The notes beneath the pieces are model-generated. The model worked only from the letters and a program-made list of their open reading frames with translations, did no database searches and had not been told where the DNA came from. Below, piece after piece: positions 1 to 64,000 of a DNA stretch of 64,000 bases. Source of the stretch: Stutzerimonas zhaodongensis (lineage in GTDB: Bacteria > Pseudomonadota > Gammaproteobacteria > Pseudomonadales > Pseudomonadaceae); the NCBI RefSeq assembly GCF_003696365.1, contig NZ_RFFM01000001.1, positions 945,852 to 1,009,851 of the forward strand. The letters are read 5' to 3'. The translations under genes were made by a program, and so were the position numbers. Position 1 is the first letter of the stretch, and each line of letters starts with the position of its first letter.

Positions 1-539
1 GCAAAGGCACGGGGCTAGGGCTTTCAATCGTCCATGGTTTCGCTGAGCAATCGGGCGGCACGCTGGTTTTACGCAGCGAAGTTGGCGTAGGCACAACCGC
101 ACAGATATGGTTGCCGGCCATTCAGGAGAGCATCGCCGCTGAAGCCACTGTCACAACGAGCGGTGATCGGTCCGGTGATCCGGCCCGGTTGAACATCCTG
201 GCTGTGGATGATGACGTGCTGGTGCTGTTCAACACCGCTGAGATGTTGCGTGATGAAGGTCACCAGGTGTCAACCGCGCATTCGGGCGCGCAGGCGTTGG
301 AGCAGCTCAAGGCTTCGCAGTTCGATCTGCTGATCACCGACCACGCGATGCCGAAGATGACCGGTGCCCAGCTTGCGCTGGAGGTGCGCAGAACGCAGCC
401 AGACCTGCCGATTCTGATCGTAAGTGGCTATGCCGAGATTCCGGCGGGCACCGCCGCAACCAAGATCCCGCTGCTTGCCAAACCTTTTTCTCAGGCCGAA
501 CTTATAGAAGCCATTGCCGCAGTGACCCGCCACCACTGA
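1..539 (+). CDS. Hybrid sensor histidine kinase, C-terminal part (partial)
   Basis: The gene enters from outside the window. The first visible residues (GTGLGLSIV) are the G2 box of a histidine-kinase ATPase domain. After a short linker comes a receiver domain with the acidic pair DDD, phosphoacceptor Asp in LLITDHAMP, and the conserved Lys in LLAKPF. So this is the end of a cytoplasmic hybrid kinase whose own receiver takes the phosphate. An ATG at 111 could begin a stand-alone receiver, but the reading frame is open upstream and encodes kinase sequence. Signal and partner cannot be told. It converges with the next gene. Confidence 0.85.
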   Translation, partial: KGTGLGLSIVHGFAEQSGGTLVLRSEVGVGTTAQIWLPAIQESIAAEATVTTSGDRSGDPARLNILAVDDDVLVLFNTAEMLRDEGHQVSTAHSGAQALEQLKASQFDLLITDHAMPKMTGAQLALEVRRTQPDLPILIVSGYAEIPAGTAATKIPLLAKPFSQAELIEAIAAVTRHH

Positions 540-583
540 CAACAGCGCGGGCGCCTGAGCCGCCCTAAGCCAAGTGGCATTCA

Positions 584-613
584 CGACGGTTGCCTCTGTC
601 GAGGCAACCGTCG
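584..613. terminator. Perfect hairpin between convergent genes
   Basis: A 13-bp perfect inverted repeat (584-596 and 601-613) with a 4-base loop lies between the stops of two convergent genes. There is no clear T-run on either side, so a bidirectional terminator is inferred from position and stem strength only. Confidence 0.5.
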
Positions 614-619
614 CAGGCT

Positions 620-1888
620 TCAAGCGTGAGCCGGCCGCACGCCGGACGTCACTGGAGAGCCAGCAGCTCCCATCGAGTCGCTCACTACATCAGCCACCAT
701 GTCCGCGGTGATGGCGCAGAGTGTCCAGCCGAGGTGCCCATGCCCGGTGTTGTAGAACACGCACGATGAACTGCCGCGGCCGACCTTGGGCATCATGTTT
801 GGCATCATCGGGCGCAACCCGGCCCATGGCACTACGCTCTGGGTACTGACACCCGGAAAGCACTCGGCAACCCATTCCACCAGCGGGCGAATCCGATCGG
901 CACGGATGTCGCGATTGTAGCCGTTGAACTCGGCCGTGCCGGCCACACGCAAACGGCTATCACCGAGGCGACTGGTCACCAGTTTGGTTTCGTCATCAAG
1001 CAGGCTGACCGTGGGAGCTGCGGCGCGGCTGGCCTCATCGTTGAGGTTGACCGTAATCGAATACCCCTTCACCGGGTAGATATTCACGCGGTCGCCCAAT
1101 TGCGACGCCAATGCCCGGCTGGCGGTGCCGGCGCAGATCACCATGCCATCGAACTGAAAAATTTCCTCACCACCGGGAGTACCGAGGATGATGCTGGCCC
1201 GCTTTCCATCTGTCCTTACGCCTTTGACTTCCTGCCCATAACGGCATTCCACACCCAGGCGAATGGCCGCCGCCGCGAGGCCGTTAGTGAACATGTGGAT
1301 GTCGCCGGTGGAATCGCACTCGGTGTAGTAGCCACCGTAATATTGCCCAGCCAGCGTCGGCTCGATGGCACGCATCTCATCAGGTGTAACGCTGCGGCGA
1401 GGCAAGCCACCCTCGGCAAGCATGGTCGAAACCTTGCCGGCATGATCGAAACCAGCCTTGTCGCGGTAGATATGCAGGATTCCGGCTTTTTTCAGATCAA
1501 AGTCGATACCCTCCTCCTCGGCCCAGGCAAAAAGGTGATCACGCGCCGCGATAGCCAGGCGTGCGGTTTCGACGGTGTTATGCCGGTACTGCGGGATCGA
1601 ACCGATGAACTCAGCGAACCAGGACAACTTGTGCCAGCTGGGCTTGGGATTGACCAGCAGCGGCGCATCACTCTTGAGCATCCACCTGATGCCTTTGAGG
1701 ATGGTTGACCAGTGTGTCCATACCTCAGCATTGGAGGCAGATAGCTGGCCGCCGTTGGCAAAAGAAGTTTCCATTGCCGCGTAGCGGTGCTTTTCGAAGA
1801 GGGTTACAGCGAAGCCACGCTTGGCCAGAGCATAGGCCGTTGTGATGCCGGTGATTCCGCCACCAACGACAGCGATAGTTTTTTTCAT
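620..1888 (-). CDS. FAD-dependent D-amino acid dehydrogenase (DadA family)
   Basis: The 422-residue product begins with an FAD-binding Rossmann motif (VVGGGITGITTAYALAKRG) and carries a DAO-family fold through to a GHGHLGW segment that usually closes the FAD site. Length and motifs fit the small subunit of D-amino acid dehydrogenase, which oxidises D-amino acids to keto acids at the inner membrane; glycine is also a possible substrate. I chose the ATG at 1888 because the FAD motif follows directly and GGAG lies about 10 bases upstream; an ATG at 1909 is poorer. A tandem glycine riboswitch lies in its leader, suggesting control by glycine. Exact substrate is not shown by sequence. Confidence 0.85.
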   Translation of the reverse strand: MKKTIAVVGGGITGITTAYALAKRGFAVTLFEKHRYAAMETSFANGGQLSASNAEVWTHWSTILKGIRWMLKSDAPLLVNPKPSWHKLSWFAEFIGSIPQYRHNTVETARLAIAARDHLFAWAEEEGIDFDLKKAGILHIYRDKAGFDHAGKVSTMLAEGGLPRRSVTPDEMRAIEPTLAGQYYGGYYTECDSTGDIHMFTNGLAAAAIRLGVECRYGQEVKGVRTDGKRASIILGTPGGEEIFQFDGMVICAGTASRALASQLGDRVNIYPVKGYSITVNLNDEASRAAAPTVSLLDDETKLVTSRLGDSRLRVAGTAEFNGYNRDIRADRIRPLVEWVAECFPGVSTQSVVPWAGLRPMMPNMMPKVGRGSSSCVFYNTGHGHLGWTLCAITADMVADVVSDSMGAAGSPVTSGVRPAHA

Positions 1889-1946
1889 GGTGCAGCTCCA
1901 GAACGTCAAGGGTTAGAGCCCGTCCGCATCGTGCGGATCAGGCGCC

Positions 1947-2127
1947 CCCTCTGTTCTGGACCTGAGAGTTTCACGAGCGCGCTCGCTTGCTCCTTCGGTG
2001 CGACGGGCGACGAACGGCCCGGCGGCTCTTCAGAGTTCACCGGTGATATCGGTCCTTTTGCCTGAGAGTTTCCGGGGCGGTTGCTCCTTCGGCGCTGCTG
2101 ATGGCGAAGCCGTTGCAGTCTCTCCCG
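1947..2127 (-). promoter_or_regulatory. Tandem glycine riboswitch (two aptamers)
   Basis: On the minus strand two copies of the aptamer core appear in order: GCCGAAGGAGCAA then ACTCTCAGGCAAAAGGACC, and 80 bases on GCACCGAAGGAGCAA then ACTCTCAGG. The first aptamer opens with GGGAGAGAC. This is the classic two-domain gcvT-type glycine riboswitch in the leader of the DadA-like gene. A hairpin with arms TCCGCA/TGCGGA at about 1924-1938, between the second aptamer and the start codon, may belong to the expression platform. Confidence 0.95.
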
Positions 2128-2317
2128 ATATCACATCACTGCCGCGAGCCTGAGCCACGGCAATTTGCACAATGCATGCAGCGTGCCACTCGACAGCTCT
2201 AGCAACCATCCGCTTCAGCGAAGGGCGTGTACCTGTCTTGCTGAACTCAGCGTGCAAGATGCCGTTTCTACCTCAAGTGCGACGAGGAAGATAGCCCGCC
2301 TATGGTCGGACACGTGC

Positions 2318-5300
2318 TCATTCGCCCACTACCGAGATTAGCCGCTGGATGTCGACCGGTTTGGTCATGTGCATATCGAATCCCGCCGCTCTCGCATTTT
2401 CCTTGTCACTCGGCTGCCCCCAACCGGTGATGGCGATCAGCTTGACGCTGGTACCCACTGGCTGGCCCCGAATCATGCGCGCCACTTCATCGCCGCGCAG
2501 GCCAGGCATGCCGATATCCAGCAGCACCACTTCCGGCTCGAGTTGCTGATAGCGCTCGAATGCTTCGACGCCGTCGAATGCCAGATGCACTTCGTGGCCT
2601 TCGAGCCGAAGTATCTCAGCCATGGTTTCGGCGATGTCCCGGTTGTCGTCAGCGACCAGGATGCGCCGCTTGTTCACGGTCACGCTTTGGTATGTACTGC
2701 CACTTTCGGCGAGATCGCTGACCGGTAAGGCAGGCAGGCACAAGCTGAACGCCGCGCCATGCCCCAGACCTTCACTGTGCACGCGCAGCTCGGCGTCATG
2801 TAGCTTCGCCAAGCCCTTGGCCAGCGCCAACCCAATCCCGAGCCCCGTGTTGACATGAGTGCCGGAGACGGGCACCTGAGCGAATCGCTCGAAGATCAGC
2901 TTGAGATTTTCTTTCGCGATACCCAGGCCGTTGTCAGCAACGGTGACAACCGCATTACCCTGATCGGTCGTAGCAGTGATGCGAATGCAGCCCCCGTTCG
3001 GAGTGAACTTGGCCGCGTTGTTGATCAGGTTGGTCAGGATCTGTTCGAGGCGCAGTGGGTCAGCTTCCAGCAAAATGGGCTGCGCCGGTAACGTCACCTT
3101 CAACTCATGCTGCTTGGTCTCGATCTTCGCGCGTGCGGTTTCGATGGCAGCCTCGACGACGGTACGCAGATCCAGTCTTTCCTTGCGCAAGACCAACTTG
3201 CCAAGGGTAATGCGGGAGATGTCGAACAGGTCATCCAGGAGCAATGCCATGTGCCGTACCTGACGCTCGATGATCTGCTGACTGCGCTGCTTCTGCGCAT
3301 CCGACGCCGAGGCAGAGCCGAAGATGCCGGCTGCCAGACGGATCGGTGCGAGTGGATTGCGAAGCTCATGAGCAAGTGTGGCCAGAAACTCGTCCTTGCG
3401 ACGATCCGATTCCAGGATCGCCTGCTCTTGGTGCTTGGCCTGCGTGACATCAGCAAACCAGACCGCCACGCTCGAATCGAACGGCGTGGCAATCAGGCGA
3501 ACCCATCGCTCACTGTTGAACGCCGTGCTGCGCATTTCCAGATCACGCGGCTGCTGAAACTGCATCACCTCTGCCAACGTCTCAAGCGCTTGCGGGTTGG
3601 CGTTGGGCCCAAGCACTTCTCGCAGCCTGCGTCCGACCAGATCAGTCACGGTGCCACGCAGGCTGGCAGCCCCGGTCGGGTTGATGAATTCGAGGATGAA
3701 ATCGTTCAGCTCGCCCGACTCGTCATGCCGCGGCGTAACGATTGCGAAGGGGACGGTCGAGGAATCAAGCGCGACCTGGAGCCTTTGCTCCAACATGCCG
3801 ACCTTGGACTGCGCACGCGCTCGGTCGATGAATACCGCTGCAATACCTGCAGCGAGATCCGCCAAACGAATCTCCCGCTGGGTCGGCGATCTGGCCTCTT
3901 TCAGCTGTACTGTCAGGGTTCCCAGAACGCTTTCATCGCTGTGCCGGATGGGCGTGCTATGAACCGAACGGAAACCCTCGGTCCGAGCCACCGTAACGAA
4001 CTCGCGGAAGCGCGGGTCGGTTTCGGTGTCCGCCACAACCACCCGCGTGCCGTCCTGGACAGCAATCCCGCACGCGCCAAGGCCAGGCTCCACGTTGTCC
4101 ATGATCGCCAGCGAGTCGACGGAAAAACCTCTTGATGCATGAATGCGCAATGGTTTCGAGCCATCGCTAAGTGCCAGCAACCCATGCTCAGCGCCATGCA
4201 GGGTACAAAGAGTATCGATGATCGCCTGCAACTGCTCATTGAGCCTAGGCATCTGCAACAGGCGATTGCTCAATTCCTGTATCAGCTCCAGATCACTGAC
4301 CTGCTGGGTCAGGTCCTGCTGTGCCAGCGCCAACCGGGACAGCATGGTGTCGCGCTCCGCTTCGCTCGTCCGGCGCGCCTGTGCCGCACTCGCCAAGGCG
4401 CGTCCGACCTCGCGAATCTCTTCGATCTCACTTTCGGGCGCCTGGACGAGCTGGCCTTGGCCAATGTCCTGCGCCGCGTCGCGTAATTGCTCCATTGGCA
4501 CGTTGATCCGGCGCGTCGCGAAAAGCGCTGCCGCTACCGCGAATAGCAAGGACAGTAAGAGACCACCGCCATAGAGCGTATAAGCTCGTGCGGCGCCCGC
4601 TTCCACCAGCGCGCTTGGAATGCCCGTGGCAACTACCCACCCTGAGGGCTGCAAGCGAACAAAGGAGGTGTAGAGCGCTTTCCCTTCGACCGATTCGGAG
4701 CGACCGGCACCCTCCTCGCTCGGATTCTCTTCCAGCATTTGCTGAAGCATCGGCGCAGCCACGCCGCCAACGGTTTCCTGGTGACGCATCGAGCGGGCGA
4801 TACGCACACCATTGGCATCCAGTACCGTATTGACCCAACCTTCCGGGAGCCGGCGATTGTTGATCACATCGGCGATGGCCTGCGGTTGTAGCACAGCGGT
4901 GAGCACATACCGGGGCTCTTCATCAGCATCGGTGTTTACCGGCACCCGCAACGGGATACCCCAGGAACCGCTGGGGCCTCTCGCCATATTGCCAATCTGT
5001 GGTCCCCTACTGCGTAGCAGTTCGATGAAGCTCTCCGGCTCCGCGATGGATGACGAGTTGGAGAGAGACTGCAGCGACACCCGGCGCAGCACCTGTCCGG
5101 TCTGATCGATGATGAGCACGGCATGCCAGCTGGGCACCGACGGCAAAACCCGCCGAACCATGTCGGCAAAACCGTCAAGATCGTCTGCGTCGAGCAATGG
5201 AGATTTGGACAAGGCCTGCAGTACGTTGAGCGACCTGCTCAGCTCGACTTCAACGGCAGTCGCAGCCAACCGCGTAGCCTCAAGGCTGCGCTGTTTGGCC

Positions 5301-5443
5301 AGCTCCTTCTGCTCACTGACGATCGAGACCATGCCCAAGCCGGCGACTAGAGCCAGCGGCAAGATGCCAGCCATCGCAATCGTCAGCAAACGACTGCGCA
5401 ATGGCACGGATCGCCGAGATTTGGCTCCATTTGGTTGATTCAA
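2318..5443 (-). CDS. Membrane hybrid sensor histidine kinase (sensor-HAMP-GAF-PAS-HK-REC)
   Basis: About 1,041 residues. Order: a transmembrane helix near residues 20-42; a periplasmic sensor of about 240 residues; a second helix near 285-310; a HAMP linker; a GAF domain; a PAS-like domain; a HisKA domain with phospho-His in LAHELRNPL; an ATPase domain with N box (NLINNAAKF) and G boxes (DNGLGIA, GLGIGLALAKGL); and a C-terminal receiver with Asp in VVLLDIGMP and Lys in HMTKPVD. I prefer the TTG at 5443, preceded by GAGG at a 5-base spacing; a TTG at 5482 adds 13 residues. The product probably senses an extracellular cue and passes phosphate within the chain. No dedicated output regulator is adjacent. 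Confidence 0.85.
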   Translation of the reverse strand: MNQPNGAKSRRSVPLRSRLLTIAMAGILPLALVAGLGMVSIVSEQKELAKQRSLEATRLAATAVEVELSRSLNVLQALSKSPLLDADDLDGFADMVRRVLPSVPSWHAVLIIDQTGQVLRRVSLQSLSNSSSIAEPESFIELLRSRGPQIGNMARGPSGSWGIPLRVPVNTDADEEPRYVLTAVLQPQAIADVINNRRLPEGWVNTVLDANGVRIARSMRHQETVGGVAAPMLQQMLEENPSEEGAGRSESVEGKALYTSFVRLQPSGWVVATGIPSALVEAGAARAYTLYGGGLLLSLLFAVAAALFATRRINVPMEQLRDAAQDIGQGQLVQAPESEIEEIREVGRALASAAQARRTSEAERDTMLSRLALAQQDLTQQVSDLELIQELSNRLLQMPRLNEQLQAIIDTLCTLHGAEHGLLALSDGSKPLRIHASRGFSVDSLAIMDNVEPGLGACGIAVQDGTRVVVADTETDPRFREFVTVARTEGFRSVHSTPIRHSDESVLGTLTVQLKEARSPTQREIRLADLAAGIAAVFIDRARAQSKVGMLEQRLQVALDSSTVPFAIVTPRHDESGELNDFILEFINPTGAASLRGTVTDLVGRRLREVLGPNANPQALETLAEVMQFQQPRDLEMRSTAFNSERWVRLIATPFDSSVAVWFADVTQAKHQEQAILESDRRKDEFLATLAHELRNPLAPIRLAAGIFGSASASDAQKQRSQQIIERQVRHMALLLDDLFDISRITLGKLVLRKERLDLRTVVEAAIETARAKIETKQHELKVTLPAQPILLEADPLRLEQILTNLINNAAKFTPNGGCIRITATTDQGNAVVTVADNGLGIAKENLKLIFERFAQVPVSGTHVNTGLGIGLALAKGLAKLHDAELRVHSEGLGHGAAFSLCLPALPVSDLAESGSTYQSVTVNKRRILVADDNRDIAETMAEILRLEGHEVHLAFDGVEAFERYQQLEPEVVLLDIGMPGLRGDEVARMIRGQPVGTSVKLIAITGWGQPSDKENARAAGFDMHMTKPVDIQRLISVVGE

Positions 5444-5739
5444 ACTAACCTCACCCTGACGACTCGATTGGGAAAGTCGCAAAATTACTGTGGGAATAAA
5501 TGCGATGTCGTGCGGAAGGCCGTAGCTTAAGCGATCTGCTCGAGGTGAGCATGGGTACTTGGTAAAGCCAAGCCCAGGTCCAGTTCAGCTGCGCCAATAT
5601 CCGACTGCCGTTACGCTTGCTCAGCCGGCCGCTACCGCTCCTCATGACAAAATGCGGATGATGAGCCTCCCGAGCTGTGCCTCGGCGATGCCGGCCCGCC
5701 ACGCCCCCCTGATAGCAAACCAACTGGAGCTCGAACCCT

Positions 5740-6068
5740 ATGCAGCTGAACGACATTCCTTCGGCATCACGGATTGGCAAACGGTAAAGCCCGGCGAGCA
5801 TGCCGGTGAAATGGGTACGGCAACCTGGCGCTGTCGACAATTTGGGGATATTCGTGTGCGGATCGTGGAATACAGCCCTGGCTACCTTGCCGATCACTGG
5901 TGCAGCAAAGGCCATATCCTGTTTTGCCTGGAAGGCGAACTGCACACGGAACTGGAGGACGGGCGCCGCTTCATACTCACCCCAGGCATGAGCTATCAAG
6001 TTGCCGACAATGCCGAGACCCATCGCTCGTCAACCGCCACGGGAGCCAAGCTGTTCGTGGTGGATTGA
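5740..6068 (+). pseudogene. DHCW-motif cupin protein with apparent 1-nt frameshift near the start
   Basis: The frame downstream of about 5762 encodes a small single-domain cupin with the family motif ADHWCSKGHILFCLEGEL and the ending GAKLFVVD. The family normally starts about 8 residues before FG(I/T)TDW. Here the only ATG with a good ribosome site (5740; GGAG at 5726) reads MQLNDIP in another frame, and the frames join only if one T is added after CCT at 5758-5760. The gene is therefore broken by a 1-base deletion, has a sequence error, or starts upstream in the open frame beginning at 5559. Function of this cupin family is not established. A terminator follows. Confidence 0.7.
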
Positions 6069-6145
6069 TCAGAACCGGCTGGTTGCTATTCCAGCAAACA
6101 GCCGATCCAGAAAGCGTAGCGCGCGCCAGTCCAGACCAAGGAAAT

Positions 6146-6176
6146 AAAGAAGGCCCGCACAAGGCGGGCCTTCTTT
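6146..6176. terminator. Bidirectional rho-independent terminator
   Basis: A 13-bp perfect stem (6146-6158 with 6164-6176), a 5-base loop and A/T tails on both sides lie between the cupin gene and the convergent mucD. Confidence 0.9.
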
Positions 6177-6193
6177 ATCGCGTTGCCGAAGGG

Positions 6194-7600
6194 TTACTTG
6201 GGCAGTTTGAAGGTTATGAAACTGGCTCGACCGTCACGGAGCACTCGCATCGATACCGAGCGGTTCTTCGGAAGGTCCTTGACGACCTGGGTGAACTTCT
6301 TCACCGAATCGATCGCTTCATTGTTCAGGTGCGTGATGATGTCGCCAGGACGCATACCGATCATCGCGGCGGGCCCCTGACTGACCTCGGTGATTGCCAC
6401 ACCGCCATTGATTTCCAGCTGTTGGCGTTGCGCGTCAGTCAGCTCGGTCACAGCAACGCCGAGGCGATTGTTGCTCTTGGTACTGCTGCCCGGGCCACCG
6501 GCCGAAGCCAACTGGTCACCATCTTCTGGCAGCGCGCCCACTTCGATGGTCAAGGACCTGCGCTTGCCGTCACGCACTACGTCGAGCTTGGCTTTACTAC
6601 CCGGTTTCATTGCACCGACAAGATGAGGTAGGTCGCCGGACATATCGATGGATTTACCGTCGACACTCAGAATCACGTCGCCAACCTGCAGGCCGCCTTT
6701 TGCCGCCGGCCCGCCATCCATCACCTGGGCGACCAGCGCACCGGCAGGACGTTCCAGGCCAAAGGATTCCGCCAGGTCCTTGTTCACTTCCTGAATGACA
6801 ACACCGAGCCAACCGCGGCTGACCTTGCCGTCTTCACGCAGCTGATTGGCAACATCCATGGCGACGTCGATCGGAATGGCGAACGACAGCCCCATGAAAC
6901 CACCGGAGCGAGTGAAGATCTGCGAGTTGATACCCACGACCTCACCTTTCAGATTGAACAGCGGGCCTCCAGAGTTGCCGGGGTTGATTGCCACGTCCGT
7001 CTGAATGAAAGGCACGTAGCTCTCGTTCGGCAGGCTGCGGCCCGTTGCGCTGACTACACCCGCAGTGACGGTGTGATCGAAGCCGAACGGCGAGCCGATG
7101 GCCACAACCCACTCGCCTGCTTTCAGCGCCTCGGAAGAACCGATCTTGACGATAGGCAGCTCGTCGCCTTCGATCTTCAGCAAGGCCACATCGCTGCGTG
7201 GGTCAGCGCCGACCAGCTTGGCCTGCATCTCGCTGCGATCCGGTAGACGGACGATGATTTCGTCAGCATCCGCAACCACATGATTGTTGGTCAGAACGTA
7301 ACCATCTTTAGAAATGATGAAACCGGAGCCGAGTGATTGCGCTTCCCGGCGACGGTCTGGCCGCTGCGGCATGCCGCGCTCGAAAAACTCACGGAACATT
7401 GGCGGGATGCCTTCCAGATCAGGCATTTGCGCCTGCGCACCGCGCACGGGTTGGTTCTGCTTGGTACTGATGTTCACAACCGCTGGGGAAGCATCTTCGA
7501 CGAGCGGAGTGAAGTCCGGCAGGTCGGCATTGGCGATGAGCGTCTGTCCGAACAACGCCAGCCCGGCCACTGCAGCCAGAAAATTCTTGCGAGGAATCAT
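6194..7600 (-). CDS. mucD: Periplasmic serine endoprotease DegP/MucD
   Basis: The 468-residue product has a signal peptide (about residues 1-25), a trypsin-like domain with the triad His (TNNHVVA), Asp (DPRSDVALL) and Ser (NPGNSGGPL), then two PDZ domains (around SRGWLGVVIQ and RLGVAVTEL). This is a DegQ/DegP/MucD-type protease that degrades or refolds misfolded envelope proteins and, in Pseudomonas, dampens the AlgU envelope-stress response. I chose the ATG at 7600, which places the signal peptide at the N-terminus. No algU/mucA/mucB gene lies nearby, so in this chromosome mucD is not at the end of that operon, or this is a paralogue. Confidence 0.9.
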   Translation of the reverse strand: MIPRKNFLAAVAGLALFGQTLIANADLPDFTPLVEDASPAVVNISTKQNQPVRGAQAQMPDLEGIPPMFREFFERGMPQRPDRRREAQSLGSGFIISKDGYVLTNNHVVADADEIIVRLPDRSEMQAKLVGADPRSDVALLKIEGDELPIVKIGSSEALKAGEWVVAIGSPFGFDHTVTAGVVSATGRSLPNESYVPFIQTDVAINPGNSGGPLFNLKGEVVGINSQIFTRSGGFMGLSFAIPIDVAMDVANQLREDGKVSRGWLGVVIQEVNKDLAESFGLERPAGALVAQVMDGGPAAKGGLQVGDVILSVDGKSIDMSGDLPHLVGAMKPGSKAKLDVVRDGKRRSLTIEVGALPEDGDQLASAGGPGSSTKSNNRLGVAVTELTDAQRQQLEINGGVAITEVSQGPAAMIGMRPGDIITHLNNEAIDSVKKFTQVVKDLPKNRSVSMRVLRDGRASFITFKLPK

Positions 7601-7890
7601 GGTGACGAGTCTCTCCACGATGGAAAAAAGGATGAAGCAACCGGGTTTCGCGCCGCAGCGGATCCGGATCAAAAAAAGCAGCGGGTTGCCGCGCGCACGG
7701 TGCTGACTCTATAGCCGACAGCCTGTTCGCGGCAAACCCACCTAAGGGAGCCGGCCGTTCCATCAGCCTGATGCAGACTCTACGCTCAAGAAAGTCAGCT
7801 TCGTGTGTAGCGGACGTAAAGGAAAAGTAAGGTTTGCGCACAAGGTGCGCTTACAACAGCCAATGCCGGGATCGAAATTGCCGTACTGCC

Positions 7891-8562
7891 TCACCGTGAC
7901 AGGAACCACTCGACAGTCTTAGGCAGGTCGCGCATATCGCTGATCACGGCGGCAACGCCCAGTTCACGCAACGCCACATCATGGCCTGCCGGAATGTGGC
8001 TTGCGCCGGTGAAGCCGATTACCTGCATCCCTGCGGTTCGAGCGGCCAATACGCCGGTCGGGCTGTCTTCGACCACCAGGCAGTGTCCAGGTGCAACCCC
8101 CATGCGCTCTGCAGCGAGAAGGTACACATCCGGCGCAGGCTTGGGCGAAGGCACCATCTCGGCACAGAAGATATTGCCCGCCACGCGCTCGATCAGTCCG
8201 GCGCGGCGCAGGGATGACTCGACATTGTGCAGCCGGCTGTTGGACGCGACGGCCAGCGGCAGCTCAATCCCTATCAAAGCTTCGCGAACGCCCGGGATCG
8301 CCTGAACTTCATCTGCGACGATTTTTTCCGACTGGCGCCGCAGATCTTCATCGAAAGTCTTCGGCAGCTTCAGGTCGAAGCGCTTTTCTATCAGATCAAT
8401 AATGCTCGGCACGGTCAGGCCAAAGGTGCCCTCCAGCGCTTCGTGCAGCCGCTCGGCCGGTACATGAAGGCTCAAGGCCTCGAACAGCACGCGGTGGCTG
8501 ATGATTTCGCTGTCGACGATCACGCCGTCGCAGTCACTGATCAGCAGATCGATTGTGGCCAT
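7891..8562 (-). CDS. HAD-IA family phosphatase
   Basis: The 223-residue product begins ISDCDGVIVDSE, HAD motif I with the nucleophile and acid/base Asp pair. ASNS provides motif II, PSPKPAPDVY the motif III Lys, and VVEDSPTGVLAA motif IV. It belongs to the beta-phosphoglucomutase/6-phosphogluconate-phosphatase-like group of soluble sugar-phosphate phosphatases (YieH-like). The ATG at 8562 follows GGGAG at a good distance. Substrate is not predictable. It is monocistronic and reads away from the LysE gene. Confidence 0.85.
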   Translation of the reverse strand: MATIDLLISDCDGVIVDSEIISHRVLFEALSLHVPAERLHEALEGTFGLTVPSIIDLIEKRFDLKLPKTFDEDLRRQSEKIVADEVQAIPGVREALIGIELPLAVASNSRLHNVESSLRRAGLIERVAGNIFCAEMVPSPKPAPDVYLLAAERMGVAPGHCLVVEDSPTGVLAARTAGMQVIGFTGASHIPAGHDVALRELGVAAVISDMRDLPKTVEWFLSR

Positions 8563-8790
8563 TGGGTCTCCCATTGGTTGAAGCGCAGTCGTTATGCAGC
8601 GGCTCCCCGAGGGGAGGCAGGGCTTGGACTGCAATGGGTCCGCCGAGTTTTATATCCGGAGGTTTACCCACGATGGGGGCTGCTTAGTGCCCCATCGCTA
8701 GCAATCCCGACATGCGCATTTTCTTCAATACCGCCCCAGCCGCGCGCTCTATCTTCGCCGTCATCTCTCATGATTCTTCAGGAGCTTTTA

Positions 8791-9378
8791 ATGAGTCTTT
8801 TGCTGTCCATGGCGGCCTTTGCGCTGGCCTCTTCCATCACACCCGGCCCCGTCAATATCGTTGCGCTTAGCGCTGGCGCGCAGTTTGGCTTACGTCAGGC
8901 CATGCGCCACGTCAGCGGGGCGACTATCGGTTTTACAGGGTTGTTGCTGTTGATAGGCCTGGGACTGAACGAGCTGCTGGCTCGCTGGCCATGGCTGACC
9001 GCATCCATCAAGTTGGCTGGCGTTGCATTCCTGGTTTATATGGCGTTTCGCCTGGCAACCGACGACGGCCACCTGGCAACTGACAAGCCTGCACTTGCGC
9101 CCTCCCTGCTTCACGGCGCGGCGATGCAATGGCTCAACCCGAAAGCCTGGCTGGCATCGGTGGCGGGCATGGGATTGTTCGCCGCGGCAGGCGATCTCAT
9201 GTCGGTTGGACGCTTCGCTGCCATCTACTTCGTCATCTGCTATGCATCGCTGGCGTGCTGGGCCTACGCCGGCACATTTCTGCAGCACTACCTTCAGGAG
9301 CCCGCCCGGCTGCGCCTGTTCAACCGTCTTATGGCCGCGTTGCTGCTGGGATGTGCGCTTTACTTGCTGTTGCCCTGA
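8791..9378 (+). CDS. LysE/RhtB-type amino acid exporter
   Basis: A 195-residue protein of about five to six hydrophobic helices with the family signature SITPGPVNIVALSAGAQFG near the N-terminus and QWLNPKAWL in the middle. These inner-membrane proteins export amino acids or small metabolites. The start at 8791 is set by GGAG at 8781. Its 3' end overlaps by 19 bases the convergent AraC-family gene, a common pairing in which the regulator controls the exporter; substrate unknown. Confidence 0.88.
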   Translation: MSLLLSMAAFALASSITPGPVNIVALSAGAQFGLRQAMRHVSGATIGFTGLLLLIGLGLNELLARWPWLTASIKLAGVAFLVYMAFRLATDDGHLATDKPALAPSLLHGAAMQWLNPKAWLASVAGMGLFAAAGDLMSVGRFAAIYFVICYASLACWAYAGTFLQHYLQEPARLRLFNRLMAALLLGCALYLLLP

Positions 9379-10226
9379 CGCTGGGTGCGTCGAGCGTCGC
9401 GGTAATGCCCCGGCGTCGCCGCCAGCAATTGCTTGAAGGCACGCTGCAGGTGCGCCTGGTCAGCAAACCCTGCCGCCAGCGCAACATCCGCGATAGGCCG
9501 GCCATGCCGCAACTCGGAGCGCGCGAATTGCACACGACGGTTGGTCAGATAAGCATGCGGAGTCATACCGAAGTGCTTCTTGAATGCACGAATCAGGCTC
9601 GACGGCGAAACACCTGCCGCATGACTGATCTCGTCCAGCATGAGCGACCGCGGGTAGTTCTCAGCGATGAATTTCGCAGCGCGCTGCAGCTTCGCATCAC
9701 TCACTGGGGCGACCTTCTCGAACCCCAGCTGCTCATGCAGGGAAGTGAAAAACGATACGGCAGCATCCTCCTTGTGCAGCGGCGCCGCGTCTTCGTCGGT
9801 GAGCACTGAATAAAACCGATCGAAGCCAACTTGCAACCGCGGATCGCGCGTCAGAATCGCAGAGAAGCGGCGAAAGCCGACGCCGGCCATGCCCAGTCCA
9901 TCCTGAAGCCCGCTAAGCCAGGCCGTGTCGACATAGAGCATTCGGTAAGCCCAGGGCTGATTCTGGATTGGGTTGCACGCATGGACGTCCCCGGGGTTCA
10001 TCAAGACCAACGTGCCCGCCTCGATCCGGCACTGGTACTCCCCGTTGATATAGCTGCTGGTACCGCTATCGATCAGCCCGATGGAAAATGTCTCATGGCT
10101 GTGCCGTGCATAGCAGACGCTTCGACCATCCAATACCGTTCGTGCCTCGATGAACGGCAAGCTGGGATCGCGCCAGAAACTGGATTTAGCACGTACCGGT
10201 TGATCATCGAACGTCGCATGAGCCAT
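9360..10226 (-). CDS. AraC-family transcriptional regulator
   Basis: The 288-residue product has an N-terminal cupin-like ligand domain (HSHETFSIGLI, then AGTLVLMNPGDVHA) and a C-terminal double helix-turn-helix (LMLDEISHAAGVSPSSLIRAFKK and IADVALAAGFADQAHLQRAFK). This is the usual AraC layout for regulators that sense small ligands. The ATG at 10226 is preferred over the upstream in-frame ATG because the domain starts soon after. It converges with, and slightly overlaps, the LysE-type exporter, its probable target. Confidence 0.87.
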   Translation of the reverse strand: MAHATFDDQPVRAKSSFWRDPSLPFIEARTVLDGRSVCYARHSHETFSIGLIDSGTSSYINGEYQCRIEAGTLVLMNPGDVHACNPIQNQPWAYRMLYVDTAWLSGLQDGLGMAGVGFRRFSAILTRDPRLQVGFDRFYSVLTDEDAAPLHKEDAAVSFFTSLHEQLGFEKVAPVSDAKLQRAAKFIAENYPRSLMLDEISHAAGVSPSSLIRAFKKHFGMTPHAYLTNRRVQFARSELRHGRPIADVALAAGFADQAHLQRAFKQLLAATPGHYRDARRTQRQGNSK

Positions 10227-10496
10227 GGCAACACCTTCACCGTGTAGCTGAGCGCTTAAGGTTAGCGGCCTGGGCAACTTTTTACATGGCGCTCGGATCG
10301 GATAATGCAGAAAAACCGAAACGTTAGCCGATCTTATTATTGGCAGATTTCCGGGAAATGCGTGGGCGCCACTGGTAATGCACCACCGAAGCCCGAAGCA
10401 CGGTAGATGGTGAAAAACATCGCCCTGAACGACTTATCGCACCAAGCAGGCCGCAGAACGGCTTCGTCTGTTTCACTGTCCGAAGCCTACTTATCC

Positions 10497-11678
10497 ATGA
10501 ATCAGGGCCCCATGAGTCTTCAAATCTCGAAGCGCATTATTACCTTAAGCACAGGGGCGCCCCGCGCGTCAGCCAGAACCGGCGTCCCTGGATCCTTCAC
10601 AGCCGTGGTTATATCGGCAGTACTGATGGCCCTGGCCGGCTGCGGTACGCAACAGCCGGAAGTGCCAGCGCCGCGGCCAGACGAGGTCAAAGCGAAGATC
10701 GTCCGGCTGATACCCAGCAACATTCCGGACCGGCAGGGTTGGGCCACTGATATCTATTCGGCATTCGATGCCCTGGATATTCCGCCAAACAATGAAAATA
10801 TCTGCTCGGTGCTAGCTGTCACTGTTCAGGAATCCACATTTCAGGCGACACCGCCGGTTCCGGGTCTATCGAAAATCGCTCGGGAAGAAATCTACCGCCG
10901 CGCATCCCGGCTGCATGTCCCGCGCTTCGTTGTTGATGCGGCGCTCGATGTGAAGTCACCGAACGGAAAGACCTACAGCCAGCGACTTGCAGCTGTGCGT
11001 ACCGAAGAACAGCTGAGCGCGATCTTCGACGACTTCCTCGGCATCATGCCGCTCGGCAAACAGCTATTCGGCACGCTCAACCCGGTGAAGACTGGCGGAC
11101 CGATGCAGGTCAGCATTGCGTTCGCCGAAGACCGTCGTTGGGAGTATCCCTATGAGCGCAAGGGCTCGATCCGCGATGAAGTATTCACTCGGCGTGGCGG
11201 TATGTACTTCGGCATCGCCCACTTGCTCGACTATCCGGCCAGTTATACAGAACCGCTGTATCGTTTTGCTGACTTCAACGCAGGCTGGTATGCGAGCCGT
11301 AATGCGGCGTTTCAAAATGCCGTGAGTCGACTGACCAGCACCAAATTGGCGCTGGATGGCGATCTCATCATTCATGGCAGCAGCAAAGTCGGTCAGACCG
11401 AAATGGCCGTTCGTTCGCTAGCAAGCAAATTGGACATGAGTGAAAGCGCAATCCGCAATGCTTTGGAGCGCGGCGACACTCATGGTTTTGAAAAGACCGA
11501 ACTCTATAAACGCGTGTTCGCGTTAGCAGAGAAGCGAGCTGGTAAGCCGCTACCGCGTGCAGTGCTCCCCGGTATTCGTCTGGAAAGCCCGAAGATCACT
11601 CGCAACTTGACGACGGCCTGGTTCGCCAACCGCGTTAATGACCGTTACGTCGCGTGTATTAAACGCGCCGGTGGGTAA
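10497..11678 (+). CDS. DUF1615 lipoprotein
   Basis: About 393 residues with an N-terminal hydrophobic segment ending in the lipobox LMALAGC, so an outer- or inner-membrane lipoprotein is expected. The body matches the DUF1615 family as I know it (length, RRGGMYFGIAHLLDYPA and the regular AFQNAVSRLT stretch); function is unknown. Several in-frame ATGs exist (10407, 10497, 10512); the signal sequence suits 10497 or 10512. No operon partner. Confidence 0.75.
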   Translation: MNQGPMSLQISKRIITLSTGAPRASARTGVPGSFTAVVISAVLMALAGCGTQQPEVPAPRPDEVKAKIVRLIPSNIPDRQGWATDIYSAFDALDIPPNNENICSVLAVTVQESTFQATPPVPGLSKIAREEIYRRASRLHVPRFVVDAALDVKSPNGKTYSQRLAAVRTEEQLSAIFDDFLGIMPLGKQLFGTLNPVKTGGPMQVSIAFAEDRRWEYPYERKGSIRDEVFTRRGGMYFGIAHLLDYPASYTEPLYRFADFNAGWYASRNAAFQNAVSRLTSTKLALDGDLIIHGSSKVGQTEMAVRSLASKLDMSESAIRNALERGDTHGFEKTELYKRVFALAEKRAGKPLPRAVLPGIRLESPKITRNLTTAWFANRVNDRYVACIKRAGG

Positions 11679-12010
11679 ACTACTTAAGCAAGCCATAAAT
11701 AAAGCTGACGAGGATAGTTTGCAATTGCACATTAGCAATCCGGCTGCGCCTCTTAGTTACCTCTATAAGTAACAGGACGACGCAAACCCATCGACCCAAC
11801 GGATGCACAGATTGGATGCAGTGCAGCATCTTCATAATGAGCATCTAGCCAATATATATCAGTTAGCAATTAGATATGTCTGGTTAAATCAATGCTCACC
11901 CTCGACACCGGCGCATCAAACTGACTTTAGCAGATAAGCAATCACTAACTAAAAACGGGGCTCGCCTAACCGAGCCCCGTCGCTTATCTGGCTAGCGATA
12001 GCCTTGCCCA
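11679..12010. other. Intergenic AT-richer stretch
   Basis: No open frame with a ribosome site is seen. The stretch is AT-richer than its neighbours and holds only the terminator of the KGG-repeat gene at its right side. Confidence 0.5.
11951..11980 (-). terminator. Terminator of the KGG-repeat gene
   Basis: Arms 11955-11964 and 11971-11980 form a 10-bp stem (ACGGGGCTCG with its complement). The minus strand continues into TTTTT, giving a standard intrinsic terminator for the leftward KGG gene. Confidence 0.88.
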
Positions 12011-12328
12011 TCAGGAGTTGCGGCCGCCACCGTGGCTATTCTGGCCGCCCTTCTGGCCGGCTTCTGAAGCTTTTTCGCGGTCGTTTGCAAAATTGCCACC
12101 GCCGCTGCTGCTCTGTCTGCCCTTCTGTCCTGCTTCTGAAGCCTTCTGACGATCATCGGCAAAGTTACCATCGCTGTTCTGGCCGCCTTTCTGGCCTGCA
12201 TCAGAAGCGCGCCGGGGATCATCTGCGAAGTTTCCACCACTGTTGTGACCGCCTGATTGGCCCGCTTGGGAAGCCTTCTCGCGATCGTTTGCAAAGTTAC
12301 CCGGATTTCCGCTCTTATCATTCGACAT
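12011..12328 (-). CDS. KGG-repeat general stress protein (GsiB/YciG-like)
   Basis: 105 residues built of four copies of a unit of about 22 residues: NFA(N/D)D..(K/R)AS.AGQ(K/S)GG.NS. It is highly hydrophilic and lacks hydrophobic segments, as in KGG/GsiB-type proteins tied to general stress, desiccation or stationary phase. It is probably cytoplasmic and disordered. It is monocistronic with its own terminator. The repeats are nearly identical, so the gene can gain or lose units. Function is inferred from the family only. Confidence 0.85.
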   Translation of the reverse strand: MSNDKSGNPGNFANDREKASQAGQSGGHNSGGNFADDPRRASDAGQKGGQNSDGNFADDRQKASEAGQKGRQSSSGGGNFANDREKASEAGQKGGQNSHGGGRNS

Positions 12329-12739
12329 GGGATTTCTCCAGTTACTTGGTATAAACGAAGCGTGGCGGCAGCACTACAACCACCACACTGTTAGGAGAGC
12401 AACAAGCGGGCAAGAGTTCTAAAGACGCCCCATGAGACGATAAGCGGCGATATATATAAAATCGAAGTTCTTATGCGCAGAATCGCTGAATCCGATTGCG
12501 CTGTAATAGCAACGAAACGGCAAATGCAGCACCGGCGCCGCGTCTATTGGAATATGGATTCAAAGTGCCACCCAGCCAAAATATATCCTGTCTTGCCGTC
12601 CGTCCGATGGAACGGTCGGGTCCGATTTGTCAACAAGCTGTAATCCATTTTCGGCACTGTCAGCCGTAAGGAAAGCCGCGACGGCTGGCGCAAGGATGCG
12701 ACTCTCTAACCATTACTCGAATGAACTCTCGGAGGCGGT
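12329..12739. other. Intergenic region between divergent genes
   Basis: About 400 bases upstream of both the leftward KGG gene and the rightward 56-residue ORF. It should hold both promoters, but I see no convincing sigma-70 pair and no other coding frame. Confidence 0.5.
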
Positions 12740-12910
12740 ATGAGCAGCAAGACCCTTGAAAGACTCGTGAAGCATTCCGATCAAAGTACCAAGCAGCCAT
12801 TGGAGTTCTGGAAACAGCTGCAGCGCAGCAAAACGGATAACCGTCCCAGCGCTGTAGCCTTGGCAAAACGAGCCGAGCTGGATGTTCAGATGTGCTCGGT
12901 CGCCCAGTAG
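12740..12910 (+). CDS. Small hypothetical protein (56 aa)
   Basis: A 56-residue frame starts at ATG 12740 with GGAGG at 12731, an ideal ribosome site, and ends at TAG 12908. The sequence is charged and soluble (MSSKTLERLVKH, then EFWKQLQRS) with no membrane segment or known motif. The strong ribosome site and normal codon use support a real gene. It stands alone between the KGG gene and a convergent MFS transporter. Function unknown. Confidence 0.6.
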   Translation: MSSKTLERLVKHSDQSTKQPLEFWKQLQRSKTDNRPSAVALAKRAELDVQMCSVAQ

Positions 12911-12978
12911 CGCCTATCGGCTGGCGACTTTAGATATGGGCTTGTCGAGGCGCGACCCGTTGCGGGCAAGCCAAACGT

Positions 12979-14166
12979 TCACAGCTGCGCCGCCCTCTCT
13001 TGCCTGAGCAGCAGCCATACAATGAGCAGCCCGCCGACTGCGACCACAGCCGCGCCGAGGAAAATGCTCTGCATACCAATGTACGCGGCCAATAGCCCCA
13101 TTAATGCACCAGACAGACCCAACGACAGGTCGAAGAACATCGCAAAAACGCTGAGTCCTGAGCTGCGATTGGCAACTCCGACACGAGACACAACGCCCAC
13201 GCCCAGCGCTGGATAAAGCAGCGAAAGCCCGCAGCCAGTCAGCGCCGAACCAGCCAGGGCGAAACTTGGCGCCTCCGCCAGCCAGAGCAACAGCAGACCG
13301 AATATCTCGACCACCAGACACACCATGGCCACCGAATAACCGCCCACACGGTTGATCAGATTGGGGAACAACAAGCGTGTCCCGATAAAGGCAAAGGCGA
13401 AAGCGGTCAGACACCAAGCTGCGCCGTCCCAGCCCCGAGCGTTGTAATACAGTGCGATGAACGCGGTAAGGGTGCCGTAACCAATGGTCGCCAGCGCCAG
13501 GCTGATACCAGGCGGGGCGACCTTCCACAGTACTTTTCCGAATGGCAAGCGCTTACCGGGATTGAGTGGCGCGTCGCCCCGCCGCCAGGCCAGCACCAAT
13601 CCTGTAGTAGCCAGGCCCATCGTTACCGCACCAAGACTCCAAAGCCCAAGGGACTGGGCCAAGAACACGCCCAGCGGAGCGCCGATCCCCACACCGCCAT
13701 ACGCCGCCACGCCGTTCCAGGAAATCATTCGCGCGGTGCTTTCCGCGCCCAAGCGGCTGATGCCCCAGGTAATCGCCGATATTCCTATGAGGCTCTGTGC
13801 AAACCCAAGGATCAAGCGGCTCGCGACCATCACCCCGATGCTTGCCAGCGGCCAGGATTCGAGCAACGCGGACGCCAGTAGAAGCACGCCGCTTATCAGG
13901 CCGGACGCCATACCGATCAGGACGGTCTTCTTCGCGCCCCGCTCGTCTGCCAGCCGTCCGGCGAGGGGTCTACAGAGCAGGGTTGTCAGATACTGCGCAC
14001 CGATCACCATCCCCGCGATCGCTGTGCTGAAACCCAGGCTTTCATGGATATAGCCCGGCAACGAAGCCAGTGGAATACCAATGGAGATGAACGAGATGAA
14101 GTTGAATATGACCAGCGACAGGATGAAGAAAGTGTCGTTGGTAGCCGGTTGTTTCGCAGCGGACAT
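12979..14166 (-). CDS. MFS transporter (YhhS/YfcJ-like)
   Basis: 395 residues with twelve predicted membrane helices. The loop between helices 2 and 3 has the MFS signature (RPLAGRLADERGAKKTVLIG). Similarity in layout is to the YhhS/YfcJ group of inner-membrane efflux proteins, which have no firmly known substrates. The start at 14166 gives a short cytoplasmic N-terminus before helix 1. No regulator is adjacent. Confidence 0.83.
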   Translation of the reverse strand: MSAAKQPATNDTFFILSLVIFNFISFISIGIPLASLPGYIHESLGFSTAIAGMVIGAQYLTTLLCRPLAGRLADERGAKKTVLIGMASGLISGVLLLASALLESWPLASIGVMVASRLILGFAQSLIGISAITWGISRLGAESTARMISWNGVAAYGGVGIGAPLGVFLAQSLGLWSLGAVTMGLATTGLVLAWRRGDAPLNPGKRLPFGKVLWKVAPPGISLALATIGYGTLTAFIALYYNARGWDGAAWCLTAFAFAFIGTRLLFPNLINRVGGYSVAMVCLVVEIFGLLLLWLAEAPSFALAGSALTGCGLSLLYPALGVGVVSRVGVANRSSGLSVFAMFFDLSLGLSGALMGLLAAYIGMQSIFLGAAVVAVGGLLIVWLLLRQERAAQL

Positions 14167-14323
14167 CGGGTCGCCTGTCGGTGGGATGAAGCGATAGAGG
14201 TGCGCCGCTGCAATCAGGTATCGATTATCGAGCCGGCACGCTCAACGTCTGACCTTTGAATGGTTTGGATACTCCCTCAGAGCAAGTCATCATACAACCC
14301 CAGCGATGCTTTGCAGCACTCAT

Positions 14324-15226
14324 TCAAACTGACTTGATTGCGGTATCCACCTTTGGTCGCCATTGTGGTAATCCGATCAGCACCACCGCACTTACGATCA
14401 CCGTCATCGCCAGCCATTCTTCGGGACCTATACGCTCACCGGCAAAGCTGATACCCAGCAGCACCGCCACCACCGGGTTCACGTAGGCGTAGCTGGTGGC
14501 CGCAGCGGGACGTACATGTTTGAGCAAATAGAGGTAAGCGCTGAAGGCAACGATGGAGCCAAGGAACGTCAGGTAGGCCAGCGCGATCCAGCCTGCCATG
14601 GCCGGCACCTGCTGCAGGCGCTCGCCGGTTGCCGCGCTGCCAAGCAGCAGTACGGCACCGCCAATCAGCATTTGCGCAGCACTGGCCATTGCCCCGCTCG
14701 GCAGGCTGAGGTGGCGGCTCCACATCGACCCGAACGCCCAGCTTGCTGCGGCGAGCAGCACGATCGCCGCACCCAACGGACTGGCCTGCATGTTGTGGCC
14801 TAGATTCAGCAGCCCTATACCGATCAACCCAAGCACGATCCCGCCCCACTCCAGCCCCGTGGTGCGCTGGCCCCAGATCAAGCCGAACAGCAAAGCAAAC
14901 AGCGGCACGGTTGCGATCGCAAGCGCCGCGACGGCCGAAGCCACACCGAGATGTTCGGCCACCGTCACGCCGCCGTTCCCGAAACTGAGCAGCAGCACGC
15001 CAACGATTGCGCAGGAACGCCACTGCTTCGCCGTAGGTAGCGGCGCACCACGCCAGCGCAGCCAGGCGAACATCAGGCTGCCTGCAATGACGAAGCGCAG
15101 CCCAGCCAGCAGCATCGGCGGCCAGGATTCGACGCCAATTCGGATCACGAAGTAGGTAGAACCCCAGATCAGATACAGCGCGAGGAACGCGCCCATGAGC
15201 AGCAAAGGGATACGACGCGATGGCAT
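14324..15226 (-). CDS. EamA/DMT-superfamily exporter (YedA-like)
   Basis: 300 residues, ten membrane helices in two EamA repeats; the N-terminus carries ALYLIWGSTYFVIRIG, typical of the YedA/RhaT branch of the drug/metabolite transporter superfamily. Such inner-membrane proteins export amino acids or small metabolites. It lies behind the M24 peptidase gene on the same strand with about 100 bases between, so it may be co-transcribed with it. Substrate unknown. Confidence 0.85.
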   Translation of the reverse strand: MPSRRIPLLLMGAFLALYLIWGSTYFVIRIGVESWPPMLLAGLRFVIAGSLMFAWLRWRGAPLPTAKQWRSCAIVGVLLLSFGNGGVTVAEHLGVASAVAALAIATVPLFALLFGLIWGQRTTGLEWGGIVLGLIGIGLLNLGHNMQASPLGAAIVLLAAASWAFGSMWSRHLSLPSGAMASAAQMLIGGAVLLLGSAATGERLQQVPAMAGWIALAYLTFLGSIVAFSAYLYLLKHVRPAAATSYAYVNPVVAVLLGISFAGERIGPEEWLAMTVIVSAVVLIGLPQWRPKVDTAIKSV

Positions 15227-15334
15227 GGGGCGGTCCCGGATGGGTGTTGATGACCCATCATTTTAGGTAGGCCGCATGCACAGCGATAAGCACAGCCACG
15301 TCTCTGTTTGGCAGTGCAGTTCGCGCCTTGGCGG

Positions 15335-16564
15335 CTAGCGGTTCAGGCCGAAAGGGTCATCGATGCTGTAGCTCGGCTCGGTAAACCAGCGCGGGCCGTC
15401 CTCGGCCATGTAGAAATGATCCTCCAGGCGAATGCCGAACTCGCCAGGCACGCAGATCATGGGTTCATTGCTGAAACACATGCCCACGTCGAGCGGAGTT
15501 TGATCGCCGCGCACCAGGTACGGGCTTTCATGAATTTCAAGCCCGATTCCATGGCCAGTTCGATGTGGCAGCCCCGGCAGTTGATAGCCAGGACCAAGGC
15601 CACAACCCTCGAGTGAACTTCGTGCGGCTTCGTCTACTTCCTCACAACGGGCACCTAATTGCGCAGCAGCAAATGCTGCAAGCTGAGCCTCTTTCTCGAA
15701 TGCCCAAATTGCCCGTTGATGTTCATTTGGCTGGCCGAAAACGTAACTGCGGGTGATATCCGACAGGTAGCTATGCACCCGGCAGCCGGTATCGATCAGC
15801 ACCATGTCGCCCTGCTTGAGAGTCTGAGGGTATTTCACGCCATGGGGAAACGCGCTCGCCTGGCCGAACAGCACGATACAAAAGGTCGACCCCGGTGCGC
15901 CGACTGCTCGATGCGCCTGCTCGATGAACTGAACCACTTCGGTCGTGCTGATGCCCTCGCGCAGGATACTGGCCGCCGCTTTGTGCACTTCCAGCGTCAT
16001 GTCCTTGGCTCGCTGCATCAATGCCAGTTCGGCGCTGGACTTGCGCTGGCGGCAGTACCCGGTGATCACGCTCGCATCGGTGAAGGCATAGCCGGCATCG
16101 AGCAGGCGCAGACCGTCAAACATGAAAAAAGGCAGCGATGGGCAGAGACCAATGCATGGGCGCATGCTGGTGTTCGGCTCGATGCCCATGCGACGCAGAC
16201 AGTCCAATAGCAGCCGATAAGGACTTTCATGTTCCTGCCACCCGTTGACGGCCCCTTCAACGATCATGAAATCGCGGATGGTGCCTTCCTCGAAGGCCGG
16301 CGCCAGGTACTCGAGCGCACCCTTTGTGGGCAAGATTGCACCAACCATGCGCTCGCTTGGGCTCCAGCGAACCCCAGTGAAGTATTCGAGGTTGGCGCCA
16401 GCACTCAGAAAAATTGCATCAAGTCCGAGTTGCTCCATACGCCGTTGGGCCTTTGCGATGCGCACCTCGTATTCGGCAAGCGTTATCGGCTCGACGCCAC
16501 CCAGCATGTTGCGCAGACGTTCTAGCGCCTCTTCTTGCGTGCTGCCGCCGACACCGATGGTCAT
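15335..16564 (-). CDS. M24 family metallopeptidase (Xaa-Pro peptidase / ectoine hydrolase DoeA-like)
   Basis: 409 residues: an N-terminal creatinase-like domain (to about 160) and a pita-bread catalytic domain. All five metal ligands are visible: Asp in VLIDTG, Asp in LSDITRS, His in RTGHGIGLEIHE, Glu in FSNEPM and Glu in IRLEDHF. The sequence resembles proteins annotated as ectoine hydrolase DoeA, but none of the other ectoine-use genes is nearby. The neighbours are an XRE-cupin regulator and a dipeptide ABC importer, so hydrolysis of imported (Pro-)peptides is equally likely. A palindrome shared with the dpp side lies 35-55 bases upstream of its start. Confidence 0.82.
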   Translation of the reverse strand: MTIGVGGSTQEEALERLRNMLGGVEPITLAEYEVRIAKAQRRMEQLGLDAIFLSAGANLEYFTGVRWSPSERMVGAILPTKGALEYLAPAFEEGTIRDFMIVEGAVNGWQEHESPYRLLLDCLRRMGIEPNTSMRPCIGLCPSLPFFMFDGLRLLDAGYAFTDASVITGYCRQRKSSAELALMQRAKDMTLEVHKAAASILREGISTTEVVQFIEQAHRAVGAPGSTFCIVLFGQASAFPHGVKYPQTLKQGDMVLIDTGCRVHSYLSDITRSYVFGQPNEHQRAIWAFEKEAQLAAFAAAQLGARCEEVDEAARSSLEGCGLGPGYQLPGLPHRTGHGIGLEIHESPYLVRGDQTPLDVGMCFSNEPMICVPGEFGIRLEDHFYMAEDGPRWFTEPSYSIDDPFGLNR

Positions 16565-16597
16565 ACCTGTTCCCCAGTTACCTACTGAAAGTCCGCC

Positions 16598-16620
16598 GAA
16601 TTTAAGTACAGCTTAATTTT
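16598..16620. promoter_or_regulatory. Candidate operator upstream of the M24 peptidase gene
   Basis: The sequence CGAATTTAAGTACAG followed by CTTAATTT, with dyad symmetry, matches the site at 17335 at most positions. It lies between the divergent M24 peptidase and XRE-cupin genes. Binding by the XRE-cupin regulator is inferred. Confidence 0.55.
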
Positions 16621-16726
16621 TCAAGCAAAGCTTTTTTCAAGCTTCCCGCGAAAATGCCATAACCAGGACTGGCGTGACGCCTTTACGCTGGCCGTATACT
16701 GGCCCCATTTGACAGGGCGGGCTCCC

Positions 16727-17290
16727 ATGACAGTTGATCGAATCGGCGAACGTTTGCGCCGCCACAGACGTGCCGCCAACAAGACTCTGAATCAGGTGGC
16801 AAAGGAGTCGGGGCTAACGGCAAGCTTTCTCTCCCAGGCCGAACGTAACCTCACGGGCATCTCGATTTCCTCCCTGGCGAACATTGCGAAATCGCTAGGC
16901 GTACCACTTAATTCGTTATTCGACCAGCCTAGCCAAGCGCAGCCGGACTCCCATCAAGGCGAGCGCGTCCGCTATACGATCGAGGGCCAGCCCTTGGCCT
17001 ATGAGCGACTATCGACGAGCTTTCCGGGCAACCTGCTCAATGCAGTCAAGGTGAGCATGCCGGTGGGCTATCAGTCCGAACTCATCGCTCATGAAGGGGC
17101 AGAGTTCGCCTATGTGCTCTCCGGTCGGATCGTCTACACAGTGGACGGACGTGACTACCCGCTGGCGAGTGGCGACTCCATACATTTCGATGCGGGCAAA
17201 CCTCATCATCTGGCAAATGTTGGGGATCAGATTGCCGAAGTGCTGACGGTGACCACCATGGGATTGTTCGACGACCTCACCACTCGCTAA
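16727..17290 (+). CDS. XRE-cupin transcriptional regulator
   Basis: 187 residues: an N-terminal XRE helix-turn-helix (LNQVAKESGLTASFLSQAE, about residues 20-40) and a C-terminal cupin (GAEFAYVLSGRIVYTVDGRDYPLASGDSIHFDAGKPH). This layout (SutR/PuuR-like) senses a small ligand through the cupin and usually represses catabolic genes. The ATG at 16727 is chosen over a TTG at 16709. It lies between a divergent M24 peptidase gene and the dpp operon, and shared palindromes flank it on both sides, so it probably regulates both and itself. Confidence 0.85.
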   Translation: MTVDRIGERLRRHRRAANKTLNQVAKESGLTASFLSQAERNLTGISISSLANIAKSLGVPLNSLFDQPSQAQPDSHQGERVRYTIEGQPLAYERLSTSFPGNLLNAVKVSMPVGYQSELIAHEGAEFAYVLSGRIVYTVDGRDYPLASGDSIHFDAGKPHHLANVGDQIAEVLTVTTMGLFDDLTTR

Positions 17291-17334
17291 GTGGCACTGC
17301 TATTGCTTACTTCCGATCACTGAAACGCCGTCAT

Positions 17335-17359
17335 CGAAATTTAGTGCCGCTTAATTTCG
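17335..17359. promoter_or_regulatory. Candidate operator upstream of dppA
   Basis: CGAAATTTAGTGCCG followed by CTTAATTTCGG forms an imperfect palindrome, GAAATTTAG-N5-CTTAATTTC with one mismatch in nine. A second CTTAATTTCG half-site follows at 17382-17391. The motif matches that upstream of the M24 peptidase gene. Confidence 0.6.
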
Positions 17360-17540
17360 GTTGACCCTGTTTTCAGCATGACTTAATTTCGAGGCAGGCT
17401 AGGCTGGTTCATACGGAACCCGTCGCCAACAGTGTTCTGCGCCGAGTGGGCAACCCCCGACGGCGGCACCGGCGTGCAGTGAGCCACTGTTCGGTCCACG
17501 AGACCAATCCTCGATGAACATAAAAAAGAATGAGGTTTGC

Positions 17541-19142
17541 ATGCGAAACAACACGTCCATCCGAGCTCTGCTCGCCGCGGGGCTGATTCTTGGCTCGCCC
17601 TTGAGCTACGCCGCCAGCAACCTGGTCTATTGCTCCGAAGGCAGCCCCGCAGGTTTCGATCCCGGACAGTACACCACCGGTACAGATTTCGACGCCGCCT
17701 CGGAAACCGTATTCAACCGGCTTGCCCAGTTTGAGCGAGGCGGTACTCGCGCCCTCCCCGCGCTGGCGACCGAATGGGAAGTCAGCGATGACGGCCTTAC
17801 CTACACTTTTCATCTGCGGCCTGGGGTCAAGTTCCACACCACCGATTACTTCAAGCCCAGCCGCGAGTTCAACGCCGACGACGTGCTCTTTACCTTTGAG
17901 CGAATGCTGAACAAGGAGCATCCGTTCCGCAAAGCGTATGCCAGCGAGTTTCCCTACTTCGTAGACATGGGCATGGACAAGAACATCACCAAGGTCGAGA
18001 AACTCGATGACCTGACCGTGCGCTTCTCGCTCAACCATGTGGATGCGGCCTTCATCCAGAACCTGGCAATGAACTTCGCCGCGATTCATTCGGCTGAGTA
18101 CGCCGACCAGCTGCTCAAAGCGGGCAAGAGCGAGCAGATCAACCAGAAGCCGATCGGCACCGGGCCATTCGTCTTCAGCCGCTACCAGAAAGACGCGCAG
18201 ATACGCTTCAAAGGCAACAAGGAATACTGGAATCCCGAGGATGTGAAGATCGACAACCTGATCTTCGCCATCACCACCGATGCGTCGGTACGTGCACAAA
18301 AGCTGCGCGCCGGCGAATGTCAGATCACGCTAAATCCTCGTCCAGCCGATATCGAAGCGCTGCAGAAGGATCCGAACGTCGCAGTCCCCAGCCAGCCTGG
18401 CTTCAATCTGGGCTACATCGCCTATAACGTACTGCACGAGCCACTCGACAAGGTCGAGGTCCGCAAGGCCCTGGACATGGCAGTGGACAAGAAGTCCATC
18501 ATCGAGGCCGTCTACCAGGGCGCAGGCCAACTGGCCGTAAATGCCATGCCGCCGACGCAGTGGTCTTACGACGAGAGCATCAAGGGCACCGAATACAACC
18601 CTGACAAAGCACGTGAGTTGCTCAAGCAGGCAGGTATTGCTGAAGGCACCGAGATCACTCTATGGGCGATGCCGGTGCAGCGCCCCTACAACCCCAACGC
18701 GAAGTTGATGGCTCAGATGATTCAGTCCGACTGGGCCAAGATCGGGATCAAAGCTCGCATCGTCAGCTACGAATGGGGCGAGTACATCAAGCGCGGCCAT
18801 GCCGGCGAGCACGATGCGATGCTGATCGGTTGGACCGGTGACAATGGCGACCCCGACAACTGGATGAACACCCTTTACGGCTGCGACGCAGTTGATGGCA
18901 ACAACTGGTCGAAGTGGTGCGATGCCGAGTACGACAAAGTGGTCAAGGACGCCAAGCGCATCACCGATCAGGGTGAGCGAACCGAGCTCTACAAGAAGGC
19001 TCAGGCGATCATCCAGCAACAGCTGCCGATCACGCCAATTGCCCACTCGACCGTCTACCAACCGATGCGCAACAGCGTCGAAGGGTTCGAGATCAGTCCG
19101 TTCGGACGTAACTCCTTCTATGGCGTAGAAAACAAGCGCTGA
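17541..19142 (+). CDS. dppA: Peptide ABC transporter substrate-binding protein (DppA-like)
   Basis: 533 residues with a signal peptide cut after SYA-A, then a family-5 solute-binding protein. It contains ...EWEVSDDGLTYTFHLRPGVKFH, the family signature, and the C-terminal WTGDNGDPDNW stretch typical of dipeptide-binding DppA. It captures di- or small peptides in the periplasm and passes them to DppBC. I chose ATG 17541 because GAGG lies five bases before it; an ATG at 17514 adds nine residues. First gene of dppABCDF; a strong hairpin separates it from dppB. Confidence 0.9.
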   Translation: MRNNTSIRALLAAGLILGSPLSYAASNLVYCSEGSPAGFDPGQYTTGTDFDAASETVFNRLAQFERGGTRALPALATEWEVSDDGLTYTFHLRPGVKFHTTDYFKPSREFNADDVLFTFERMLNKEHPFRKAYASEFPYFVDMGMDKNITKVEKLDDLTVRFSLNHVDAAFIQNLAMNFAAIHSAEYADQLLKAGKSEQINQKPIGTGPFVFSRYQKDAQIRFKGNKEYWNPEDVKIDNLIFAITTDASVRAQKLRAGECQITLNPRPADIEALQKDPNVAVPSQPGFNLGYIAYNVLHEPLDKVEVRKALDMAVDKKSIIEAVYQGAGQLAVNAMPPTQWSYDESIKGTEYNPDKARELLKQAGIAEGTEITLWAMPVQRPYNPNAKLMAQMIQSDWAKIGIKARIVSYEWGEYIKRGHAGEHDAMLIGWTGDNGDPDNWMNTLYGCDAVDGNNWSKWCDAEYDKVVKDAKRITDQGERTELYKKAQAIIQQQLPITPIAHSTVYQPMRNSVEGFEISPFGRNSFYGVENKR

Positions 19143-19150
19143 TAGCGGCA

Positions 19151-19178
19151 ACGACAGGCCAGCCGGCTTGCCTGTCGT
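19151..19178 (+). terminator. dppA-dppB intercistronic hairpin
   Basis: ACGACAGGC (19151-19159) pairs with GCCTGTCGT (19170-19178); no T-run follows. It sits in the 167-base gap after dppA, where such stems often stabilise the binding-protein mRNA or partly terminate, raising its level over the permease. Confidence 0.6.
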
Positions 19179-19309
19179 GCCTGTCTGACGCGCTCTGTCA
19201 TTCGCGATATTCAGATCACCGCCGACAGCCGTACCAGTCGCAGAGATGAACGCGCCAATCCAAGGGCTGCGCCGATACCGGGCGTCGGCTGACCAGGAGT
19301 TCTGCAACG

Positions 19310-20320
19310 ATGTTCAGCTTCATTGCCCGCCGAGTGGGCCTGCTGATTCCGACTTTTTTTGGCATCACCCTTCTCACCTTCGCCCTGATTCGCATGATCC
19401 CGGGTGACCCGGTAGAAGTGATGATGGGCGAACGAAAGGTCGATCCGGAAATGCATGCCCAGGCAATGGAACGCCTGGGCTTGAACAAACCGCTCTACCT
19501 GCAGTATTTCGACTACATCGGCAATTTGGCTAAGGGCGATCTCGGTGAGTCGCTGCGGACCCGCACCAGTGTATGGACCGAGTTCACCACGCTTTTCCCT
19601 GCCACCCTTGAGCTGGCCTTCGCAGCGCTGATCATCGCGGGCACCCTTGGTGTGTTAGCTGGCGTGATAGCCGCATTGAAGCGCGGTTCGCTGTTCGATC
19701 ACGGTGTCATGGGCATTTCGCTGGTCGGCTATTCAATGCCGATTTTCTGGTGGGGCCTCATCCTCATCATGTTTTTCTCCGTTGGCCTGGGCTGGACACC
19801 CGTTTCAGGCCGAATCGATCTGCTATACGACGTGGAGCCTGTCACCGGCTTCATGCTCATCGACACCCTGCTCAGCGACGAAGAAGGTGCGTTCCTCAAT
19901 GCCCTCCATCACATGGTGCTGCCCGCGATCGTGCTCGCGACCATTCCACTGGCCGTAATCGCCCGAATGACCCGCTCGGCCATGCTTGAGGTGTTGCGCG
20001 AAGACTATGTACGCACCGCCCGGGCAAAGGGCCTTTCGCCCAATCGCGTGGTGTTCGTCCACGGTTTGCGCAATGCGCTGATTCCGGTGCTGACAGTATT
20101 TGGCTTGCAGATCGGAACACTGCTGGCAGGCGCAGTCCTGACCGAAACCATCTTTTCCTGGCCGGGCATCGGCAAGTGGCTGATCGAATCCATCGGCGCA
20201 CGCGATTACCCAGTGGTGCAGAACGGCATCCTGCTGGTCGCCTGCCTCGTCATCCTGGTCAATTTCACCGTGGACATCCTCTACGGCCTGGCCAATCCCC
20301 GTATTCGCCACCAGCGCTAA
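19310..20320 (+). CDS. dppB: Peptide ABC transporter permease DppB
   Basis: 336 residues, six membrane helices. The N-terminus (FIARRVGLLIPTFFGITLLTFALIRMIPGDP) is typical of DppB/OppB permeases, and the EAA loop that contacts the ATPases is visible as EDYVRTARAKGLSPNRVVFVHGLRNA. It pairs with DppC in the inner membrane to form the channel for peptides delivered by DppA. It is followed after 12 bases by dppC. Confidence 0.92.
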   Translation: MFSFIARRVGLLIPTFFGITLLTFALIRMIPGDPVEVMMGERKVDPEMHAQAMERLGLNKPLYLQYFDYIGNLAKGDLGESLRTRTSVWTEFTTLFPATLELAFAALIIAGTLGVLAGVIAALKRGSLFDHGVMGISLVGYSMPIFWWGLILIMFFSVGLGWTPVSGRIDLLYDVEPVTGFMLIDTLLSDEEGAFLNALHHMVLPAIVLATIPLAVIARMTRSAMLEVLREDYVRTARAKGLSPNRVVFVHGLRNALIPVLTVFGLQIGTLLAGAVLTETIFSWPGIGKWLIESIGARDYPVVQNGILLVACLVILVNFTVDILYGLANPRIRHQR

Positions 20321-20332
20321 GGAGGCCGAAGC

Positions 20333-21244
20333 ATGAATAGCATCGAGACCCTGCCGGCCGCTGAGCCAGCAACCTATTACCCATCGCCACTGGGTGAATT
20401 CTGGACAGCCTTCCGCCGAAACAAAGGCGCATTGGGCGGCCTGATTTTCATGTTGCTACTGATCATATGCGCGGTGTTTGCTCCAGCGCTGGCGCCTCAC
20501 AACCCCACAGAGCAGTTCCGCGATTTCCTGCTCACGCCGCCGGCCTGGCAGGATGGCGGTACGTCGCAGTTCCTGCTGGGCACCGATGAACTGGGCAGAG
20601 ACATGCTCTCGCGGCTGATCCACGGCGCCCGTCTCTCGCTCCTTATCGGCTTGGCCTCGGTCGTTTTTTCTCTCGTACCGGGCATCCTGCTCGGCCTGCT
20701 TGCAGGTTTTTCGCCGACCCGGCTTGGTCCGTTCATCATGCGTTTGATGGACATCATGCTGGCGCTGCCTTCGCTGCTGCTGGCCGTGGCGATCGTTGCG
20801 ATCCTCGGCCCTGGCCTGATCAACACCATCTTCGCCATCGCCATCGTGTCTCTGCCCTCCTACGTGCGCCTGACCCGAGCGGCGGTGATGACCGAGCTCA
20901 ACCGCGACTATGTGACGGCCTCTAAACTGGCCGGCGCCGGCACCTTGCGCTTGATGTTCATCAGCGTATTGCCGAACTGCATGGCGCCGCTGATCGTCCA
21001 GGCCACACTGAGTTTTTCCTCGGCGATTCTCGACGCAGCCGCGCTGGGCTTTCTCGGGCTCGGCGTTCAGCCACCCACGCCTGAGTGGGGCACGATGCTG
21101 GCCTCGGCGCGCGACTACATCGAACGCGCCTGGTGGGTCGTTTCCCTTCCAGGCCTGGCGATCTTGCTGAGCGTTCTGGCAATCAACCTCTTCGGTGACG
21201 GGCTGCGTGATGCGCTTGACCCGAAACTGAAGAACGCCGCATGA
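20333..21244 (+). CDS. dppC: Peptide ABC transporter permease DppC
   Basis: 303 residues, with the DppC/OppC N-terminal extension (FWTAFRRNKGALGGLIFM), six helices and the EAA loop (RDYVTASKLAGAGTLRLMFISVLPN). GTDELGRDMLSRLIHGAR is the family signature. It is the second half of the membrane channel of the peptide importer. GGAGG precedes the ATG at 20333. Confidence 0.92.
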   Translation: MNSIETLPAAEPATYYPSPLGEFWTAFRRNKGALGGLIFMLLLIICAVFAPALAPHNPTEQFRDFLLTPPAWQDGGTSQFLLGTDELGRDMLSRLIHGARLSLLIGLASVVFSLVPGILLGLLAGFSPTRLGPFIMRLMDIMLALPSLLLAVAIVAILGPGLINTIFAIAIVSLPSYVRLTRAAVMTELNRDYVTASKLAGAGTLRLMFISVLPNCMAPLIVQATLSFSSAILDAAALGFLGLGVQPPTPEWGTMLASARDYIERAWWVVSLPGLAILLSVLAINLFGDGLRDALDPKLKNAA

Positions 21245-21296
21245 GGTGCTCGTCGATGCTTGATTCAAGACTTACGCACGCGAGGGACAATCGCCC

Positions 21297-22325
21297 ATGA
21301 GCCTCCTCGAAATTCAGAATCTGTCCGTACGCTTCGGTGATGACGGCGCGCCGCCAGTGGTCGACGGGCTTGACCTCAACGTCGACAAAGGCGAAGTGCT
21401 TGCCATCGTCGGTGAGTCCGGTTCCGGCAAATCGGTCACGATGATGGCCTTGATGGGGCTGATTGACGCGCCAGGAAAAGTGACCGCCAACCGCCTACAG
21501 TTTGCTGGTCAGGATCTGTTGACGCTCAAGGGTCGCCAGCGGCGGCGGCTGATCGGCAAGGACCTGGCTATGGTCTTTCAGGATCCGATGACGGCGCTCA
21601 ATCCCAGTTACACGGTGGGGTTCCAGATCGAGGAAGTGCTGCGCCAGCATCTGGGCCTCAAGGGCAAAGCCGCACGGCTACGCGCGCTCGAGTTGCTTGA
21701 GCGGGTAGAGATCCCCGGCGCCGCGAGTCGTCTGGACGCCTTCCCCCACCAGCTTTCCGGCGGCATGAGCCAGCGGGTGGCCATTGCCATGGCAATCGCA
21801 GGCGAGCCGCAGCTTTTGATCGCCGACGAGCCGACCACGGCACTCGACGTGACCATCCAGGCGCAAATCATGGATCTGCTGCTGAACTTGCAGCGCGACC
21901 AGAACATGGCCCTCATCCTGATCACCCATGACTTGGCTGTAGTGGCCGAAACCGCTCAGCGCGTCTGCGTGATGTATGCGGGACAAGCGGTGGAGACCGG
22001 CCGGGTGCCGCAGCTGTTCGATGCCCCCGCCCATCCATACACCGAGGCGTTGCTGGCCTCGATCCCGGAGCATGCCAATAGCCGCCGACTGGCGACACTT
22101 CCCGGCATCGTACCTGGGCGCTATGACCGTCCCTCGGGATGTCTGCTTTCCCCACGCTGCCCCTATGCGCAGCCTCGGTGTCAGGAGCGGCCAGCGCTCG
22201 AGCCTTATGACCGCGGCGAAGTCCGCTGCTTTTTTCCACGCAACATGACGCCTGGCGAGACACCCGAGGTGCTGCCCGAAGCGCAACGTCTGAGCCAGCC
22301 TCCGGGAGATCGACATGTCTACTGA
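21297..22325 (+). CDS. dppD: Peptide ABC transporter ATPase DppD
   Basis: 342 residues with Walker A (GESGSGKS), Q-loop ([12 protein letters not shown]), ABC signature ([12 protein letters not shown]), Walker B ([12 protein letters not shown]) and H-loop (THDLAVV). The C-terminal oligopeptide-transporter extension holds a Cys cluster ([13 protein letters not shown] ... VRCFF) that in relatives binds an Fe-S cluster. It powers peptide import as a dimer with DppF; the genes overlap by 11 bases. Confidence 0.92.
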
Positions 22326-23310
22326 ATCATCGACTGGAAGCGTACTGTCAGCACGTGAGCTGACCCGCCACTATGAAATCTCCCGCGGGCTGTTCAAACC
22401 TAATGCCACGGTGCGCGCACTCAACGGCGTCTCGTTCGAGTTGCAGGCTGGCGAGACCCTCGCAGTAGTTGGTGAGTCCGGCTGTGGCAAGTCCACCCTG
22501 GCCCGCGCACTGACGCTCATCGAAGAGCCGACCTCCGGCTCGCTGCAGATTGCGGGTCAGGAAGTGGCGGGTGCCGACAACGCACAGCGTAAACAGCTGC
22601 GGCGCGATGTGCAGATGGTCTTCCAGAACCCCTATGCCTCGTTGAACCCGCGGCAGAAGATCGGCGACCAGCTGGCCGAGCCCTTGGTGATCAACACCGG
22701 TCTGTCACGCAGCGAACGGCGTGAGCGCGTTCAATCGATGATGCAGCAGGTCGGGCTGCGGCCCGAGCACTATCAGCGTTACCCGCATATGTTTTCCGGC
22801 GGCCAACGCCAACGTATCGCGCTGGCCCGCGCCATGATGCTCAATCCCAAGGTGCTGATCGCTGACGAGCCTACATCGGCGCTGGATGTCTCGATCCAGG
22901 CGCAGGTCTTGAACCTGTTCATGGACATGCAGGAGCAGTTCAACGCCGGTTACGTGTTCATCTCCCACGATCTGGCCGTGGTGCGCCACGTTGCGGACAA
23001 GGTGCTGGTGATGTATTTCGGCAGCCCGATGGAAATGGGCCCCGCCGAGCTGATCTATACCCGACCGCTGCACCCCTACACTCAGGTGTTGCTGGCGGCC
23101 ACACCAAGCATCCGACCTGACGCTGCAAAGCCGAAGATCAAGGTCAGCGGCGAACTGCCCAACCCGCTTGACCCACCGACCGGCTGCGTCTTTCACACCC
23201 GCTGCCCGCACGCTACCGAACGCTGCAGCGCTGAAGTCCCGGCGTTCCGACCCCTGGACGGGCGACTGGTAGCCTGCCATTACGCTGAAACCGTTGGCGA
23301 CCGAAACTGA
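22315..23310 (+). CDS. dppF: Peptide ABC transporter ATPase DppF
   Basis: 331 residues with Walker A (GESGCGKST), Q-loop ([14 protein letters not shown]), signature ([15 protein letters not shown]), Walker B ([12 protein letters not shown]) and H-loop (SHDLAVV), then the C-terminal extension with [16 protein letters not shown]. It is the partner ATPase of DppD and the last gene of the operon, followed by a terminator and the left prophage junction. Confidence 0.92.
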
Positions 23311-23395
23311 GTTGGCCGAGCGCATCTCGGCCAAATGCCCAATTCGAAAAAGAGAAACCCAACCGGCCAGCATTTTTTTGAATGGCTGAAACGCG

Positions 23396-23420
23396 AAAGG
23401 CCCCGGAGTACGGGGCCTTT
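23396..23420. terminator. Terminator between dppF and the left prophage junction
   Basis: AAAGGCCCCG and CGGGGCCTTT form a 10-bp stem with a 5-base loop, followed by TT on the plus strand. Before prophage entry it would have lain between dppF and the convergent tRNA-Ser and served both. A near-identical hairpin sits at the right junction. Confidence 0.85.
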
Positions 23421-23429
23421 TGCTTGATA

Positions 23430-23455
23430 TGGCGGAGGAGGTGAGATTCGAACTC
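23430..23455. repeat. Left attachment repeat (displaced tRNA-Ser 3' end)
   Basis: These 26 bases, from TGGCGGAGGAGG to GAACTC, match the 3' end of tRNA-Ser at 60334-60359 exactly, and the two sequences diverge directly after. It is the host's original tRNA end left behind by integration. Confidence 0.92.
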
Positions 23456-23512
23456 GTCGCCAACCCCGCGGGATGACGCATAAACCGGGCGCTTAACCTT
23501 GCCGAGTCGCGA

Positions 23513-23543
23513 TTTGGGAACGTTTTGGGAACACTTTGGGAAC
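23513..23543. repeat. Three phased integrase arm-type repeats (left)
   Basis: TTTGGGAAC occurs at 23513, 23524 and 23535, exactly 11 bp apart, between the left attachment repeat and the integrase stop. Two TGGGAAC repeats with the same spacing flank the right end. They look like arm-type integrase sites. Confidence 0.7.
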
Positions 23544-23605
23544 ATTGCGGGCGCTGCGGCCGCTGAAATAGCGGCCTGCAGCGTGGTTTGGCGGGAAATG
23601 ACGCG

Positions 23606-24775
23606 TTACAAGCCGAGGCGCTGCTCGATGATGCTGGTCATGTCGGTGGCGTCCTGATTGATCCAGTTGCCGTAGTGCCGAAGGATCATCGCCGTCGAGG
23701 TGTGCCCCATCTGCGCCGCGATCCAATCGATCGGTACCGCGCAGCTGGTCAGCATCTGGCTGGCGAAGGTATGCCGGCAGTGGTTCGGGCCGCGGTGCCG
23801 TACCCCTGCCCGCTTCAGATGCTGCAGCCACCAGCCGTTGCGTAGATTGTCCGAGGTCGAGTACGCCCCGTTGGTGTGCGAGTTGTGGAAGACGAAGCGC
23901 ACCTGCTGCTTGCGGATCGTCCGGTTGTCCCGATCGGTGACCGCGATCTCAACCTTCGGCATATCCGTTGTTCGCTTCTCCTGATCGCGCAGCGCTTCGA
24001 GCGCCGGTTTCAGCAGCTTCAGTTTGCGAGTCGAGCGGCGCGTCTTGGTTACCTTGTAGGCACTGCGCACCCGGGCCCGCTTAAACGTCACCTCGCCCGT
24101 CTCTAGGTCGACATCCTCCCAGGCCAACGCGATCGCCTCCGACACGCGCGGACCGGTCCAGATCATGAACTTCACTAGGTTGAGCTCCTGCTGCCGATCG
24201 GGCGACTCGGCCGCCAGGATGGCGTCGATCTCCTCGCGTGTGAACGGGTCCGGATCCTCCGCATCAGGCTGGCGGATCACGATGCCCTCGGTTGGGTCAT
24301 AGGCCGCCTGGTTCTTGGTGCGATAAAGCTGAAATACCTGCCGCGTCAGCGCGACGACTTCCCGGACGGTCTTACTGTGCAGCTTCGGCATGAGCGTCTT
24401 CTGCACCCATGCCTGCATTTCGAGGTAATCGATGCTCTCTGCCTGGCGTTCGCCCCACTGCGGTCGGATGTGGTTCTTGATGCGGCTTTCATGGCTGCGA
24501 ATCGCAGACGGTGCAAGCTCGTTGCGCTTGATATCCAGAAATAGGTCAAGCCAGTGAGAAAACGTGCCGGACTTGACCCGTACCGACTCCGGAAACCAGC
24601 GCGCATAGACGAAGGTGCCGGCCTTAATCTCATGCCGGATGATGGCGGCCTGCCGCTCTGCCCTCTCGATGTTTCCAGGCGTCGGCTCGCCCGGGAAAGG
24701 CTCCTTGCACAGATCGCCTTCAAATCGAAAATAAACCCGGATTGCCTTGCCGCGAATCTCCACTCCATTTGCCAT
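23606..24775 (-). CDS. int: Prophage tyrosine integrase
   Basis: 389 residues. An N-terminal arm-binding part (MANGVEIRGKAIRVYFRFEG) and a SAM-like core-binding part lead to the catalytic domain with Arg in TGPRVSEA, the His-x-x-Arg box HCRHTFAS, His in MGHTSTAMIL and the Tyr nucleophile in LRHYGNW. It joins phage and host DNA at the tRNA-Ser 3' end and, with an excision factor, reverses this. The ATG at 24775 is chosen because the known integrase N-terminus (an Arm-DNA-bind-like segment) starts there. It is the last gene of the leftward early operon and next to the attachment site. Confidence 0.93.
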   Translation of the reverse strand: MANGVEIRGKAIRVYFRFEGDLCKEPFPGEPTPGNIERAERQAAIIRHEIKAGTFVYARWFPESVRVKSGTFSHWLDLFLDIKRNELAPSAIRSHESRIKNHIRPQWGERQAESIDYLEMQAWVQKTLMPKLHSKTVREVVALTRQVFQLYRTKNQAAYDPTEGIVIRQPDAEDPDPFTREEIDAILAAESPDRQQELNLVKFMIWTGPRVSEAIALAWEDVDLETGEVTFKRARVRSAYKVTKTRRSTRKLKLLKPALEALRDQEKRTTDMPKVEIAVTDRDNRTIRKQQVRFVFHNSHTNGAYSTSDNLRNGWWLQHLKRAGVRHRGPNHCRHTFASQMLTSCAVPIDWIAAQMGHTSTAMILRHYGNWINQDATDMTSIIEQRLGL

Positions 24776-24875
24776 TTGCGTCCCCACGCTATCGGTGATG
24801 CGGCACTGTACGAGCGCACCAGTGCCAGCAACAGAAATGGCCCGTTGCCGGGCCAAGAATCTGTTGGGTTGATTT

Positions 24876-25073
24876 CTAGGTGAGCCACCCCGAGCGGCGA
24901 CGCCAAAGGCGGCGCATTTCTACTACCAGGTGCGCAGCGCCAGCGGCGCCTTGGTGCTTAGTGATGATCGCGCTGAGCTCGGTGAACTTGTCAGCTGTGA
25001 CGTAGCCCTTGCGAAGCCAGGTTCTGGCCTCGCACTCGAGCCGCTGCTGACGATCTGTCGGGTTGTTGCTCAC
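24876..25073 (-). CDS. Small phage protein (DUF7696-like)
   Basis: 65 residues from a GTG at 25073, basic, with the pattern RLECEARTWLRKG...KHQGAAGAAHLVVEMRRLW, which resembles short phage proteins of the DUF7696 type. Function unknown. It lies between the integrase and a membrane mini-protein in the same leftward operon. The GTG start is uncertain, but the upstream part of the frame looks non-coding. Confidence 0.5.
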   Translation of the reverse strand: MSNNPTDRQQRLECEARTWLRKGYVTADKFTELSAIITKHQGAAGAAHLVVEMRRLWRRRSGWLT

Positions 25074-25087
25074 GGGTGCATTAGTTT

Positions 25088-25234
25088 TCAGCGTGCGAGT
25101 AGCAGAAACAGGTCGGGCAGATGGTTGGCTGTGGTCAACAACGCAGCCAGTCCTCCGCCGACCCAACCGCTCATAGCCAGACGAGCGCGGAGGCTCAGCC
25201 CGCCTTCATCATCGTCGTAGTGATTCGAGCTCAC
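25088..25234 (-). CDS. Small membrane protein (48 aa)
   Basis: 48 residues from GTG 25234: an acidic head (SSNHYDDDEGG) and one hydrophobic helix (AMSGWVGGGLAALLTTANHL) ending LFLLLAR. GAGGAG lies about 10 bases before the GTG, and the GTG overlaps the TGA of a 20-residue ORF upstream, so the two are translationally coupled. Function unknown; many phages carry such single-helix proteins in early operons. Confidence 0.6.
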   Translation of the reverse strand: MSSNHYDDDEGGLSLRARLAMSGWVGGGLAALLTTANHLPDLFLLLAR

Positions 25235-25293
25235 GCGTCGCACTCCTCTATCACCGTCTTTGGAGCCTGTGATTTGTAGTAATAGTCTTGCAT
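25231..25293 (-). CDS. 20-residue mini-ORF coupled to the next gene
   Basis: ATG at 25293 has AAGGAG seven bases upstream, reads 20 codons (MQDYYYKS...EECDA) and stops at TGA 25231, overlapping the GTG of the following gene as GTGA. The exact spacing on both ends argues for real translation, as a tiny protein or a leader that couples expression. No similarity recognised. Confidence 0.5.
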   Translation of the reverse strand: MQDYYYKSQAPKTVIEECDA

Positions 25294-25323
25294 GGTGCTT
25301 CTCCTTGGGTTTGAACGACTCGG

Positions 25324-28077
25324 TCAGGCGTTGCCGCGCCGGGCCGCGTCGGGGTTTTGGAAGATCCAGCACTTCACCGTGGGGCAGCGGCCGGACATGG
25401 GGTTGCGGCGGTTGAAGGCGTCGCGGACGGCGCTGTCCACGGCGCGGTTCTTCTCGATGAACTTGCGGCTTCGGCTGTTGGGCAGCAGGTTGCGCAGCGT
25501 GCCGATGTCGGCGAGCTTTTGTTTATGCTCGGCGGCGCGTTCGCAGAACTCGTTGAGGTTGATGGCGATCTGGTCCGGCTTCTTGCTGTGGTCGACTACG
25601 GGCTCGTCGTTGAGCGATTGCAGGTAATCGAACACCTCCCAGAACTCGGCCACTTCGGTCGGATCGGAATTCACGGCGTTCTGCCGGGCCACGGCCATGG
25701 CGGTCAGCTCGCGCTGGGCCGCGGCGTGCTGGCGATCGGTGAGGTTGACCACCAGGCGCAGTGCGTCGACGAGGGCGAGCAGCTGGGCGTGGTTCTTGAT
25801 GATTCGCTCGATGCGGATCTCTTTAAGCTCGCGCAACGCCTGTTCGTGCACCTTCACCTGCTCGCGGAAGAGCTCCATGATCTTCTGCTCGCCCTTCGCC
25901 GCCATCAGCAGGAAGTGGCTCACGTCCATCGCGCTCAGGTGGTTGAGGTTGTCCGCGGCGGCGCGGCTGGCACTGGTGACCTCTGGCCGCACGAAGTGCA
26001 ACTTAACGATACGGGTGAGGATCGCCTCGCTCGCCGCTACCGTTGCGTTCTGGCTGATGACGATCACGCCGCGGAACGGTGGCTCATAGGTTTCGTTGCC
26101 GGCGGTCTTCACACCAGTTACGCCCAGGGTTCCGCCGTTGAACAGCGGCTTGAGCTCGTCCCAGTCGTAGGCCTTTGCGGCGGTGCGGTCGGTGTCGCTG
26201 CGGTCGGCCTCGAGCAATACCAGTGGCATGCCGGATACCTGCCCCATCCAGCGGCGCAGGCCCGCCTTGGACATTTTCGAGGGGTCTTTCCCCTCCTCGT
26301 CCGGACGGCCCAGCAGCTTCCAGAGGAACATCAGCAAGGTCGACTTACCGGCGCCGGCCTCGCCGGTCACTTCCAGGAACGGAAACGACTGGTACTCCAC
26401 GCGGATCTGCTCAGCAAACAGCGAGCCGAACCAGTAGGCCAGCGCGACGATGCCCTGGGCACCGAAACAGGTCCACAGCCAGTCGACCCACTCGGCGCGG
26501 TAGCCTTCGTCGGTACGGGCGATTTCCAGGCGGATCGACTTCTGCAGTGTTTTAAGGCGCAGCTGCTTGAACTCGAAATAGTCCTCGGCATTGGCCTTCT
26601 CCACCACGCCACCGCGCACGGCCAGGTCGCCGAATACATAACAGCCGTGCTCCTTGCTGTAGCCGATGTAATCGATCGTCTTGACTGTTTTCAGCCCGTA
26701 GAGCTGGTCCTTCATGATCTTGTCGAGCTGGCTGCCGCTGCCGGTGAACACCGCGCCCGCAGCCATGCCGAGCAGGCGCTTCTTGAACTCGGCCGCAGCC
26801 GCCACCTGGTCACCGGTGAAGGTGTTGCGCACGGTCGGCTCATCGTGCGGGAAGTCGACGCGGAAGTAGTACCAGGCCTCGTCCGTCACCTCGTTGCGCT
26901 GGAAATACAGCGCCTTGGGGTAGCAGTTGGCGATTTCGATCACGCTGCCGGATTGCTGCAGCGCCTTCTCACGCATCTGCCGATCGTTGAGCAGCTGATC
27001 ATCGTGGTCGTCGCTGCCCTCGAGGTCCTGCATGGCGCGGTTGAATTTCTCCAGGTCCAACTTGAACCAGTACATGCGGTTGCCGAAGCCCAGGTGAAAT
27101 TCGCCCCGCTTGTTCCAGTCGTACATCAGCAGCGCCTTCTCTGCGGCGCTCTCGGCGATCAGCAATGCGCCCTGGTACCGGGCGGCCTTGATGTCGGCCT
27201 CTATCTGGTCGGCGCGCTTGTCCTCGTCCAGGAACATCCAGCGTTGATGCAGATCGTTCCAGTCCACCTTCCGATCGCCCTGCGGGATCTGCGCGGCCTC
27301 GCAAGTGAAGCCCAGCTCCTTGGCCATCCGCACCCAGCGGCGCGTATAGCGATGCGCGCCCGGCTCGTTGTCCAGCGCCCAGACCAGCTTCGGCAGCTTC
27401 TGCCCAGCGTCCGCGCAGGCCTTCGCCAGCGCTTTGAGGGACTCGGCCGGGAAGGCGTTGCTGCTCATCGCCGAGACGGCTTCGATGTCGTGGTGCAGCA
27501 GGCCGATGGCGTCGAAGATGCCCTCGACGATCCACAGCTCGCGCACCTGGAGCAGATCGACGCTCGGCGGACACCACCAGTAGCCCTTCATGGACTGGCC
27601 CGGAGCGAAGCGAGCTTTCTGCTTGCCGAAGCGGTGCGGCCGGTCGATCAGCCGTTCCCAGTAGCCGCCCTTATCCAGCGGGAAGCGCACCGTGGCCGAG
27701 CCTATACCCAGCTCGCGGCTGAAATACGTCTCTTGCGTGTACCAGCCTTTGATCAGCTCCAGGTGGAAACCACGGGCGCCCTGCAGATAGCTGTTGGCCG
27801 TGGCGGTCGGGTCCCGCTCAGTCGCCGGCGCACGCTTGCTCCAGTCATCGAACAGATCCTCGAACAGCTCCTTGACGTGCCACTGCTGCCCGCACTTGCT
27901 CTCCCGGCCGCACTTGATGAACCAGGGCTCATCAAAGCGGCTGAACAGCTCGCGCTTGTTGCAGCTGGGGCATTCACCCTTGCGCATGTAATTGGTGCCA
28001 CCGACGCGCTTGAGGCCGAACTGTGTTTCGAGACGAGCGAGCACCTCGGTGCGGATGCCGTGGTCCATCGACTTCAT
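25324..28077 (-). CDS. Phage toprim primase-helicase
   Basis: 917 residues. N-terminal zinc ribbon (CPSCNKRELF with a later CGRESKCG), a toprim-like primase region (ELWIVEGIFDAIGLLHHDIEA and a WALDNEP metal motif), and an SF3/AAA-type helicase with Walker A (TGEAGAGKSTLLM), VLLEADRSD as Walker B and a GVIVISQN sensor segment. It should prime and unwind DNA at the phage origin, replacing the P2 gpA rolling-circle initiator, which is absent. ATG 28077 overlaps the stop of the upstream gene (ATGA). It is by far the largest gene of the early operon. Confidence 0.85.
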   Translation of the reverse strand: MKSMDHGIRTEVLARLETQFGLKRVGGTNYMRKGECPSCNKRELFSRFDEPWFIKCGRESKCGQQWHVKELFEDLFDDWSKRAPATERDPTATANSYLQGARGFHLELIKGWYTQETYFSRELGIGSATVRFPLDKGGYWERLIDRPHRFGKQKARFAPGQSMKGYWWCPPSVDLLQVRELWIVEGIFDAIGLLHHDIEAVSAMSSNAFPAESLKALAKACADAGQKLPKLVWALDNEPGAHRYTRRWVRMAKELGFTCEAAQIPQGDRKVDWNDLHQRWMFLDEDKRADQIEADIKAARYQGALLIAESAAEKALLMYDWNKRGEFHLGFGNRMYWFKLDLEKFNRAMQDLEGSDDHDDQLLNDRQMREKALQQSGSVIEIANCYPKALYFQRNEVTDEAWYYFRVDFPHDEPTVRNTFTGDQVAAAAEFKKRLLGMAAGAVFTGSGSQLDKIMKDQLYGLKTVKTIDYIGYSKEHGCYVFGDLAVRGGVVEKANAEDYFEFKQLRLKTLQKSIRLEIARTDEGYRAEWVDWLWTCFGAQGIVALAYWFGSLFAEQIRVEYQSFPFLEVTGEAGAGKSTLLMFLWKLLGRPDEEGKDPSKMSKAGLRRWMGQVSGMPLVLLEADRSDTDRTAAKAYDWDELKPLFNGGTLGVTGVKTAGNETYEPPFRGVIVISQNATVAASEAILTRIVKLHFVRPEVTSASRAAADNLNHLSAMDVSHFLLMAAKGEQKIMELFREQVKVHEQALRELKEIRIERIIKNHAQLLALVDALRLVVNLTDRQHAAAQRELTAMAVARQNAVNSDPTEVAEFWEVFDYLQSLNDEPVVDHSKKPDQIAINLNEFCERAAEHKQKLADIGTLRNLLPNSRSRKFIEKNRAVDSAVRDAFNRRNPMSGRCPTVKCWIFQNPDAARRGNA

Positions 28078-28307
28078 GGGCGTGGCCCCCAGACGAACGT
28101 GTAAACCTCGGCGTTCGCCTCCTTCCATTCATGTCCGCTGAGCAGGCTGCATTCCCACAGACTGTCCAGATGGCCATTGAGGACAAACGATGCGCGCAGG
28201 CGAGCCTCATCGCTGTCAGCTTCCCGAAGCGCCTGCAGAGCGCCTGCAAACAGATAGCGCGCAGCGTTCGCGGCAATGGCATCGCATACCGGCAACAAAC
28301 GGCTCAT
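28074..28307 (-). CDS. Small phage early protein (77 aa)
   Basis: 77 residues, mostly helical, soluble, no known motif (RLLPVCDAIAANAARYL...EWKEANAEVYTFVW). ATGA overlaps with the genes on both sides fix its start and place it in the replication operon just before the primase-helicase. Function unknown. Confidence 0.7.
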   Translation of the reverse strand: MSRLLPVCDAIAANAARYLFAGALQALREADSDEARLRASFVLNGHLDSLWECSLLSGHEWKEANAEVYTFVWGPRP

Positions 28308-28543
28308 GCCGGCACCCCCGCTTCCTTCAACTGCTTCACCAGCTCGCGCATGGTGCGGTTCAGGCCAGCGATATGCGGGTGGTCCTCAAGGATGCGCGGG
28401 CCTCGGAAGCCGGCCGGCGTGTAGCGGTACTTGTCGTCGTACCAGCAGGCCGCCATCAGCAGCTCATATTGGTTGGTCAGAAAGCGCAGATAGGCTTCGG
28501 CCTGGGGTCGCTTGAGTCTGATTTCTACGGTGATGTCGCACAT
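28304..28543 (-). CDS. Small phage early protein (79 aa)
   Basis: 79 residues from ATG 28543 (MCDITVEIRLKRP...), an acidic-basic mixed soluble protein with the pattern AEAYLRFLTNQYELLMAACWYDDKYR. The downstream end overlaps the next gene by four bases. In-frame ATGs at 28555 and 28594 exist, but the protein-like sequence begins at MCDI. Function unknown. Confidence 0.65.
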   Translation of the reverse strand: MCDITVEIRLKRPQAEAYLRFLTNQYELLMAACWYDDKYRYTPAGFRGPRILEDHPHIAGLNRTMRELVKQLKEAGVPA

Positions 28544-28619
28544 AAAAGCCACCATTCGGGCGCAACTTTCCCCTGCCCGCGCAACGGCGGGCATGGGCTG
28601 GATTCAGTTCAGGGGATGA

Positions 28620-28973
28620 TCAGTGAGCGGCTGCTGCAGCCTGCAGAGTCATGGGCGGCTGCAAACGTAATGGCAAATAGCGGAGCGGAAACAAGGCGCG
28701 CTCCCCGCTGCGCACATGCACCAAACAGAGACGGGTCGAGTCGCCCTGCGCTCGATCGATGGCCACGCGGGACGCGACCTCTGTCATCGCCAGGTGTACC
28801 AGGCGCTGCGCCATGAACGTCGGCACTTCGAGGCCGTGAACTAAATAGCGGCAAGTGCGGTCGTATAGCCGCTCATCGTCTCCGAGGTACTCATCCTGAT
28901 GGCGCAGGATGTAGGCTTTGGCGGCGGCTTGCATCGTGCTGCGGTAATCCTTGGCAGAGGTATCGCTCATCAT
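28620..28973 (-). CDS. Phage early protein (117 aa), unknown
   Basis: 117 residues, soluble and helical, starting MMSDTSAKDYRSTMQAAAKAY with an Ala-rich tail. Its ATG overlaps the TGA of the Ogr-like gene, so the two are coupled. No motif recognised; position is between the late activator and the replication genes. Confidence 0.7.
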   Translation of the reverse strand: MMSDTSAKDYRSTMQAAAKAYILRHQDEYLGDDERLYDRTCRYLVHGLEVPTFMAQRLVHLAMTEVASRVAIDRAQGDSTRLCLVHVRSGERALFPLRYLPLRLQPPMTLQAAAAAH

Positions 28974-29269
28974 GCGAGTGCTTCCTTGAGTGGCTGATCG
29001 AACAGATCGGGTTGATCGCTTGCAGGTCGGCTGTCACGCAATGCCTGCATTTTCGCCACGGACGGCGCAATCGGCAGCACCACCCTCGGCTTGTCCATGC
29101 CCGACGTATTGATCTGGTAATCCCAGCTCATCGAGCCCGTTAGGACCAATCCGCAAGCCAGGTTCTGGCATTGGCCGTAAATGGTGCGGAATGTCGGTGT
29201 TTGTCCCTCAGAGTTGCGAATTCGCATCCGCTCCCCACAGGCCGGGCAAACCAGCTTGTATACGCTCAA
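28970..29269 (-). CDS. ogr: Ogr/Delta-like zinc-finger activator of late genes
   Basis: 99 residues with the Ogr pattern: C-x2-C near the start (VCPACGERMRIRNS), then GQCQNLACGLVL, giving four Cys that bind zinc. In P2, Ogr binds dyads upstream of the late promoters and recruits RNA polymerase. Three matching TGTAG...TACA sites are found at the expected late promoters in this prophage. The start is a TTG at 29269 with GAGAGG just upstream. In P2 ogr lies beyond gene D; here it is in the early operon. Confidence 0.82.
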   Translation of the reverse strand: MSVYKLVCPACGERMRIRNSEGQTPTFRTIYGQCQNLACGLVLTGSMSWDYQINTSGMDKPRVVLPIAPSVAKMQALRDSRPASDQPDLFDQPLKEALA

Positions 29270-29308
29270 ATCCCTCTCCCCCAGCCGTGGCAGCGGCCGT
29301 ACTACGTT

Positions 29309-29776
29309 CTATTTGTGGCGGCAATACAGCGCGAGCAGTGCTGCTATTTCTGCATGGCGCGCAGAAACGTGGCAGCGGTGAGCGTCCAGGATGGCCTGTG
29401 CTTCGCCCGCATCGATGACCCCGTTCTCCAGGGATTTGGCGATGATCAGATCCACCAGGCCGCGTCGTGTGGCAGTGGCAACGCTGCGGTGGTAGAGCTC
29501 GGTGTTGTCCAGTTCTTCTGCCGTGGGGAGCGGGACGAAGACACCGCCGTATTGAGCGGCGATGTAGTCGGGCAGAAAGTGGGTGCCGGTTTCTTCCTCG
29601 AGCATATGAATCTGCTCATCGGTCAGCGGGCGGTGCCCCGCATTCTCATAGGCGTGGTTGTCGAACTTCTTCAACTCCAGGCCTAGCCGCGCAGCGGCGC
29701 AGTCACGCCCGCCCGGGTAAGCCCCGATGATGGCGCTGACCACCTTGCGGCGGCTGTCTAGTATCAAGTGCTTCAT
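29309..29776 (-). CDS. YmfL/CII-like phage regulatory protein
   Basis: 155 residues from ATG 29776 (MKHLILDSRRKVVSAI), with AYPGGRDCAAARLGLELKKFDNH and LTDEQIHMLEEETG, the pattern of the YmfL family of putative CII-type regulators of P2-like prophages. It follows the Cro-like gene and lies where early control genes are expected. An ATG at 29806 overlapping the previous stop is an alternative start. Direct target unknown. Confidence 0.75.
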   Translation of the reverse strand: MKHLILDSRRKVVSAIIGAYPGGRDCAAARLGLELKKFDNHAYENAGHRPLTDEQIHMLEEETGTHFLPDYIAAQYGGVFVPLPTAEELDNTELYHRSVATATRRGLVDLIIAKSLENGVIDAGEAQAILDAHRCHVSARHAEIAALLALYCRHK

Positions 29777-29805
29777 CTTCTCGTTTCCCACCAGGATGAA
29801 TGCCA

Positions 29806-30072
29806 TTACTTTGGAATCACTGCCACAAGGTCAGATTTGCGGCGGCCGTAGCGCGGCGTGATGCCCGCAACGACGCCTTCCTTTATGCCTAGCAACACCG
29901 CAGCCCGGTGGGCTTCACCGCGCAGGCACTTCTTCTGCCCGTTTAGCACGGCGTAAACCGTCGAAGGGCTGATTTCGTTCTGCTCGGCCCATTCCTTGGC
30001 GGTGAGACCGAGCTTGCAAAGCCGATCACGTGCGTCAGTGCGCGCTTGCTCGCTTGGGTATCCGTTCGGCAT
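29806..30072 (-). CDS. Cro/Cox-like helix-turn-helix protein
   Basis: 88 residues with a helix-turn-helix (LTAKEWAEQNEISPSTVYAVLNGQKKC) and a basic C-terminus. It is the first gene of the leftward early operon, divergent from the repressor, the position of Cro or Cox in temperate phages. Probably it turns down the repressor promoter and may assist excision. The operators sit in the 84-base gap. Confidence 0.78.
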   Translation of the reverse strand: MPNGYPSEQARTDARDRLCKLGLTAKEWAEQNEISPSTVYAVLNGQKKCLRGEAHRAAVLLGIKEGVVAGITPRYGRRKSDLVAVIPK

Positions 30073-30080
30073 AGTTCAAA

Positions 30081-30132
30081 TTCGTGTGGTTTCGTGTGGT
30101 CTGGTGCGGATATTGGTTCAGATTTCTGAACC
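30081..30132. promoter_or_regulatory. Phage switch region: tandem repeat and palindromic operator
   Basis: TTCGTGTGGT occurs twice in tandem (30081-30100), and GGTTCAG-ATTT-CTGAACC (30115-30132) is a perfect 7-bp dyad. Related GTTCAAA stretches lie at 30074 and 30147. The region lies between the divergent Cro-like and repressor genes, so these are likely operators. Confidence 0.75.
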
Positions 30133-30156
30133 TGTCAACGGTTGAGGTTCAAATAT

Positions 30157-30504
30157 ATGGCCATCGGTGAGCGACTGAAGGAAGAAAGGTCGCGCCTGGG
30201 ATTCAGCCAGACCGACTTTGGAGCGCTCGCAGGCGTGGGGAAGACGACCCAGATCAACTATGAGAAGGGCAACGGAAGCCCAAGCGCCGACTACCTCGCA
30301 GCCATAGCTGAAAAAGGTGTCGACGTTCTTTATGTGGTTACTGGGACGCGTGCAGCTGTCACAGCGGACGGTCTTTCGAGTGAGGAATCAGAGGTTCTGA
30401 ACCACTACCGTTCAATGCCGGACAGCGATCGAGCCGCAATACGAAGGATGTCCTCCGCACTGGCCGAGTCGGCCGGGCGATACGTAATCAATTCAGACCA
30501 GTAA
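30157..30504 (+). CDS. XRE-family phage repressor (CI-like)
   Basis: 115 residues from ATG 30157: helix-turn-helix in residues about 10-40 (LGFSQTDFGALAGVGKTTQINYEKG), a short LYVVTG segment and a helical tail (EVLNHYRSMPDSDRAAIRRMSS). It lacks a peptidase domain, so it cannot self-cleave under RecA; P2-type repressors likewise are not SOS-cleaved. First gene of the rightward lysogeny operon, expected to hold the early promoter off. Confidence 0.78.
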   Translation: MAIGERLKEERSRLGFSQTDFGALAGVGKTTQINYEKGNGSPSADYLAAIAEKGVDVLYVVTGTRAAVTADGLSSEESEVLNHYRSMPDSDRAAIRRMSSALAESAGRYVINSDQ

Positions 30505-30543
30505 TTCACTCATCGCCGAGTGAAGAGGCAAGGAGAAGCCAGC

Positions 30544-30810
30544 ATGCACGCATCAGCCATTGACCTTGAAGACCGCCCACGTGACTTCGGCGATCGCCTG
30601 CTCGAGGAGCGAAAGCGCCTCGGCATGGAAGTCCACGAACTGGCGCACCTGGCCGGCATGACCGACTACATGCAAAAGCGCTTCGAGAACGGCACCTCGA
30701 TCATCCCCATCGACTACCTGCAGGCGCTGGCCGCACGCAGTGATGCGGACGTGCTGTACATCATTACTGGCAACAGGAAATCAACTGGCTCGAGGTCGGA
30801 TCCGCAATGA
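30544..30810 (+). CDS. Second XRE-like protein of the lysogeny operon
   Basis: 88 residues from ATG 30544 with AGGAG upstream. The helix-turn-helix is similar to that of the preceding gene (FGDRLLEERKRLGMEVHELAHLAGM) and the segment DVLYIITGNRK repeats its end, so the two look like paralogues. Its stop overlaps the ATG of the EEP nuclease gene by four bases, so it is coupled to that gene and may regulate or partner with it. Confidence 0.72.
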   Translation: MHASAIDLEDRPRDFGDRLLEERKRLGMEVHELAHLAGMTDYMQKRFENGTSIIPIDYLQALAARSDADVLYIITGNRKSTGSRSDPQ

Positions 30811-31724
30811 ATCCACCGCAGTTATCCTTTGCTTGGTGGAATACCAGTTTCAAAGCCCCGGTTATAAGCGTTAATAAAATAAATCATAAAGCGCTCCTTA
30901 GAGCATGGTTCCTTTTCTGCCATCTCGACGATTTACTCAATCTGGATTTCATTGCGTTTGGCGAAGTCAATAACGATTTTATGGCTCAGATTGACCCAAT
31001 GCTCACTCATTCAGGCTTTAAAGGAATAGATGCTTCTGGCCGAGACGGCCGCATTACGAATGACATAGGTATCTTTTACAAGACCGAAACGCTCGAACTG
31101 ATTGATCACGAAAGCATAATAAAGCCGCACTACTCCGGACGATTAAAGATTGCGACACTATTTCGCTTTAACATCAAAGCAACGGTGGAGCCAATATATT
31201 TCTTCGTGGCACACTGGCCCTCAAAGCTATCACGACCAGAGCTAGGAAGAGATGAACTCGGAATAGCATTACGTGATTATATTGACGAGATCTTCGAAGA
31301 AGAAGGTTATAACGCAAAGATTATTATAATAGGTGACTTTAATAACGAGCCTTTCGAAGAACCTATTTACGACAAATTGCGCGCTACCCGTGACCGAAAG
31401 CTTCTCCTGACCAAACCTTTTTTCCTATACAACCCCTTCTGGCGCACCCTTGGAGGGCCGGCCCCATACTGCGGTCGTAGTGAGGTTTCGCCATGCCACG
31501 GCACGTATTATCTTAAGACGAGCCAGCACGTCACCAAATGGTTTACGTTTGATCAAATAATTGTATCGTCAGCTTTTCTAGGGCATGGCGACTGGCACTT
31601 AGCAGAAGGGTTAACTACGGTTTTGTCTTACGACAACTCAAGCATCCTCGGTGCTGAGTTTTTCAAAGATCATGACCATCTTCCTATTTACGGAAAGGTA
31701 GAAAAATATGAGCAAAATACTTGA
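30807..31724 (+). CDS. Endonuclease/exonuclease/phosphatase (EEP) fold protein, cargo
   Basis: 305 residues. The EEP catalytic residues can be placed in order: Asn in SFAWWNTSF, Glu in AFGEVNND, His in VAHWPSK, Asp/Asn in IIGDFNNEP and the last His in KDHDHLPIY. So it is probably a Mg-dependent hydrolase of nucleic acid or a phosphoester. The gene is much AT-richer than its neighbours and shows foreign codon use. It starts inside the stop of the second XRE gene and overlaps the next gene by 17 bases, giving a lysogen-expressed unit. No export signal. Role unknown; phage exclusion or defence is a reasonable guess. Confidence 0.75.
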   Translation: MNPPQLSFAWWNTSFKAPVISVNKINHKALLRAWFLFCHLDDLLNLDFIAFGEVNNDFMAQIDPMLTHSGFKGIDASGRDGRITNDIGIFYKTETLELIDHESIIKPHYSGRLKIATLFRFNIKATVEPIYFFVAHWPSKLSRPELGRDELGIALRDYIDEIFEEEGYNAKIIIIGDFNNEPFEEPIYDKLRATRDRKLLLTKPFFLYNPFWRTLGGPAPYCGRSEVSPCHGTYYLKTSQHVTKWFTFDQIIVSSAFLGHGDWHLAEGLTTVLSYDNSSILGAEFFKDHDHLPIYGKVEKYEQNT

Positions 31725-32109
31725 CGCCTTTAATTCCGGCATCACCATCGCAAAGCAGATGGAACGAAACCGCTGCGAAATCAATGAGACACTGAAGGAT
31801 GTATTTCAACAGATATTAAACGCTACGGACGGGAGATTGCAGCTAAGCTTATATGCCGATAGATCGAGCGTTTTCAAAAAAGAATACATAACAGCCAACA
31901 ACCCCTTGGTTGATTCTCCTTTTAAGGTGATATGTGAATGGCTTCCGGATTCGCAAAATGGATACCCGCTAAAAATTACCATGGAACACGAAACCTGGCA
32001 TTGCTCTACAAAGGAAGAAATAGAAGACTCGCTAGCTGATATATTTGCGAGGCCATCCGTAGCACTCCGCTTCCTCGATCTCATTAATATAGAGCAAACG
32101 CAAGCTTAG
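31708..32109 (+). CDS. Unknown small partner of the EEP protein
   Basis: 133 residues, soluble, mixed alpha/beta (ILDAFNSGITIAKQMERNRCEINETL at the start, ICEWLPDSQNGYPLKI, then SLADIFARPSVALRFLDL). No motif recognised. It overlaps the EEP gene by 17 bases and shares its low GC, so the two form one imported unit. It may be a sensor, immunity or activating partner. The gene converges with the SRAP-like gene. Confidence 0.65.
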   Translation: MSKILDAFNSGITIAKQMERNRCEINETLKDVFQQILNATDGRLQLSLYADRSSVFKKEYITANNPLVDSPFKVICEWLPDSQNGYPLKITMEHETWHCSTKEEIEDSLADIFARPSVALRFLDLINIEQTQA

Positions 32110-32119
32110 GCCCATGACA

Positions 32120-32551
32120 CTAAGACCGTTTGAGATTCAGTGCGGCAACTAGAGGCCATCGATCGTGGATCCAAGAAAACTCCTCCGGTGGCGTGCTGGT
32201 GACCACATACACGCGCCGCTGATCACCCTCTCTCAATACCAGGCAGTCCAGCGCGAAGCCTTCCTGCATTTCGAACCAGTGGGACATGCGCGAGGCGTCC
32301 TTCTCCATGTAGCGCTGCACCAGGCCGAACGCGCGTAGCGGCCGGTACTTCTCCCAGCCGCCCCGCTCTACCGTCTCAAGCCGCGCCCAGCCGCCCTGCG
32401 GGCCTTGGCCTGGCTCTTCACGCCGGCGGCCCCACTTGACCCAGCCCAACGACTCACCGCAGTCGAGCATCACCGGGAAGGCTGCTTTGGGGCTGGGAAA
32501 GTAGACCTTGTAGGCCTTTTCGGCGTCTCGCGCTTCTACGCCACCGCACAT
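32120..32551 (-). CDS. SRAP (HMCES/YedK)-like SOS-associated protein, short form
   Basis: 143 residues beginning MCGG, which puts the catalytic Cys at position 2 after Met removal, and ending with VYVVTSTPPEEFSWIHDRWP, which holds the SRAP His. WARLETV corresponds to the NAR-x-E strand of YedK, but its Asn is replaced and the protein is about 80 residues shorter than YedK. YedK forms a covalent link to abasic sites in single-stranded DNA. GGAGG precedes ATG 32551. It is divergent from umuDC across a LexA box, so SOS-controlled. Confidence 0.68.
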   Translation of the reverse strand: MCGGVEARDAEKAYKVYFPSPKAAFPVMLDCGESLGWVKWGRRREEPGQGPQGGWARLETVERGGWEKYRPLRAFGLVQRYMEKDASRMSHWFEMQEGFALDCLVLREGDQRRVYVVTSTPPEEFSWIHDRWPLVAALNLKRS

Positions 32552-32613
32552 GGTTTGCCTCCGGTCATCGGTCTGCTGTTTCCAATTGACCGCTAGGGGT
32601 ATCTTTCGTTTTA

Positions 32614-32629
32614 CTGTATGCACATACAG
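32614..32629. promoter_or_regulatory. LexA box (CTGT-N8-ACAG)
   Basis: CTGTATGCACATACAG is a perfect 16-bp LexA palindrome in the 98-base gap between the divergent SRAP-like and umuD-like genes. LexA bound here should repress both until the SOS response. Confidence 0.93.
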
Positions 32630-32649
32630 TATTTTACGGAAGTTGCTCT

Positions 32650-33087
32650 ATGACGCTCACCATTCTGGGTCGCGAAGATCGCCTGCGGCACCTGCTGCCG
32701 GAAGCGGCGGATCTGCGAATTACGGGCTTTCAGTCGCCCGCCGAGGACGAGAAGGAAGGTTGCCTTTCGCTGGACAGCCTAGTGGGCCTCGGGGCGCCGC
32801 AGATCTGGGTGGTGAGGGTCGACGATGACAGCCTGCTGGGCTTCGGCATGTACCCGGGCGATCGCCTGGTGGTTGACCGCTCGGCCCGCTGCAAGCCGGA
32901 CTGCTACGTGGTGGTCGGGCTGGATGGTGAAAACCAGTACCGCGTGCGGCTGCTGACCGAAGATGCCGACGGGCGCCTGGTGCTTAAAGCCGCCCACCGT
33001 TTCGCCCAGCCGATCAACCTGGAGCTCGAGGAGTTCGTCGAGATTTTCGGGATGGTGCGCTGGGTCATTAGCTATGTGGGCCGCTGA
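32650..33087 (+). CDS. umuD: UmuD-like S24 protein, catalytic Lys apparently lost
   Basis: 145 residues. TGFQSPAED matches the UmuD cleavage region (CGFPSPAAD in E. coli), and VDDDSLLGFGMYPGDRLVVDR holds the nucleophile Ser. The segment that carries Lys-97 in UmuD (DGEFTVKKL) reads DGENQYRVRLL here, so the general-base Lys appears replaced by Arg. Self-cleavage to UmuD' is therefore doubtful. It should partner UmuC in a translesion polymerase; the genes are two bases apart and share the LexA box. Confidence 0.82.
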   Translation: MTLTILGREDRLRHLLPEAADLRITGFQSPAEDEKEGCLSLDSLVGLGAPQIWVVRVDDDSLLGFGMYPGDRLVVDRSARCKPDCYVVVGLDGENQYRVRLLTEDADGRLVLKAAHRFAQPINLELEEFVEIFGMVRWVISYVGR

Positions 33088-33089
33088 GC

Positions 33090-34355
33090 ATGCCCATCTT
33101 CGCGCTGATCGATTGCAACTCGTTTTACTGCAGTTGCGAACGGATCTGCCAGCCGGAGCTCAAGCGGGTACCCGTGGTGGTGCTCTCGAACAATGACGGC
33201 TGCGTGATTGCCCGGACCAGTGAGGTAAAGCAGCTCGGCATTCCCATGGGCGCGCCTTTCTTCCAGGTCCGAGACCAGCTCGCCGCCGCCGGCGTTGTGG
33301 TGCGCTCGAGCAACTACACGCTGTATGCCGATATCAGTAACCGGGTGATGACGGTGATGGCCAGCATGCTACCGGCCATCGAGGTGTATTCGATCGACGA
33401 GGCCTGGGGTGACATGAGCGGCGTGCAGGAAGATCTGACCGAGTACGGCAAGCGCATCCGCGCGCGGCTGCTGCAATGGGTGGGCATGCCGGTTGGCGTG
33501 GGCATCAGCACCACCAAGACGCTGGCCAAGCTGGCCAACTGGGCCGCGAAGAAGTGGCCGGCCACCGGCGGCGTGGTAGACCTCACCGACCCCGCCCGGC
33601 AGGAACGTTTGCTGCGCATCGCCGCGGTGAGCGAAGTATGGGGCGTTGGCCGGCGCCTGGCGGCCCGCCTGCGACCACTGGGCATCGAAACGGCGTGGGA
33701 TCTCGCCCAGTTCGATATCGGCACCCTGCGCAAAACCTTCGGCGTCACCCTGGAGCGCACGGCGCGCGAGCTGCGAGGCATCAGCTGCATCGGCATAAAC
33801 GAGGGCCCACCACCGAAGCAGGCGATCTGCTCGAGCAAGATGTTTGGTCGCAAGCTGCGGGACCTAGGACCCATCCAGGAAGCGATGGCCACCTATGTGA
33901 CGCGCGCAGCGGAGAAGTTACGTCAGCAGCAGTCGCTCTGCGGGGCGCTGCAGGTGAGCCTGCAGACCCAGTATCACAACCCGGAACTGCCCCGGTACGC
34001 CAACGGCCTCACCTGCCCGCTCGCCACGCCCACGGACGATACTCGCGACCTGCTTGCCGTCGCCCTTCGCGGGCTGCGCCATATCTACCGTCCCGGCTAC
34101 GCCTATTCCAAGTGCGCCGTGCTGCTGATCGATCTGAGCCAGCGTGGCGAGGTGACGCCGGACCTGTTCGCGCCAGCGCCACGGCGCGGAGCGGAGCGCC
34201 TGATGAGCATCGTCGATCAGATCAACAAGCGCGAGGGCCGCGGCACGGTGCGCCTGGGTCGCGTACCCGTCGAACCGGACTGGGGCATGCGCCGCGACAT
34301 GATGAGCCGCTGCTACACCACCAATTGGGACGAGCTGATCACTGTTGGTGCCTGA
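33090..34355 (+). CDS. umuC: Y-family DNA polymerase V catalytic subunit UmuC
   Basis: 421 residues with palm metal sites in FALIDCNSFYCSCER and VYSIDEAW, steric SNNDGCVIAR fingers, the helix-hairpin-helix region around WGVGRRLAARL, and the UmuC C-terminal domain. It performs error-prone synthesis past lesions with UmuD'. It follows the umuD-like gene after two bases. The prophage may raise host mutation rate or repair its own damaged DNA on induction. Confidence 0.93.
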   Translation: MPIFALIDCNSFYCSCERICQPELKRVPVVVLSNNDGCVIARTSEVKQLGIPMGAPFFQVRDQLAAAGVVVRSSNYTLYADISNRVMTVMASMLPAIEVYSIDEAWGDMSGVQEDLTEYGKRIRARLLQWVGMPVGVGISTTKTLAKLANWAAKKWPATGGVVDLTDPARQERLLRIAAVSEVWGVGRRLAARLRPLGIETAWDLAQFDIGTLRKTFGVTLERTARELRGISCIGINEGPPPKQAICSSKMFGRKLRDLGPIQEAMATYVTRAAEKLRQQQSLCGALQVSLQTQYHNPELPRYANGLTCPLATPTDDTRDLLAVALRGLRHIYRPGYAYSKCAVLLIDLSQRGEVTPDLFAPAPRRGAERLMSIVDQINKREGRGTVRLGRVPVEPDWGMRRDMMSRCYTTNWDELITVGA

Positions 34356-34473
34356 TATTTAGTTGACCAGGGCGGTGGTGGCACGCATGGATATGCAGAA
34401 AATCGGCTGTTCTCCAAGCGATTGGGAGGCGCCACGAGGCGCCGGGCGCTTGGTAGACGTGTATGGAGTAAAC

Positions 34474-34632
34474 ATGTCGAAGAACAAAAAGCTAACTGTC
34501 CAACCATCGAACTTTGAGCCGAATATGGATCTCAGCCCAGAGACGCTGCTTAGTCTAATCATGCAGCTAAACGATACAGATCGTCGATATCTAGTTAGGC
34601 TTTTATATGCTCTGAAAAACACCGCAATCTAA
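34474..34632 (+). CDS. Small hypothetical protein behind umuC (52 aa)
   Basis: 52 residues from ATG 34474 with GGAG eight bases upstream: a basic head (SKNKKLTVQ) and a helical end (SPETLLSLIMQLNDTDRRYLVRLLYAL). An ATG at 34363 would extend the frame into sequence that looks non-coding. AT-rich, and followed by a hairpin terminator. Function unknown; it may be co-transcribed with umuDC. Confidence 0.55.
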   Translation: MSKNKKLTVQPSNFEPNMDLSPETLLSLIMQLNDTDRRYLVRLLYALKNTAI

Positions 34633-34640
34633 AGCTCCAG

Positions 34641-34658
34641 GCCCGGCATACGCCGGGC
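34641..34658. terminator. Hairpin between convergent genes
   Basis: GCCCGGC-ATAC-GCCGGGC lies between the small ORF behind umuC and the convergent membrane-protein gene; AT-rich sequence follows on both sides. Confidence 0.65.
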
Positions 34659-34664
34659 ACTCAA

Positions 34665-35225
34665 TTAACGTATGGTTAAGTGGCCGATCCAAGCAAGATA
34701 AGTAATGACGATAGCAAACGAAGCCCAAAGCTGAGGGAGGTCGTATTCGACGAATTGTCGGTTTTTGAGTGCACGGCGCCAATCAGTTAGCACCTCGCTA
34801 GGAAACATCCGCAGCCAGTTAACCTTAAGCATTCGTGCGACACTATGGCCCCTTATTAGATTAGTGAAATGTACTTCACGCCTGAACAGCATCCGTTTCA
34901 ATGACTTAGCTCCGGCCGCACGGAAATTGTCGTCAGAATCTGAGAGATAACGTTGCATTCGTTGCGTTAGATGAAGCTCAGTTTTATATCTCTTCCATGA
35001 TTCGTCGCAGTCATATATCCGTCGAAATCTTAACCACTCGTATCCCAAAACTAGCCATACGAAATATTTTATTATTTCTGGTCGGGCTAGAGCGAAAGCC
35101 ACCCCGGAAGCCTGCACGCTATTGATGCTGCCTCCCCCAAGTTCAAATGCGATGATCAAGCTAGCGACCAGCAGCAAATTACGCCTACATTTTGAAACTT
35201 CTTCATGCATAGCTAGCGCGCTCAC
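34665..35225 (-). CDS. Integral membrane cargo protein, unknown
   Basis: 186 residues with three hydrophobic helices: about 15-35 (RRNLLLVASLIIAFELGGG), about 50-65 (EIIKYFVWLVLGYEWLRFRR) and the C-terminus (WASFAIVITYLAWIGHL), with a basic cytoplasmic loop of about 80 residues. The RRNLL...GGG start is a pattern I have seen in small membrane proteins of mobile elements, with no known function. Low GC marks it as imported. ATG at 35225 or the internal ATG at 35210. Superinfection exclusion is a possible role. Confidence 0.68.
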   Translation of the reverse strand: MSALAMHEEVSKCRRNLLLVASLIIAFELGGGSINSVQASGVAFALARPEIIKYFVWLVLGYEWLRFRRIYDCDESWKRYKTELHLTQRMQRYLSDSDDNFRAAGAKSLKRMLFRREVHFTNLIRGHSVARMLKVNWLRMFPSEVLTDWRRALKNRQFVEYDLPQLWASFAIVITYLAWIGHLTIR

Positions 35226-35371
35226 TTAGCAAAAAATAATTGTAGATTGCGTCATTCCTACGACCTCGATTTTAACCTACCAAGATACAACGCGACCGAT
35301 TGAATTATTCGCATCGCAGGACGGAAGATGGGATCGTCCTACTGTTCAGTCGCTTTCATTCCCAGCCCATC

Positions 35372-35510
35372 GCGCACTGGGTGCTGCTAGTTGTAGTTGT
35401 GCCCGACAGGCGTAGCGGCCTCATGGGTGTGTCGCCCTCGGTGAGCTTGGGTTGCGTGCCGGTCCACTCGTCGCGGTAACAGGTCAGCACGCCGGTGTAG
35501 TATGCGCGCC
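35372..35510 (-). pseudogene. Relic of the gpD 3' end
   Basis: The frame reads YYTGVLTCYRDEWTGTQPKLTEGD, closely matching SYTGIIAWYRDEKTGKQHKLTEGD at the C-terminus of gpD (about 37,600). The DNA also matches (GTCGCCCTCGGTGAG and TCGTCGCGGTA blocks). Only this end is present, with no start and a diverged tail. It lies on the far side of the cargo genes from gpD and on the same strand, so it marks an old junction. Confidence 0.75.
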
Positions 35511-35536
35511 CATTTTGGATTGGCGCCCCAGCTCGC

Positions 35537-36490
35537 ATGAATCGCTTTGTTTTCGTATTGCTTGCCACATTCCACCTTGTTTCACACGCCCACGGCGATG
35601 CGCCGGCCACCTTCTTGGCTGCCAAGGTGATGGCCAAACAGCAGATATTCTTCGACCAGGCGCTCAGCGACCAAGGCGAACTCTACTGTGGTTGTAAATG
35701 GGAGTGGACCGGCAAATCGGGCGGCAGGATCGATCCGAAGTCTTGCGGCTACGAAACTCGAGCTCAAAAGACTCGCGCGGATCGGATCGAGTGGGAACAT
35801 ATCGTCCCGGCCTGGATCTTTGGTCACCAGCGCCAGTGCTGGCAGAACGGCGGGCGGAAGAACTGCGTCGCGGATGACCCTGTATTTCGGGCGATGGAAG
35901 CGGACCTGTTCAACCTGTACCCGTCCGTTGGAGAGGTGAACGGCGACCGCAGCAACTACCAATACGCAATGGTGACTGGCGTCGCCCAACAGTACGGAGC
36001 CTGCCCTACTCGCGTGGATTTCAAGAGGCGAGCCGCTGAGCCACGCAATGACGTCAAAGGCCTGGTGGCGCGCTCCACCTTTTACATGTACGACCGATAC
36101 GGGCTGTCCATGTCCAGGCAGCAACAGCAGCTGCTCATGGCCTGGGATGAGCAGTATCCAGTGTCAGTTTGGGAGAAGGAATGGAACAGGCGCACCGCCA
36201 AGGTGATGGGCCACCCGAACCCGTTCGTGACGGGCGCTCGGTCTTGGAGCCTTGGCCACAAGCCATCCCGCGAGGGAATCGTGAGCGCTGTTCCTGCCCG
36301 GGCTGCTGCGGCCCCATCGTCCAAAGCCGGCAGCGCCGGCGTGATCATCGGCAATCGAAACAGCAAGGTTTATCACCTCGCCGAGGGGTGCCCAAGCTAT
36401 GACAAAGTGGCGCCAAAGAACCAGGTGCCGTTCCGTTCAGAGACCGAAGCTGCAGCCGCTGGCTATCGAAAGGCCGGCAATTGCCATTAA
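35537..36490 (+). CDS. Endonuclease I (EndA-like) with C-terminal Ada-like Zn domain, cargo
   Basis: 317 residues. A signal peptide (FVFVLLATFHLVSHAHG) is followed by an endonuclease I domain with the His-metal core WEHIVPAWIFG, Cys pairs and the NLYPSVGEVNGDRSN block. The last 45 residues (GNRNSKVYHLAEGCPSYDKV...EAAAAGYRKAGNC) resemble the metal-binding motif of Ada. It is a secreted or periplasmic nuclease that cleaves double-stranded DNA. It is transcribed against the late genes, so it has its own promoter; it could clear incoming or released DNA. Confidence 0.85.
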   Translation: MNRFVFVLLATFHLVSHAHGDAPATFLAAKVMAKQQIFFDQALSDQGELYCGCKWEWTGKSGGRIDPKSCGYETRAQKTRADRIEWEHIVPAWIFGHQRQCWQNGGRKNCVADDPVFRAMEADLFNLYPSVGEVNGDRSNYQYAMVTGVAQQYGACPTRVDFKRRAAEPRNDVKGLVARSTFYMYDRYGLSMSRQQQQLLMAWDEQYPVSVWEKEWNRRTAKVMGHPNPFVTGARSWSLGHKPSREGIVSAVPARAAAAPSSKAGSAGVIIGNRNSKVYHLAEGCPSYDKVAPKNQVPFRSETEAAAAGYRKAGNCH

Positions 36491-36533
36491 GGGAATTCGG
36501 CACCCGCTGCCGAAGCGCTCACGTCCACATCAG

Positions 36534-36731
36534 CTACATGCACATCGGGGCATGGTCCCCGTCCCACTCGTCGTCGATCAGTTCCCAGGCCGAGCGCTGC
36601 GGCTCTTCCTGCTGCGGCTCCGGCTCGGTCAGGCGCTCCGTAAATGTTTCCATTCCCGGTCTAATGCGCGCATGGCAGTCGTAAGCGACGCCCTGGAGCG
36701 ATGCACGTATACCTTGCGTGCGTCGAGGCAA
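36534..36731 (-). CDS. Small acidic hypothetical protein
   Basis: Up to 65 residues; the end (METFTERLTEPEPQQEEPQ...WELIDDEWDGDHAPMCM) is acidic and protein-like, so the real start may be the ATG at 36653. It follows the DUF4145 gene by five bases on the same strand. Function unknown; the coding status is uncertain. Confidence 0.42.
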   Translation of the reverse strand: MPRRTQGIRASLQGVAYDCHARIRPGMETFTERLTEPEPQQEEPQRSAWELIDDEWDGDHAPMCM

Positions 36732-36736
36732 CGCCT

Positions 36737-37474
36737 CTATTTTCCGTAACGACTTTTCATCTTGTCAGCCAACGCAGCGACCCTTGCCGATCGCTCGTCA
36801 ATCACTTCCGCCAGCACGTGTTCTAAAATCTCAAAAGCATCTAGCAGATGCCCACGATGAGCTATTCCTTCGTGAGCGGCCGTGTTGCCCAGCCATTTCA
36901 GCGCCATTAGCTGATTCCCGATCTCAGCATTCTGCTTAGAAAACTCTTCAATTCGAGCATGTAACTTTAGCTGCGAAGTTCTCCCATTCACTGATTTTTC
37001 TTGCGCTATACCTAGATGATCCATCATCAGCTCTAACACTATTCGCAATCGGCCAGCACAAGCTCCTCGATCAGCAAAGAACAAAGCAAATGCAGCGTTC
37101 AGCTCGTGCTTAATTGGATGAGGGCATTTAGTGGGGATTTCGATGATGCGCGGCATTGGTGAACAAAACTGAGGATGGAACACCTCCACCAGTTCTGCTC
37201 CATCCTCATCGTAAACCATGTCAACACCACCAACTCCAGCCACCGCAAATGTTTGACTGCATGGCGTATGCGTGCACTTCCCCCAAGCGGTAAACGTGTA
37301 GGAGATCCAGTCCGGGTCCCAGCCATCGTCACCATGCATAGCCTTGGACTCAGCCGTTTCTTCGTAACGGTGCGAGTCCTCCTCCATGATTACGTGGCCC
37401 TTCAAACAACCTGGGCATTTCCAAGCTGGTAAGCGCGAGGTTGTAACTTGTTCAGTCCATACAGATCGATCCAT
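36737..37474 (-). CDS. DUF4145 protein with N-terminal zinc ribbon, cargo
   Basis: 245 residues. Cys-20/23 (WKCPGC) and Cys-67/72 (GKCTHTPC) form a treble zinc ribbon. The C-terminal half has the DUF4145 pattern: helices ending MALKWLGNTAAHEGIAHRGHLLDAFEILEHVL. DUF4145 is found alone or fused to nucleases in restriction and other defence contexts; its activity is not known. It is AT-richer than the adjacent late genes and lies just beyond gpD, in the cargo block bounded by the gpD relic. Confidence 0.75.
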   Translation of the reverse strand: MDRSVWTEQVTTSRLPAWKCPGCLKGHVIMEEDSHRYEETAESKAMHGDDGWDPDWISYTFTAWGKCTHTPCSQTFAVAGVGGVDMVYDEDGAELVEVFHPQFCSPMPRIIEIPTKCPHPIKHELNAAFALFFADRGACAGRLRIVLELMMDHLGIAQEKSVNGRTSQLKLHARIEEFSKQNAEIGNQLMALKWLGNTAAHEGIAHRGHLLDAFEILEHVLAEVIDERSARVAALADKMKSRYGK

Positions 37475-37508
37475 GTGCCCTCCTGAAAACCTCTATTGCG
37501 AAAGCGGG

Positions 37509-38768
37509 TCACGAGCCCCCTTCAAGTCGTTCGTATTCTCGCTGAAGTGCGCGTCTGGCGCTCGCCTCGCTTTGATAGAGATGCGTCAGCCGCTTGGGTA
37601 CAGTCTGGTCGCCCTCGGTGAGTTTGTGCTGCTTGCCGGTCTTCTCGTCGCGGTACCAGGCAATGATGCCGGTATAGCTGCCATCCTCGGCCAGCTCGGC
37701 GACGTCGTCAGAGTCCGGCAGCTTTGATTCGAGCTCGAGGCTGGTGGTGTAGGCGTCCGGTGTGAAGCTGTGGCGCACGTTGGCGCCGAGCCAGACGATG
37801 GCGGCGATCTCAGCCTTGATGCCGGTGAGGCTGTAGGTCAGTTCGGGGATCAGATCAGGCCGGCCCTTCGCTAGGGTGTAGCTGAGCGTGGCGGTACCGC
37901 GTTGCAGGCGGCTCCACTCGGCGCGGGCGGCGCGCAGGGCCGCTTCCTGGTCGGTGTAGGTGTGGCGCAGGTCCTTGAGGTTGTCGCCGCCGCCGGCGAT
38001 CGCCTCCTTCTTCTCGGCGCTGTTCACTTCGTAGTAGTAGGCCCGCGCGCCTGAATAGCTGTTGCGATCGGCCTGCAGGTAGCGGTGGCCATCGCCATCG
38101 GCGCGGGTGAGCGTGATATGCGGCAGCGGCGCGCCGCTGGCGGTGAGGCTTTTGCCGGCGGGCATGAACAGCAGCCGGCCGGCCTTGATCGCGGCGATGG
38201 CGTCGAACTGCTCGCCCAGGCGCGTGAGCAGGTTGGCGTCGGATTCGTTGGCCTGGTCGACCTGGGCGAGCTTGAGCGCGGACAGCGCCGCGCTGATCAC
38301 CGGTGACAGGCCATAAGCCGCCGCGACGGTCTGCACGATGGTGCCCAGCGTCTGGCCGGTCCAGCTGCGCTCCTTCTTTGCGGTCAGCCCCTGGCGCATA
38401 TCAGCACTACGGGCGCGGATGCTGAGCACGTCCGGCGCGCCGCTGTGCTCGGTCTCGTCCACGGTATAGCTGCCCTTGCTCACCAGCCCGGTGTCACTCC
38501 AGCCGAGCCAAAGGCTGACGGTGGCGCCACGGGGCGGGATGGCCAGCAGGCCGTCATGGTCGCTGAGGCTGATGGTCAGCTGATCCGCCTCGATGCCGCG
38601 GTTGTCGGTGAGCTCGATGCTGATCAGGCGCTGCTCGATCGCGCTGGTGATGTCTTGCCCGTTCACATCCACGCGGCAAATCGGCTGCGGGTAGGCGGTG
38701 GCCTCGCGGTAGCTGTCCGCCGCCTGTTTGGCGTAGCCCTTGGCCTGCCTGATGAGCGTATCGATCAC
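37509..38768 (-). CDS. D: Late control protein gpD (tail spike hub)
   Basis: 419 residues, the P2 gpD family (phage late control D): N-terminal RVDVNGQDITSAIEQRLISIELTDNRG, SLSDHDGLLAIPPRGATVSLWLGW, and a C-terminus with the YRDEKTGKQHKLTEGD block. gpD forms the baseplate hub under the spike. Last gene of the F operon, overlapping gpU by four bases. Its final part is duplicated as a relic at about 35.4 kb. Confidence 0.92.
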   Translation of the reverse strand: MIDTLIRQAKGYAKQAADSYREATAYPQPICRVDVNGQDITSAIEQRLISIELTDNRGIEADQLTISLSDHDGLLAIPPRGATVSLWLGWSDTGLVSKGSYTVDETEHSGAPDVLSIRARSADMRQGLTAKKERSWTGQTLGTIVQTVAAAYGLSPVISAALSALKLAQVDQANESDANLLTRLGEQFDAIAAIKAGRLLFMPAGKSLTASGAPLPHITLTRADGDGHRYLQADRNSYSGARAYYYEVNSAEKKEAIAGGGDNLKDLRHTYTDQEAALRAARAEWSRLQRGTATLSYTLAKGRPDLIPELTYSLTGIKAEIAAIVWLGANVRHSFTPDAYTTSLELESKLPDSDDVAELAEDGSYTGIIAWYRDEKTGKQHKLTEGDQTVPKRLTHLYQSEASARRALQREYERLEGGS

Positions 38769-39205
38769 AGCAGCCCCCGCAGGATGTTGCCGGCGCCGCT
38801 GATCGCACTGCCGAGTAGATCCACCCGCCCGTCATCGATGCGCTTGAGCAGCAGTGTGAACTCAATGCGGCGTGCCTGCCCGTCACGGAAGAACAGCGTC
38901 CGCGTCTCGCTCAGGCTCTCGATGATCCAGGTGCCGTAGACCTTTCCCGTTCCTTCCACCAACGGCCAGGCTTTGCCCGTGTCGGCCATGTAGCGCAGCG
39001 TGTCGAGGCTGAGCTGGGTACCGGCCAGGGCCGGCAGCAGCACGCCCGGCAGAGTGATGCTGTCATCGCCGCGGCCCATGTATTGGCGGGCCGGGTTGGT
39101 GCCGATGCGGCTTGTGGATCCATGGCGCCATTCGGTCTGGCGCTGGAATTCCTGGTAGGCCAGGGTCTCCAGGCTGAATACGAACATGCCGAGAGCCATC
39201 ATCAT
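38765..39205 (-). CDS. U: Tail terminator-like protein gpU
   Basis: 146 residues with the gpU pattern MFVFSLETLAYQEFQRQTEWRH, then QYMGRGDDSITLPGVLLPAL. In P2, gpU works in tail completion next to gpX. It lies between T and D as in P2 and is coupled to D by a 4-base overlap. Confidence 0.92.
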   Translation of the reverse strand: MMMALGMFVFSLETLAYQEFQRQTEWRHGSTSRIGTNPARQYMGRGDDSITLPGVLLPALAGTQLSLDTLRYMADTGKAWPLVEGTGKVYGTWIIESLSETRTLFFRDGQARRIEFTLLLKRIDDGRVDLLGSAISGAGNILRGLL

Positions 39206-39211
39206 GGCGGT

Positions 39212-41791
39212 TTACTCCTGGTCGAAAAGGGACGAGCGCGCGCGGGCGCCTTTGGCTTGCTCGCGGCGATCCAGTTCGGCCGCCACGGCGCGGGCAATCG
39301 CGTTGGCGTCCTGCCCTGGTGCAGCGTGGATGTGGATCTCGTAGGTGTTGCTGGCAGCCACGGGCGCTGCTGCAGCGGCACGCGCCGCCAATGGCGGCCG
39401 GCTGTCGATGGCTGCCATATCTGCACTAGCGAGGGCTGGCGTTCCGGCGCCGATACCGATCGCAACGGCGCCCGCCTGGGTGAGTCGCTTGGCGGTACCA
39501 GCCAACTGCTTGAGCGGGCCATCTTCGCCACCGGCTAGGCCTTGCGCGAGGCCAGCCATGGTGAAGCCGCCGAGCTCGGCAAACACGCGCGACGGCGAGT
39601 GGATGCCGAGCTTCTCCTTGAACCAGCCGATGCTGCTGTCCGCTGCACCAACCACGGCACCCTTCACTGCGCCCGCCGCACTCTTGATGCCGTTGGCCAA
39701 GCCCTGCATGAGCATGCCGCCGAAGTCGGTGAACTTAGCCGGCAGATCCACGCCCAGGTAGCTCAGCGCACCCGCAAAGGCGCGATACAGCAGGCCCGCC
39801 GGGCTGAAGTTGAGGATGGTGGCGGCAATGCCGCCCGGCCCGCCGGAGAAGCCCGCTTTGATCTCAGCCCACAGCCCCAGGAAGTACGGCCCGACCTTGT
39901 CCCAGTTGCGGTAGATGAGGTACGCGCCGCCAGCGATCGCGGTGATCGCCAGGCCGATGGGGTTCATCATCAGCGCGCGCCCAATGAACAGAATGCCCTT
40001 GCCCACCAGTGGCAGCGCCGTTTTGCCCAGGTTGAGCAGCGTTTTAGCCAACCCACCGCCCTGAATGCCGAACAGCATCATGCCGTAGCGGACCATGGCG
40101 AACGGGCCGAGGATGCTGGCCATCGCCAGGGTGAGCCCGCCCATGCCGGCCATGAGAATGGCCACACCGGCAGCGGTCTTGACGATGTTGGCGGCGAGCT
40201 TGGGGTTCTCGGCGATCCAGCCCTTCACGCCGCCGATAATGCCGGTGAGCGTTTGGGTGATCTCGCGCATGGGGCCGTTTTGCTGTTCCTGGAGCTGAAT
40301 TCCGAGGTCCTCCCAGGCGCTGCCGAGCCCGCTGAGGTCGCCCTTGAGGTTGTCGGCCATGGTCCGCGCCGTTGTGCTGGCCTCGCCCTCGGTCTTCTTG
40401 AGCGTGCTGACGAACTCCTGCAGCGCGCCGGTACCGGCTTGCTTGACCAGCACTTGCATGCCGGCAACTGCCTCCTCGCCGGCGATGTGCTTGAGCAGCC
40501 CGGCCCGCTCGGCGTCGCCCATGTTCTTGGTTTTCTCGTAGATCTCCTGCAGCACGGTGGGCATATCGCGCAGGTTGCCCTGGGCATCCTTCGCACTGAT
40601 GCCGAGCGTGTTCAACGCTTTGGCCGCTGCGGCTGGTGGTGCGCTCAGGCGGTTGAGGATCGCCCGCAGCGCGGTACCGCCCATGCTGCCCTGAATACCC
40701 GCATCGCCCAGCTTGCCGGCCATGGCCGCGACGGTCTCGATGTCCTGCCCAACGCTTGCGGCAACCGGCCCGGCGTACTTCATCGTCTCGCCAAGCATCT
40801 GCAGGTTGGTGTTGGAGCGCGTGAAGGTTCCGACCAGGACGTCACCGAGCCGGCCGGTTTCGCTGGCCTGCAGGTTGAATCCTGTGAGGATGTTCGAGGC
40901 GATGTCCGCCGTTTCAGCCAGCTCACTGTCGCCTGCTTTGGCCAGATCGAGCATGCCAGGCATTGCGGCCTGAATTGCCTTCGGGTCGAAGCCTGCCATT
41001 GCCAGATAACCCTGGGCGTCGGCGGCTTGGCCAGCGGTGAATTGGGTGCTGCTTCCCAAGTCCCGGGCCTGTTGGCGCAGCGCTTCGAGCTCGGGGCTGT
41101 TCTGGTCCAGCCGCGCCAAGGCCTGCACCTTGCTCATGCTGGTATCGAACTCCAGCCCCGGCGCCAACATGCGCGCCCCGGCGTAAAGCATGCCCCCGCC
41201 ACTTGCCAGCCCGCCGGCGCCGGTCGCAGCCATGCTGCCAGCGAGCTGTTGGGTCCGTTCGTATTGCGCCTTAGCCTGACCGAGGCGCTTTTGCTGTGAG
41301 GTGAGCCGCTTGAGACGCTGCTCCTGCTGGCCCAGTGTCTGGTTGGTGCGATCGACGCGCTGCCGGAGCTCACGCTCATGGTCGGCCAGGTTACGGGTGC
41401 TGATGCCCGCCTCGCCCAGCTTGCCGCGCAGGCCCTGGAGTTCGCGCTGCTGTTCGCTGTGTTTCTGCTTGAGGGCGTGGCCCTCGCGCACAGCGCTTTG
41501 GAATTCTCGGGTCAGCGCCCGCGTGGGCGTTGTCGTGTTGGTCATCTCGCGCGAGAGCTGCTTGATCTTCTCGCGGTTGGCCTGCAGCGCAGCGCCGGAT
41601 TGCTCCGACGCGCCCTTGAGGTTGCGGAATGAACTGACGTCTTTCTGTAGGGCCTGCAGGCCCTTGAGTTCGCCGCGGGTGTCCTTGAGGGCACGCCCCA
41701 GGCTGGTGGCGCCGCTGGCGATGGTGCGCAGCGGGCGCGTGGCGTTGTCCAGCGCCTGCAGGTTGACCTTGAGGTTTAGATCACGCGCCAT
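39212..41791 (-). CDS. T: Tail tape measure protein gpT
   Basis: 859 residues: a long coiled-coil N-terminus (about 30-190, with QLSREMTNTTTP and repeated Gln/Arg-rich heptads), a conserved TP901-type core (ARDLGSSTQFTAGQAADAQGYLAMAGFDP and SNTNLQMLGETMKYAGPVAASVG), hydrophobic helices near 540-620 and a Gly/Ala-rich C-terminus. It sets the tail length and enters the membrane on infection. The 3' coding end of E' overlaps its start. Confidence 0.92.
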   Translation of the reverse strand: MARDLNLKVNLQALDNATRPLRTIASGATSLGRALKDTRGELKGLQALQKDVSSFRNLKGASEQSGAALQANREKIKQLSREMTNTTTPTRALTREFQSAVREGHALKQKHSEQQRELQGLRGKLGEAGISTRNLADHERELRQRVDRTNQTLGQQEQRLKRLTSQQKRLGQAKAQYERTQQLAGSMAATGAGGLASGGGMLYAGARMLAPGLEFDTSMSKVQALARLDQNSPELEALRQQARDLGSSTQFTAGQAADAQGYLAMAGFDPKAIQAAMPGMLDLAKAGDSELAETADIASNILTGFNLQASETGRLGDVLVGTFTRSNTNLQMLGETMKYAGPVAASVGQDIETVAAMAGKLGDAGIQGSMGGTALRAILNRLSAPPAAAAKALNTLGISAKDAQGNLRDMPTVLQEIYEKTKNMGDAERAGLLKHIAGEEAVAGMQVLVKQAGTGALQEFVSTLKKTEGEASTTARTMADNLKGDLSGLGSAWEDLGIQLQEQQNGPMREITQTLTGIIGGVKGWIAENPKLAANIVKTAAGVAILMAGMGGLTLAMASILGPFAMVRYGMMLFGIQGGGLAKTLLNLGKTALPLVGKGILFIGRALMMNPIGLAITAIAGGAYLIYRNWDKVGPYFLGLWAEIKAGFSGGPGGIAATILNFSPAGLLYRAFAGALSYLGVDLPAKFTDFGGMLMQGLANGIKSAAGAVKGAVVGAADSSIGWFKEKLGIHSPSRVFAELGGFTMAGLAQGLAGGEDGPLKQLAGTAKRLTQAGAVAIGIGAGTPALASADMAAIDSRPPLAARAAAAAPVAASNTYEIHIHAAPGQDANAIARAVAAELDRREQAKGARARSSLFDQE

Positions 41792-41903
41792 GCGTGCGCT
41801 CCCATCGTTCGATGGCGCGCTCGCGCCAATCCATCAGTTCATGCAGTGCCATGCCCTGCATCTGCTCGGGGGCCCAGTGGAACACCAGGGCGATGTCGGC
41901 CAT
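41781..41903 (-). CDS. Tail assembly chaperone part E' (gpE-like)
   Basis: 40 codons, MADIALVFHWAPEQMQ...WERTHGA, the conserved GpE+E' C-terminal segment. In P2 this part is made as an extension of gpE by a -1 frameshift. Here the -1 frame from the slippery heptamer at 41951-41957 runs in phase through this ATG to the stop at 41781. It overlaps the start of T by 11 bases. Confidence 0.85.
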   Translation of the reverse strand: MADIALVFHWAPEQMQGMALHELMDWRERAIERWERTHGA

Positions 41904-41911
41904 GACGTCAT

Positions 41912-42217
41912 CTACGCTTCGGGGGATTCCGCAGAGCTGGCCTTCTTCTGCAAAAAACCCGCGATGGCATCCGCGCAGCCCAGCAGATCGGCAACGTCCA
42001 AGGCCGCAACTTCCTGCTCGGTCAGGGTCGGCTGGCTGATGCGAGGTACCAGGCGGATGGTGGCGTTGACGTCGCCGTTGATCAGGTCGGCCAGCTTGAG
42101 GCCGCGCAGCTCGCCGGCAGCCGGTTTGCGCAAGGTGATCTCGATAATGGTGATCGTCTCGCCGCGCTTGATGGGCTCCTCGAGCACGATCTTGTCGCTG
42201 TAAGTGGGCTTTCTCAT
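41912..42217 (-). CDS. E: Tail assembly protein gpE
   Basis: 101 residues (KPTYSDKIVLEEPIKRGETITIIEITLRKP...), the P2 gpE family of tail assembly chaperones that load the tape measure protein. Near its 3' end, the codons GGT TTT TTG form the slippery site. Frame 0 ends at TAG 41912; a -1 shift gives E+E' of about 145 residues ending at 41781. Confidence 0.9.
   Translation of the reverse strand: MRKPTYSDKIVLEEPIKRGETITIIEITLRKPAAGELRGLKLADLINGDVNATIRLVPRISQPTLTEQEVAALDVADLLGCADAIAGFLQKKASSAESPEA
41951..41957 (-). promoter_or_regulatory. Slippery heptamer T TTT TTG for -1 frameshift
   Basis: On the minus strand GGT-TTT-TTG gives the P2-type T6G heptamer 13 codons before the E stop. The -1 frame is open across the stop and joins the E' frame. 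Confidence 0.85.
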
Positions 42218-42271
42218 GGGGTTGCTCCTTGGATTGATTCAGGAACGCCGGCGCGCTGGCCGGCGCCGGGA

Positions 42272-42787
42272 TTACAGGCCGATGGCCTTGCGGTGTTCGG
42301 CGAGGCGGTCTTCGCCGTTGACGATGAACACGAAGTTGAGCAGGTCGATTTCGATCTCCACGTTGCCGCCCACGCTGAGCTTGTAATAGCTGCAGGCGGT
42401 GGTGATGGAATGCTCGGTGTCCTCTCCAGACTCGGCATCGCCGAAGTCGATTTCTTCATGCCGGCCGCGGGCGACCACTTCGACGGCGGTGACCGCGCCG
42501 GTGTCGTCCTGCTGCACGGAACCGGCCCAGCGCAGCATCACGCCGTCAGCCTGCACGGCGCCGAACTGGCGCAGGACGGTCAGGTCCCAGCCGCCGAGGG
42601 TCCACTCGATCTGGATGCCATCGTCGCTGTGGCCAAGGTCGACCTTCACCGGGCCGTCCATGCCAGCGCCACGCCAGGCCTCGAGCTTGCGACCGAGGGT
42701 TGGCAGGGTGACGGACTTGCACTGCCCAACGTAGCTGCCGCCATCGTTGAACAGGTTCATGTGCTTGAGTTTCTTGGGCAGGGCCAT
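42272..42787 (-). CDS. FII: Major tail tube protein gpFII
   Basis: 171 residues, P2 FII family: ALPKKLKHMNLFNDGGSYVGQCKSVTLPTLGRKLE, then the GAGMDGPV block. It forms the inner tube of the contractile tail. It follows the sheath gene as in P2. Confidence 0.93.
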   Translation of the reverse strand: MALPKKLKHMNLFNDGGSYVGQCKSVTLPTLGRKLEAWRGAGMDGPVKVDLGHSDDGIQIEWTLGGWDLTVLRQFGAVQADGVMLRWAGSVQQDDTGAVTAVEVVARGRHEEIDFGDAESGEDTEHSITTACSYYKLSVGGNVEIEIDLLNFVFIVNGEDRLAEHRKAIGL

Positions 42788-42835
42788 GGCTGGGCTCTCC
42801 TACGGCGCGGCCGGAGCCGCGCGGATCAATTGGGA

Positions 42836-44029
42836 TTAGGCGGAGGTCACGCTGGCAGCGAAGTCGACCAGATAGCGGTCGGTGATGCGCTGGCGGAGCA
42901 TGAGGTTCTCGAGCGGCGGGACGGGGGTGTAGTCGTAGTCCAGGTACAGCTTGCCGGCCTTGAGGGTGTCCTTGTCGTTGGCGGCCGGGTCGAACCAGCA
43001 TTCGCCGTCGATGATGTAGCCGTTGCGCTTGAGCTCGCGGAACTTGGCGTTGATGCCTTCGACGATGTCGCGCACCAGGCTGCCGTGCATAGGCTTGTCG
43101 ATCGCCCAGAAATGCGCCTCGGCCATGGTGTCCGCCAGCACCTGGGCGGTGCGGGTGTAGTTCTCGAAGGCGAAGAGCGGATCCTCGGTGCAGGTGCGTG
43201 AGCCCCAGAAGCGGAAGCCATCCCGGCGGATCAGCGTGGTGACCTCCTCCGCGTTCAGCAAGCCGGCGTCGGTGGCCGGGTTCTGCAGGTCCCAGTAGAT
43301 GTCTTTCGACAGGCCGGTAACGCCATTAACCGGCACGTTGGAAAGCGTCTTGTGCCAGCCGACCTGCTCGTCCAACTTGGCGCGAAGGCCTAGGGCGCGA
43401 GCCACGGCGCTGGCCGGTACGTTGGCGCTGGTAGCGGTGTCCCAGTTGATGAAGTCCGGCCAGATCAGCATGAGCTCACGGGCGCCGAAGCCTGCACGGT
43501 AAGCGATCGCTTCGGAGACGGTGGCGCAGCCCCAGGCGCTGGCATAAGCAAAGGCCCGCAGCTGCTGGGCGATTGCAACGAGCTCGGTGGTGACAGGCAG
43601 CGAGTCGAGCCCAGGAATGCCGAGGATGCGCGGACGCACGCCCAGCTGGGCCTCAGCGGCGAGCAGTGCTTTCATGCCGGTGTACTGGCCGTCAGCGGTC
43701 ACGCCGCCGATGATCTTGGTGACCTGGTCGGCTTCCTTGGCGGCATCGTCGACACCATCACCATCAGCCACGCGAACCACAACGGTGACGGGTGAGGCTT
43801 GGTCGGCTATGGCATCGAGGCTGCGCGCCAAGGTGCCCAGCTCGCCGGCTTTGCCGGAAGCGGTCAGCACGTCGGTGAGCAGCACGGGTTTGTTCAGGGG
43901 GAAGGCAGTGGCGTCGGCATCGCTGGCGGTGCAGACCATGCCCACCACGGCGGTGGCGATTGTGCGGATGGGACGTGTGCCCTCGTTGATTTCGAGGACG
44001 CGGACGCCGTGATGGTAATCGGTGGCCAT
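42836..44029 (-). CDS. FI: Tail sheath protein gpFI
   Basis: 397 residues with the P2-type sheath start [31 protein letters not shown] and a conserved C-terminus ([19 protein letters not shown]). It forms the contractile outer tail layer. First gene of the F operon; an Ogr-type site lies at 44113-44131, about 85 bases upstream. Confidence 0.94.
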
Positions 44030-44112
44030 TGGGCAGCTCCTGGTGGGCGTGGTGCCAGTTCAGTGAGCCTTGATCGTGACGCGCGCGCGCAAGAGCTGCG
44101 AGCGGCGGGCCG

Positions 44113-44131
44113 TGTAGCGGCGGGTGTTACA
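44113..44131 (-). promoter_or_regulatory. Ogr-type late promoter site (PF)
   Basis: TGTAGCGGCGGGTGTTACA, a 19-bp TGTA...TACA dyad upstream of the sheath gene. It matches the site before gpV at 17 of 19 positions and that between O and P at 11 of 19. A GCGCGCGCGC run lies about 25 bases closer to the gene, and a GC-rich run is also present by the other two sites. Confidence 0.72.
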
Positions 44132-44173
44132 GCGCGCAGGTACAATCTCGCGCATCTAAAGGGAGAAACGAAG

Positions 44174-44728
44174 ATGCTGAAGAAATGCATGGTGTTCATC
44201 GCGACAGCGGTAGTGATCGCCGCGATTTTTATTGCACTGGGGGGTGCCGAAGAAAACCCGATGCTTGGCTTCGGCCTGTCGCTCACGCTTATAGCCGGCC
44301 TAGTAACGATGGGACTTTCGACCATGAGCAAGATGGTTGCTATGCGCGTCCAGTTCGAGCCAACTGAAGCGCCGGAGAACAAGCAGTCGAGCCGTTTTAC
44401 GCATACCCATCAGCTGCAGGGTCTCGATAACCAAAAGTCAGAAACCTTCAGATTGCTCCAAGACGTGTCCGCTTCGGTCGACGAGCTGGAGCAAAAAGTC
44501 TCCAGCATGGAATTCGATCAGCGGGCGCTAAAAAATCACGTACGCATATGTTTTGACAACATCCGCTACCACGAAATAGTCACCCTTCCCCAGGCTCTTG
44601 CTTCGTCGTGGGGCGGCACGGTTATGAGCACCGTAGTCGGCTTAGTAGGAGCCGTGATCGCAGCGTTTCCGCAAGCCGCTTTCCAGTACGCTCAATCCGC
44701 TAACGCTCTGCTGCAAACGGCGATCTGA
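44174..44728 (+). CDS. Membrane protein with coiled coil, cargo on the opposite strand
   Basis: 184 residues from ATG 44174, with GGGAG upstream. Two N-terminal helices (CMVFIATAVVIAAIFIALGG and LGFGLSLTLIAGLVTMGL), a central coiled coil (LQDVSASVDELEQKVSSMEFDQ) and a C-terminal hydrophobic segment (GTVMSTVVGLVGAVIAAF). It lies between the sheath and the tail fibre operons and reads against both, so it is an independent unit, with a possible -10 (TACAAT, 44141) and a terminator. Likely made in the lysogen; superinfection exclusion is possible. Unknown family. Confidence 0.7.
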   Translation: MLKKCMVFIATAVVIAAIFIALGGAEENPMLGFGLSLTLIAGLVTMGLSTMSKMVAMRVQFEPTEAPENKQSSRFTHTHQLQGLDNQKSETFRLLQDVSASVDELEQKVSSMEFDQRALKNHVRICFDNIRYHEIVTLPQALASSWGGTVMSTVVGLVGAVIAAFPQAAFQYAQSANALLQTAI

Positions 44729-44731
44729 CGA

Positions 44732-44756
44732 ACCGGTCCCGATTAAGGGGGACCGG
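44732..44756. terminator. Hairpin after the membrane cargo gene
   Basis: ACCGGTCCC and GGGACCGGT pair across 7 bases between the convergent cargo gene and tail fibre assembly gene. Confidence 0.7.
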
Positions 44757-44771
44757 TATAAAGGCGCCTGT

Positions 44772-45335
44772 TCAGGTTTGTGCATTCCCAACACCCACCA
44801 CTGCTGCCTGAATGGCGGCGATGGTTTCGGCGGCAATGTTCTGGGCCTGTTGGGTGTCGCCCGCTTCCATCGCCTGCTGGACGAGCTCCTTGGCCTGCAG
44901 GCGGGTTTCGCGGATCTGGTACAGCGCCTCGGTGTAGGCCGCAGCCTCGGCGAGGATGTCGTCTGCCGCTTGCTGCGCAGTGCGGCCGTTGATGGCCCAG
45001 GCGGCGACGGTGCGGGGCACATTGTCCGCTGGGTAGCCGGCGGCCTTGAACTGGGCCGCTTCGGCAGCTGCGCGCTCGTACTCAATGGTCCGGGTTGGGT
45101 CGCCGACGACAGCAGCGCGGGCGGTGTCGGCTGCAAGGTCGATCCGTACACGGAGGTCGCTTGCGGAAACGGACGGCACGCTAGGAGCGTGGAATTTTGT
45201 TCCATCCCACACCCAACCTGGAGCGCACCCTAATGCTTGGCCCACCGCCTGCCATATTAGCGAGGGATGAAAACGCCCTGCTGGGTCTAGGTCCGTGATT
45301 TCGGCCACGGTGCCGTTTTCGATTCGCGCCCACAT
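44772..45335 (-). CDS. Tail fibre assembly-like protein
   Basis: 187 residues: a short N-terminal domain (MWARIENGTVAEITDLDPAGRFHPSLIW) common in phage proteins that follow tail fibres, and an Ala/Gln-rich helical C-terminus (QQAADDILAEAAAYTEALYQIRETRLQAKEL). In P2 this place is held by the fibre chaperone gpG. The product may help fold the fibre tip. The 5' end lies six bases before the fibre stop. ATG 45335 has been chosen among three close ones. Confidence 0.7.
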   Translation of the reverse strand: MWARIENGTVAEITDLDPAGRFHPSLIWQAVGQALGCAPGWVWDGTKFHAPSVPSVSASDLRVRIDLAADTARAAVVGDPTRTIEYERAAAEAAQFKAAGYPADNVPRTVAAWAINGRTAQQAADDILAEAAAYTEALYQIRETRLQAKELVQQAMEAGDTQQAQNIAAETIAAIQAAVVGVGNAQT

Positions 45336-45340
45336 AGTCA

Positions 45341-46777
45341 TCACCACTCGATTATCACGACGCCAGGCATGCCTTGCGTTGTTGTTGTTTCGGACCCGCC
45401 GCCGCCAGAGCCTGGCGCAGCGCCGGAGAGCCCGCCCCCGCCCGATGACCTTACCCCGCCGCCGAATATTGATACGCCTCCGTCACCTGAACCACCGATA
45501 CCGGCACCGCCTTGAACAGGGCCGTCAGACCCGAAGCCGCCCGCGATATTCAGAGTTCCCCCGGCTCCAGCACCAGGGCCTCCGCCAGCCGAATTCGAGC
45601 CGGCATATTGCTGGCCGCCAAAACCACCCGTAGCGGAGCAGTAAACGCCAAACGAGGTCGTGCCACCCGACGTTGAACCGAATTGCCCACCAGCACCGAC
45701 AGTAACTGCAACCGATGCGACTCCAGACAGTGCCTGTTTCTTCTTTGCGCAGCCTCCTGCGCCGCCCCCGCCCCCTCGCCCGTTGCTTGAACCTGAAGCG
45801 CCTGCACCGCCACCGCCGACGACAGTTACAGTTGGAACGCGGCGACCACTTCGAAGCACCGCCGGAACGGTAAACGTATGATTCCCGACTCCGGTATAGG
45901 CCAGAAGCCCGCCGGCAATACTGCCCGGCAGCTGCGCCTGTCCAACACACCACCATTTGCCGGCGCCATCGCTGCGCAACCGCAGGAAGTCGCCAGCAAA
46001 TAGCAGCTCGGTGGTGGCCTGTCCCGCCGCCTCAGCCGTGGTATCGAGCATGATTTTGTCGGTACCACTCGCGGCGATCGCCAAGGCGTTGCTGGTCACA
46101 TCGACCCGCCGCAGCGTGACCTCACGCACGCCGATGGCTGCGTTAGCAGCCGGCAACGTGAAGGTGCGCGCCCCGCCACTGGCGTCGAGGAGTAGCAGGC
46201 CAAGCTGCGCTGCGGTAATGGCTGCCGTAGCGGAAAGCGTGACGACGCCCCCGCGCAGCTGGTACTGGCTGTGAGGGTCGGTTGCGGCGAGGTGGTCGAC
46301 AATCAACGTATCGGCGTAGGCACGCGTTGCCAACACCACGCTCGGGTCGATCTTTAGCGAGATGCTCTGTGTGCTGCTCACTAGGATATTGAGGCGAACC
46401 ACCTGAGTGCGACCGCTGCCCTGGGCAAGTTCCGGCTTGTAGGTCGGCGGGCAGTTGGCCACGGCAACCAGGTCACCCGCTTCGTCGTATAGACCGATCT
46501 CGCGGATCCACCAGCCGCCGACGTCCTCGGGGATGACCTGCTCGGCGATGATGATCGAGCTGTTGTTCGCGTCGATGCTCAGCTGGTTAAGTGGGGCCCG
46601 GCGACGTTCGTTGACGAGCGCAGTTTGCGTGCGGATGGGCATGGGCTCCGCGCCGTTGCCATCGCCCACGCCGAGCTGGGTAATGTTCCAGGGCACGCCC
46701 AGGGCGGTGGCGTTGGCCAACCGGGCCTCACCGACGGCGGTGAGAATGGCCATAAATTTCGAGTTCTGGTCTGCCAT
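45341..46777 (-). CDS. H: Tail fibre protein (gpH-like) with glycine-rich tip
   Basis: 478 residues. The N-terminal 150 residues are the phage tail-collar/fibre domain of P2 gpH (FMAILTAVGEARLANATALG, IIIAEQVIPEDVGGWWIREIGLYDE). The last 160 residues are a chain of Gly-rich runs (GGGGAGASG, GRGGGGGAGGCAKKKQ, GGGPGAGAGG, GGGGLSGAAPGSGGGG) ending GMPGVVIIEW. Such tips are seen in fibres that fold into polyglycine helices and carry variable loops for receptor binding. It decides host range. Confidence 0.85.
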   Translation of the reverse strand: MADQNSKFMAILTAVGEARLANATALGVPWNITQLGVGDGNGAEPMPIRTQTALVNERRRAPLNQLSIDANNSSIIIAEQVIPEDVGGWWIREIGLYDEAGDLVAVANCPPTYKPELAQGSGRTQVVRLNILVSSTQSISLKIDPSVVLATRAYADTLIVDHLAATDPHSQYQLRGGVVTLSATAAITAAQLGLLLLDASGGARTFTLPAANAAIGVREVTLRRVDVTSNALAIAASGTDKIMLDTTAEAAGQATTELLFAGDFLRLRSDGAGKWWCVGQAQLPGSIAGGLLAYTGVGNHTFTVPAVLRSGRRVPTVTVVGGGGAGASGSSNGRGGGGGAGGCAKKKQALSGVASVAVTVGAGGQFGSTSGGTTSFGVYCSATGGFGGQQYAGSNSAGGGPGAGAGGTLNIAGGFGSDGPVQGGAGIGGSGDGGVSIFGGGVRSSGGGGLSGAAPGSGGGGSETTTTQGMPGVVIIEW

Positions 46778-46778
46778 A

Positions 46779-47387
46779 TCAGCGGATGTCCATGGTGTCG
46801 ATGACGTGTTCGCGTGCGCCCCAGGCCAGCGTGCCGCCGACCTCGATATCGCGCGCCGCGGGTGGGTATACGGTGAGCTCGTCGCCTGTGGTCAAGGCAG
46901 CGCCGATGTGTGCGGTGCCAGCGACGTCCAGCCCGATGGCTAGCCCCACCAGGTGGCGGCTGACGGGCTTGGCGTCGTCAATGAGCCAGGTCAGTTCCTG
47001 GTACATGGCCTCGGTGATGCCGGTATCGAGCACGCCGACCAATAGGCGGAAGGTGCCGGGGACGCCGAGCGGGGCCTCCTCCCACCACTCACGCACCTCG
47101 ATTAGATAGCCCAAGGGTTCCACCACGCGGCGAAGCGCGCCGATGGTGCCTTTGTGGGCATGGATGAAATACGCGGCGCGGATGGCATCGCGCTTAGCAC
47201 GATCGGGCCAGGCGCTGGACCAGCGATCGACGGAATACGCCCAAGCGAGATACGGCAATAGCTCGGCTGGGCAGGTGTCTGGGTTCCAGAGCTCGCGCAA
47301 TGGCACAGGTACGCGCTGCAGCTGGGCGAGCGCCTCGGCGGCGAGGCGTTCCAGCTCGCTGGCGTTTGGCGGCAGCAGGCTCTGCAT
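46779..47387 (-). CDS. I: Baseplate protein gpI
   Basis: 202 residues with the P2 gpI pattern LLPPNASELERLAAEALAQL, then ELLPYLAWAYSVDRWSSAWP and RDAIRAAYFIHAHKGTIGALRRVVEPLGY. It is a baseplate wedge part. It overlaps the stop of gpJ and precedes the fibre gene, as in P2. Confidence 0.92.
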   Translation of the reverse strand: MQSLLPPNASELERLAAEALAQLQRVPVPLRELWNPDTCPAELLPYLAWAYSVDRWSSAWPDRAKRDAIRAAYFIHAHKGTIGALRRVVEPLGYLIEVREWWEEAPLGVPGTFRLLVGVLDTGITEAMYQELTWLIDDAKPVSRHLVGLAIGLDVAGTAHIGAALTTGDELTVYPPAARDIEVGGTLAWGAREHVIDTMDIR

Positions 47388-48298
47388 CAGGCCTCCGCTA
47401 CCGTGACGGTGTAGCCGGTGCAGTACGGCGATTGCGCTTCGGTTGCAACGATATCGACCCAGGCGGGCAGCTCGACGCGGCGCACACCCTCGATGTGCAG
47501 TGCGGCATCGAGCGCGGAGCGGTTGACCTCCAGCCCCAAGCGGCGGCGCTGGTTGACCAGGGCGGCAAGCCGGGTTTCGGCGGCGGCACGGATCGGCTCG
47601 GCTTCTGGCCCTACGGTGTTGAGGTGCAGCACAGCGGTGACGCTATAGGGCAGCACCTCGGCGCTTTGCACGGTGAGGCGATCGGCTACCGGGCGGCGGT
47701 CTTCGTCGCCGAGGTAGGCAGCCACTGTCGCGAGCAGATCGGGCTCCGCGGTGCCGTCGTTCAGGGCGCTTTGTACTGTGACCACCACTTCCGCCGGGCT
47801 GGGGCTGATGCAGGACGCATCCGCTGCGCGGCCATCGGCGCTGCGTGCGTGGAATATGTAAGCGTTGCGCGGGCCGGCGGTGCTGAGCCCTTCCATCGCC
47901 ATCTGGATCCGCTCGCGCAGCGAATCGTCAGACTCCATCACCGCAGCCACAGGCGGCACGGCGCTCGGGTTGGCCGGGGTGATGACCAACCTGGCCACAT
48001 TGAAGCGGGCGCCGATCTGCTCCAGGTCGGCCCCCTTGGCGAACGGCAGTAGCACGGCGAGCGCGGCCTCGTTGATGCGCTGGCGAAGCAGCGTTTCGCG
48101 GTAGGCGCTCTCCTGCAGCAGCTTGGTCAGCGGCTCGGACTCAAGCTCCAGGGTGGCGGCGATCTGCGCCTGCTGAGCGGCTGGCCATAGGCTGACGGCA
48201 TAGGCCTTGCGCTCGGCGAGGATCTGCTCGTAGTCGAGCTGCTCGATCACGTCCGGCGTGGGCAGCTGGGCCAGGTCGATGGGGGTGAACGTGGTCAT
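47387..48298 (-). CDS. J: Baseplate protein gpJ
   Basis: 303 residues, P2 gpJ/gp47-like baseplate assembly protein: IDLAQLPTPDVIEQLDYEQILAERKA at the start, GADLEQIGARFNV and SPSPAEVVVTVQSALNDG in the middle. It forms the baseplate wedge with gpI and gpW. Four-base overlap with gpW. Confidence 0.93.
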   Translation of the reverse strand: MTTFTPIDLAQLPTPDVIEQLDYEQILAERKAYAVSLWPAAQQAQIAATLELESEPLTKLLQESAYRETLLRQRINEAALAVLLPFAKGADLEQIGARFNVARLVITPANPSAVPPVAAVMESDDSLRERIQMAMEGLSTAGPRNAYIFHARSADGRAADASCISPSPAEVVVTVQSALNDGTAEPDLLATVAAYLGDEDRRPVADRLTVQSAEVLPYSVTAVLHLNTVGPEAEPIRAAAETRLAALVNQRRRLGLEVNRSALDAALHIEGVRRVELPAWVDIVATEAQSPYCTGYTVTVAEA

Positions 48299-48648
48299 GC
48301 TGCAGCTCCAAGGGCGAGCGGCACGCGCAAGCTGAGCGGCTCGTTGCTGTCGGTGCGGGTGCCTTCCAGATCAAGGACGGCTTGGCCGGGCGCATCGCCA
48401 AGGCTGAGCTGCACGCGGCTCAAGCGGATGCGCGGCTCCCAGCGCATCAGCGCCATGGCTGTGGCGGCATAGGCCTGCAGGCGGGTGGCGTCGTTGAACG
48501 GGGCGTCGATTAGGTCAGGCAGTTGGCTGCCGTATTCCCGGCGCATCACGCGCGAGCCGATCGGCGTGGTGAGGATGTCGGCGATCGACTGCTGCAGGTG
48601 CGCGGCATCGCTGATCGTGCGGCCGGTTTTCGCGGACATACCGATCAT
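48295..48648 (-). CDS. W: Baseplate protein gpW (gp25-like)
   Basis: 117 residues with the gp25 fold pattern TTPIGSRVMRREYGSQLPDLIDAP. gpW is a baseplate wedge protein. Four-base overlaps on both sides tie it into the V-W-J-I operon. Confidence 0.93.
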   Translation of the reverse strand: MIGMSAKTGRTISDAAHLQQSIADILTTPIGSRVMRREYGSQLPDLIDAPFNDATRLQAYAATAMALMRWEPRIRLSRVQLSLGDAPGQAVLDLEGTRTDSNEPLSLRVPLALGAAA

Positions 48649-49178
48649 TGCGGTTTCCCCGTGCTGCTTGGGCCGCTTTGCACGCCGCTGTGAACGTGAC
48701 TGACCAGACTGATGCCTGCCGCGACCACGTCGTCACTGACGGTTACCAGCCCGGTGATGGTGACATCGCCCAGGATGGTGACGCCGCCGGTGGCGGTGAT
48801 CTGCGCCTTGCCACCATCGGGCAGCGTGGCGGTGAGCGTGTGGCTGTCGTGGTCGTAATCGATCACAGCCCCGTCCGGGTATGTCCGGCGGCGCACGTTG
48901 GCGCTGTTCGCCGGGGCCGGACGTTGCTGTGAATAGAGCCCGACCAGGGCAACGCCCTGAGCCGGTTCGCCGCTAGGGCTGAAAAGGATGCATTGCTCGC
49001 CGACGGTTGGTGGGTCCCAGTCGAGGCTGCTACCAGCGCGCAGGGCGAGCCAGGGCAGATTGGGAACGGTGAGCCCGCCGGAACTGACCGTGCAGCGCGC
49101 AGCCTGGTGGTCCACCGCGGCGATGGTGCCGAGGCGGATCAGGTTGTCGATGCGGCGAATCAGGTCAGAGATGTTCAT
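48645..49178 (-). CDS. V: Baseplate spike protein gpV
   Basis: 177 residues: an OB fold (LGTIAAVDHQAARCTVSSGGLTVPNLPW), then repeats that form the beta-helix (ADGAVIDYDHDSHTLTATLPDG) and a His-x-His (VSHVHSG) end that binds metal at the spike tip. gpV is the membrane-piercing spike. First gene of the V operon; an Ogr-type site lies 47 bases upstream. Confidence 0.92.
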   Translation of the reverse strand: MNISDLIRRIDNLIRLGTIAAVDHQAARCTVSSGGLTVPNLPWLALRAGSSLDWDPPTVGEQCILFSPSGEPAQGVALVGLYSQQRPAPANSANVRRRTYPDGAVIDYDHDSHTLTATLPDGGKAQITATGGVTILGDVTITGLVTVSDDVVAAGISLVSHVHSGVQSGPSSTGKPQ

Positions 49179-49224
49179 GGGCCCATGCTGGCGGTCGCGC
49201 GCGCGCGGCGCATTCGCTGGGCTG

Positions 49225-49243
49225 TGTAGCGGTGGGCGTTACA
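49225..49243 (-). promoter_or_regulatory. Ogr-type late promoter site (PV)
   Basis: TGTAGCGGTGGGCGTTACA, 19 bp, upstream of gpV; it differs from the PF site at two positions. A GCGCGCGCGCG run follows toward the gene at about 49196-49206. Confidence 0.72.
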
Positions 49244-49246
49244 GGA

Positions 49247-49705
49247 TCAAGGAACCAGGTGCTCGAGCAGGCGGTCGCGGATCAACTCCACATCCGAAGG
49301 TGTGAAGCCCAAAACTTCGCGGCGGGCGTATTGAACGTCCGGCATGCCCCGGCCGGGTTTGTCCCGCAGGCCGTACTGGTGAATACGGGCGATGCGCGAC
49401 ACGCGACTGGTGAAGCCGATGGCGATCGAACTGGCATCGCTCTGCAGCCGCATGTAGCGGGCGGTGCGCAGCTTGGTGAGCATCTTCTTGCGTTTGATGC
49501 GGCCCTGCTTGGCGCGTAGCTCCTCGCGGGGCTTGCGCGGTGCGTAGGGCGTGCCATCGGCGTTCTTCTGGGCGGCGATGCGCTGCTGCTGGCTACGCCG
49601 CAGGTCGCGGGCGACGGATTGGGTAATTTTGCGCCGCTCGGCGGGCTTCAGCCGGTTGAGCAGCGCGCCGGCCCAGTCTTCAAGCGCGCGCAGATCGTCA
49701 GCCAT
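49247..49705 (-). CDS. S: Tail completion protein gpS
   Basis: 152 residues of the phage virion morphogenesis family (P2 gpS): ALEDWAGALLNRLKPAERRKITQSVARDLRRSQQQRIAAQKNADGTPYAPRK. Needed for tail completion with gpR. It overlaps gpR by eight bases. Confidence 0.92.
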   Translation of the reverse strand: MADDLRALEDWAGALLNRLKPAERRKITQSVARDLRRSQQQRIAAQKNADGTPYAPRKPREELRAKQGRIKRKKMLTKLRTARYMRLQSDASSIAIGFTSRVSRIARIHQYGLRDKPGRGMPDVQYARREVLGFTPSDVELIRDRLLEHLVP

Positions 49706-50183
49706 TGGCGCCCCACTCGGCGAGCAGCTCGCCGTCGCTGGTCTCTACGCGCATTGCCGGTACAAGGAACAGTTCGTCATCGACCACGGGCTCAGCCGGG
49801 TGGCTGACCTGCAGGGTGCCATCTGCCCGGCGCTTTACGATCACGCGCTCGGTGAGCGGCAGCGTAATGGAAAGGTCCACTTTGCTGTTGTCGAGGATGT
49901 CCGCCTCGAACTTGATCGCGTCGCGGCCCTTCTCCAGGTTCTCCATCAGCTCGCGCTGGTTGACCAGCACCCAGGCAAACAGCGGGATGGCCACTGCATC
50001 CGGATGGCCGGCGAAGTCGGTGAGGATGATGTTGAGCGTGTAGCTGTACTCAAACGACAGGCCCGGCGCCGCGGTGCTGCGCATGCTGCCGTTGTCGACG
50101 AAGGTGAGCAGCCGATCGGGGTTGCGCTTGAGCTCGGGCACCGCAGCCACCAGGTGGGCGCGGAGGGATTCGGGTTTGTTCAT
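49698..50183 (-). CDS. R: Tail completion protein gpR
   Basis: 161 residues with the P2 gpR pattern MNKPESLRAHLVAAVPELKRNPDRLLTFVDNG and EYSYTLNIILTDFAGHPDAVAIPLFAWV. It takes part in tail completion. The ATG overlaps the stop of the outer spanin gene. Confidence 0.92.
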   Translation of the reverse strand: MNKPESLRAHLVAAVPELKRNPDRLLTFVDNGSMRSTAAPGLSFEYSYTLNIILTDFAGHPDAVAIPLFAWVLVNQRELMENLEKGRDAIKFEADILDNSKVDLSITLPLTERVIVKRRADGTLQVSHPAEPVVDDELFLVPAMRVETSDGELLAEWGANG

Positions 50184-50440
50184 GGCGTGGCGCTGCGCTG
50201 GTTGTGGTCAACGACCAGATCAACCTTGGCCGCACATTCTCCCCAGGCGCTCATGAGGTAATCGCTGTCGTCGCTGAGCTCGCCGTTACTGGACGGGGCT
50301 GCCGGGTTGAGCATGCAGCGCGTCACGACCGGACAGCCACTGACGGTAACCTGCGGCTCCGGTGATGGCGGGACGTTGGTGCAGGCGGCGAGCAGCATCA
50401 GGGAGAGGCTGATCAGCCCAGTTTTGCAGAGGTGGGTCAT
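50180..50440 (-). CDS. lysC: Outer-membrane spanin (Rz1/LysC-like lipoprotein)
   Basis: 86 residues from ATG 50440: a lipoprotein signal (LISLSLMLLAAC) with the lipobox Cys at 20, then a Pro-rich stretch (VPPSPEPQ). The gene starts inside the inner spanin frame, the standard nested Rz/Rz1 layout. The pair links both membranes and disrupts the outer one in the last lysis step. Confidence 0.85.
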   Translation of the reverse strand: MTHLCKTGLISLSLMLLAACTNVPPSPEPQVTVSGCPVVTRCMLNPAAPSSNGELSDDSDYLMSAWGECAAKVDLVVDHNQRSATP

Positions 50441-50729
50441 GGCGTTGGCGGTCCTTCTTTTTGAGCTGATCGGTGGCATGGGCTTGATGCAGATCGCTGG
50501 TGGTCTGCTGCAGTGAGAGCTGGTCGGCGCGCTGCGCGGCGACCTCACCACCGAGGCGGATGATGGTCGCGGCCTGCCGCTCGTTGCGCTGCTCGAGCTT
50601 TTGCTGGCGTTCGGTGGCGAGATCCGCGCGGGCGGCTTCTGCATCGATGCGCTGCGCCTGAAAGTTGAGGGCAAGCGCCATGGCGATGAATACGGATGCG
50701 ATGGCGAGCCAGACTTTCCAGCTGGTCAT
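50286..50729 (-). CDS. lysB: Inner-membrane spanin (Rz/LysB-like)
   Basis: 147 residues with an N-terminal membrane anchor (VWLAIASVFIAMALALNF) and a long coiled coil (EAARADLATERQQKLEQRNERQ). It partners the nested outer spanin. ATG 50729 overlaps the stop of the preceding gene. Confidence 0.85.
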   Translation of the reverse strand: MTSWKVWLAIASVFIAMALALNFQAQRIDAEAARADLATERQQKLEQRNERQAATIIRLGGEVAAQRADQLSLQQTTSDLHQAHATDQLKKKDRQRHDPPLQNWADQPLPDAARRLHQRPAITGAAGYRQWLSGRDALHAQPGSPVQ

Positions 50730-50932
50730 TGGCGATACCAACCGGCGAGGTTCATGGCGGCTTCATCCATCTGGCGAACCTCGCCGATCAGCACCAGGCA
50801 GCGCACGCCTGGTACCGCGACGTGCAGCGCCTCAGCGAACTGCTCTGCCAGATGCGGCGACGTGTCGGCCGGCAACTCGAACACATCACCATCCTGGGGG
50901 CTGTGCTTGCGGATCCGCTCATGGTCGATCAT
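50726..50932 (-). CDS. Small lysis-cassette protein (68 aa)
   Basis: 68 residues (MIDHERIRKHSPQDGDVFELPADTS...), soluble and acidic, between endolysin and inner spanin with four-base overlaps on both sides, so the start is firm. No motif known. Function unknown. Confidence 0.72.
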   Translation of the reverse strand: MIDHERIRKHSPQDGDVFELPADTSPHLAEQFAEALHVAVPGVRCLVLIGEVRQMDEAAMNLAGWYRQ

Positions 50933-51747
50933 GCGGCCTGCTCCTGGGCGTGTTCGCCAGCGAACTGGGCATAGGCGCGGGCCAGCTTCACGTCGTAGAG
51001 GTTCTTGGCGTAGGCCGGGCCGTTGTAGCGCTTGGCGAACTCTGCCCACTTCTTACCCTTCAGCGCCTTGTGCAGTGCCGGGTCGGTTTCGATAAAGCAG
51101 ACGAAGGCGTCAAGCTGGGCGGCCTCGCTGAGCGACATGGTGTCCGCGAAGTGCTGGGCGTCCATGTAGCCGAGGCGCTCCCAGTGGTAGCCCATGATCT
51201 GAAACAACCCCCAGCTGGCCGATTCCAGCGCCGAGGCGACGTGGATCTGCTTGGCTTGGGCAAGGCGCTGATGTTCGACGGTGCCGCCGGCATAGCCACC
51301 GGTGCGGCGGTTGACCAGGGCGGGATACTGCGCGGCGCTCTGCTCGGCCTCTGCCTCGGTCATGCCGTTGGCCTGCAGGCGAGCAAACATGACGTGCCGC
51401 TCGAAGAGGATCACCGGGCGACCGTTGGCCAGGAAGCCTTCGCCCTTGCTCTCTACCTGGTTGACGGCCATGACGCTGGCCAGCGGGACGCCGAGACGCT
51501 CGGCGGCCTGCTGCAAGTCCTTGCGCTTGAGCAGCCGGGAGATGTCGGCGCCGGCCAGTGCGGCGAGGGTCTTTGACCCAGCCACGCCGTCGTCAACCAG
51601 GCCGACCTTGAGTTGGTAAGCGCGGACAGCGGCTTCGGTGTTGTCGCCGAAATCGCCATCCACGTACAGACCAGCGCCGTGGCCGTTGAGCTGGTTTTGC
51701 AGCTGGCGCACGGCCAGGCCGCGCGAGCCGTTACGGAGTGCGGTCAT
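50929..51747 (-). CDS. Endolysin: peptidoglycan-binding N-acetylmuramidase
   Basis: 272 residues: an N-terminal peptidoglycan-binding domain (LAVRQLQNQLNGHG...VDGDFGDNTEAAVRAYQ) and a C-terminal N-acetylmuramidase domain (VNQVESKGEGFLANGRPVILFERHVMF, SWGLFQIMGYHWERLGY). It lacks a signal peptide, so the holin should release it. It replaces P2 gpK. ATG 51747 overlaps the holin stop. Confidence 0.9.
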   Translation of the reverse strand: MTALRNGSRGLAVRQLQNQLNGHGAGLYVDGDFGDNTEAAVRAYQLKVGLVDDGVAGSKTLAALAGADISRLLKRKDLQQAAERLGVPLASVMAVNQVESKGEGFLANGRPVILFERHVMFARLQANGMTEAEAEQSAAQYPALVNRRTGGYAGGTVEHQRLAQAKQIHVASALESASWGLFQIMGYHWERLGYMDAQHFADTMSLSEAAQLDAFVCFIETDPALHKALKGKKWAEFAKRYNGPAYAKNLYDVKLARAYAQFAGEHAQEQAA

Positions 51748-52067
51748 AGCTGGTCTGCCTTTTTGATGATGACTTTCTTCGCCGCGGCGCGGCTGGCTTC
51801 GACGCCGAATAGCCCAACCATGCAGGCGAGGAATACCCCAGCCTGCTGCGGCGCGCCGATCAACGCGGGCCCATAGGACACGCCGATGCCGAGCAGCCCG
51901 CAAAGCGGCGCCTCGAGCGCGAGCTGTCGGAGCTTGCCGCCGCTGTAGATGATCCGCCACACGGCGATGAGCATGGCGAGCGCGCCGGCGTAGATCGCCG
52001 GGAAGTTTGCTTCCAACCAGGCGGCAAGCCACGCCCAGGTTTCCGGTCTGTCAGGCATGTGCTTCAT
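51744..52067 (-). CDS. Holin (three-helix family)
   Basis: 107 residues with three hydrophobic helices (about 24-40 AIYAGALAMLIAVWRII; about 55-72 LCGLLGIGVSYGPALIG; about 75-92 QQAGVFLACMVGLFGV) and a basic tail (AAAKKVIIKKADQ). Size and place just before the endolysin fit a class I phage holin (HP1-type). The start may be ATG 52067 or 52058. Confidence 0.82.
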   Translation of the reverse strand: MKHMPDRPETWAWLAAWLEANFPAIYAGALAMLIAVWRIIYSGGKLRQLALEAPLCGLLGIGVSYGPALIGAPQQAGVFLACMVGLFGVEASRAAAKKVIIKKADQL

Positions 52068-52506
52068 TCCGCTGTCCAAGGTTGAGTGTGTGGATGTGCC
52101 GGACTACTTCGCCAAGCAGAGCCGGGCTGTACCGCTGCGGGAGCGGATAGCCCAGCCCGGCGGCGCAGAATTCACTGCAGAACATCCGGCGTTTGTTGTC
52201 GATGGTGATCGGGAGGATCTGGCTGCCAAGCAGGCCGAGCCAGTCATAGCCGCGGCCCTGGTTGGCACTGAACAGCTGCTCGATGCGGGTGGCATCGGCC
52301 CAGGGCACCGGGATCAGGTCCCAGTGGGTAAGGTCGAGCTCGATGCGCTTGGCACGCACGCCACCGTCCATGCCGGACGCAGACAGCCAGCGACCGTCCG
52401 GCATGACCAGCTCGCAGTGGCTGTAGATCGAGCGTGTCCAGAGGCGAATCAGGCGATTGAACAGCGTGCCTTTGCCCTTGTAGAGCGCAAGGTAGATCAG
52501 TCCCAT
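52051..52506 (-). CDS. Permuted papain-like hydrolase (YiiX/NlpC-P60 type)
   Basis: 151 residues. IYSHCELVMPDGRWLSAS holds the His and NKRRMFCSEFCAAGLG the Cys, the order of permuted NlpC/P60 (YaeF/YiiX) enzymes. It may cut peptidoglycan peptides or act on lipids. It lies between gpX and the holin in the lysis region and overlaps both. Not part of P2 itself; role in lysis or entry is inferred. Confidence 0.78.
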   Translation of the reverse strand: MGLIYLALYKGKGTLFNRLIRLWTRSIYSHCELVMPDGRWLSASGMDGGVRAKRIELDLTHWDLIPVPWADATRIEQLFSANQGRGYDWLGLLGSQILPITIDNKRRMFCSEFCAAGLGYPLPQRYSPALLGEVVRHIHTLNLGQRNEAHA

Positions 52507-52706
52507 AGGTTCACCATTTGGCGTTGTTCGGCACGCACGGCCTGTTCCGGCAGCTCGATCAGCGTGCCGTGAGGGATGACCGGGCCGAGGTCGGCCAGGC
52601 CGGGGTTAGCTTCGAGAACTTGCTCGACGACGCCTGCGGTGCGGCCGTAGTGCCGCCAGCAGATGGCGTCGACGGTGTCGCCCTGCTGGGCGCGCAGGCC
52701 GGCCAT
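52497..52706 (-). CDS. X: Tail protein gpX
   Basis: 69 residues, a LysM-like P2 gpX protein (GDTVDAICWRHYGRTAGVVEQVLEANPGLADLGPVIPHGT). Needed for tail assembly. It abuts the next gene by one base and overlaps the hydrolase gene by ten. Confidence 0.9.
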   Translation of the reverse strand: MAGLRAQQGDTVDAICWRHYGRTAGVVEQVLEANPGLADLGPVIPHGTLIELPEQAVRAEQRQMVNLWD

Positions 52707-52894
52707 CAGGCGCGAGCCCCTGCAGGGGGTTCATCGGGATAAACGAACGGGCCGTCGTCGGAGACCAGCGCGCCAGGCGAGACGCCAGTTTCAACGACGC
52801 GGCAGACCGCCAACCCGAGCGGGTGCATGATTTCCCGGTTGATTCGCTCAAGCAGCCCGCGGCGGCTGATCTCGTTCCAGTCGATCGTTTCCAT
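52706..52894 (-). CDS. Small phage protein between L and X (62 aa)
   Basis: 62 residues (METIDWNEISRRGLLERINREIMHPLGLAVCRVVETG...). Start and stop share a base with both neighbours, so it is translated in the O operon. The sequence is typical of a small phage protein found at this place in P2-like Pseudomonas phages. Function unknown. Confidence 0.75.
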   Translation of the reverse strand: METIDWNEISRRGLLERINREIMHPLGLAVCRVVETGVSPGALVSDDGPFVYPDEPPAGARA

Positions 52895-53358
52895 CAGATC
52901 AACTCCACGGTGGTGTGCTTGACGCCGAGGATGCTGCGGATCGCCCAGCGGACATCGCGGCGGTATTCGTCGGCGGTTGGGGTAAGTGCTTCAGCGCGCT
53001 CGGCTCCGTCACCGGTGGCGCTGTAGTCGCGGTACCGTTCGGCCAGCTCAGCGCCGGCGCTGCAGTAGACGGCGCGGCGGTAGAGGTGCAGCAGCTGGCT
53101 TTCGCCCTGGATCTGGTCGGCAGGTACCGAAGCCAGGTCGGCGTAGCCGGCGGCCATCTGGCTGTACTTCCAGCTGTGCAGCTCGCGGTTGACTTCGATC
53201 ACAGCGTTGACTGCTGCGACTTCCAGGCGGGCATCAGTGATGCTGCCATCGAGGCGCAGTGATTCGCGCATGTGCTGGCCGTCCAGGTCGGGATACCAGC
53301 CATCGTTGGTGATGGGGTGCGGCTCTTGGCTGCCCCCTGATGCGATGAATGCGCTCAT
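52894..53358 (-). CDS. L: Head completion protein gpL
   Basis: 154 residues, P2 gpL family (head completion/stabilisation): NDGWYPDLDGQHMRESLRLDGSITDARL, then LASVPADQIQGESQLLHLYRRAVY. It finishes the head after packaging. Follows M after a 96-base gap that holds no clear gene. Confidence 0.92.
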   Translation of the reverse strand: MSAFIASGGSQEPHPITNDGWYPDLDGQHMRESLRLDGSITDARLEVAAVNAVIEVNRELHSWKYSQMAAGYADLASVPADQIQGESQLLHLYRRAVYCSAGAELAERYRDYSATGDGAERAEALTPTADEYRRDVRWAIRSILGVKHTTVELI

Positions 53359-53454
53359 GAATTCTTCCCTAGTTCGGCGGTGGTCGGGGCGTCACGACAA
53401 GGCAAGGAGAAAACCCGTCGATCAGCCCCGAGCCGCCGGGGGGCGTGGGGACGC

Positions 53455-54273
53455 TCAGTTAGCGGGTGGCTCGCCGGTACCGGTTTCGGTGGCCTGCGTG
53501 CCTGGGTCGGTTTGATCGCCTTCGCCCTGGTTGGGGCTGGACGTCTCGTCGACTGGTGGCGTGCCGGTACCGGGTACGGTTGGCGTGCTTTCCGCGTGTT
53601 TCTTCAGGAGGCGCTGGACCTGCTCTAGATCTTTTTTGCCGCCGCAGTTGCTGTGCAGGTCGATGGCGCGGGCGAGATTAGCGCGCGCCTCTTCCAGCCC
53701 TTCGGCATTCGGGGCGGCTTCGTCCAGCTCGGCGAGGTACGCCTTGCCCAGGGCGAGGTGCAGCTTGGCGCGGGCTTGGTCCGGCATGTCGTGCGCTGCG
53801 GTGATATCCGCAGCCAGCGTCAGAACGAAACGGTCAAAGGGCTCGCCGGCCTTCTGCTGCTTGAGTGCGGCGTTGGCCACTTCCTCAGCCAGCAGGCAAC
53901 CGGTGGTGCGCTCGAAACGGTCCGGCATCTTGAGCTTGTGCTCGAGGACATAGCGGCCGATGTGCAACGCCGCGGCGTAGTCACCCGCGTCGATGTTCCA
54001 CACCATCAGCGTGGTGAGCACGTCGTCCTGGGCGCCGTTGCCGGCGGACAGCACACCCTCGATGTAAGGCGCGTAGGCCGGGATCAGCGAGCGTTTGAGC
54101 TCAGCCTTGCCCTGCTCCGACTGCACCTGCTTGAGGCGCAGTCGGTCCTGGTTGAGTTGCAGCAGCTGCTGTTCGTAGGCAGTGGCTCCGGCCATCGACA
54201 TGGCCGGGGCTACGTCAGCAGCCTGCAGGGCTGCGCGTTTGCGCAGCTGGTTGCGTTGGGCTGGGCTGAGCAT
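53455..54273 (-). CDS. M: Terminase small (endonuclease) subunit gpM
   Basis: 272 residues, P2 gpM family: LSPAQRNQLRKRAALQAAD start, IEGVLSAGNGAQDDVLTTLMVWNIDAGDYAAALHIGRYVL core. It cuts cos with gpP. The C-terminus is a long acidic Thr/Pro/Gly-rich tail (PTVPGTGTPPVDE...), longer than in P2. Three bases separate it from N. Confidence 0.92.
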   Translation of the reverse strand: MLSPAQRNQLRKRAALQAADVAPAMSMAGATAYEQQLLQLNQDRLRLKQVQSEQGKAELKRSLIPAYAPYIEGVLSAGNGAQDDVLTTLMVWNIDAGDYAAALHIGRYVLEHKLKMPDRFERTTGCLLAEEVANAALKQQKAGEPFDRFVLTLAADITAAHDMPDQARAKLHLALGKAYLAELDEAAPNAEGLEEARANLARAIDLHSNCGGKKDLEQVQRLLKKHAESTPTVPGTGTPPVDETSSPNQGEGDQTDPGTQATETGTGEPPAN

Positions 54274-54276
54274 GGC

Positions 54277-55287
54277 TTACACCGCCTCGATGTTTTCGAC
54301 CAGGGCGACCAGACCGAAGTCTTCGATCACATAGGCGTCATTACTCGACTGGTAGTCAGCGATGCGGTCGTACTCCGGCTCGTCCTTGACATGGCGGCGA
54401 CGGGCGCCTTCCTGGAAGTAGATCGAGAGGTTCGACAGGGTCGTGACCAGCACGGTACCGGCCGGGAAGAACGGAGCGTCGACGACCGGCAAGCCACCAA
54501 TGCGAGCGCGGGTCATGATCTCCTGCGCGGCGTTCTCTTCCTGATTGGAAGCGGCGCCCTTCTCGACTGCTGCGAGCAGCTTGTCGTGCATGAGGTCCCG
54601 CGAAATCATGACCACCAGGTTGGGGTGGTTGCGGTGCCAGGGGTCGAGCATCTGCACGGCGTCGAATACAACGCCATCAAGTGTCTTGTAATCGCCGCTA
54701 GCGCCAACGGTGACCTTGCCGGATGCGGCAACGACTTCGTCCAGGACTCGATCAGCTGCACCGGTGCGGATCTTTTGCAGCCAACCGACGTTGACATCCT
54801 GCAGGAGCTGGTTGGCAGTGATATCGGTGGCGGCTGCGGCACTGGTGCCGTTGAAGCCAATCATGATGCGGTCAAGCGCTTGGCGCTCGGTGATGGAACC
54901 GGACAGGCGCACCTGGAAGTCAGGAAACTTAGCCCAGGCATCGATCAGAGCGTATGGGAACGCGCTGTCGAAGTTGGTCTGCTTGCAGCTGTAGCTGTCC
55001 TTGCTCAGGGCGCTACGGTCGGCGGGGTTACGGCGCCCGCCGGCTTTGGTGTTGGTGCGGCTGGCGATCGGACCATTCACGCCCAGCAGCAGCGCTTCGC
55101 CTTCTTGCTGCTCTACGCCAATGACGTTGATGCGCTTGAGCAGGCCGCTGGCCTCCTGGATGGCGCTTTCCAGCTTCTGCTGGACAGTTGGTGTGACGTT
55201 GAATTTCTCGGTGGCGTTGTCTACGCCGTTGAGCTTGGCCACCTGCTGCAGGTAGCCGTTGAACAATTTGCGGGTTTCGTTACGCAT
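54277..55287 (-). CDS. N: Major capsid protein gpN
   Basis: 336 residues with the P2 gpN pattern: MRNETRKLFNGYLQQVAKLNGV start, DAWAKFPDFQVRLSGSITERQALDRIMIGFNGTSAAAATDI centre. It forms the icosahedral shell on the gpO scaffold and is trimmed by it. Confidence 0.94.
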   Translation of the reverse strand: MRNETRKLFNGYLQQVAKLNGVDNATEKFNVTPTVQQKLESAIQEASGLLKRINVIGVEQQEGEALLLGVNGPIASRTNTKAGGRRNPADRSALSKDSYSCKQTNFDSAFPYALIDAWAKFPDFQVRLSGSITERQALDRIMIGFNGTSAAAATDITANQLLQDVNVGWLQKIRTGAADRVLDEVVAASGKVTVGASGDYKTLDGVVFDAVQMLDPWHRNHPNLVVMISRDLMHDKLLAAVEKGAASNQEENAAQEIMTRARIGGLPVVDAPFFPAGTVLVTTLSNLSIYFQEGARRRHVKDEPEYDRIADYQSSNDAYVIEDFGLVALVENIEAV

Positions 55288-55305
55288 GAGGAGCTCCGGC
55301 GTCGA

Positions 55306-56142
55306 TCAGTAAGTGGTGAGGATTTGCTGGCCGCTGCCGGAAACCGACGGGCGCTGCTGTTGGCTGTGGTCCTGGGTACTGCCGAGCTTGCTGGTGAGCT
55401 CAGCGAGGGCCGACTCCAGCTTGGTGACTTTCTCGTCCAGGACGGTGGCATCGGAGCTGTACGCCTCCAGAGCGGCCTGCTGCTTTTCAGCAAACTCAAC
55501 CAGGGCGGTGACTGCATCGCCCATCTCGCCGAACTGGGCGTCGGCCTCTTTGCCCTTGGTGAACAGAGCCTTGACCCGAGCGGCCAGATCCTTGAACGCG
55601 CCGGGCTGCTCGGTGACTTCGTCGAACTGGAGCTCGACTTCCTCGGCAGCGGTGAAAAGGTTGTCCGGATGCTGTTTGCGGTTGGCCAGGGTGCCGTGCT
55701 TGGCGCTGAATTCGAGGGCTTCGGTACCCAGGCTGGCGGGGCTGTCGGTGATGGCCAGGCCGATGAGGTAAGCCTTGCCGGTGTCGGCGAACTTGGGCTG
55801 GACCTCCATCGAGGTGTAGACCTTCTGGCGTTTCTTGTTCAGGGCCAGCAGCGCGTCGTTGGGCTCGATCTGGGCGTATAGCGCGAGCTTCTGCTCGCCG
55901 TTGATCTCGACTTCTTCAGCCTTGACCGCCAGCACGTCGCCATAGGCGCCGAACGGGGTATCGGGTGCGATGCCTTTGATGTGTTCGCAGTTGATCCGAG
56001 CGCCGTAGGTGGCCGGGTTGTACTGGCCGGCGATGTCTTCGATCCAGCTGCGCTCAATGTTGCGGCCGTCGGTGGTCGCGCCTTCAACGGCAACGCGGAA
56101 CCACTTGGAGCGGAATTTCTTGGTGTCGGTCTTGCCGGCCAT
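55306..56142 (-). CDS. O: Capsid scaffold/protease gpO
   Basis: 278 residues from ATG 56142 (MAGKTDTKKFRSKWFRVAVEGATTDGR). The N-terminal half is the gpO serine protease (NCEHIKGIAPDTPFGAYGDV, with Ser in AITDSPASLGTEAL), the C-terminal half a coiled-coil scaffold (EKQQAALEAY...LESALAELTSKLG). First gene of the rightmost leftward late operon. The open frame above 56142 covers the late promoter and is probably not translated. Confidence 0.92.
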   Translation of the reverse strand: MAGKTDTKKFRSKWFRVAVEGATTDGRNIERSWIEDIAGQYNPATYGARINCEHIKGIAPDTPFGAYGDVLAVKAEEVEINGEQKLALYAQIEPNDALLALNKKRQKVYTSMEVQPKFADTGKAYLIGLAITDSPASLGTEALEFSAKHGTLANRKQHPDNLFTAAEEVELQFDEVTEQPGAFKDLAARVKALFTKGKEADAQFGEMGDAVTALVEFAEKQQAALEAYSSDATVLDEKVTKLESALAELTSKLGSTQDHSQQQRPSVSGSGQQILTTY

Positions 56143-56230
56143 GCGGTCTGTCCTCAGTCGGTAGCTGCTGGGTGCAGTTGCTGTGAGGGCATGGTCGGCA
56201 ACGCGCGCGGTGCGGGCAATCTGCCTGCTG

Positions 56231-56249
56231 TGTAGGGGAAACAGGTACA
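56231..56249. promoter_or_regulatory. Ogr-type late promoter site between O and P
   Basis: TGTAGGGGAAACAGGTACA shares the TGTAG...TACA frame of the PF and PV sites. It lies in the gap between the divergent O and P operons, where P2 has its divergent late promoters. Confidence 0.6.
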
Positions 56250-56296
56250 TGGCGCGGCGCTAACACGCCTCTCGCGTGCGCGACACCATCTGCGCC

Positions 56297-58060
56297 ATGA
56301 ACACACCGACCGAACTCCCCGCCCAACGTGATAACCGCCGCCAGGCCAAGTTTTTGTACTGGACGGGCTGGCGTATCACCGATATTGCCGACTACCTGGA
56401 CGAGAAGGAAAAGACCGTCCACAGCTGGAAGGCGCGGGACGAGTGGGACCGGGCGGACAACGTCGAGCGGATCGGCGGAGCGCTCGAGGCGCGCCTAGTG
56501 CAGCTGATCCTGAAGGACGGCAAGAGCGGCGGCGACTACAAGGAAATCGACCTGCTGCACCGCCAACTAGAGCGGCAGGCGCGGATCGAGCGGTTCAAGG
56601 GCGGCGGTACCGAAACGGAATTAAACCCGAACCTAGCCAAGCGCAACGAGGGGCCAAAGGCAAAGCCCAAGCGCAACGAGTTCGCCGAGGAGCATATCGA
56701 GCAGCTCGAGGAAGCGTTCCGCGACGGGTGCTTCGGCTATCAGCTGGACTGGTACCGGGCGGGCAACCAGCGCACGCGGGCGATCCTCAAGAGCCGGCAG
56801 ATCGGCGCGACCTACTACTTTGCCCGCGAAGCGCTGCTTGATGCGCTGGTGACGGGGCGCAACCAAATCTTCCTGTCCGCTTCGAAGAATCAGGCTCACA
56901 TTTTCAAGGCGTATATCCAGGCGTTCGCCCGCGAGGTCTGCCAGGTCGAGCTGACCGGTGACCCGATCATCCTGGCCAATGGCGCCGAGCTGCATTTCCT
57001 CGGTACCAACGCGCGCACGGCGCAGGGGTACCACGGCAACTTCTACTTCGACGAATTCTTCTGGACCTTCAAGTTCAACGAGCTGAACAAAGTCGCCAGC
57101 GGCATGGCGATGCAGAAGCAATACCGCCGCACCTACTTTTCGACGCCCTCGAGCATGGCCCATGAGGCCTATTCGTTCTGGACGGGTGAGCGCTTCAACA
57201 AGGGCAAGCCGGCGGCGCAGCGGATCCAGCTGGATGTGTCGCACGATGCCCTGCAGCAGGGCCGGCTGTGCGAGGACCGGATCTGGCGCCAGATCGTGAC
57301 CATCCTGGACGCCGAACAGCGCGGCTGCGATCTATTCGACATCGAGGAGCTGCGCCAGGAGTACAGCGCGGAGGCCTACGCCAACCTGCTGATGTGTCAG
57401 TTCGTCGATGACGGCGCGTCGATCTTCCCGCTCAACATCTTGCAGCCCTGCATGGTTGATAGCTGGATCGAGTGGAACGAGGACTACAAGCCGTTCGCCG
57501 ATCGGCCTTTCGGTGATCGCCAGGTGTGGGTGGGCTATGACCCGGCCGAGACCGGTGATAGCGCTGGCCTGATCGTCGTGGCGCCGCCGCTGGTACCGGG
57601 CGGCAAGTTCCGCGTGCTCGAGCGCCATCAGTTTCGCGGGATGGACTTCGCTGCCCAGGCCGAGGCGATCCGCCGGGTGACGCTGCGCTATTGGGTGACC
57701 TACATCGGCATCGACATGACCGGCATGGGTTCGGGCGTGGCGCAGCTGGTGAAGCAGTTCTTCCCGAACCTGACCACCTTCAGCTACTCGCCGGAGGTGA
57801 AAACCCGCCTGGTACTGAAGGCCTACGACGTAATCCACAAAGGCCGGCTGGAATTCGACGCCGGCTGGACGGACCTCGCTTCCTCACTGATGGCCATCCG
57901 CAAGACCACCACGGCCAGCGGCCGGCAGATGACTTACACGGCCGGGCGTACCGATGACACCGGGCACGCCGATCTGGCCTGGGCGCTATTCCATGCCCTG
58001 CACAACGAGCCCCTCGAGGGCATGACCGCTCAGAACACCAGCTTCATGGAGATCTACTGA
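56297..58060 (+). CDS. P: Terminase large (ATPase) subunit gpP
   Basis: 587 residues, P2 gpP family. An N-terminal helix-turn-helix (RITDIADYLDEKEKTVHSWKARDEW) binds DNA; the ATPase has a Walker A-like ILKSRQIGATYYFAR and Walker B NFYFDEFFW; the C-terminal nuclease-like domain holds VGYDPAETGDSAGLIVV. It packages DNA with gpM. ATG 56297 is chosen by homology of MNTPTELPAQRD; the portal gene starts one base before its end. Confidence 0.93.
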   Translation: MNTPTELPAQRDNRRQAKFLYWTGWRITDIADYLDEKEKTVHSWKARDEWDRADNVERIGGALEARLVQLILKDGKSGGDYKEIDLLHRQLERQARIERFKGGGTETELNPNLAKRNEGPKAKPKRNEFAEEHIEQLEEAFRDGCFGYQLDWYRAGNQRTRAILKSRQIGATYYFAREALLDALVTGRNQIFLSASKNQAHIFKAYIQAFAREVCQVELTGDPIILANGAELHFLGTNARTAQGYHGNFYFDEFFWTFKFNELNKVASGMAMQKQYRRTYFSTPSSMAHEAYSFWTGERFNKGKPAAQRIQLDVSHDALQQGRLCEDRIWRQIVTILDAEQRGCDLFDIEELRQEYSAEAYANLLMCQFVDDGASIFPLNILQPCMVDSWIEWNEDYKPFADRPFGDRQVWVGYDPAETGDSAGLIVVAPPLVPGGKFRVLERHQFRGMDFAAQAEAIRRVTLRYWVTYIGIDMTGMGSGVAQLVKQFFPNLTTFSYSPEVKTRLVLKAYDVIHKGRLEFDAGWTDLASSLMAIRKTTTASGRQMTYTAGRTDDTGHADLAWALFHALHNEPLEGMTAQNTSFMEIY

Positions 58061-59061
58061 TGACTACCGACATTGCCGCCGCACCTGCCCCGGGCATCGA
58101 GGCCTTCACCTTCGGCGATCCGATGCCGGTACTAGATGGCCGCGAGCTCCTCGATTATCTGGAATGCTGGCTGAATGGGCGCTGGTACGAACCACCGCTG
58201 TCGCTGGATGGTCTGGCGAAGTCGACCAGGGCGAGTGTTTTCCTGCAGAGCGGGCTTAACTTCAAGCGCAACATGCTCGAGCGGACGTTCATTCCGCACA
58301 GCCTGCTGAGCCGGCAGGCGTTCGGCCAGTTCGCCCTGGACTGGTTGTGGTGTGGCAATGCGTACCTGGAGCGGCGGCAGAACATGCTCGGCCAGGCGCT
58401 GAGCCTGCAGCCGACGCTGGCGAAATACATGCGCCGCGGGGCTGATCTGGAGACCTATTACCAGGTGCGCGGATGGCAGGACGAACACGAATTCGCACCG
58501 GGCACGATCTGCCATCTGCGCGAGGCGGATATCAACCAGGAGGTGTACGGGTTGCCGGAATGGTTGTCGGCGCTGCAGTCGGCGCTGCTGAACGAGTCCG
58601 CCACCTTGTTCCGCCGGCGCTACTACCAGAACGGCAGCCATGCCGGCTTCATCATGTACATGACCGACGCGGCCCAGAAGGAAGAAGACGTCGACGCCCT
58701 GCGCACCGCGCTGAAATCAGCCAAGGGGCCGGGCAACTTCCGCAACCTGTTCATGTACGCACCGGGTGGCAAGAAGGATGGCATCCAGCTACTGCCGGTG
58801 AGCGAGGTGGCGGCAAAGGACGAGTTCGGTTCGATCAAGAACATCAGCCGCGACGATCTGCTCGCCGCGCTGCGGATCCCGCCCCAGCTGATGGGCATCG
58901 TCCCGCAGAACGCTGGGGGGTTCGGCTCGCTGAGGGAGGCTGCCGAAGTGTGGGCAGTCAACGAGCTTGAGCCGATCCAGGCGAGGTTGGCTCAGGTGAA
59001 TGAATGGGTTGGGGAGGAGGTGGTGCGGTTCAGGGAGTTTGCGTTGCCGGCTAAGGACTGA
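58060..59061 (+). CDS. Q: Portal protein gpQ
   Basis: 333 residues, P2 gpQ family: FTFGDPMPVLDGRELLDYLECWLNGRWYEPP start and LRIPPQLMGIVPQNAGGFGSLREAAEVW near the end. It forms the ring for DNA passage. Shares a base with P, as a two-gene rightward operon; cos is expected just beyond it. Confidence 0.94.
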   Translation: MTTDIAAAPAPGIEAFTFGDPMPVLDGRELLDYLECWLNGRWYEPPLSLDGLAKSTRASVFLQSGLNFKRNMLERTFIPHSLLSRQAFGQFALDWLWCGNAYLERRQNMLGQALSLQPTLAKYMRRGADLETYYQVRGWQDEHEFAPGTICHLREADINQEVYGLPEWLSALQSALLNESATLFRRRYYQNGSHAGFIMYMTDAAQKEEDVDALRTALKSAKGPGNFRNLFMYAPGGKKDGIQLLPVSEVAAKDEFGSIKNISRDDLLAALRIPPQLMGIVPQNAGGFGSLREAAEVWAVNELEPIQARLAQVNEWVGEEVVRFREFALPAKD

Positions 59062-59071
59062 GCTCGGCACG

Positions 59072-59647
59072 CTAGTTATCAAATCCGGCGATTGACTGCC
59101 TGATGAAGTCGCCAAAGGCACCCTCCGTCCATTCCGCGAAGGGAATGACCTTGCCTGCGCGTTTGAAATCCTTGGGGTTATCCGTTACGAGTGGGAAATT
59201 GATCGACCATACCCCGTAGTCGGTATCCGTTTGATTCGCGAGCAGCCCAGTCGGCCTGACTCTCGTTCCGGTCATGCCGCCGATCGCCTTGTGACGCTCC
59301 GGGTCAGCCAGAAAATCAAGCCCCTCGATACTGCTAAGAAAACCGCCACCAGACAGGGTGCCATCCGGCGCCAGATCTCCTAGCCCACCGCGCCCGCCAG
59401 GCACGTCATCCCCTGCAAAGCCGAACCAGCGCACCGGTGGCTGCCCAAGGTTGTCCAGCTGCTCCACTACATACTTTCCAGTTTCGCGAGCGTCCTGTCT
59501 GTCGTGCATAACGGACGGTATTTCAAGCTCGCCGAACGCGCTGATTCGAAAGTCTAGATCGGTTCCACTTTCTGCCTTCAGATCTACGCCTCGCTCCTTG
59601 AGCCGGTCAAACACACAGTTATCGATCAATACCATCTGTCGCGGCAT
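59072..59647 (-). CDS. PIN-like domain cargo protein
   Basis: 191 residues from ATG 59647 with GGAGG upstream. The start (VLIDNCVFDRLKERGVDL) and the acidic VTDNPKDFKR near the end have the shape of a PIN-type nuclease, with acidic residues at both ends of the fold; the middle (about 60-140) is Gly-rich and unusual. It stands alone on the opposite strand to P-Q, between the portal and cos. It has no visible antitoxin. A role as toxin or phage-exclusion nuclease is a guess. Confidence 0.6.
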   Translation of the reverse strand: MPRQMVLIDNCVFDRLKERGVDLKAESGTDLDFRISAFGELEIPSVMHDRQDARETGKYVVEQLDNLGQPPVRWFGFAGDDVPGGRGGLGDLAPDGTLSGGGFLSSIEGLDFLADPERHKAIGGMTGTRVRPTGLLANQTDTDYGVWSINFPLVTDNPKDFKRAGKVIPFAEWTEGAFGDFIRQSIAGFDN

Positions 59648-59700
59648 AACCACCTCCGGAGCAATGCGAGCTTGGAGTGTAGCGCTGAGGCCGCCCCAGC

Positions 59701-59728
59701 GCGCGCCGTTGTCCCCCCACCTCACCTG
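59701..59728 (-). other. Candidate cos site
   Basis: The minus strand reads GGTGAGGTGGGGGGACAAC and then GGCGCGCGCTGGGG. As I recall the P2 cohesive end (GGCGAGGCGGGGAAAGCAC followed by TGCGCGCTGACGG), 13 of 19 bases match and GCGCGCTG follows in both. Place (beyond Q) and direction (reading toward Q) also fit P2. Confidence 0.55.
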
Positions 59729-59895
59729 CGGGCTAAAGGGGTCTCTTTTTCTGCACCCCTGCACCATGCCCTGCCCGCCCCGCTACTGCCGCTGGCGACG
59801 CGATCGGCACTGAAGGAATACCCGCGGAACCCTGCGAAGGTGGCCCTCTGACAGGAGCGCGTAGCTCCCCACATTTTTAAACCGATTTTCCGAAC

Positions 59896-60171
59896 AGGTA
59901 ATTTTGGTAAGGAGGTTGTTTTGTCCGGCTGAAAGCCCCGTAATTGCTGGGCTTGAGCACTTACCTCGAAAGGTAATTTTAGGTAAGGCAAAAGGTAATT
60001 TTTTCGCAAGTACCTGATTTCAAAGGGGTTGGTAAATCGATCACCTAACCACTACTTGAGGTAATTCAATTACCTACTTATTACCCTATTATTACCTTTG
60101 ATGAATCAGGATAACCCACTGAATTAATTGGGTTTTTTGGCGTTTCAAAATCGACCTTACCAAAATTACCT
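59896..60171. repeat. AGGTAA/TTACCT repeat array
   Basis: The hexamer AGGTAA occurs at 59896, 59971, 59981, 59993 and 60059, and its complement TTACCT at 59961, 60070, 60092 and 60166. The pair 60059-60075 is a perfect palindrome, AGGTAATT-C-AATTACCT. The outermost copies extend to a 17-bp perfect inverted repeat (59896-59912 with 60155-60171). Several spacings are 10-12 or 22 bp, close to helical turns. Confidence 0.8.
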
Positions 60172-60243
60172 TTTTTTTTGGGGTCAGGCGAAATCTCGGC
60201 TCTGCCGGTTTGAGGCAGGTTTTCGCCCTGCCGCACTCGCTCC

Positions 60244-60263
60244 CTTGGGAACAATATGGGAAC
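60244..60263. repeat. Two phased integrase arm-type repeats (right)
   Basis: CTTGGGAAC (60244) and TATGGGAAC (60255) are 11 bp apart and match the three left-end repeats. Confidence 0.65.
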
Positions 60264-60295
60264 GCTCAAACCCGCATTTCCATACTCCAGAAACG

Positions 60296-60324
60296 CTGAA
60301 GGCCCCGGAATACGGGGCCTTCAG
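60296..60324 (-). terminator. tRNA-Ser terminator supplied by the prophage
   Basis: A 12-bp perfect stem (60296-60307 with 60313-60324) directly follows the tRNA 3' end. It nearly copies the hairpin at the left junction (AGGCCCCGG.. TACGGGGCCT), so it replaces the terminator lost by integration. Confidence 0.8.
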
Positions 60325-60333
60325 TACGCGATG

Positions 60334-60359
60334 TGGCGGAGGAGGTGAGATTCGAACTC
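60334..60359. repeat. Right attachment repeat (tRNA-Ser 3' end)
   Basis: Exact 26-bp match to 23430-23455. It completes the functional tRNA after integration. Confidence 0.92.
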
Positions 60360-60423
60360 ACGGAAGAGTTTCCCCTTCGACGGTTTTCAAGACCGTTGCA
60401 TTCAACCGCTCTGCCACTCCTCC
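60334..60423 (-). tRNA. tRNA-Ser (anticodon UGA)
   Basis: 90 bases on the minus strand, GGAGGAGTGGCAGAGCGG... to GCCA with encoded CCA. The anticodon arm is ACGGT-CTTGAAA-ACCGT, so the anticodon is UGA. A long variable arm (about GAAGGGGAAACTCTTC) and the GTTCGAATC T-loop confirm the type. Its 3' 26 bases are the attachment core. Confidence 0.96.
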
Positions 60424-60439
60424 GCAGAGAGCGGGCGCC

Positions 60440-60467
60440 ATAGTACCCGAACGAAACACACTGTCAA
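60440..60467 (-). promoter_or_regulatory. Promoter of tRNA-Ser
   Basis: On the minus strand TTGACA (60467-60462) and TACTAT (60445-60440) are separated by 16 bases, a near-consensus sigma-70 promoter ending about 17 bases before the tRNA. Confidence 0.8.
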
Positions 60468-60551
60468 ACACTCTTGTTAAGACGAAACAAAAGCTCTGTT
60501 ATGATCCGGGGCAATTCACCTTAGGCTGAATACATTTACAGGAGTGTCGCC

Positions 60552-61220
60552 ATGCTCAAGCAACAGTACGCACCTACGCATACGCAGGTTGAACAAAAGG
60601 AAGTCAGCCGCGTTTTGCGCAACACCTACGGCCTGTTGGCCATCACTCTCGGCTTCAGTGCCTTTGTCGCCTACATGGCGATGCAGGCCAACGCAGCCTA
60701 CCCAAACATCTTCGTGGTGCTGGTCGGCTTCTACGGCCTGTTCTTCCTGACCGTGAAACTGCGCAATTCCGCATGGGGTTTGCTTTCCACTTTCGCCCTG
60801 ACGGGCTTCATGGGCTACACGCTCGGCCCTATCCTTAACATGTACCTGGGTACCGCCAACGGTGGTCAGCTGATTGCTTCCGCGCTATCGATGACCGCTC
60901 TGGTGTTCTTCGGTCTCTCGGCCTTCGTGCTGATCACTCGCAAGGACATGAGCTTCCTCAGCGGCTTCATCACCGCCGGGTTCTTCGTCCTGCTGGGCGC
61001 CATGGTTGCGAGCTTCTTCTTCCAGATCAGCGGTCTGCAACTGGCAATCAGCGCGGGCTTCGTGCTGTTCTCGTCGGTCTGCATCCTGTACCAGACCAGT
61101 GCGATCATTCACGGTGGCGAGCGCAACTACATCATGGCCACCATTGGCCTGTACGTATCGATCTACAACCTGTTCATCAGCCTGCTGCAGCTGATGGGCA
61201 TCATGGGCGGCGACGACTGA
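60552..61220 (+). CDS. yccA: Bax inhibitor-1/YccA family membrane protein
   Basis: 222 residues with seven hydrophobic helices and the family ending ([35 protein letters not shown]). YccA-type proteins of the BI-1 family sit in the inner membrane, where E. coli YccA modulates the FtsH protease. A weak promoter (TATGAT at 60500) lies upstream and a terminator follows. Monocistronic. Confidence 0.92.
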
Positions 61221-61236
61221 TAGCTGCTCTGCGATC

Positions 61237-61259
61237 AAGCCCGCTTCGGCGGGCTTTTT
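61237..61259 (+). terminator. Terminator after yccA
   Basis: AAGCCCGC-TTCG-GCGGGCTT followed by TTT; a standard intrinsic terminator. Confidence 0.93.
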
Positions 61260-61307
61260 CGTTTCTGAAGCTGGCGTATCATGTCGGCAGTTATGACACG
61301 GTGGCCC

Positions 61308-61700
61308 ATGAAATTCGCAATCGCTCTCTTCTCGCCCGCCCACTCCCCTGCTTCACGACGCGCGCTGCGCTTCTGCGAGGCCGTGCTTGCCAGCGGACAC
61401 GAAATCGTCCGGCTGTTCCTCTACCAGGACGGCGTACACAGCGCTTCGGCGAACACCGTGACCGCGCAAGACGAACTGGACATCTCTGAGCAGTGGCGTC
61501 AGCTCGTCCATCGTCATGAGCTCGATGGCGTGGTCTGCATCGCCGCTGGCCTTCGTCGTGGTGTATTGGACGAGCAAGAAGCCAAGCGCCACCAGCGCCC
61601 TGCGGCCAACCTCAATACGGGATGGGAGCTGTCCGGCCTCGGACAGTTGCATGAAGCCAGCCAGCAAGCGGACCGTCTGGTCTGCTTCGGAGGTCACTGA
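61308..61700 (+). CDS. tusD: Sulfur relay protein TusD
   Basis: 130 residues, DsrE-like fold: MKFAIALFSPAHSPASRRALRFCEAVLASGHEI, with RLFLYQDGVHSAS. TusD belongs to the TusBCD hexamer that passes persulfide sulfur from TusA to TusE for 2-thiolation of tRNA wobble uridine. The E. coli active Cys (Cys-78) lies in a VCIAAGLRRGV-type segment; Cys here is in VVCIAAGL. First gene of the tus run. Confidence 0.92.
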   Translation: MKFAIALFSPAHSPASRRALRFCEAVLASGHEIVRLFLYQDGVHSASANTVTAQDELDISEQWRQLVHRHELDGVVCIAAGLRRGVLDEQEAKRHQRPAANLNTGWELSGLGQLHEASQQADRLVCFGGH

Positions 61701-62059
61701 TGGCGCGCTCGATGCTCATCATCACCCGTCAGGCGCCCTGGGCCGGCCCCTCGGCACGTGAGGCACTGGATATCGTTCTGGCCGGAGGCGCGTTCGAATT
61801 GCCTCTCGCGTTATTGTTCCTCGATGACGGGGTGTTTCAACTGGCGCCTGAGCAGCAGGCTGCACGCCTGCAGCAAAAAGACCTGACCGCGAATCTGCAA
61901 GCGCTCCCCATGTTTGGCGTCGATTCACTGTTCGCCGCCAAACGCAGCCTGAGCGAGCGAGGACTGGACGAAGCGACGCTTTCTCTACAAGTGGAGGTCT
62001 TGGGCGATGCCGATCTCAGTGCGCTTATCAACCGCTACGACCATGTGATCACGCTCTGA
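61700..62059 (+). CDS. tusC: Sulfur relay protein TusC
   Basis: 119 residues, DsrF-like: SMLIITRQAPWAGPSAREALDIVLAGGAFELPLALLFLDDGVFQL. Subunit of TusBCD with no catalytic Cys. Shares a base with tusD and tusB. Confidence 0.92.
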   Translation: MARSMLIITRQAPWAGPSAREALDIVLAGGAFELPLALLFLDDGVFQLAPEQQAARLQQKDLTANLQALPMFGVDSLFAAKRSLSERGLDEATLSLQVEVLGDADLSALINRYDHVITL

Positions 62060-62361
62060 TGGCAACTCTGCACCTGCTTTCCCATTCCCCCTTCTCGGAT
62101 AGCCGACTGTCCAGTTGCCTGCGTGTGCTCAGTGCAGACGATGCCCTGTTACTCTCCGGCGATGCGGTCTATGCACTGCAACATGGCACTGACCACCGGC
62201 GCGCGTTGGAGCTGATGCCTGAGAGCATCGCGCTCTTTGCGCTGGAAGAAGATCTGGCCGCTCGCGGAATGGATTCTCTGCCGCTGCGCCTGCAACAGGT
62301 CGATTATGAGGGCTTCGTCGAACTGTGCTGCCGTTACGATCGGACCAATTCCTGGCTATGA
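62059..62361 (+). CDS. tusB: Sulfur relay protein TusB
   Basis: 100 residues, DsrH-like: TLHLLSHSPFSDSRLSSCLRVLSADDALLLSGDAVYAL. The smallest TusBCD subunit. Its stop overlaps the ATG of tusE. Confidence 0.9.
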   Translation: MATLHLLSHSPFSDSRLSSCLRVLSADDALLLSGDAVYALQHGTDHRRALELMPESIALFALEEDLAARGMDSLPLRLQQVDYEGFVELCCRYDRTNSWL

Positions 62362-62693
62362 AACTGTTGAATGTCGATGGCACAAGCGTTGCTGTGGATC
62401 AGGAAGGTTTCCTGGTCGACCTGACAGACTGGAGCGAACCGGTGGCCGAAGCGCTCGCACAGGCTGAAGGGATATCGCTTGAACCTGAACATTGGGAAGT
62501 TTTACGGGTGCTGCGGGAGTTTCATCAGGAGTTCCAGCTATCGCCTGCTACTCGCCCACTGATCAAATACACAGCGCTGAAACTTGGCCCAGAAAAAGGC
62601 AACAGCATGCACCTGAACCGTCTATTCAAGGGCACTCCGGCCAAGCTTGCTGCAAAGCTGGCGGGCCTGCCGAAACCGAGCAATTGCATATGA
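62358..62693 (+). CDS. tusE: Sulfur transfer protein TusE (DsrC family)
   Basis: 111 residues; DsrC fold with DQEGFLVDLTDWSEPVAEALA and the penultimate Cys in the conserved C-terminal arm (KPSNCI). It takes sulfur from TusD and hands it to MnmA on the tRNA. Four-base overlaps with tusB and the next gene. Confidence 0.93.
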   Translation: MKLLNVDGTSVAVDQEGFLVDLTDWSEPVAEALAQAEGISLEPEHWEVLRVLREFHQEFQLSPATRPLIKYTALKLGPEKGNSMHLNRLFKGTPAKLAAKLAGLPKPSNCI

Positions 62694-63670
62694 GCCTGGT
62701 CACACCCACTGAACACCCCTTCGCGGTTTTCGTTCGCATTCTAGGCAAAGGCAAGCGCGGCGCCCGTGACCTCACGCGTGAGGAAGCGCGAGAAGCCATG
62801 GGCATGCTGCTCGACGGCAAAGTCGAAGATACCCAACTCGGCGCCTTTCTCATGCTGCTCCGGCACAAGGAAGAAAGTGCCCAAGAACTGGCAGGCTTTA
62901 CCGAAGCGGTGCGGGAACGCTTGCACGCACCTGTCATCGCCGTGGATATCGACTGGCCAACCTACGCAGGCAAGAAGCGCCATTTGCCCTGGTATCTGCT
63001 TGCTGCGAAATGCCTGGCGCAAAACGGCATTCGTATCCTGATGCATGGCGGCGGCGCGCACACCGCCGGACGCATCTACACCGAACAGCAGCTCGAGCTC
63101 TTGGGCATAGCCCGTTGTAACGACTGGAATGAAACAGCCAGCGCGCTGGATAGGCATAACCTCGCTTTCATGCCGCTAGGCGCCTGGATGCCGGGACTGC
63201 AGCGGATGATCGACCAACGCAACATTCTCGGCTTGCGCTCGCCCATCCATTCGCTGGCACGCATTCTCAACCCGCTGGGCGCGCGTTGCGGCCTGCAAAG
63301 CATTTTCCATCCCGGCTACCAGGCCAACCATCGAGAAGCCAGCCGGCTGCTCGGCGATACTTCTATTGTCATCAAAGGCGAAGGAGGTGAGATCGAAGTC
63401 AACCCGGACGGTGTTGCGCATCTTTATGGCACTCAGGCCGGCGAGTCGTGGGACGAAGATTGGCCTGCGCTCTCGCCACAGCGTCATGTCAAACCTACGC
63501 AACTCGATCCTCAACATTTGCTTGATGTCTGGCGAGGCGCTGAGGATGCGTACGGAGAACTGGCGGTGGTGGCGACTATGGCGCTCGCCCTGAAAGGGCT
63601 CGGACAGTCTCGTGACACTGCGTTTACGCAAGCGCAAACCTACTGGGCCCAACGCAACCTATCGGTATGA
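62690..63670 (+). CDS. YbiB-like protein of the TrpD2 (anthranilate phosphoribosyltransferase-like) family
   Basis: 326 residues, the glycosyltransferase family 3 layout: a helical N-domain (LTREEAREAMGMLLDGKVEDTQLGAFLMLLR) and a core with MHGGGAHTAGRIYTEQ in place of the PRPP-binding GTGGD loop. So it is not a true TrpD; the E. coli relative YbiB binds nucleic acid. ATG 62690 overlaps the tusE stop, so it is the last gene of the tus operon. Confidence 0.85.
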   Translation: MSLVTPTEHPFAVFVRILGKGKRGARDLTREEAREAMGMLLDGKVEDTQLGAFLMLLRHKEESAQELAGFTEAVRERLHAPVIAVDIDWPTYAGKKRHLPWYLLAAKCLAQNGIRILMHGGGAHTAGRIYTEQQLELLGIARCNDWNETASALDRHNLAFMPLGAWMPGLQRMIDQRNILGLRSPIHSLARILNPLGARCGLQSIFHPGYQANHREASRLLGDTSIVIKGEGGEIEVNPDGVAHLYGTQAGESWDEDWPALSPQRHVKPTQLDPQHLLDVWRGAEDAYGELAVVATMALALKGLGQSRDTAFTQAQTYWAQRNLSV

Positions 63671-63754
63671 GCGATCAGTTTGACCGATCTTTACGACTGA
63701 TCCATCCAAATGAGGCACCTACACTGTTTCCAAACTGAAATCGTGGAGGTGGGT

Positions 63755-64000
63755 ATGGGGCTTCTGATCGACGGGCAATGGCAGGACCGCTGGTACGAAA
63801 ACAGCAACGATGGCGAGTTTCAGCGTGAACAGGCGAAGCGACGCGATTGGGTCACGGCTGACGGATCACCCGGCCCCGACGGACGTAAGGCCGTCAAAGC
63901 CGAAGCCGGCCGCTATCACCTGTACGTCTCGCTGGCCTGCCCATGGGCACACCGGACCCTGATCTATCGCAAGCTCAAAAAGCTCGAGCCTTTGATCGAT
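63755..64000 (+). CDS. Glutathionyl-hydroquinone reductase (YqjG/Xi-class GST), partial
   Basis: The first 82 residues are in the window: MGLLIDGQWQDRWYENSNDGEFQREQ and the catalytic SLACPWAHRTLIYRKLK, the CPWA motif of Xi-class glutathione transferases. The enzyme reduces glutathionyl-hydroquinones. GGAGG precedes ATG 63755. The gene runs past the window end. Confidence 0.92.
   Translation, partial: MGLLIDGQWQDRWYENSNDGEFQREQAKRRDWVTADGSPGPDGRKAVKAEAGRYHLYVSLACPWAHRTLIYRKLKKLEPLID

Follow-up and report, generated by a model that had tools for sequence, protein, structure and literature searches.

An EEP-fold enzyme and its small partner protein form a two-gene prophage cargo and a candidate phage-exclusion module

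Introduction

Which of the genes behind the repressor of a Stutzerimonas zhaodongensis prophage belong together as a unit, and could that unit exclude other phages? A first-pass annotation of the window, by which we mean the whole 64,000-nucleotide stretch of contig NZ_RFFM01000001.1 that was analysed, proposed that three genes following the repressor make up a defence unit expressed in the lysogen: an XRE-type regulator, an EEP nuclease and a partner protein of no known family. EEP enzymes are among the commonest phosphoesterases, and protein toxin-antitoxin modules, such as those of AbiEii type, are established agents of abortive infection. The literature that we searched yielded no stand-alone system, whether for defence or of toxin-antitoxin type, that has an EEP effector.

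Results

Two of the three genes are imported cargo

The three open reading frames lie on the plus strand downstream of the repressor, at the coordinates originally assigned to them (Table 1), and they are joined by the overlaps of 4 (XRE/EEP) and 17 bases (EEP/partner) that had been reported, the ATGA overlap coupling the XRE gene translationally to the EEP gene in this prophage. The low GC content of the last two genes was likewise reproduced, at 43.7% for the EEP gene and 43.0% for the partner gene; the XRE gene has 59.6% and the 20 kb around these genes 60.0%. The prophage has tail genes D, U and T and its integrase region in common with P2-like and phiCTX phages. A promoter scan of the unit returned matches below chance level and no promoter could be called, and there were no Rfam elements between the genes. 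A few genes past UmuC, a 317-aa ORF (35537-36490, plus strand) resembles an exported protein of endonuclease I type.

Table 1. Coordinates of the cargo genes and of the borders of the cargo site in the window.
Feature	Position	Strand	Remarks
XRE repressor of the prophage; left border of the cargo site	30157-30504	+	PF13560, 5.1e-7
XRE-type protein	30544-30810	+	within mechanical ORF 30520-30810; repressor paralogue; ATGA overlap with EEP gene
EEP-fold enzyme, presumed effector	30807-31724	+	305 aa; PF19580
Partner protein, presumed antitoxin or regulator of the EEP enzyme	31708-32109	+	133 aa
Right border of the cargo site	32120-34355		SRAP-like ORF (-); UmuD-like and UmuC-like genes (+)

The XRE protein had been read as a paralogue of the repressor, which its 40% identity bears out, and as a third member of the unit that might control the nuclease, which we reject. 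An 87% identical copy stands beside unrelated cargo in a sister prophage, L180, and no XRE gene recurs beside the EEP-partner pair at other loci. Because L180 keeps the XRE gene next to different cargo, we assign this gene to the phage backbone and take the cargo to be a two-gene pair.

Comparison with related prophages supports the view that the pair was imported at a repressor-side hotspot. Copies of the repressor that are 62-66% identical occupy the same place in L180, L181 and the IMG/VR contig L014, all of which also carry UmuD/UmuC at 93-96% identity, and the SRAP-like right border is retained in three prophages of the same genus (L180, L181 and L182). Between these borders sister prophages swap in other genes: L180 has a 472-aa KAP NTPase (L180:3508-4923, minus strand) that matches PDC-S20 (E=1.7e-88), and L182, the left border of which is not conserved, has PDC-M03A/B. 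These two PADLOC candidates share the identical site with the window pair but are unrelated to it, being KAP NTPase and HipA/HIRAN proteins. L181 carries an NA37-like protein and a 410-aa unknown protein (L181:3455-5856, GC 46-47%), possibly another uncharacterised cargo pair. L014 itself has a diverged EEP-partner pair; behind it, L014:4663-6118 encodes two proteins, one of them YniB-like, with probable membrane segments.

The first cargo gene encodes an intact EEP-fold enzyme

The EEP protein matches Pfam PF19580 (Exo_endo_phos_3) with E=4.7e-14 and 52.6 bits, against a curated cut-off of 27. As first claimed, its catalytic residues are all kept: the set N12, E53, H136, D177, N179, D249, D290 and H291 (N, E, H, DxN, D and DH motifs) is invariant across 103 sequences save for D290, which is present in 101. 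The protein starts straight at a core strand and neither it nor its relatives have a signal peptide by eye, in line with the proposed absence of an export signal. Its AlphaFold model (pLDDT 91) has a DNase I-like fold, for which Foldseek gave Nocturnin (6nf0, E=5e-15) as the best PDB match, followed by TDP2 and CNOT6L, and Nocturnin also came first in a profile search (3.2e-7). The enzyme thus shares fold, metal site, catalytic residues and a significant profile match with the PF19580/EEP superfamily, but it occurs here in an obligate two-gene unit, whereas the solved known members are without such a partner.

Nocturnin is an NADP(H) phosphatase with substrate-pocket arginines R290 and R367 (PMC6542800). 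R290 aligns with EEP position 140, which is arginine in 82 of 103 members and lysine in the window, and the R367 region is not alignable; we regard the R290-equivalent position as a possible lead on the substrate and not as evidence of it. A housekeeping phosphodiesterase was considered and rejected, since the genome's seven other EEP matches are separate genes, the window gene being the weakest of the eight, and since the window EEP is absent from 55 congeners.

The partner protein matches no solved fold

No Pfam or NCBIfam model matches the partner, in agreement with its description as a protein without known family; the one hit is a weak match to phrog_10179 (E=1.4e-4). The structure model is confident (pLDDT 92.4) and consists of a long helix, five strands and two helices, and a search of the PDB returned no match to any solved fold. 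A partial similarity to Csn2 in PADLOC-DB (E=6.6e-4, 61 residues) was judged to be chance. At six loci (L038, L112, L119, L120, L121 and L157), mostly in Pseudomonas, the partner bears a long repetitive (K/A/P)n tail of the histone H1/AlgP type, a composition that suggests nucleic-acid contact. Several Bacillus phage G proteins (Gp643, Gp200 and Gp497), which may be a paralogous family, and further BFVD entries gave fold matches to the partner that were too weak to use.

The pair is obligate, co-inherited and rare

As a check, the first-pass annotation proposed a search of other genomes for conserved gene pairs of the EEP and the 133-residue protein, and the pair proved to be conserved. The window EEP as lone query of genome contigs found no relatives and an alignment was needed; a profile built from 11 EEPs recovered 80 loci from GTDB genomes, with 349 confirmed in all, and 64 from IMG/VR. 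A partner profile, seeded with ten manually paired sequences and iterated across all ORFs, matched 146 ORFs, 144 of which lie directly behind an EEP gene by a coordinate rule; the other two are also within EEP loci, one with a misread start in an overlapping frame (L015) and one with the partner upstream (L078). Conversely, 139 of the 140 fetched loci where the EEP reaches 150 bits have a partner homologue, and the contig of the single exception, L012, ends there. Among 102 measured pairs, 56 overlap and 46 are separated by 0-20 bases, with none further apart. Distances between pairs of sequences run parallel for the two proteins (r=0.82, a value that none of 2000 permutations equalled, with no permutation exceeding 0.14), and the partner diverges faster than the enzyme (mean identity 23% against 31%).

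Remote EEPs, from Bacteroidota, Planctomycetota and others, are mostly without a partner, and the pair therefore defines a subfamily of EEPs. By record title, partner-bearing EEPs occur in gamma-, beta- and alphaproteobacteria, Geomonas, Spirochaetaceae, Planctomycetaceae and myxobacteria. Prevalence is low, since only one of 369 genomes in a class sample has the pair. GC content was lower in the pair than in its flanks at every one of 100 loci, with a median difference of 11.7 points. The pattern of pseudogenes across loci is mixed: the EEP is broken and the partner intact in L011, L158 and L076, whereas L017 (pEC904) and L082 combine an intact EEP with a frameshift in the partner, although both of these frameshifts could be sequencing errors.

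The pair resides on diverse mobile elements and at a known defence hotspot

Portal genes (17 loci) and terminase genes (16 loci) form the two commonest neighbour clusters of the pair family. The portal gene is downstream and convergent in 16 of the 17 loci that have it, and a gpA-like replication gene is upstream in nine. The P2 gpA-gpQ region is a defence hotspot (PMC9122126, PMC9519451), and the gpA-portal loci of the pair correspond to it. Like the tin/old-type exclusion cargo of P2, the pair is thus found at the gpA-gpQ hotspot in many relatives, as an accessory swapped between related prophages, but we found no sequence relation between it and P2 Old or Tin. At further loci an integrase directly precedes the pair or UmuD/UmuC lie close by, and in Acinetobacter prophages the pair lies behind the integrase and ahead of an FRG-domain gene. 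The pair is also the main cargo of plasmids of 3.1-3.5 kb, among them 3.5-kb Klebsiella plasmids, where it stands beside replication genes. On an Acinetobacter plasmid it overlaps an Abi gene, and a Vibrio filamentous phage carries it as well. PADLOC-type matches adjoining the pair include Old, PD-T7-1, GajA/AriA-like, PD-T7-5 and PDC-S59; PADLOC families adjoining the pair outnumber those 5-8 kb away by 107 to 39, a modest enrichment that we treat as weak support because families rather than proteins were counted.

Virulent Acinetobacter phages carry the partner alone

In BFVD, the partner model was matched best by K4NXV2 of Acinetobacter phage IME-AB2 (Foldseek probability 1.0, TM 0.64/0.73), which we take to be AB2_37 from its phage, length and family. 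AB2_37 (115 aa, L164:18290-18637) is also matched by the partner profile (2.6e-16), with relatives reaching 8e-19. Lone partner homologues of this kind are present in 58 phage records, all from Acinetobacter (E 8e-19 to 3e-16), and, because phage records searched with members from Klebsiella and Pseudomonas yielded none, lone partners were found solely in Acinetobacter phages. An EEP gene was not detectable in the 43.0 of 43.7 kb of IME-AB2 that were searched, nor within 6-8 kb around the lone partner gene of six related contigs. No integrase is annotated in IME-AB2, and Obolenskviruses are virulent phages. The phrog_10179 protein AB2_37 is homologous to the window partner (E about 3e-16 with the family profile) but stands alone in virulent phages without an EEP gene, whereas the window partner is paired with one. 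Acinetobacter, the host genus of the lone-partner phages, has the full pair in its prophages and plasmids.

A lone partner in virulent phages of such a genus is how a captured antitoxin or inhibitor would be expected to look, and the Obolenskvirus-type partner is a candidate counter-defence protein; it could also put the same fold to an unrelated use.

Discussion

On balance, we favour the reading that the EEP enzyme and its partner are a two-gene phage-exclusion module of toxin-antitoxin type, in which the enzyme is restrained by the partner and released upon infection. Like a toxin-antitoxin system, the pair comprises two adjacent, coupled and co-inherited genes, and like defence cargo it occupies a variable site shared with defence candidates of sister phages. 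The first gene would supply the effector, a cytoplasmic, metal-dependent phosphoesterase acting as a nuclease or nucleotide phosphatase, and the second a small protein that would bind the enzyme and restrain or license it. In the lysogen, the repressor transcript would yield both proteins; when another phage infects, the partner would be disturbed, and the freed enzyme would attack nucleic acid or a nucleotide pool such that the infection fails. In virulent phages that have only the partner homologue, this protein may serve as a decoy antitoxin, and it is mainly because of this homologue that we cast the partner as a restraint rather than a co-catalyst. Expression in the lysogen, as first proposed, and anti-phage activity of the pair are both plausible. 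The loci with a frameshifted partner beside an intact EEP count against this reading, because such a state should be lethal if the lone enzyme is strongly toxic.

With AbiEii-type modules the pair has in common two overlapping genes, a catalytic first protein, a small divergent second protein and a lone inhibitor-like phage homologue, but neither an EEP effector nor the partner fold is known to have been described in a toxin-antitoxin system.

The same evidence can be read in other ways. The EEP-partner complex might be a direct-acting nuclease that the partner, sometimes through an H1-like basic tail, brings to invading DNA or replication structures with no release of a toxin, the lone phage protein then being a dominant-negative partner. 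The tails at six mostly Pseudomonas loci and the fold matches to DNA-processing TDP2 and DNase-like enzymes are consistent with this, as is the report in PMC9519451 that, of the 11 defence systems there with components for DNA binding or cleavage, 7 conferred direct immunity; however, the tail is limited to those few loci and the best fold and profile match is Nocturnin rather than a DNase, and we consider a direct-acting nuclease unlikely. Less likely again is an addiction module that stabilises plasmids or prophages, with defence not its main role. Its position as main cargo of 3.1-3.5 kb plasmids and its toxin-antitoxin-like size, overlap and co-inheritance would fit such a module, but the pair resides at phage hotspots where defence candidates are swapped, and the virulent phages that carry the lone partner need no addiction.

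The enzyme resembles Nocturnin best by both structure and profile, and since Nocturnin acts as an NADP(H) phosphatase (PMC6542800), this resemblance also accommodates a metabolic or lysogenic-conversion pair, for instance a nucleotide or cofactor phosphatase that aids the host or the phage cycle without being defensive. Against this, the pair is patchy and rare (1 of 369 class genomes), it travels on diverse mobile elements, and its partner diverges faster than the enzyme (23% against 31% mean identity), all of which make a metabolic role the least probable of these readings.

Returning to the toxin-antitoxin-type module, the claim that no described system has this make-up agrees with what we found: PADLOC-DB 2.0.0 has no match for the EEP and no system model describing the pair, no model in Pfam, NCBIfam or the named PHROGs describes it, and the literature searched, which was mainly open-access, holds no such system. 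More tentatively, and short of an even chance in our estimation, the pair may be a novel anti-phage system whose EEP effector would act on a nucleotide or cofactor pool, as Nocturnin does, or on nucleic acid, under a controller of new fold, and which virulent Acinetobacter phages would counter with a captured copy of that controller.

The near-inseparability of the pair, its locations at defence sites and the lone partner in some lytic phages suggest an undescribed defence or toxin-antitoxin module together with a phage counter-move. The module is compact, is found in several phyla and comes with a natural test case in the lone partner homologue of well-known lytic phages. If this is true, a class of effector, a new fold of small protein and a family of counter-defence proteins would be gained together.
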